Part shown: positions 1-26,717 of the stretch, piece by piece
Layout of the letters: the number at the start of each line of letters is the position of its first letter
Position numbering within the stretch: position 1 is the first letter of the stretch
NCBI GenBank assembly: GCA_014885115.2
Contig: WKLE02002441.1
Span: 4,887 to 31,603 of the forward strand
Length of the DNA: 26,717 bases
Source of the DNA: Asterionellopsis glacialis
Lineage: Eukaryota; Bacillariophyta; Plagiogrammaphyceae; Rhaphoneidales; Asterionellopsidaceae
Reading direction: 5' to 3'
Translations under genes and position numbers: made by a program
Notes under the pieces: model-generated
Database searches by the model: none
Seen by the model: the letters and a program-made list of their open reading frames with translations, nothing else
What the model was told of the DNA's origin: nothing

Positions 1-1
1 G

Positions 2-169
2 GTCAACGGTCACTTTTCACCGGTAATTCTACTGCCTCAGATGTATGGTATGCATGAATGATTTCACAGCAGAGAAGAAGCAGATGTTGCACATCATGAA
101 AAACAGCTGGTTCAGGCTCATTCTTATTTGGTGGCGATGATATTAAAAATGCATTACATATGTGTGTAA
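2..169 (+). other. possible 3' remnant of a gene entering from the left edge
   Basis: From base 2 one frame reads 19 sense codons, a TGA at 59-61, then 35 more sense codons up to a TAA at 167-169. The second half is rich in His, Glu and Lys and looks protein-like. I do not recognise a family. It could be the end of a gene lying left of the window (ending at the TGA), a decayed exon, or chance. The window edge prevents a decision. Confidence 0.15.
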
Positions 170-348
170 ACTGACATTTATTTACTGTGTATAGGACAAC
201 TTTAAAATACTACCGCCTGGTACATCGTGTTTGCTACTTACTTTCTACTAGGATCTAGTCTATTTAAGACCTCGGACTTGGACCTACAGTTGAAATCTGT
301 CCCAGCTGGCTGGATTATCAATTATTATTATAAATAATTGATGTTTAA

Positions 349-649
349 CCTGGTAGAATACTGTACCTGCTACTGTAATATGGTTACCCGGTACCTGGTA
401 CAGGTACCTCTGGTACCAGTATACCTGGTACCCCGTACCAGGTAATAAAAATAAGATCACGTACTGGTACGGACTCCCTGCTGCTGGTACCGTACAACTA
501 CCTGTTAGGCGGCACCCTGCGACCTAAAAAAAAGAAAGATTCGCCCGCTTGCTTGATCTGTTTCTTACTGGTATTGTATGTACGCAGCATGTACCCAGGT
601 AGGACCTACTAGGTACAGGTAGCGTACCATTACGGAGTACCTGGTAGGA
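349..649. repeat. palindrome cluster 1 (GGTACC-type), upstream of the ARD gene
   Basis: About 300 bp composed largely of GGTACC, CTGGTAC, GTACCAG and TACCTGTTAGG words on both strands. A perfect hairpin lies at 422-444: 10-bp arms TACCTGGTAC / GTACCAGGTA around CCC. The word TACCTGTTAGG at 499-509 recurs at 2381 and 2537. The cluster ends about 110 bp before the ATG of the acireductone dioxygenase gene. The rest of 170-348 is AT-rich and shows nothing I can name. Confidence 0.8.
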
Positions 650-758
650 TTTAAGAACTACGTTGACTAGACTTGTGATTTCAGAAAGAGGCCGTGCATT
701 CACAACGGCACGCTCGAAGTGTGTTATCATTCAAAAAAACGAAGTAACGTTGAATCCA

Positions 759-1457
759 ATGACTGACACCACAACTTCGAAGGATCCTTCTACCGATCCA
801 CCTCCCGAAAAGAAGCCCAAGAACATGATGGAACAAGCCCCCGAAGAGGAATGGCCTGAGGCCTGGTTGATGCCCGAAGGTGAATGTAAGGATCAGAAAG
901 CTGCCAACAAACGTGAGCCCAACGTCCCAGTTTCTGCCGCTGACATGAAAAAATTAGGCATTTGCTACTGGAAGATGGATGCTGATTCGTATAAGTACCC
1001 CACGAAGGCTATCCCCTACGACCCCAAGGATGCTGTCGATCCCAAGTTATCTCAACTTCGTGACGATCGCGGCTATTCTTACGCTGATATCATCACTGTC
1101 CATCCCGATCATTTGCCTGGATTCGATGATAAAATTAAGGCTTTCTTCGAAGAACACATTCACGATGCCGAAGAGATCCGATACATTTTGGGAGGTTCCG
1201 GATACTTTGACGTTAGAAACCTTGATGATCAATGGCTTCGTGTCCATGTTAAGAAGGGAGATCTTATGACCTTACCCGAAGGTATTTACCACCGTTTCAC
1301 TTGCGACGAGAAAGATTTGATTCATGCCATGCGCCTTTTCATTGGACAGCCTGTTTGGACACCCTTCAATCGCCCTTGTGATGAGCACGTCTCAAGGAAG
1401 AAGTATGTCGAAGCTTTTGAGGCGAAGACTATTTCTGATGAAAAGAAGGAAGAGTAA
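759..1457 (+). CDS. ADI1: acireductone dioxygenase (ARD), cupin family
   Basis: A single exon encodes 232 aa. ARD oxidises the acireductone 1,2-dihydroxy-3-keto-5-methylthiopentene, with Fe giving the keto-acid precursor of methionine in the methionine salvage pathway. The protein opens with a polar, Pro/Lys-rich tail (1-30), then WLMPEG at 36-41, close to the family's usual start. The cupin metal ligands are visible: HIHDAEE gives His133, His135 and Glu139, and GIYHRF gives His178. GSGYFDVR (147-153) is the expected turn before the next strand. I chose the ATG at 759; the frame is open further upstream to 663 but only from a TTG, and the extra residues do not resemble the family. There is no plastid or signal presequence, so it is probably cytosolic. 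The C-terminus is Lys/Glu-rich. Palindrome cluster 1 lies directly upstream. Confidence 0.95.
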   Translation: MTDTTTSKDPSTDPPPEKKPKNMMEQAPEEEWPEAWLMPEGECKDQKAANKREPNVPVSAADMKKLGICYWKMDADSYKYPTKAIPYDPKDAVDPKLSQLRDDRGYSYADIITVHPDHLPGFDDKIKAFFEEHIHDAEEIRYILGGSGYFDVRNLDDQWLRVHVKKGDLMTLPEGIYHRFTCDEKDLIHAMRLFIGQPVWTPFNRPCDEHVSRKKYVEAFEAKTISDEKKEE

Positions 1458-2122
1458 GAAGATAAACCTTTACTGTAGAAAGCATGTTAATCTAATATCC
1501 AAACCACGTCATGTTGTTTTTTGAAATTAGAGATTCAGAAAAGACCGAGAAATATGTACTGATTGGTATCATAACAAATATTTGATTACGTTACTTATAT
1601 CAACCATGCGATCTGCTTTCAATGTTGCAGAAAATAACGTTATCATTTTTACAGTAGTTTGCGAACTGAAGCAAATCGAAAGCTTTCCTTAGTTTTCCTT
1701 GGGCTTTTTTAAGATATGAGCAAACGTCTACATACTGAGCCAAAGAAATGTTCTTTGTGTCATTAGATCCTACAGGTTGGTCCTAGGCTATTGATATTGC
1801 GTTTCCTAGACTAAGAACCTTTAAATAATGAAGTGGAAAGGTTTTGGCTAAACAGCAGGAATTGAAGATTGCTCAAGTCCTAATTTCACAACTCTAGAAC
1901 AGAAGGAAGAACTCTGCAATAGGTGTCTTTCGTGTTCATGGCGGGAGGAGAATCAGAGGTCCAATAACCTAACAGGTAACTGGTTTCAGTCTGCTAAACA
2001 GTTATTGAATATGAGGTATAAGGGCCGCATCAGTGAAGACTTGCTCTACTAGAGAGTTCTGTTGCTAAAGCGGTATGAAATAAAAAATTCAAGAACCAGG
2101 CACGAAAGAAGCAAAAGGAAAC
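1458..2122. other. intergenic region, no gene seen
   Basis: This holds the 3' untranslated region of the ARD gene and the downstream flank of the tRNA. I see no coding frame of substance. Runs of T on the minus strand at 2116-2113 (T4) and 2087-2082 (T6) follow the tRNA and would serve as RNA polymerase III terminators. Confidence 0.5.
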
Positions 2123-2201
2123 TCCGTAGTCAGGCGCCTTACCATTGGGCCAACAAGTCATAGTGAAACCTGCCCGGGATTCGAACCCGGAATCTCCTGA
2201 T
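2123..2201 (-). tRNA. tRNA-Arg(ACG), circularly permuted gene (3' half before 5' half)
   Basis: On the minus strand the order is: A38 plus anticodon-stem 3' strand TCAGG (2200-2196), variable loop AGATT (2195-2191), T arm CCGGG-TTCGAAT-CCCGG (2190-2174), acceptor 3' strand GCAGGTT (2173-2167), discriminator T2166, a 6-nt spacer (2165-2160), acceptor 5' strand GACTTGT (2159-2153), TG, D arm GCCC-AATGGTA-AGGC (2150-2136), G26, anticodon-stem 5' strand CCTGA (2134-2130), loop CTACGGA (2129-2123) with anticodon ACG at 2127-2125. The swapped halves rebuild a complete 72-nt cloverleaf: the acceptor stem pairs over 7 bp (4 Watson-Crick, 3 G-U) and the anticodon stem perfectly. Box A (TGGCCCAATGG) and box B (GGTTCGAATCC) are intact but in reversed order. 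Leader GAAAC (2213-2209) can pair with trailer GTTTC (2122-2118) beside the presumed splice junction (37/38). Oddities: discriminator U, and G1-U72. Maturation would need end-joining at the anticodon loop, then cutting of the spacer. Confidence 0.85.
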
Positions 2202-2295
2202 TTCTGATGTTTCGATGCCAGGAGGTGTGTCATCAAAATATATGAACGCTGCACATTTAATCGTGCATTCTCTAAAACTGCTCGGGTGCAGTTGC

Positions 2296-2576
2296 TACCG
2301 GTCCTCTACCTGGAAGAGGTCCTACCAGGTACCGGTACAGGGTAAGGTCCTCTAGAGGACTACCTAGTACCGGTACTAGGTACCTGTTAGGGCTCTACCT
2401 GGTACTAGAGGTAGAGTCCCTGTTACCTAGAAAACCAACGTCTAGGTTAATATCGGTAACATTTCAACCTACTGAATACCCAGTATGTAGCTGCGGTAAC
2501 TGGTACCTTGGCTTTTAGCCGTCAAGATACCATACGTACCTGTTAGGACCTACCGTAGGTACGGTACCGGGTACAA
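2296..2576. repeat. palindrome cluster 2 (GGTACC / CTAGAGG type)
   Basis: Two perfect palindromes abut: GTCCTCTAGAGGAC at 2347-2360 and a 22-bp one at 2361-2382 (arm TACCTAGTACC). They are followed at once by TACCTGTTAGG (2381-2391), repeated at 2537-2547. Many partial copies of GGTACC, AGGTCCTAC and CTACCTGGTAC surround them. The cluster sits between the permuted tRNA (minus strand) and the coiled-coil gene (plus strand), so it is upstream of both. From 2577 to 2865 I see only A-rich presumptive promoter and 5' untranslated sequence. Confidence 0.8.
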
Positions 2577-2865
2577 AAGGACGTCAACCAGAACACAAGA
2601 AACAACCCAGAAACATCCAGAAACGCGATTTAAATAAAGTTTTCAAAGCTTGAAGCAGTGAAGCATTTTATTCGTGTTATCTTTTTTTTTGGTCAGGAAC
2701 GCAACGACGAAAAAAGAACAAAGAACGATTGAAAATAGAAAATAAATCACACCAATAGGAGGACTCGCTTACCAACGCTGCGCTAAAAGTCTCACATCTT
2801 TTACTCTAACAAGTCTGAAGGTACATCTTTACTTACGACCACCTTCAAATATCAAACACACCATC

Positions 2866-3234
2866 ATGCCAACCAGAAGACTTTTCAAATTCAGAAAGAC
2901 AGAGGCCGTCGATAAGAATACTGTTGTTTTCAAAAAATCTGATGGAAAAATCACTGAAGTTTCAGTAGCATGTGTTAAGAAGAGCGAATTAGTTACAGAC
3001 CCAACTAAAGGGCAACAAGGACAAGATCATATCATATTGGATCCATCACAATTTCGATCCATGTTAAAAGAGCGTGACGCTCAAATTTTGTCATTAACAA
3101 ATGAAGTTGAACAACTTAGAACAAAGTTGGAAAAGTTGGAAACCCAAGCCCAAGCCTGCCGTTGTGGCGCACATCAAAATTCAAGTAGTAGAGATGGACC
3201 AAACATGAAATGGAAGCATTCCCTGTGGAAGTAG
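2866..3234 (+). CDS. small coiled-coil protein, function unknown
   Basis: An ATG-initiated single-exon frame of 122 aa. The N-terminus is basic (MPTRRLFKFRK). Residues about 62-96 form an obvious heptad coiled coil of the leucine-zipper type (FRSMLKERDAQILSLTNEVE and on), ending at a Cys pair, CRC (98-100). The zipper recalls, at the level of general pattern only, the N-terminal dimerisation helix of cGMP-dependent protein kinases, but there is no kinase domain here. The tail is Ser/Asn/Lys-rich and ends in a Trp-containing basic stretch. An AATAAA lies 21 bp after the stop, supporting this as the real 3' end. It converges with the sugar porter gene. I do not recognise a family; it could be a dimerising adaptor or a truncated paralogue. 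Confidence 0.6.
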   Translation: MPTRRLFKFRKTEAVDKNTVVFKKSDGKITEVSVACVKKSELVTDPTKGQQGQDHIILDPSQFRSMLKERDAQILSLTNEVEQLRTKLEKLETQAQACRCGAHQNSSSRDGPNMKWKHSLWK

Positions 3235-3254
3235 TCTGTTCATTCCACTTAACT

Positions 3255-3260
3255 AATAAA
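3255..3260 (+). promoter_or_regulatory. poly(A) signal-like AATAAA after the coiled-coil gene
   Basis: A perfect AATAAA starts 21 bp downstream of the TAG stop of the coiled-coil gene. The motif is short and the region AT-rich, so position is the main support. Confidence 0.35.
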
Positions 3261-3362
3261 ATTGCAGTAAATCTATTGTAGTCTATTCTAGGTAAAAAAA
3301 TTGTCAAATTTTTGTTGTTTTCTGTTATAGGTCACACAATAGTAGTCAAGTGTATTATTCAT

Positions 3363-5265
3363 CTAAAGTAAAAGCTGTACCGATTCCTTGCTTTCGGGTC
3401 CAATTTCTGTTTCATTCTCGTCTGTATCCTTATCACTGTCCACAGCAAGTAGTATTGATTTGTCATTAGCAACAACTGCGAAATGGTGTGCCATTTCTTC
3501 TAAAGATTTGCCCTTGGTTTCAGGGAGGTGTGTCACAAAGAACGCCAAAATTGCTAGGCAAGTACAGGCTAAAAACAAAAAATATCCACCCCATGATAAC
3601 CAATTGGTCAAGGTAAGAATTGATGATGTGACCAATGTGCCAGTTAATCGATTCATGAAGGTTGTGGTACTAATGGCTTTGGCGCGGATTGTTGTTGAAA
3701 AGATTTCACTGGGAATCACCCAACCTAATGGTCCTAATCCAAGTGAAAAAAATGATACATAAATTGCCAGACCGATAATGACTTTCGTAGGACTACTAAC
3801 CTCTGCAAAGAAGTCTGATGCTATCAAAAGTAATGCAACTGTGCATCCTGTGTATACAAGAAAGAAACGAATATTCCATGAGATACGTGAAAAAAATATG
3901 ACCAATTATACATCAAGTTGGGGGGAGGCGCAAGTACAGGTGTGACACTTACCTGATAATGAAATGAAAATCATCGGTCTACGACCAAAATTGTCAAATA
4001 AGGGTGCCGCAACGAAGATGCATGCAAGTTTCAGCAAACCTAGTCCAGTCTTTTTTAGTCGAAACGATAAACAAAAAGCAATTGTAATCAAAATGAGGAT
4101 CAACATGATGAATCGTGCACTGTTCTAATTTCCAACACCCCAAAGCGATACGTACCAAAAACATACTTTGATGTCTACGTCCATGTATACCAGCTTCTTC
4201 CATGATGAACACCAAGTAATATTGAATTGCATCGATACCGCTCATTTGTTGTGAAATAGCAGTGCCAATACCAACTATGAGCATTTTCTTTACTGCCGGT
4301 GAGGGGAAGAAAATGGCATCCCAACCAACACGACTATTGAGTCTTCTTTCTTCTTCCATATCATCCTTGATTTCTTCAAGTTCTTCTTGGATATTGTATC
4401 CCGCAGGATGAAGTCGTTTGAGGACAGCTAGTGCTTCTTCTTCTCTATTTTTTTGAACCAGCCAACGTGGACTTTCTGCCATAACAAGCCATGCTAATAA
4501 GACCATTATAACAGGCATGATCATACCTGTAGCAAACATATAACGCCAAGCACGATTGGGTGGGAGTGGATAAAAGAAGAATCCGACAACAAACCCAATT
4601 ACAATACCAATATTAACCCCAATTTCAGCCCATGATACTAGTTTGCCACGATGTGATTTTGGTGATATTTCACTTATATACATTGGTCCAATAGATAAAC
4701 CAAATCCAACTCCCAAGCCTACAAATATGCGTCCAAACATAAGGGTAGCATATGATTGACTTAACACCATGACAAGGATACCCAAAATGAAACCGATAGA
4801 CGCTACACCGAATGAAACGCGTAATCCATATCGATTTGTAATTCGTGATGACGTAATGGCACCAACGATAGCAAAGAGATTAATACTACCCATGAACAAT
4901 TCAAGATGAACATCCGATAAACCCATTGAATTTTGTACAAGTATACCAGCATCCGTATTTACACCAATATCAAATCCTAAATTGCATGAATTTAGAGCTG
5001 CACAACCTGTTAACAAGTAAACGTAGGGCGGTATACCCGAAAGATATTCGGTGTTACTACTGCGAGTTGATGAGGAAGGAGATATCGATGACTCTTGCGA
5101 AATGGCTAAAGTACCATAATTCATTCCATTTTGTTCACTAGACGAAGGTGGACTGTGACTACCATTCGACGAGACACCATTATTGGTAATGGGTTTGAGA
5201 TCTTCACTGACAGTGGTACTTGAAGTATTATAACTACTCAAGATTCCAGTTATTCTCTTGAACAT
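3363..5265 (-). CDS. MFS sugar/polyol porter, three exons
   Basis: Exons 5265-4156, 4049-3953 and 3847-3363 join to 563 aa. The introns are 4050-4155 (GTACGT...AG, phase 0) and 3848-3952 (GTAAGT...AG, phase 1). Splicing restores continuous family sequence on both sides (LLKLACIFVAAPLFDNFGRR, then SLSG-CTVALLLIAS). It belongs to the sugar porter family of the major facilitator superfamily, with about 12 membrane segments. Motifs seen: GRIFVGLGVGFG (178-189), PMYISEISPKSHRG (194-207), AESPRWL (263-269), QQMSGIDAIQYY (339-350), NFGRRP, PSEIFSTTIRAKA (448-460) and PETKGKSLEEM (511-521). The QQ-SGIDA motif resembles plant polyol/monosaccharide H+ symporters; the substrate cannot be read from sequence. 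A Ser-rich cytosolic tail of about 75 residues precedes the first helix, and an acidic tail follows the last. Likely in the plasma membrane or another membrane. Confidence 0.93.
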
Positions 5266-5560
5266 CTTCTACTTGATCACTCTAGGCCTCTAATGCTGCC
5301 GAGCGTCTAATGATGTGTTTGCTATCAGTTAGGCTGCTGACTTCGTCTTCGAGTGTTCGCCGAGCCAAAAAAGGTCTTATAAAAGAAATGAAATAAGAAT
5401 GACAATAACGCTGATCTTCCGTTGACACCCAATCGTCGAGGATATTTTGGGATGCATGGGGCTACTGGTACCGGATGTACCTTGTAGGACCTACTCTAAC
5501 GTAGTACCGGTAGATGACGTCGATCATCGCGAGACTCCGACAACCTGTACCATACTAAAT
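5266..5560. other. promoter region of the sugar porter, with palindrome cluster 3
   Basis: Upstream non-coding DNA of the porter gene. Within it, 5461-5515 carries GGTACCGG, TACCTTGTAGGACCTAC (5478-5494) and AGTACCGGTAG words, clearly the same vocabulary as clusters 1 and 2, about 200 bp before the ATG. Confidence 0.6.
5461..5515. repeat. palindrome cluster 3 (GGTACC type)
   Basis: A short cluster containing CTGGTACCGG, TACCTTGTAGGACCTAC (compare TACCTGTTAGGACCTAC at 2537-2553) and GTAGTACCGGTAG. It is intergenic, on the promoter side of the porter gene. Confidence 0.7.
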
Positions 5561-5944
5561 TTATTCGTAGAGTCTTACGAGAGAAGTGTGGGTGTCTTGC
5601 TTGCTTCGGGTTTTATTCGATGAGAGTTCTGCTTGTCGAGGGACCCAGTTCCGTTTTTCCACAACGCACTTGATACTAACTAGGAGCGCACTTTCATTCT
5701 TGGATGGGCATGTTCCGAATGATTTGACAACTGAAATTTCAAATTTAGCAACATCTGCTCTTTCATTCATGCCAATAAACCTGGGCCTGACAATACAGTA
5801 ACTCACAGCTCCAAGTTTTCCATCCTCTACGCCGTCAGTACCTTCCTTTTCAATGGGTATGCAACCCCACGAAAAGATCTTTCTTCGCTTTGATGGTGAC
5901 ACCAAGATGGGATTATTTTGAAAAAAATTAAATATAATAGTCAA
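5561..5944 (-). CDS. possible partial gene or exon, unrecognised
   Basis: An open minus-strand frame of 127 codons ends at a TAA (5561-5563). It begins only at a TTG; the first in-frame ATG is at residue 60. The translation is mixed and fairly protein-like (for example FEISVVKSFGTCPSKNESAL), but I recognise no family and see no good splice acceptor to an upstream exon. An antisense frame overlaps part of it. It could be the last exon of an unseen gene, a gene remnant, or chance. The remaining 5945-6086 is AT-rich flank of the TIC110 3' end. Confidence 0.2.
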   Translation of the reverse strand: MTIIFNFFQNNPILVSPSKRRKIFSWGCIPIEKEGTDGVEDGKLGAVSYCIVRPRFIGMNERADVAKFEISVVKSFGTCPSKNESALLVSIKCVVEKRNWVPRQAELSSNKTRSKQDTHTSLVRLYE

Positions 5945-6086
5945 TTCATAAATGAAAGAAGGTAAAGTTTTTATGATATGCTATTATATTAGTTTTAAAA
6001 TGAAAGTAATTTTTCAGACTAGAGCTGATCAAGATGAATCGCAACAACTCGATTGCGGAAACACCGTTTTTTCTGAAAAAGACTAT

Positions 6087-9000
6087 CTATGGTAGCCCAA
6101 GAGTAGTCTTAAGCAATTCCTTGTTTGCTTCGACAGCGTCCTCTTCAATACCTGAGAAGTCGAATGCCTCATAAATATTGTAAATCTGGTAGGCTACTGC
6201 TTCTGGAACATCAAGGTCTAGCTCACCGCTTGTGAATTGAGCATACTGCACAAGTTCAGTAATGGGTTCTACGCAGTTCTCCTCACGTCCTCTCAACAAT
6301 TCTCCCTGAACCAATTCGTATGATTGCTTAGCAAGACGAGTGACGATGCTTTCAAATACCTTTTCAGCTTCGTCGGATTCAAGACCAAGAGATTCTTGAA
6401 TTTCTCCCAACATATCACCACTTTCAACGGTAAGTGCACCGGACTTCAGGCCGGGAATAATTTCAGCTTCAAACATCTTCGTCAAACGAGTCTTGGAAAT
6501 TCCAACATCATTTACAAGGTCCATACCCATTCCATTGCACTTTTCACGGAAGGCCTTCACCGTTTCTGGTGATGGGTTATCCATGACTGCATCAATTTCT
6601 TCAGACAAGACCTTCTTTTGAGCGGCAAGGAGCATCTCTTCAGACTTTTCAGCAGATAGACCAAGCTTGCCTTGAATGTTGGCAAGGAACATCATATCCT
6701 GCTGATCAAGTGTACCCTTAGTCTTCATCGAGTTCGATACAAAATTTTCATATACAGTGCTTCCGATGGTTCCACCAATTTCTTCCATCTTTTCACTGGT
6801 AAGACCAAGAATACCACCAAATGTAGCCTTTGCGCCTTCGTAACGGCTAGCCTGTGGACCCTGTGTGGTGAAAATTCCAACAATAAATTGGCGGTAAAGC
6901 ATTTCTGCGATTTCAGATTCGACACAACCAGCCTCAAGAGCAGTGATGGGGTATGTAGTCTCGTATACAGGAACTTCTTCCATGACTGTTTGTTCCTCTC
7001 CACCCTCTTCTTCGGCAGGAATCTTCTTTTCAACCTCCTTCGTACCAATTTCTTTCTGTTGTGTGATGTCATTCTCAGTGTAGAAATCAACAAGGTCCAT
7101 AATGTCACTCATGATATTTACGTCAGCCCCAAGTCCAAGAACACCCTAAAAGAGGAGAACGGAGGCATTCAGTTGTCAGCAATCTAATAGGAATGAACGA
7201 AAATAACACACATGTGCCATTGGTAAGCACAGACAACAAAAGTGAAAAGCTCTCAACAACTTACATCAGCTCCCTTTCCAGTTTGGAAAAGATCTTCACC
7301 CATATCTTTGCCACGTCTTTGTGACAATTGTTGTTGAGTAAGCTGAGTGCGTTCAAATTCGCTGACAATCCATTCAACCTTGGGAATCATCTTATCCTTA
7401 ACACCCTCGAGGAATAAATCCATGGTGATCTCTTCAGAGACACCAAGACGTTTCTTTAAGTCATCCAATGGAGCACGGAATTCAGGCCGGATAACTCCTG
7501 TCGAACCCATAGCTTCCATGAGACTCTTTTTGTAAACACTTCCAAAGTATTCCGAATGAGCAGGGTATGTATCTTCCACTGTCAACGTGAACATTTGCCG
7601 CAAGGCATCAAGAGCTTCCATGTCTTCCACAGTAGGGATGCCACCGGGTGTCTATAATGATTGAAAATAAAGAGCAATGAAAATTAGCCAAATGAAATTT
7701 GTATTCAAACGTATTTTCGACACTTGTACTAGCTCACCTTTTGTTGGACACTTGCAACGGCCTGGGTGTACAAACCAGCTCCCGTTTCTTTCAAGAAGTC
7801 TTCGCTTAATCTGTAGCTACTCATAACCTCATCAATGTTCTTTTTCATATTGACAACAAGTTCAGGTGTGTAGTCCTCCAAAATTTCTGAGGTTGCTGTT
7901 TGAAGTGCCTTTTGCAATTCAGGTCCAAATGCACCACGAGCCTGGAATTCCGCTTCGGTATCCGTGATTCCAATAAGTCCCTTAATTTCCATAACCTTTT
8001 GGTATGCTTCTTCTGAGAGCTTACCATCTTCACTTTTACGGACAGTTCGTGTCAAAAAGATCTTGTAAAGCTTGATACGTTCATCGGAGGACAGGAAGCC
8101 GCATGCAGAATCCTTGTCACGAGGATTGCAGAAAGTTTCATCGAATTTCTCAAAATCTGCCCAGCCGGACTTGGCAAGGACAGCAATAAGTGCCTCCTTG
8201 GCTTCAAGAGCTTCCAACAAATGGTCGTAAGTAGCAGCTTCGTTATTGACCTTGGCAAATTTGTGGGTCTCTTCAAGGGGCTTTCCGAGTGCTTGCATGA
8301 CCATAGAAGATAAAAGGTCCTTGGAAGATTCCTCCTTCAACAAGAGTTCTTCGCGACGTGCAGTCAATTCTTCCCAGGCAGCATCAGGTGTCTTAGTTCC
8401 AGAAAGGACATCCTTCATGGCAGCAAGAGCTGTAGCTTGGAACAATGGCGTGGCTTCGACTGTGATTTCATAAGCAGAATCGGTATCTGACAATCCAAGA
8501 ACTTCTTGGAGTTCGTTAAGCTGCGAAAGTTTTGAAATAAGTAGGAAAATGAGAAGTTAGCAATGCTTTGAAAGTCAATCATGCATTCCTGTTAGCTGAA
8601 AAAAAAGGTATTTTTTGACTTGGACTCACTTTTTCCATGGCACCATCGGCAAACTTGAGAGTAAGTGGGTCGGCCTCGGGTGTTTCATCGGCATCATCAT
8701 CGTCGTTATCATCAGAGTCGAGAGCTTTTCCCAGCAAAGTTCGGACTTCTTCATTAAAGGCGGTCATGTGCATGTCAGTAGCAGTATCATCTGAAATTCC
8801 CAAAGTTTTTCTGGCCCGACTCAGCATATCAGAAGAAACCTGTCCAGAGCCAAGTTTGGATCGGGTTGATTTAAGTGCACGTGAATAAAAGGGTTCAGCG
8901 ACATCAGCAACGCGGTCAAGAGCCTGGTTAACCTTAAGGTCGAGAGCTTTGGCAACGCGAGTCATTTCATACAAGAAGGCTTCCTCTGTTTCACCACCCT

Positions 9001-9841
9001 GACGGAAGGCACGCTCTGTCAAAAAGAGCAACTTATCCATACTCAAACGATCAGGATGATCCGGATCATCGAGATCTTCCTTTGGTGTAAATAGACAAGT
9101 AGATCTGTACCATTCTGATGCAGCGGCAGCGTGTGCTGCACCTACGGCAAGATTGTCCATACCAAGACAGGCCTTCAATTGTTCCAATTCCTTAAGCTCA
9201 GATGTCTTGGGGTGCAAGTTGTGTTTGACCATTCCCTGCAAGTAGGCAGTGTAAATTTCAGTGCACATGGCTTCAAAGTCCTCATCCAAAACTCCATACA
9301 CATTCTTGACCTCGTTGACATGGTGGTTGGTTTCCTTAGGATTGTCAATACCATGATCGATTAAGGCTTGTGCAATAGCTGGTTTGGCGGCAGTCTCGGC
9401 CAAGGAGTCAAGCTTGGACTTGCCAATAGCACCAGCAACACCGGTTACAATTGCACCAGCAGCATGTGCAGCAATTCGGCGAGATGGTACGATACCAAAT
9501 CCAAGTGCAGCAGAAACAGGGATACTAGCATAACCGGCAAGTTTCCATAGTGTGGGAGACTTACGCATTTGCTTAGAAACTGCAGGGGCGTTTTCAGTAA
9601 GTTCCTTAAGTTCTTCGAAACCACCACCAGATTCAGCCATGAACATCGACATTGTGGAACGACGCTGAGTACTTCTAGAGATACTTTTTGTTGTGTGCAT
9701 GATGGATGGTTTTGGAACAAAAGCGGAACTCATTGGTGTGGATGGTCGACCAGCCATTGGTAAAGTACCAAAGGCAGACACACTAGATGTCTGGGCCGAT
9801 GCTGACAAAACGGCAATCAATGCTGCCGATCGGAACTTCAT
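6087..9841 (-). CDS. TIC110: TIC110, plastid inner-envelope import protein, four exons
   Basis: Exons 9841-8630, 8520-7738, 7651-7265 and 7145-6087 join to 1146 aa (404, 261, 129 and 352 codons plus stop). All three introns (8521-8629, 7652-7737, 7146-7264) are GT-AG and phase 0. Tic110 is the abundant inner-envelope component of the protein import machinery, a stromal scaffold for chaperones. Residues 1-23 form a signal peptide ending VSA|F, the heterokont plastid motif, followed by a Ser/Thr/Arg/Met-rich transit peptide. Around residues 100-145 lie two hydrophobic stretches (ASIPVSAALGFGIVP and AAHAAGAIVTGVAGAIG) matching the N-terminal membrane anchor. The rest is helical, with repeated short motifs such as LG(M/L/I)(S/D)D that recur as repeat-like units. 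Length is slightly above plant Tic110 (about 1000 aa). Assignment rests on overall architecture and recurring family-like segments; a remote homologue is unlikely. Confidence 0.9.
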
Positions 9842-10571
9842 GGTGATATTTACTTTTCAAGTATTTTTTCGTTGTGAAGAGATATGATGTGATGTATGAA
9901 AATCTGATAGTCCGCAGTAATATAGGTGCGTTGTGGGAGAGATTAAAAAAAAGACCAGGAGTGAGAAAAAGATGAGAATATTTTCCTTTTTGTTCCATCA
10001 CAGCCATCAGTTGAAAGAATGTTGATGGGATAACTTATTCTCAATCCAAAACAACAACTGGAACCTACTTTGTGATCGATATCTTTGTTGCGGTGTATTG
10101 GGGGTGTCGAGACTTTGAGAGGTATCTAGAGAACAATTCGTCAAGACGGACGAAACACCAATTTGCAACAAGAGCAACACAAGAAGTTGTCTGCTATTTT
10201 GCACGCGTCACTTGGTGAAAAATCGACAAACCTTCTGTTTTTGCTTCGGATGTTGAAGAGGCAGGCAGCTCTTTGTTTTCACGTGGAAACAGAACGGAAA
10301 AAACGTGAGCAAACATCACCACTGCTTTTTTACGCGGAGGGGGTTATCTCTCCACGCGGCACGGAAAGACCACAAAAGTGCGTAAGCCAGTATATTTCTA
10401 CGATGCTTCTACACAAGTTGAACCTTCTGTTCCCCAAAACGGGATATGAGCTCTTGTCTCTCCCATTCATGATTCTAATAGTATTAAAACACTCCCATCT
10501 GTTTTCATGCTTCTGGGGCGGGCTTCTCATTTTTTTGTTACCCAATGGTCTTCAAGTAGCTAAGTTGGATA

Positions 10572-10645
10572 ACTCCAGAATCTAGACATGGAGACTAGAA
10601 GACTCTCTAGGGCTGGGACCAAGGACCTATTTTCTAGAGGAACCA
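10572..10645. repeat. weak CTAGAG/GGACC palindrome-word cluster
   Basis: Contains TCTAGAC, ACTCTCTAGGG, GGGACCAAGGACC and TTCTAGAGGAACC. The words resemble the CTAGAGGAC part of cluster 2 but lack GGTACC and long perfect palindromes, so membership is uncertain. Confidence 0.3.
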
Positions 10646-10862
10646 GAGCTTGCGATTGCCCATTGTATCGTATTGTTCAAATTTGTTGCCTTTCATGTTT
10701 TGAAAATGTGTACGAGTATTTATTAAAAAAAAGACACGTATTTTTGATAAGATTAAACTTTTTCACTATTACAAATTGAGCTCTACTTCTTCCACTCAAA
10801 AATTCTTCTGGTAATTTATGGATGCCAATATGATTTCAGCTCATATTTCTATTAATGCCAGG

Positions 10863-10895
10863 GGATCTACCGTCCGTGAAGACGGGTGGAGATCC
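10863..10895. other. long imperfect hairpin, possible structured RNA or mobile-element end
   Basis: GGATCT (10863-10868) pairs with AGATCC (10890-10895). After one bulged A come CC/GG, two G-U pairs and CCGT/ACGG, closing a GAAG tetraloop (878-881 of the 10,000s). That is about 14 bp with one bulge in 33 nt. It is far more GC-rich than its surroundings. No adjacent T-run or gene suggests a defined role. Confidence 0.4.
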
Positions 10896-11049
10896 AGTTG
10901 TACATGAATTTGCTCTCTTGTAACCCCTAGCTCAAACCCTTCATCATCTCATCAACCATGAAATCATGGACCACCATAATCAATAAATAAAGTCTGAGTC
11001 GCAAAACAGTTTTCATTACAATAAGCGCGTAAGCAACGAAATATGTGTT

Positions 11050-11844
11050 TTAATTCACACTATCAGGTATTGCAAACATAAAACCACCACTCTTGCAAAG
11101 GAGGGTACATCCCTCGGTTGCAGATGATGATGCATCTAAGATGTATCCAGTAGGTAATCGCAGCCAATCTCCTTTTTTGTAAGATCCTTCTGTATCAGTA
11201 AAACCTCCATCTACCACAAAGATCTCAAGACCATGTTGTCCAACTGTTTTTGGAGGCGTTTTAGTTGCACTCTTCCATTTTTCTAACCACTGGCGTTCTG
11301 GATATACGTTTTGACTATCGTCCATTGGATACAAACACTTTTCCTGTACTCCTGGTATGTCTGTATCTACCCAGGGGACAGAATTGGAATCAAAAGCAAC
11401 TTGAGATCGGATTTTGCCCTCAATAGCATTTGGATACTGACGAAGGCGTACTAATATTAGATTTCCTTCTGTGCTACTTGGTGCATGTTCAAACCCCTCA
11501 GGATTCAAAAGAAAGACACCAGGTCCATGGTCACCACGTGAGTCACTAAATGTCCCTTCTAATACAAATATTTCTTCACCCTCTGGATGGGGATGCATTG
11601 GAAAGGCCGCACCAGGTAAATATCGAACTATAGATGTAACCGACCCACTTTCTTGTCCACCGGCACGAAAGCATCGCTTTCGTTCAACTGTAGCAGATGG
11701 TCCACTTTTGACCCAATCCATTTCACTTGTACGCATCAATACTCGAGATGATAAATCATCATTCAAATTGTCACTGCTTTTACTCATGGTTGTTGTCGTA
11801 GACGAAGCCAATGCAATCAACAAAATATTACTCAAGGGTATCAT
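11050..11844 (-). CDS. ChrR-like bicupin protein
   Basis: A single exon encodes 264 aa. It resembles the cupin domain of bacterial ChrR (the zinc anti-sigma factor family, Pfam Cupin_7 type), here as two domains. Domain 1 (about 35-135) has the signature HPHPEGEEIFVLEGTFSDSRGDH...NPEGFEHAP; likely metal ligands are His84, His86, Glu90 and His120. Domain 2 (about 165-255) keeps the fold pattern (GLEIFVVDGGFTDTEGSYKKGDWLRLP) with His204 and Glu207, but the final His is missing (YILDASSS), so it is probably catalytically or metal-binding impaired. The first 19 residues are hydrophobic then Thr-rich, which may be a signal peptide; a second ATG at codon 20 would give a cytosolic form. There is no sigma-factor partner here, so the eukaryotic role is unknown. 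Bacterial ancestry is an inference from the family. Confidence 0.8.
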   Translation of the reverse strand: MIPLSNILLIALASSTTTTMSKSSDNLNDDLSSRVLMRTSEMDWVKSGPSATVERKRCFRAGGQESGSVTSIVRYLPGAAFPMHPHPEGEEIFVLEGTFSDSRGDHGPGVFLLNPEGFEHAPSSTEGNLILVRLRQYPNAIEGKIRSQVAFDSNSVPWVDTDIPGVQEKCLYPMDDSQNVYPERQWLEKWKSATKTPPKTVGQHGLEIFVVDGGFTDTEGSYKKGDWLRLPTGYILDASSSATEGCTLLCKSGGFMFAIPDSVN

Positions 11845-12317
11845 GTACTAAACAGGAAAAAAGTTCTATGTTAACGCCAAAGTCCAAATGCATTGTTCTT
11901 CTCTTGGGTCACCTTGTCACGATTTGCTCTTTCCATCTAGAAGTACGGTAGGTCCTCTAGCTAGAGAGGACTATCAAGCGCAAAAAAGATACCTCTTCTC
12001 AATTTGAAGTCGAGTGAATCGAACCGCTTCGAACGAATCAAACGCCTCGAATTTTTCGAGATCCGTCTACACTCATATTTTTCTCCTTCCTTTGGACATT
12101 ATGAACCAAGAGAATAATGGAATCCATGAACATGTTTTTTATAGACAACTGTCTAGTTGGAGCATTTCATGACCAAAACAAGTTACTCTATTCCATCAAG
12201 AACGGATCATCACAGTATTAGCAAGGGAATATTTCATGTTTAGAATAATATATAAATTTATGCTGTACATCAGATATGTTAGTCATGTATCTAATCCTTT
12301 TGCCCCCGAAGAAAAAA
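11845..12317. other. intergenic region with palindrome word and TCGA-rich patch
   Basis: The first part is upstream of the bicupin gene and holds palindrome element 5. A second patch, 12009-12060, is dense in TCGAA/TTCGA words and ends in the perfect hairpin CTCGAA-TTT-TTCGAG (12046-12060). The remainder is the 3' flank of the TRIC gene. No coding sequence is seen. Confidence 0.5.
11949..11973. repeat. palindrome element 5 (GTCCTCTAG type)
   Basis: A near-palindrome GGTCCTCTAG-CTAGAGAGGACT, with a perfect 12-bp core CTCTAGCTAGAG at 11955-11966. The same GTCC...GGAC word occurs as a perfect palindrome at 2347-2360. It is about 105 bp upstream of the bicupin ATG. Confidence 0.55.
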
Positions 12318-13467
12318 TTAGGACAGTTTTTCTTTGTTGGATCGATTATTATTTGCTCCAGTCTTTTTCCTGTTTCGGTTCCTTTTCTTCTTGGTAGCAG
12401 TTCCGTTGGTAGTACCTGCCGGTGATGATGTATCAACGGGTGTTTGCTTCGCCAGTTTCTGGGGTGACGACTTTTTAGGAGTAGTAGACACAAATCTACC
12501 GTAGACTGAAGTGAAAGGTGAAAAGGAAGGTCCCAAGAAGAAAGGAAGTTGCAAAATGCCAACAATTTGCATAAATACACCTACAAAAACTACACCAAAT
12601 GTTTTTGTATCCATATCACCCTGCAAAAATGGAAGGAACGTCTTTTCGCGAAGGAATTGACCAACAAATCCCTTGTCATCATGAACATAGAAATGATAAA
12701 ATGTTGCACAAAACAATCCTGCACGCAACCACATATATCATGCCATAAAAATGTAATCAGACGCCATACAAAAGAACCGAGTGAGAAACAACCAAAATTA
12801 TTTGGGAAAACAAAAGAACCAAGTGAGAAACAACCAAAATTATTTGGAAAGAGCATACACGCACACATTCAAGATTTTCTGTTCCGTATAGCATTGTACT
12901 CTGTTATATATACGCACCGTTTTGGAAGGGCCATGGCATACCATTCTTCAAGTATTCATGGAATCCCTTGGTGAAGAAACCAGTCATATTTCCTAAAAGT
13001 GTTGCATTGAGGATAGGACCAAAGACGGGGATGGGGTAGTACTTGGATGGATTACTTTTTAATGCTTCAAAGGCAGCTCCACAAAATTTGACAACACCTT
13101 GACTACGGAACAATTGTGCGCAGCATGTTGTCACCAACACAACGGGTAAGGAATTTCCAAGTTTGTACCCAATGTCAAAGGGAGTGTAATTCACCAATAC
13201 GAAGGCAATGATACAAGCGAACCCATTTAGATCATTAGTAAGCATCCCCGTAGGTTTACCCATCCAAAAAAAGCCAAAAAGAGCACCACCATAGCTTAAC
13301 AAAACACTATAAAGGAATGCATGGAACCATCCTAATTCGTTCTTCTTATTCGGTCCATTCCGAACTGTCATGGCACCTTGAAATGCCATCCAAAAGCATT
13401 GTGCTTCAGGAGCATAATCAAAAGAAGCTGTCAAAAATGACACAATAACTGGAGGTAGGAAATCCAT
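12318..13467 (-). CDS. TRIC-type trimeric intracellular cation channel, two exons
   Basis: Exons 13467-12918 and 12718-12318 join to 316 aa. The intron 12719-12917 (GTGCGT...TGCAG) is phase 1 and rebuilds a Gly codon (PFQN-G-LFCATFYHF). TRIC channels are K+-permeable channels of the ER/SR that balance charge during Ca2+ release. The most telling stretch is NYTPFDIGYKLGNSLPVVLV followed by the PIPVFGPILNATLLGNMTGF helix, corresponding to the YxPFDxxYK and Gly-rich helix regions of TRIC proteins; a seven-helix layout is plausible. The C-terminal 70 residues are Pro/Ser/Thr-rich and then strongly basic (TKKKRNRNRKK), as in animal TRICs, where the cytosolic tail is charged. The gene is divergent from enolase, sharing a 1-kb intergenic region. 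Confidence 0.88.
12769..12852. repeat. 42-bp tandem duplication inside the TRIC intron
   Basis: Two near-identical copies (12769-12810, 12811-12852) beginning CAAAAGAACC and containing GTGAGAAACAACC; I see only a few mismatches. The unit lies wholly within the intron and its length is a multiple of three, but it is not in the spliced reading frame. Confidence 0.85.
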
Positions 13468-14467
13468 GTTTGTATTGTTTATTGTTGGTAGTACAGTATG
13501 CCTATGATCGAGTTACAGAAAATGCTTCAAATGTTCTTTGAGGAAAGGTGAAGCAATCAAAAGAAAAGTCTCTATCTAGATAACAGGTGCATGCAAATTG
13601 TTGCAATTGAAAAGTGAGTATTGCAGTCGTTGTGAGAATAAACTTCTCTGAACCAGTGAACACACACAAGTTATTTGTGATTGTTGTTGCTTCTTGGCAG
13701 TGCCACCAAGGGACTTCTTTTTGATTGGCAGGGAAACGACAAAGCTGTGCAACACAAGCACCCAAAAGTCTAATCATAACGAGAAACAAGACAGTCTCTA
13801 CCTGGTATTGCCCAGAGTTGTCCACACCGTTTCAAAATTGGTATCCGACGCGGTCAATATTTCAGTGATCCAAGACCACAGGAGAAAAAGCAGAAGAAGA
13901 ACAGACAGACAGGTTGTGACACTTTTTCAACTGGTCATGAGTTTTTCGTATAGTAGGACGGACCATTCATCGACCGATCGGAACTGCGTTTTTTAGGTAC
14001 TCTCAACTCGTATGAATAGTTTTGGTAAGAGTATGTTGAAGAATTTTTTTGCTTCCAGGTGGCATGGTCTTTGAAAGTCCGGAAAGTACGTACGAAGCAT
14101 GCACGATTCATGCGAGAAGTTTACACTCGTACCTGGTACCAGGTACGGTACCTGATACTCGGGGGTAGGTAGGTCCTACCTAGGATCCACCAGTACTTCA
14201 TAACGGTACCCCCAGGTACCCGTGCAACCCCGAGCGTCGAATCTTTCGCTTGCGTTGAGGATTTGTTGGATCCTTGACAGAAAATATCTTCATCGAGAGC
14301 CCTCCAATCAAAAAAACGCTTTTCTAGAATTTTTGAAAGTGGATGAAAAAAAATTTGACACCTTTTTCGCTCAGAACACTATCGTACTGTCGTTGTTCGA
14401 CACCAGACACACACACACAACTTTGGTATTATTTGGAAAAAAAATCTTCCATAAGCACATCCCAACC
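13468..14467. other. divergent intergenic region, TRIC / enolase
   Basis: About 1 kb between two divergent starts. Minus-strand frames around 13502-13825 start without a supported initiation context and look like untranslated leader. Palindrome cluster 6 lies at 14126-14220. The last 60 bases before the enolase ATG contain a CACACACACAC stretch. No gene is seen. Confidence 0.5.
14126..14220. repeat. palindrome cluster 6 (GGTACC type), upstream of enolase
   Basis: Contains a perfect 20-bp palindrome at 14128-14147 (arm CGTACCTGGT), then GGTACC, GTAGGTAGGTCCTACCTAGG and another GGTACC...GGTACC pair up to 14220. It ends about 250 bp before the enolase ATG. Confidence 0.8.
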
Positions 14468-16204
14468 ATGGCAAGATTCTCATCTACCGCTCTTCTCTTG
14501 CTTGTTGCCAGTAAGTTCTTATCTTCACCGTGGAAAGGAGCAATGACAGATGAAATCTTCTATTCATCTGTTTCATTCGTTATTTCTTTACGACAGAATC
14601 TACCCAGATTCTGACTTTTTGTCGTCGTCGTCGTTTTATGCAATTGCATTTTTGTCCATATACAGGTACAGCTTCTGCCTTTACAGGAAATCCTCTTTCT
14701 CCAACTCCCTTTGGTGTGAGTGCAAAGGATTCTGCGACATCATTGCATATGTCTACTATCAAATCTGTGGTAGCACGTGAGATTTTGGATTCGCGTGGTA
14801 ACCCCACCGTCGAGGTACGTGCTATTTTTACGAAGCCAGCGAAAATGACCTTGTCAAAAAAAAATTCTATTTGATGAAAATGCTAATGCCGATCAATATG
14901 TATGAACTGAAACACCCCAACCAACGTATCTCTGCTGAATTATTACATCGTATTTGTAGGTCGAACTGGGCACAGAGGATGGAGTCTTTCGTGCATCTGT
15001 TCCTTCTGGTGCATCTACTGGTGCCTATGAAGCTTGTGAACTTCGTGATGGTGGAGACCGTTACCTTGGCAAGGGTGTCCTTCAGGCTGTTGGCAACGTA
15101 AATGACGTCCTTGGACCCGCCGTGATGGGATTAGATCCAACCAACCAAAAAGAAATTGATGACGTTATGCTCGAACTTGATGGTACTCCCAACAAATCAA
15201 ATCTTGGTGCCAATGCTATTTTAGGAGTGTCTCTTGCTGTCTCCAAGGCTGGTGCAGCTGCTAAGGGTGTCCCACTTTACGTTCATTATGCCGATTTGGC
15301 TGGAAACAAGGAAGAGAAATTCACCATGCCTGTCCCATGCTTCAATGTCATTAATGGTGGATCTCATGCTGGAAACAAACTTGCCTTCCAAGAATACTTT
15401 GTTATCCCCACAGGCGCCAAGACATTCGCCGAAGCCATGCAAATTGGATGTGAGGTATACCACACTCTTGGAAAGATCATCAAGGCTAAATTTGGTGGTG
15501 ATGCCACTCTTATTGGTGATGAGGGTGGATTTGCCCCTCCCTGTGATAACCGTGAGGGCTGTGAACTCATCATGGAGGCCGTGAAAATGGCTGGATACGA
15601 AGGCAAGTGCACAATTGGTCTTGATGTTGCAGCCTCAGAATTCAAGGTCAAGGGAGAGGACAAGTACGATTTGGATTTCAAGTATGATGGTGACCTTGTT
15701 TCTGGAGAGGAACTTGGAAACCTATACCAAAGCCTTGCTGCTGACTACCCCATTGTCACTGTTGAAGATCCCTTTGATGAAGATGACTGGGAGAACTGGT
15801 CTAAGTTCACAGGTAAGAATGGTGAAGCCTTCCAAGTTGTTGGTGATGATTTGACTGTGACCAATATTGAAAAGATTGGACGTGCCATCGACGAAAAGGC
15901 ATGTACTTGTCTTTTGCTCAAGGTAAACCAAATCGGATCGATTTCCGAATCGATTGCAGCTGTGACTAAATCCAAGCAAGCTGGATGGGGTGTTATGACA
16001 AGTCACCGTAGTGGAGAAACAGAAGATACCTACATTGCCGATCTTGCCGTTGGCCTTTGCACAGGACAAATTAAAACTGGAGCTCCATGCCGATCTGAAC
16101 GTCTTGCCAAATACAACCAACTTCTTCGTATTGAAGAAGAACTTGGTGCAGAAAACACCATTTATGCCGGTGAAGGTTTCCGTACAACGGGATGGATGGG
16201 TTAA
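14468..16204 (+). CDS. ENO: enolase, plastid-targeted, three exons
   Basis: Exons 14468-14510, 14666-14814 and 14960-16204 join to 478 aa; introns 14511-14665 and 14815-14959 are GT-AG. Enolase interconverts 2-phosphoglycerate and phosphoenolpyruvate. Residues 1-19 form a signal peptide cleaved at ASA|F, then a Ser/Thr/Pro transit peptide, so the enzyme should enter the complex plastid and complete lower glycolysis there. Mature enolase begins at Met43 ([19 protein letters not shown]). Catalytic features are complete: SGAST loop (80-84), His200, Glu209, Glu252 (GDEGGF), metal ligands Asp286, Glu333 and Asp360, Lys385, and the His413-Arg414-Ser415 loop. Met43 sits where a cytosolic enolase would start, so an alternative start in exon 2 could yield a cytosolic form. 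The presequence is split off by intron 1, compatible with exon-borne acquisition of targeting. It ends at TAA and converges with the Dabb gene. Confidence 0.97.
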
Positions 16205-16500
16205 ATAATTTGGTGTGGAGCGTTGATACGTATATCAAATATGTATTGGAATGTATCTCAAGAAACAAGAAAGAAACTATTTCTTCTCGTACACGCCATA
16301 GATATCTACTCTCGTAAAGTTTAAATTTACATATCAAAAAAGTTAGTTTTTATCCTGACCCCGTCTCCCATATATTTTTGTCATCAACAATACGAACACA
16401 AAAAAATCCAAAAGTCAACAAAATTCACTGAGTGGTGAAATAGACGGTATTGCTTTGGTTGTGGATAAAGGCAAGCTTAGTAACCTGCTCGCTGTTCACT

Positions 16501-17229
16501 TCAACCTGTGCTAGAATGGATACTATTTAGAGGTGTATCGAATATGAGATAATCTTCCAGCTTTTTTTCAATCGCTGGAATCCAAACTTTGCTCAAAGCA
16601 TCTGAATGAGAAAAATCCTTCAAAGCATCCAAACTATTCGCAACAAGCAATTTGCAATGAGTATAACCATGCGATTTATCAGGCCAGCTGAGCGCCTCCA
16701 ACAATTGATTCTTATCTAGGTTATCAGCTCCGCATGCAGCAAAGGATGCAGTAATCCCAGTAATTGCATTGAATTCTTTTTCAATGAGACGAGCGAGTTG
16801 CTCCGTTTCTGTTGCATCTACACTAGGAAGTTTAAAGAAAACAATCCGAAGTAAAGCTTCATTACAATTTGGCACTGTAAATGGATATGGAATTATCAGT
16901 GGAGTATCCATGACAATAATGCTTTCAAGATTATCTTTTATTGCAGGTATCCAGACTTTGACGTGGGCATCAGAGTGAAGAAATCCCTTCAGGGCGGTCA
17001 AGTCCTCGGCAATAATAACCTCACAATGAGTATATCCGTGTGATTTGTCAGGCACAACAATTTGTTCTAAAAACATAGCCTTGTTCAGAATACTTGAAGA
17101 ACCGTACGAAGCAACCGATGCCTGGATTCCTGGTAAAGAATTGAAGCCTGATTTGAGCATCTTCTGTAAATCATCTTCAAATTCTTGAGTAGACTCTCGA
17201 AATTTGAAGAGAGCAACGTGAAGAATCAT
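16501..17229 (-). CDS. tandem stress-response A/B barrel (Dabb) domain protein
   Basis: A single exon encodes 242 aa. Two Dabb domains (dimeric alpha-beta barrel, Pfam stress-response A/B barrel) lie head to tail: residues about 1-110 (MILHVALFKFRE...) and about 123-233 (EALLRIVFFKLP...). Both repeats share PDKSHGYTHC (60-69, 183-192), HSDA..KVWIPAI and a closing (I/F)xDTP, so the gene arose by internal duplication. A fused pair could form the usual Dabb dimer within one chain. Family members bind or convert small hydrophobic ligands in some organisms; substrate here is unknown. I placed the start at the ATG 17229 because the family begins with (M)xxHxxxFKF; the frame extends 12 codons further only to a TTG. 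No targeting peptide is evident. Confidence 0.85.
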   Translation of the reverse strand: MILHVALFKFRESTQEFEDDLQKMLKSGFNSLPGIQASVASYGSSSILNKAMFLEQIVVPDKSHGYTHCEVIIAEDLTALKGFLHSDAHVKVWIPAIKDNLESIIVMDTPLIIPYPFTVPNCNEALLRIVFFKLPSVDATETEQLARLIEKEFNAITGITASFAACGADNLDKNQLLEALSWPDKSHGYTHCKLLVANSLDALKDFSHSDALSKVWIPAIEKKLEDYLIFDTPLNSIHSSTG

Positions 17230-17678
17230 TGTAGATTGTAGATGTAATAAGAAAAACAACAACAAAAATGTTGAATCTGATCGGTTAACTCAGCGAAACG
17301 AAATACATCAAAGAGATGCTCTTCAGTCTTAAGTGTCTTGCTGTTGAAAAGATCTTTTCGGTTTGTCGGTTTTTCACCCAAAATTTGGCCAAAAGATCTT
17401 CGCCCTGTCTCTTCCTATCGGTCGGACCGAAGGGGAAAGAGCAGAAAAACTCTTCACGGACGACGGTGTTGATAGTTTTTCCCCTCATTTGCAGAGACAT
17501 GTGCTAAATTAAGCTCTATTGCCACGCAACAATCATGATGTCAACAAGCCTCAGAGCCACTCAACTCAAGTGCAGTTCATTGCTGTGCATATGCACTGTA
17601 ATTTCGTAACATATTGAAACATCTGCTTTTTTATGCTTCTCGTGATTCTAAATGAATTAAAAACAAGATTGTGTTACG
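17230..17678. other. upstream flank of the Dabb gene, normal CpG content
   Basis: Non-coding, with CpG dinucleotides at ordinary density until 17677. It includes a small inverted repeat TCGGTC-G-GACCGA near 17,420. No gene is seen. Confidence 0.5.
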
Positions 17679-20600
17679 TGCTTGTGGTTGTCATGTATTG
17701 GTGTCTTCTTTCCTGCTCTAACTGTGCATGTTTGCAGAACACAAAAATAGATTGATTTGAGATTATGCACCTAGTTCAAAGAAGTCAGGAAACTATAGAA
17801 CCAAAATCCAAGTGTAATTTCTTGAGCAAAGCCAGAAATCATGAATTAAAGAAAGGCCCCTTTAAAAAACAAGCTCAGTCCAATTTGGTTCTGTTTCCTG
17901 AGTCAGAGGCAAATCTTCCTGTATCTACTAAGTTGTGTGCTCTCAGTGCTCAGTGCAATAACAACAAGCAGATTTTTAGTTGTGATACATCACCATACTA
18001 CTAGAATTTATTGGAATTCTTCTACTTTTCATTTCTTCATGTGATATATGAGCATGCCATTCTTTTCATCAAAATCAAGAATGTTATTTTGATTTGAGCT
18101 CTTGAATTATAGCATCATTGATGTCACTTGAACTCACTTTAATTGCCTTTGTCTAGGACTCTCATTGATGAATCTTCTGATGTCAATATATATTGTGAAG
18201 ATGAGGATCACCAAATATTTCTTTGCATCCACCAAGGGTGTCTTCTAACTGCTACTTATCATCAGAATAATTGCCAATCTTTGATTCTTTTTGTACTTGT
18301 ATACTATATGCTTGGCAGCATTGGAAGATTAGAGTTCAACAACATTTTCATAATAAAACATAATACAGGTATAGTAATCATTTTTATAAGTAATTTCTTT
18401 TCTTATTATTATTTTTAAGGAGAAGAGTAAATTGGTGCTCTTTCTTTCTAAACATTTGTTCTTCAGTAATTGTGGATTTAGACTTATTGAACAAGAATCA
18501 AGAATCAATTAACTTAATAAACAAAAATACAATTGCCTGCTTGCAAAAGTATTTCTGATTTCTATGGTTGCAGATCATGCAAAAAAAAATTTCTGAATTT
18601 GAAGGTACACATGATGATGTTGACAGGTGTAATTATATATAGCTTCTCAATAATAGCCACAAACTTGAGGGAAACTTACTTATAAAAAGGATTTTGGCTC
18701 TTTTGTTTGTTTATATTTGAGAAGCCCTCAGCAAGTCTTATTGCTTTATGAAAATGATATGGGATCAGTTGAAACATACAAATGCTTCTTAAAAAGATTT
18801 CATGTTGGACATTTATTGTTCTTCTATTTTTGGTTTGGGTGCAGGTCCCTGTAGTTTCCTATCATTCCACAAGTGGTTGCAGTAGAAGAGCCATCCCTGC
18901 ATTAAAATACATGTTTGATATCTACCATTTAACAAGTAATTTTTTAGATTGTTCAACTGCATAGTACTATCAAAGTTGATTCTCTGGAGGAATGTATTTA
19001 AGGACATGCAATACTCTTATCATCCAAGACACTAAACAGTTTGTTGTATCTAAAGCCCTCTTTTGGGTCATTTGTGTATGAGGGGTTTGATCAAAATGGG
19101 TATAGTATTTAAATACCAAAAGGAACAAGTAGGTAATATAAATTGCTGTCACTCCTACTAACAATTATTTTAAAACTTCTCTATGCTTGGTTTGTGAAAT
19201 GCCACAAAGCCCATCATCAAGAAGGAGGATGTAGAAACAGAAAGAAGAGCAGTGCTAGACTACAGTATTCATTAATACATCCAATATCATCATGTTTTTG
19301 TTGTTACAAATGCCATCACCCATCACTTTGGTTTTCTGTTCTTTTTAGATTTGTGGGTCAAATGTCTGACTAGGATACCAGAGAGGGTAGTCATGCCCCC
19401 CTTGTTTTGTCTGGTTTACAAATGTAAGGAAGTACCATGATTATACCACAGAATGATTGTGTAGATGAGACTATTTGTGAGTATTGTAGACATCAATCAA
19501 GTTAACAATACTGCCCACCTCAGTTTTTGAGCTTGGTGCTTTTTTTTGTGGTATTACTGATTACTTGTACAACACAAGATTCAAAAGCAGGGGGACACAT
19601 AGTTTCAAGGTTACCTCACTAATCAAGACAAGTTCATCTATGGTATCACTACTTTCTCTCTTAAATAAGTAGACAAGGGTAGAGTGTTGAAGATTATATC
19701 ACAGCTAAAAAGTTTGATCATAGTATTTGCTTTAATTTGTTACCAAAGAACTGCAAGAATATCATTATGCTGTAGACCTGAATGACCTACTATTGTTTTG
19801 TCCTGGTAAATGAATTGCTATCTTTTATCAGGTACACTATAAAATGATACAGACTGGAAAATAATACACTATATGGAGGAGGATCAAAGTAAGAGCTCAG
19901 TGTGGTTGTAATCTTCAAGTCACTTAGTATTACATTTTCTCTCCTCCTCAACATCACCAACACTAACAAAGATTGATTGCATCCTTTTGAGTTTATCTGT
20001 CACGGGCAACAAAAGTAATATATATGAACTTGTTGATACTTCTTTATACTATCAGTGTGTCATAAACTATTGCTTCAATAGGACCATCATGTTTTAGATG
20101 AGCAGATTTGCTAATTTCTCCTGACTTTGGTTATTTGCTTCTCTAATTGAATGCATCTACTATTGCTTCTGGTAATAATAACTGTTTGATACTTTACATT
20201 GGGGTGGGGGGTGTTTATAGTATCTATTTTTGTTACATATCAACAAATAATAGACATTTCATCTGGATTTCTAGAGTGTCACTTGCCTAAATTCACACCA
20301 ACAATTTCACCTTCTCTATTTGGCATTTTTCTTGCCTAGAAGGAATGTTTGCTGCAGGAACATTGAATGAATTGTTCATCTGGTGAAATGCTAGTAGGTA
20401 GTATTCATGATTTTGTTCAAGAAAGAAATAGGGAGAAATGCTTATTTGGTTTATTTTCTATTTTTTGCACCTCCTCTCTGACATCATCAGCAGCCTTTTG
20501 ATTTATTGTCTTTTTTTCTTTCTTCCACTGATTCATTTTTCTTTCTTGTCTTAATTGTTTTCTTGCTGGTGTTGCTTTATTAATAAGGTGTTTACTATGG

Positions 20601-23600
20601 GCAACAAAATGATTGAAGCCTGGAGCCTGGAGCCTGTTGACTGGCGTAACCAAACATTTTCTACCATATGGCTCTTGGTTACAAAATTCAACCTAATTTT
20701 AAGGTAGCTGGATCTTTGTGTGTGTCTTGCAAGTTGAGCTCACAAATAAGGACAAAGTGATTTGTCATTATGGAAGTAGTATTGAAAGTTCTTTATCTAT
20801 AAACCTTATGATTCACTGCAATTGATCAAGGTGTTTATGCAAAAAAAGTATCTTCTGCTATTTGTTGTAGAGCAATAGAGAGACCCCCAGTTTTGAAACC
20901 TTGTTTGGACTATTGCCTATTAATTACTGCTGACTGTTAAAAAAATACTTCACATGATCCTACTGCACAGATTCTGCTTCTGTCTTTTATCATATCATGA
21001 TTGTTTCTGCTGATATCTTTCAATTTATATCCTCCTATCATATCATGCTCAAACATACTTGTGATGATAGCAATTCCTCTGTGGTGGACTTAGCAAGTAT
21101 GTTTGCAATCAGAGACCAAGAAGCCTGGTGCTGAGTTTAGAGTTTGTGGTTTGATTATGATATGTATAACATATAAAGAGAGCCTTGCCAATATATTGAC
21201 AGTAATGGAAGCCTTCTTCTTTGAATTGTTTCTGTGCTATTGGAGTCTTTTTCCCAAAATTTAATTTTACTAAACAATAAGTGCTTCATACTGAAATTTT
21301 CTGTGTATCAACTTATCTTGTTGACTTTTTATGAAAATAAGAAGAATAAATAGAAGTAGTGTACAACAAAGTAGCCAAAAAGAGAGGAAGAAAACACAAA
21401 AATAATAGCAACAGCAAGAAATATTTACCACTCCCAGAGACCTGAAGCAACACAATTCAAAATATGCTGGTCCCCCTTTGGAGCCTGGAGGACTAAGTGT
21501 TTCAGTGAATACCACACCTGCTCTGATTCCAAAATGGGATGCATATATTTTAGATCAATATACTACTAGTAGTGAATTTGTTTCCTTGCACTACATTTCA
21601 GCTGAGCAACCGTCAATACTGGATAATCTAGAAGAAAAGAATCAGAACACCATGTTTAAAGTGGAGAAAATTGTACTATATGCTATCCTTTGCCCTGGCT
21701 TGTTTCAACTTGAAACATAGGTTTATGATTTCTCCTGTATATTCTACAAGATGACATTGTAATATATAAAATATCATCATGGATAAAGTTTATCAGGAAG
21801 AAAAGGTGCAAGTATTTCATCTTTTCTCTCATATAAGATAACAAGTATGATAACAAGTATTTACAATAGTTGCTATGAGCATTGTTTGTATTTTTATTCC
21901 CTTCAATTGAAAGCCAAGAATTCATTCATTTGTATTTTAACATGTTTCACTATTTGTGTATGATATGCCATACTTGGTGGAATAAGGAATTTTTTAGGGT
22001 ACAATAAGAATGATTTTCAAAATATTTTGTACAGCAGGGATATGATGACATCATATCTCTACCAAGTTTGGTTAAAGTCAATCAAGACAAAGTCTGGATC
22101 ACCACAACATGGAGAAAATAATTGCTTATTACATCCTTTAATAGGTCAAAACTCACAGGTTCTTTTTGACCATTACTATGCAATGTTAGTATTGACTTGC
22201 AGGAGCTCTTTGTATCCAGCTTGCTTAGTTGCAAAAGAACTTGAAATAAGAATTTATTATTACATATTACCAACTGGTTCTTTGTATTGTTCTATAATAG
22301 TGTTAATGTAAAAAATCTTTTATTTTATTCCTGCTGCCCAAACAACAGATCCACACATACCATATTCTTCTCTGTTTCACCCTAAACATTCACAAATATT
22401 ACCAGCTTTTCAATGACTGCAACTTGCAGCTATATTTTATGATTTGATGGGCACTACTATCATAGCTGGTGGTCAGATCATGGCTCCTAACACTCCTTGC
22501 CTAGTAACTAATACAGTACAGATGATAGCAATGTGTACACCTGGTGTAAATTGCAGAATAGAAAAAACATGGTTAAAATCATGTAGTAGTAATTCTTGGA
22601 TGACATAGTGCTGTAGAAAATATAATAATCAGGATGGGCCTAGAAACTCAAAACTCTATCAGTCATTTATCCAGTACTCTAAGTCCCCCCCTGCTATTAT
22701 TGATTTCTTGCTATAGTTTCCTTTAATCCACTGTTTTATGTCTACAAATTGTCTGTAACACAGGCATGGGCAAAACATTGAGTGTCAGTATGCATCATTG
22801 CTTGTACAGAATTTGACTGTTGCTGTCAAGAGCTGAAGACATTTTGATGTTTATGCAATTGTTGTTATTGCTGGATGGGTACATTAAATAAGTGTTCTAT
22901 GCTATACTGCTAGAGGATATTTGATGTTGTGCTGTAGGGTTGAGATATCAAGCTTTTCACCAATTTCTTGCCTACTTTGATGATGCTGGAAGCATAAGCT
23001 ACTCCTTGGTAGCTAGTAATGGCAATGATATCACCAGTCTTAGAAGATGATCTGACCCCAATTACTGCCCACCCCTTCATTCTTGTTTCACTTTTTTTTA
23101 AGTCTTCACTAAACCAACAAAGTGAAAGATATTTCCTATAGTTTCAATCAGTGCAGATAGCAGGAGTGCAGTACTGTCATCTACTTTCAATTGCTCTCTA
23201 TAGTGATCATTTTTTTTAAGGTAGCACTTATCCACAGACTATATGCTTAAGGGTTTAATGCTTGTGCCCACAAACCTGCTATTGTTTCTTACACAAAAAA
23301 CCCAGTGCAACATATTTTGAAATAATCTAGAAAATCAATGTTGGTACCTTATGAACAAATAAAGTTATAAAATAGAAGTTGTTAAAAAAGAAATGAAATA
23401 GATTCTGGTACACTTTAAAAATGCACAACTAACAGCAAGCATCCATATGACTAAAAATTTATTAAATGCACTCATATTCTTAATCTTTCAAAAACTACTA
23501 TGTTGTTAATATATCAGGCATAAATTCTTGGTTGCAAAAACTATTGTGGGTGCACTTTGACCAATTTTTTCTTCCATGATATTGCTTAAAATGCTCCAAA

Positions 23601-24160
23601 ATGGATTGAGTTGCTTCATGGTATTCCAAGCTCAAGAAATCTAAAATAATTGAGGAGGTAAGGTGATACCAGGTCTGTGTACAACAGCAATAGTCATCAT
23701 CATCATTTCTACCAGGGATGAAAGAAATGGAATATGATTAAATTCTGCATCACTATCTTCAGAAGGGTGAACATGTGAATGTTAGAATGCTGATACTCGC
23801 CTTTTTTATTGCTTTTATTCACAAACAAGAATAAAAATCAATGCCTGCATGGACAACCTCCTTCTTATTGTCTTCCTTGTCATTAGTAGGTTCCCTATAA
23901 GAACAAACCTTTTGTATTTAAGGAGATAATGCTTTTAGGGTTTCTACTTTAAAATTATTATTACTTATTTACATGTGCATAGATGTCAAATTCTACTCTC
24001 CAGCAGCCAAAAAATATGATAATCTCAATGTTAAATCAAGTTGTAGTTTTAGTAATTTGCTCCTCGTGATCCATACTTTCAAATGTTGCATTCCTGGAAC
24101 CAGAAAAGGTGTATAGTAGTTGTGATGACTAGCTTTATATTTTGTACATTTATTCAATAA

Positions 24161-24210
24161 ACTCAACAATTAAGTTAGTTGTTGAGTCACATTTTGTCAT
24201 CATGACTCAA
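24161..24210. repeat. two overlapping inverted repeats
   Basis: Arms ACTCAACAA (24161-24169) and TTGTTGAGT (24179-24187) are perfect; TTGAGTCA (24182-24189) and TGACTCAA (24203-24210) are also perfect. The middle arms share TTGAGT, so the two hairpins are mutually exclusive. This lies within the CpG-poor block. Confidence 0.6.
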
Positions 24211-24484
24211 ACTTGAAGGTACTGAACCAGTAAATGATGTACCTCAGAACTTTTGGAAAGCCCTAAGCAACTGGTACTTCTTACTGAGATAGTTTGATAC
24301 CTCTAAAGTTTAATTTCCTGCTGCAACATTATAAATTGAAACAAGACTGTGCATCCCTAAAAACCAAGAACAATCTTTATATTGTTGCCCAACATGATGA
24401 TTAGGGTATAGGTACTGGTTGAGATGGATCCCTTATTTCAATGTTTAGTATTATTTTTTTTGCCAAGGATTAGAAAACAGTAGG

Positions 24485-25006
24485 ATGAATAAATCTATAA
24501 CTTTACTTTTTTTATATTACAAGACACTTGTAGCTGCTACTCCAGTGACTGGACAAAAAAAAAAGAAGGAAGCAATCAAAATTATCATTAAACCTGATAC
24601 TGATATTCAGAAGTTAGTTTACTTACCAGAATAAAAGGCAGTGAGGAATTGTCTTGAAAATCAGGTGGTTGACAGTACTGAGGAACAATTAAAAAAAGTA
24701 CAAGTCAACTTAAAAATGGAAGATTTTAAAAACAAGTTTCAATTAACAAAGAGACCCAACAAGTTGTAGCAAAATAGACATATTGATGAAATTCCTATAG
24801 CATTAGGTAAAATGCACTACAGCAATTTAAGAAAAAATTGTGATATAGGGAATATAAACTTGGAACTGGCATTCTGGAATGAATCGACCTAGGGTGCTTG
24901 GAAAAATGATCTTCCACAGATAAAAAAACATGAACAGGATGCAGATACACACTTCAAACCCAGGTGCCCTGATGTAGACTTTGAGTACATACATCTACAA
25001 GAATGA
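24485..25006 (+). pseudogene. decayed protein-coding frame, family unrecognised
   Basis: From an ATG at 24485 one frame runs 174 codons to a TGA (25004-25006), interrupted by three stops: TAA 24632, TAG 24767, TAG 24890. Between stops the translation is strikingly protein-like: TPVTGQKKKKEAIKIIIKP, STEEQLKKVQVNLKMEDF, KKHEQDADTHFKPRCPDVDF. No frameshift is needed. All three internal stops are one C-to-T change from a Gln codon, matching the deamination signature of the surrounding block. It may be a fragment of a structural or accessory protein of the inserted element. I see no diagnostic motif and cannot name it. Confidence 0.5.
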
Positions 25007-25039
25007 TTGTAACATATTAAAATAGTTTATTTGTAGATT

Positions 25040-25617
25040 CGTCACTACATTTGCTGTTGGTCCGTCTCATTATTGTTTGTACAGCACGTATTTTCGTGAT
25101 CGTTTGCATCCAAGAAGGATGTTAAAGTTGTTCCATAGAATCGACAAAATCAATGGTATTGAACAAAATTACTAATGGAATACCAGGTACATACCTGGTA
25201 CGTGATCACGTATGTACAATTGGTACAAAAATCGAGTACCAGAATCGATTTTTCTACAGGACTTGCCCACCCTACCTGATAGTCGCTAAAATGAATGTGT
25301 CGCGTTCGTATCCTGCGAACCCTCCGATGATTATATCATTTATATTTAAGTATGAATATTTTCAATGTACTGTGAAAACAAGAAGACCCAGGTGTCAGAC
25401 AAAAAGCTCCGTGGTCATTTTTGAAGACGACGCCATAGAACAGAGCTTCGCTTCTTTCCGTTCATTTATTGTTGCGCATTATATGCTCAACTTCTCTTGA
25501 TTGAGGCTGACATAGTCGGAACTCATTCTTTTTCGACTGCGATCATAGATGTCATTATTTTGACACTTCTATTCACCAGAAAAACCAGAACAATTGATCT
25601 ATGCATCAAAGTACAAT
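25040..25617. other. intergenic region, normal CpG, with palindrome cluster 7
   Basis: CpG density returns abruptly to normal at 25040. A 115-codon open frame at 25153-25500 runs through the palindrome cluster and shows no domain, so I do not call it. The region probably holds the promoter of the downstream secreted-protein gene. Confidence 0.5.
25181..25240. repeat. palindrome cluster 7 (GGTAC type)
   Basis: A perfect hairpin TACCAGGTA-CA-TACCTGGTA at 25181-25200 abuts a perfect palindrome ACGTGATCACGT (25200-25211). Further GTAC and GGTAC/GTACC words follow to 25240. It is about 380 bp upstream of the secreted-protein ATG. Confidence 0.75.
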
Positions 25618-26681
25618 ATGATTTTCTCGCAAACATTACTGCCACTTCTTAAATTATTGTTGATTCCAAATTTAGTGTTTGCTTCACATTATCATTATCC
25701 GTCGACTTTACACGTGTGTAACAGAGGATTTTGTTACACAAAGAAGGAAGACTGGCGTAAACAACGACATCGTCCACTCTATTCTGCTTCTACAAAACAA
25801 GGAAGCACAGAGAGAGGATCATTCAACTTTTGTACGGATAGTCACGGCAATCCGTTAGATTGTGAATTATTTGAAATTCTTGACATGGATCAATATGATG
25901 AAATCTACGAAGAAGAACACGAAGCTATAGAATGTAGACCAGGAGATCCATGCAAAACCATTATCAAAGATAGCTCAACAGAGAAACCACCGGTGCTATA
26001 TTATTACACCGAAAAGATACTTGAGTTGGATGATGAGGACGAGAGTCTGAATCTTGGCCATATTTCTTGGAAGGAACGACCACAGAAAGGAAAATGTTAC
26101 GACCAAAATTCAAGTCTTGGATTTGATTGTAATTTGATAGAGGTTCTGCCGTAAGTTTTATTGCGTGTGATGGCATCTGATAGTGCATGAATCTCGGATG
26201 TCTCTTTGTTTCAGCTCTCTCTCTCTCGAGTAGCACTTGAGATGTCAACATGGTCGGAAATCCGCCTATTCGGAAATCCGCGTATTGCTCGTTACCTTTA
26301 CTGTACTTTACATGTCTTTATCAATTGTCATCCCCGTGAATTCTTGTTGCATCGGGTCGTTTATGGCTTACATACAAAATTCTCTACCTAACTCTGCATT
26401 GAACCTTCATTAATAATATTTTCGCTGAATGACATAAATTGATAATTGATGACTTCATACATATTTACAGAGAAGGGCTTGTGCTGATTGAAATGCTTTC
26501 ACCTCCTCACACTAAAGTCGTTCTTCGACGTCCCAAAACTGATTTTACCACACGGAAATCACTAAATGATAAGTATCACAGGCAGCAGCCTCGGACACCA
26601 GATGTATTGAACGGTAGCGGTGCAGCAGATCCTGCTCAAGATTGGAGAACCAATGTGCTACTTAATCTTGAAGGTCTTTAG
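25618..26681 (+). CDS. predicted secreted Cys-repeat protein, two exons, unrecognised
   Basis: Exons 25618-26150 and 26471-26681 join to 247 aa; intron 26151-26470 (GTAAGT...TTTACAG) is phase 2 and rebuilds a Pro codon. I chose ATG 25618 because it directly starts a signal peptide (MIFSQTLLPLLKLLLIPNLVFA|S). The mature chain has eight cysteines in exon 1: C34/C39, C72/C82, C106/C112, C160/C171. Two units share the pattern C-x9/10-C-x-L-x-E-(I/V)-L (72-88 and 160-177), separated by an acidic, Tyr-rich stretch (88-105). The exon 2 part is polar and lacks cysteines. An AATAAA lies 20 bp after the stop. The intron is longer than others here, and an alternative acceptor at 26213-26214 would end the protein after a few residues. 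The function is unknown; an extracellular, cell-wall or secretory-pathway role is only an inference. Confidence 0.6.
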
Positions 26682-26701
26682 GGATTCTCTTCTCTTTACA
26701 C

Positions 26702-26707
26702 AATAAA
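26702..26707 (+). promoter_or_regulatory. poly(A) signal-like AATAAA after the secreted-protein gene
   Basis: A perfect AATAAA 20 bp downstream of the TAG stop, supporting 26681 as the end of the coding sequence and the choice of the distal exon 2. Confidence 0.4.
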
Positions 26708-26717
26708 GACAGATACT

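Follow-up and report, generated by a model that had tools for sequence, protein, structure and literature searches.

Three circularly permuted tRNA-Arg(ACG) genes in a genome that is probably a diatom's

The window, by which we mean the whole stretch of 26,717 nucleotides analysed here, carries on its minus strand, at positions 2124-2201, all parts of a tRNA-Arg(ACG) gene with the 3' half placed before the 5' half. Read along the minus strand from 2201 to 2124, the 3' half (tRNA positions 38-73; 2166..2201) opens with A38 at 2201 and continues through TCAGG (39-43), the variable segment AGATT, a T-arm composed of CCGGG, TTCGAAT and CCCGG, and GCAGGTT (66-72), which runs to 2167 and is followed by T73 at 2166. 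The spacer CACTAT (2160..2165), which links position 73 to position 1 and is predicted to form the acceptor loop of a circle, leads into the 5' half (tRNA positions 1-37, anticodon ACG; 2124..2159), which extends from G1 at 2159 to G37 at 2124 as GACTTGT, TG, GCCC, AATGGTA, AGGC, G, CCTGA and CTACGG. On the same strand the leader ends in GAAACATCAGAA (2202..2213), where a G at -3 could pair with C32 and the motif GAAAC could do so with the trailer. The trailer AGTTTCC and a TTTT terminator that starts at +8 occupy 2113..2123. Upstream of the 3' half, 41 nt before A38, lies an TATATTTTGAT element (2232..2242, minus strand) that agrees in 11 of 11 letters and also precedes many ordinary tRNA genes of this genome.

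The preliminary description of this DNA had proposed a minus-strand tRNA-Arg(ACG) with its 3' half first, and both direct reading and the outcome of rotation bear this out. Rotated into the conventional order, the halves are called tRNA-Arg(acg) by ARAGORN, keep the conserved tRNA bases (U8, R15/Y48, GG18-19, U33 and TTC54-56, as read from the sequence) and include an intact anticodon arm that holds U33 and ACG. The acceptor stem expected between the inner ends is a full 7 bp, though three of its pairs (1-72, 4-69 and 7-66) are G-U. Without CCA, the minimum-energy fold of the rotated tRNA is the cloverleaf; with CCA appended, ViennaRNA favors a different fold. The expectation that standard tRNA finders would pass over the locus was also correct, in that the window as it stands draws no call from ARAGORN and none from Rfam at gathering thresholds. 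The circularly permuted gene order at this locus is confirmed.

The genome searched (40.3 Mb in 1503 contigs) contains three permuted tRNA-Arg(ACG) genes on three contigs, namely the window copy (L001) and one copy each on C1021 and C211. The 35 nt of the 3' half plus T73 and the 36 nt of the 5' half are letter-identical in all three (L001, L002 and L003), whereas the spacers that follow T73 read CACTAT, CAAATAT and CGTCCT (6, 7 and 6 nt). When the 3-kb loci are compared with one another, likeness is limited to 83-100 nt around the gene, and all else consists of 11-21 nt matches at E 0.77 or worse. With surroundings this unlike, the three genes are therefore neither haplotypes of one locus nor a single assembly error, which speaks against the assembly join of two tRNA fragments that had been named beforehand as a result capable of undoing the claim.

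A DNA query of the assembly, which may be incomplete, with the rotated sequence returns no contiguous tRNA-Arg(ACG), the unpermuted copy for which a search had been proposed; its six matches, all six of them, are halves of the three permuted loci. Each Arg locus holds one copy of each half, with no matching outer 5' half upstream and no matching outer 3' half downstream, as a test for tandem pairs reveals. The same kind of DNA search recovered a Leu gene at 82% identity, so that a contiguous Arg(ACG) gene of moderate divergence would be expected to surface if the assembly had one. We base the absence of an ordinary Arg copy on this DNA search because a whole-genome search with RF00005, in which 63 of 1479 candidates were scored and 62 matches obtained, missed at least one ordinary gene, a tRNA-Leu(AAG) at C435:20827-20897 (L084) that scores 54.9 bits with RF00005 and is absent from the whole-genome list. 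Isoacceptors that are absent from that list, such as Cys and Thr(AGT), therefore cannot be called missing. Single-tRNA DNA queries for further permuted genes, using the genome's own Leu(TAG) and Thr(CGT), yielded the ordinary Leu(AAG) gene and nothing else new. ARAGORN also reports an Asn-like tRNA with a two-base anticodon in L059 and L015 (both C1203), likely a pseudogene.

A permuted-tRNA covariance model was constructed from 22 of the 29 distinct class I tRNAs of the same genome, rotated at 37/38 and supplied with random 8-nt spacers. As the preliminary description had suggested that the locus be rotated and scored, we note that the window copy reaches 56.9 bits with this model (E 1.6e-14), alongside its ARAGORN call; the three Arg loci together score 56.9, 58.6 and 57.1 bits. 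Such a score alone does not prove permutation, because two ordinary Arg(TCG) genes arranged head to tail (L005) attain 52.8 bits. The order of the Arg genes is settled instead by the rotated query, which matches each half once per locus, 3' then 5', at three places. Over 65 sources the permuted model gives 118 matches at E <= 10, the best of which, once the permuted copies are set aside along with the tandem pair of L005/L017, scores 30.2 bits.

Exact permuted patterns occur neither in viral_contigs nor in genome_contigs (0 matches in each), and a relaxed pattern picks out six bacterial stretches. As relatives these candidates were set aside: in L085, L086, L088, L089 and L090 the matched stretch overlaps an ordinary tRNA gene, and the sixth, L087, is a tRNA-like RNA. 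The best permuted-model scores among the bacterial loci are 47.8 bits (L087) and 39.3 bits (L085, an ordinary tRNA array). In L087, from Actinoallomurus iriomotensis, two tRNA-like RNAs in permuted order (3681-3737 and 3819-3896) score 32.4 and 47.8 bits (model R1). A 249-aa ORF lies upstream of both, the 8 kb of this locus contain no tRNA gene according to ARAGORN, and the second matches Rfam YrlA at 26.2 bits, under threshold; these RNAs are possibly bacterial Y RNAs.

A second isoacceptor shares the permuted order. Three permuted tRNA-Ile(UAU) units, all on C441, were located with the permuted covariance model in L078 at 3910-3996, 4305-4400 and 4510-4605, one isolated and two as a 205-bp tandem, with scores of 60.0, 56.9 and 56.9 bits. 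The spacer is 14 nt long in the isolated unit and 23 nt in both tandem units, and the rotated Ile sequence is an ordinary tRNA that has a U-U mismatch at 6-67. A DNA search of the genome for other tRNA-Ile(UAU) genes returns these three permuted units only. ARAGORN reports an Ile(tat) gene with a 109-nt intron, a call that we reject, as with the permuted model it spans the 5' half of one permuted unit and the 3' half of the next. The middle halves of the array could be read as an ordinary tandem, but a T5 run follows each Ile 5' half, at +11 or +12, and its presence inside the supposed 109-nt intron speaks against the intron reading. The Ile joint is less clear than that of the Arg genes, as a cut before A37 (36/37) would place G at -3 and yield A37, whereas a strict 37/38 cut would leave G37 and A at -3. 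A37 is usual in such tRNAs.

The signals that flank the permuted genes were then compared with those of ordinary tRNA genes. The TATATTTTGAT consensus was chosen by eye from the upstream regions of tRNA genes. At 9 or more of 11 letters it occurs in 23 of 60 upstream regions of ordinary tRNA genes, against a background of 41 of 1440 80-mers from the same loci, and at the full 11 letters in 10 of 60 against 1 of 1440. Two of the three Arg copies (the window and L002) match the element in full, at 41 and 43 nt before A38; in L003 8 of 11 letters agree and in the three Ile copies 7, 8 and 8, a level found in background as well. Ahead of the Arg 5' half, each of the three copies matches at best 5 of 11 letters. 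The T-runs noted downstream are also present: TTTT starts at +8 in the window copy, as a T-run does in all three Arg copies, and 56 of 61 ordinary genes have a T-run within 20 nt. Taken over all six permuted copies, T4 or T5 stands at +8 to +12 after the 5' half in every one, and T4 inside the body in none. Two of the Arg genes therefore have their signals placed as for a single transcript, upstream of the 3' half and downstream of the 5' half. Upstream T-runs also occur, inside the TATATTTTGAT element at -37 (L001) and -39 (L002), and in the Ile leaders, where a T5 run at -30 or -32 would stop transcripts started further upstream.

One line of support offered previously, the pairing of leader GAAAC with trailer GTTTC, does not hold. 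The complementarity is present at the window locus, but 1074 of 5000 shuffles equal it when the register is left free, and across the six permuted copies the leader-trailer helix is equalled by 266-3119 of 5000 shuffles. Swapped leader and trailer partners often pair as well or better. Leader-trailer covariation as a sign of compensatory change was accordingly dropped, since shuffles, swapped partners and random genomic pairs give equally long helices. The L001 and L002 precursors fold into the permuted form, and the minimum-energy fold of the L003 precursor is another one (-32.7 vs -27.4 kcal/mol, a gap of 5.3). Of the splicing-endonuclease motif (BHB or a relaxed form) looked for at the junction, C32 and a G at -3 are found together in three of three Arg copies, and in the Ile genes only with a cut before A37.

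Because the only tRNA-Arg(ACG) genes found have swapped halves, closure of a circle is likely needed for a working tRNA. We regard it as highly probable that the window locus is a permuted tRNA-Arg(ACG) gene, one of three copies in a likely diatom, whose transcript would have to close into a circle to give that tRNA. From its sequence we infer that the RNA of the window locus is transcribed, cut, circularized and charged, and a route can be proposed. RNA polymerase III would start downstream of the TATA-like element and produce an RNA comprising leader, 3' half, 6-nt spacer, 5' half, trailer and T-run. In the folded precursor the outer parts would pair to form the anticodon stem, and the acceptor stem would enclose the spacer. 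Cuts by the tRNA-splicing endonuclease after G37 and before A38 would follow, with leader and trailer acting as the ends of an intron; C32 could pair with the G at -3, an arrangement shared with the 15-nt tRNA-Tyr intron of this genome. A splicing ligase, RtcB or a Trl1-like enzyme, would link G37 to A38 and so generate a circle, from which RNase P and tRNase Z would take out the spacer before CCA is added. The tRNA-Tyr(GTA) gene itself (L053 142-230, on C550) has its intron at 37/38, possesses C32 and a G at -3, and is miscalled Ile(gat) by ARAGORN.

Candidate enzymes for such a route are encoded in the genome. Two genes exceed the cut-off for tRNA_int_endo; a piece of one resembles an EndA-like protein with a solved structure (E 2e-5), and the other, a 482-aa endonuclease candidate (L070), finds no relevant sequence match among solved structures. 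RtcB is matched with a best E of 1.8e-102; its three pieces lie on one contig, and an aligned stretch contains one TAG, from either an intron or a break. A possible Trl1-like ligase is hinted at as well, by one piece whose match to the tRNA ligase CPD domain is at the cut-off, and Trl1 homologues are described in diatoms in PMC4090602. The RNA ligase family PF09511 gives 0 matches in the genome, and its controls likewise give 0.

A permuted gene could also mature without passing through a circle, if the acceptor loop were opened by RNase P and tRNase Z before the base-paired halves were joined at 37/38, or if halves from different copies were joined in trans. Neither the order of cutting nor the choice between cis and trans follows from the sequence, but circular intermediates were found for the permuted pre-tRNAs of red and green algae, as PMC3978253 relates, and we judge this course improbable. 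Still less probable, to the point of being very unlikely, is a non-functional relic, whether left behind when two tandem ordinary tRNA genes each lost the outer half or created by the joining of two fragments in assembly. The near-equal score of the ordinary tandem pair in L005 would suit such an origin, yet at three loci the halves are kept letter for letter between differing spacers and surroundings, each locus keeps its T-run, the rotated-sequence DNA query yields no further Arg(ACG) gene, and Ile(UAU) displays the same order of halves.

The remaining alternative, to which we assign almost no weight, is a YrlA-type Y RNA (RF02553) with a role outside translation, whose tRNA-like domain presents T-arm, acceptor-like stem and D-arm in the order seen at the window locus. 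YrlA is indeed the best Rfam match of this locus, at 19.9 bits, and it matches two of the three Ile copies at 29.6 and 24.5 bits, but all of these scores lie far under the gathering score of 69, and the other two Arg copies (L079 and L080) produce no YrlA match at E <= 0.5. In the account of PMC8394870, YrlA lacks an anticodon arm and has instead a long basal stem and a partner of the Ro type, whereas the window locus has the full arm, U33 and ACG included, and gives a tRNA on rotation. Ro/TROVE (PF05731) has 0 matches in the genome, with the control positive in 1 of 14 genomes.

The surmise that the host is probably a diatom is supported by silicon transporter exons in the genome (best E 7.3e-82) together with U20 in the permuted Arg tRNA. 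Position 20 was assigned by hand; one Arg(TCG) gene has U20 and the other C20, and the nuclear tRNA-Arg of the diatoms examined in PMC8975779 carry C20 and/or U20. The window also includes a Tic110 gene (E 9e-16). Elsewhere in the window, the intergenic stretches 340-660 and 2290-2580 are seemingly rich in GGTACC, TACCGGTA and CCTGGTA motifs (by eye, uncounted).

Permuted tRNA genes as such are known; the lineage is probably a new one for them. They are described from a red alga, green algae, chlorarachniophyte nucleomorphs and one archaeon in PMC3978253, PMC4494063 and PMC12633428, the latter two of which add a further nucleomorph and a green alga to the list. The tally in PMC3978253 counts 34 such genes from algae and one archaeon, with neither Arg(ACG) nor Ile(UAU) among those it covers. 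For diatoms or other stramenopiles, the preliminary description knew of no permuted tRNA gene, and we likewise found no report in the literature searched, which largely excludes subscription papers and preprints and hence is no proof of absence.

A close likeness is to Cyanidioschyzon merolae as portrayed in PMC3978253, where the 3' half likewise comes first, a T-run follows the 5' half, most genes have a TATA-like element upstream, and the type II genes share the junction at 37/38. Spacers in that alga are also short, 7-74 nt compared with 6, 7 and 6 nt after T73 in the Arg copies. There, 11 of 43 genes are permuted, including Arg(CCT) at 59/60; here, in a likely diatom, the permuted isoacceptors are Arg(ACG) and Ile(UAU), with three copies each. 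In the prasinophytes Ostreococcus and Micromonas and the Bigelowiella nucleomorph, according to PMC3978253 and PMC4494063, all but one of the permuted genes are type II (37/38), with spacers of 5-64 nt; the set given in PMC3978253 consists of Ser, Cys, Leu, iMet, one Asn and one Arg(TCT), and lacks Arg(ACG) and Ile(UAU). In the green alga Auxenochlorella, permuted genes came to light after an ordinary tRNA scan had returned an incomplete set (PMC12633428).

In the eight window ORFs (2154 codons), CGT and CGC account for 46 of 73 Arg codons and ATA for 8 of 100 Ile codons. A tRNA with anticodon ACG would read CGT and CGC. We lean toward a broader reading, held with less confidence than the permuted Arg gene itself, in which all Arg(ACG) and Ile(UAU) genes are permuted and the decoding of CGU/CGC and AUA, because of this, would depend wholly on tRNAs made by way of RNA circles; these genes would have multiplied by dispersal (Arg) and tandem duplication (Ile), and permutation would be stable and spreading in stramenopiles rather than a relic. 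Two permuted isoacceptors in six copies, in what is probably a diatom, would bring permuted tRNA genes into the stramenopiles and make the supply of a much-used arginine tRNA subject to circularization. Standard scanners would misreport permuted genes, here through a false 109-nt intron, and tRNAs that seem to be missing from diatom gene lists may be hidden ones. The origin of permuted genes, whether from the red-algal plastid ancestor or anew, would then become testable on sequenced diatoms.
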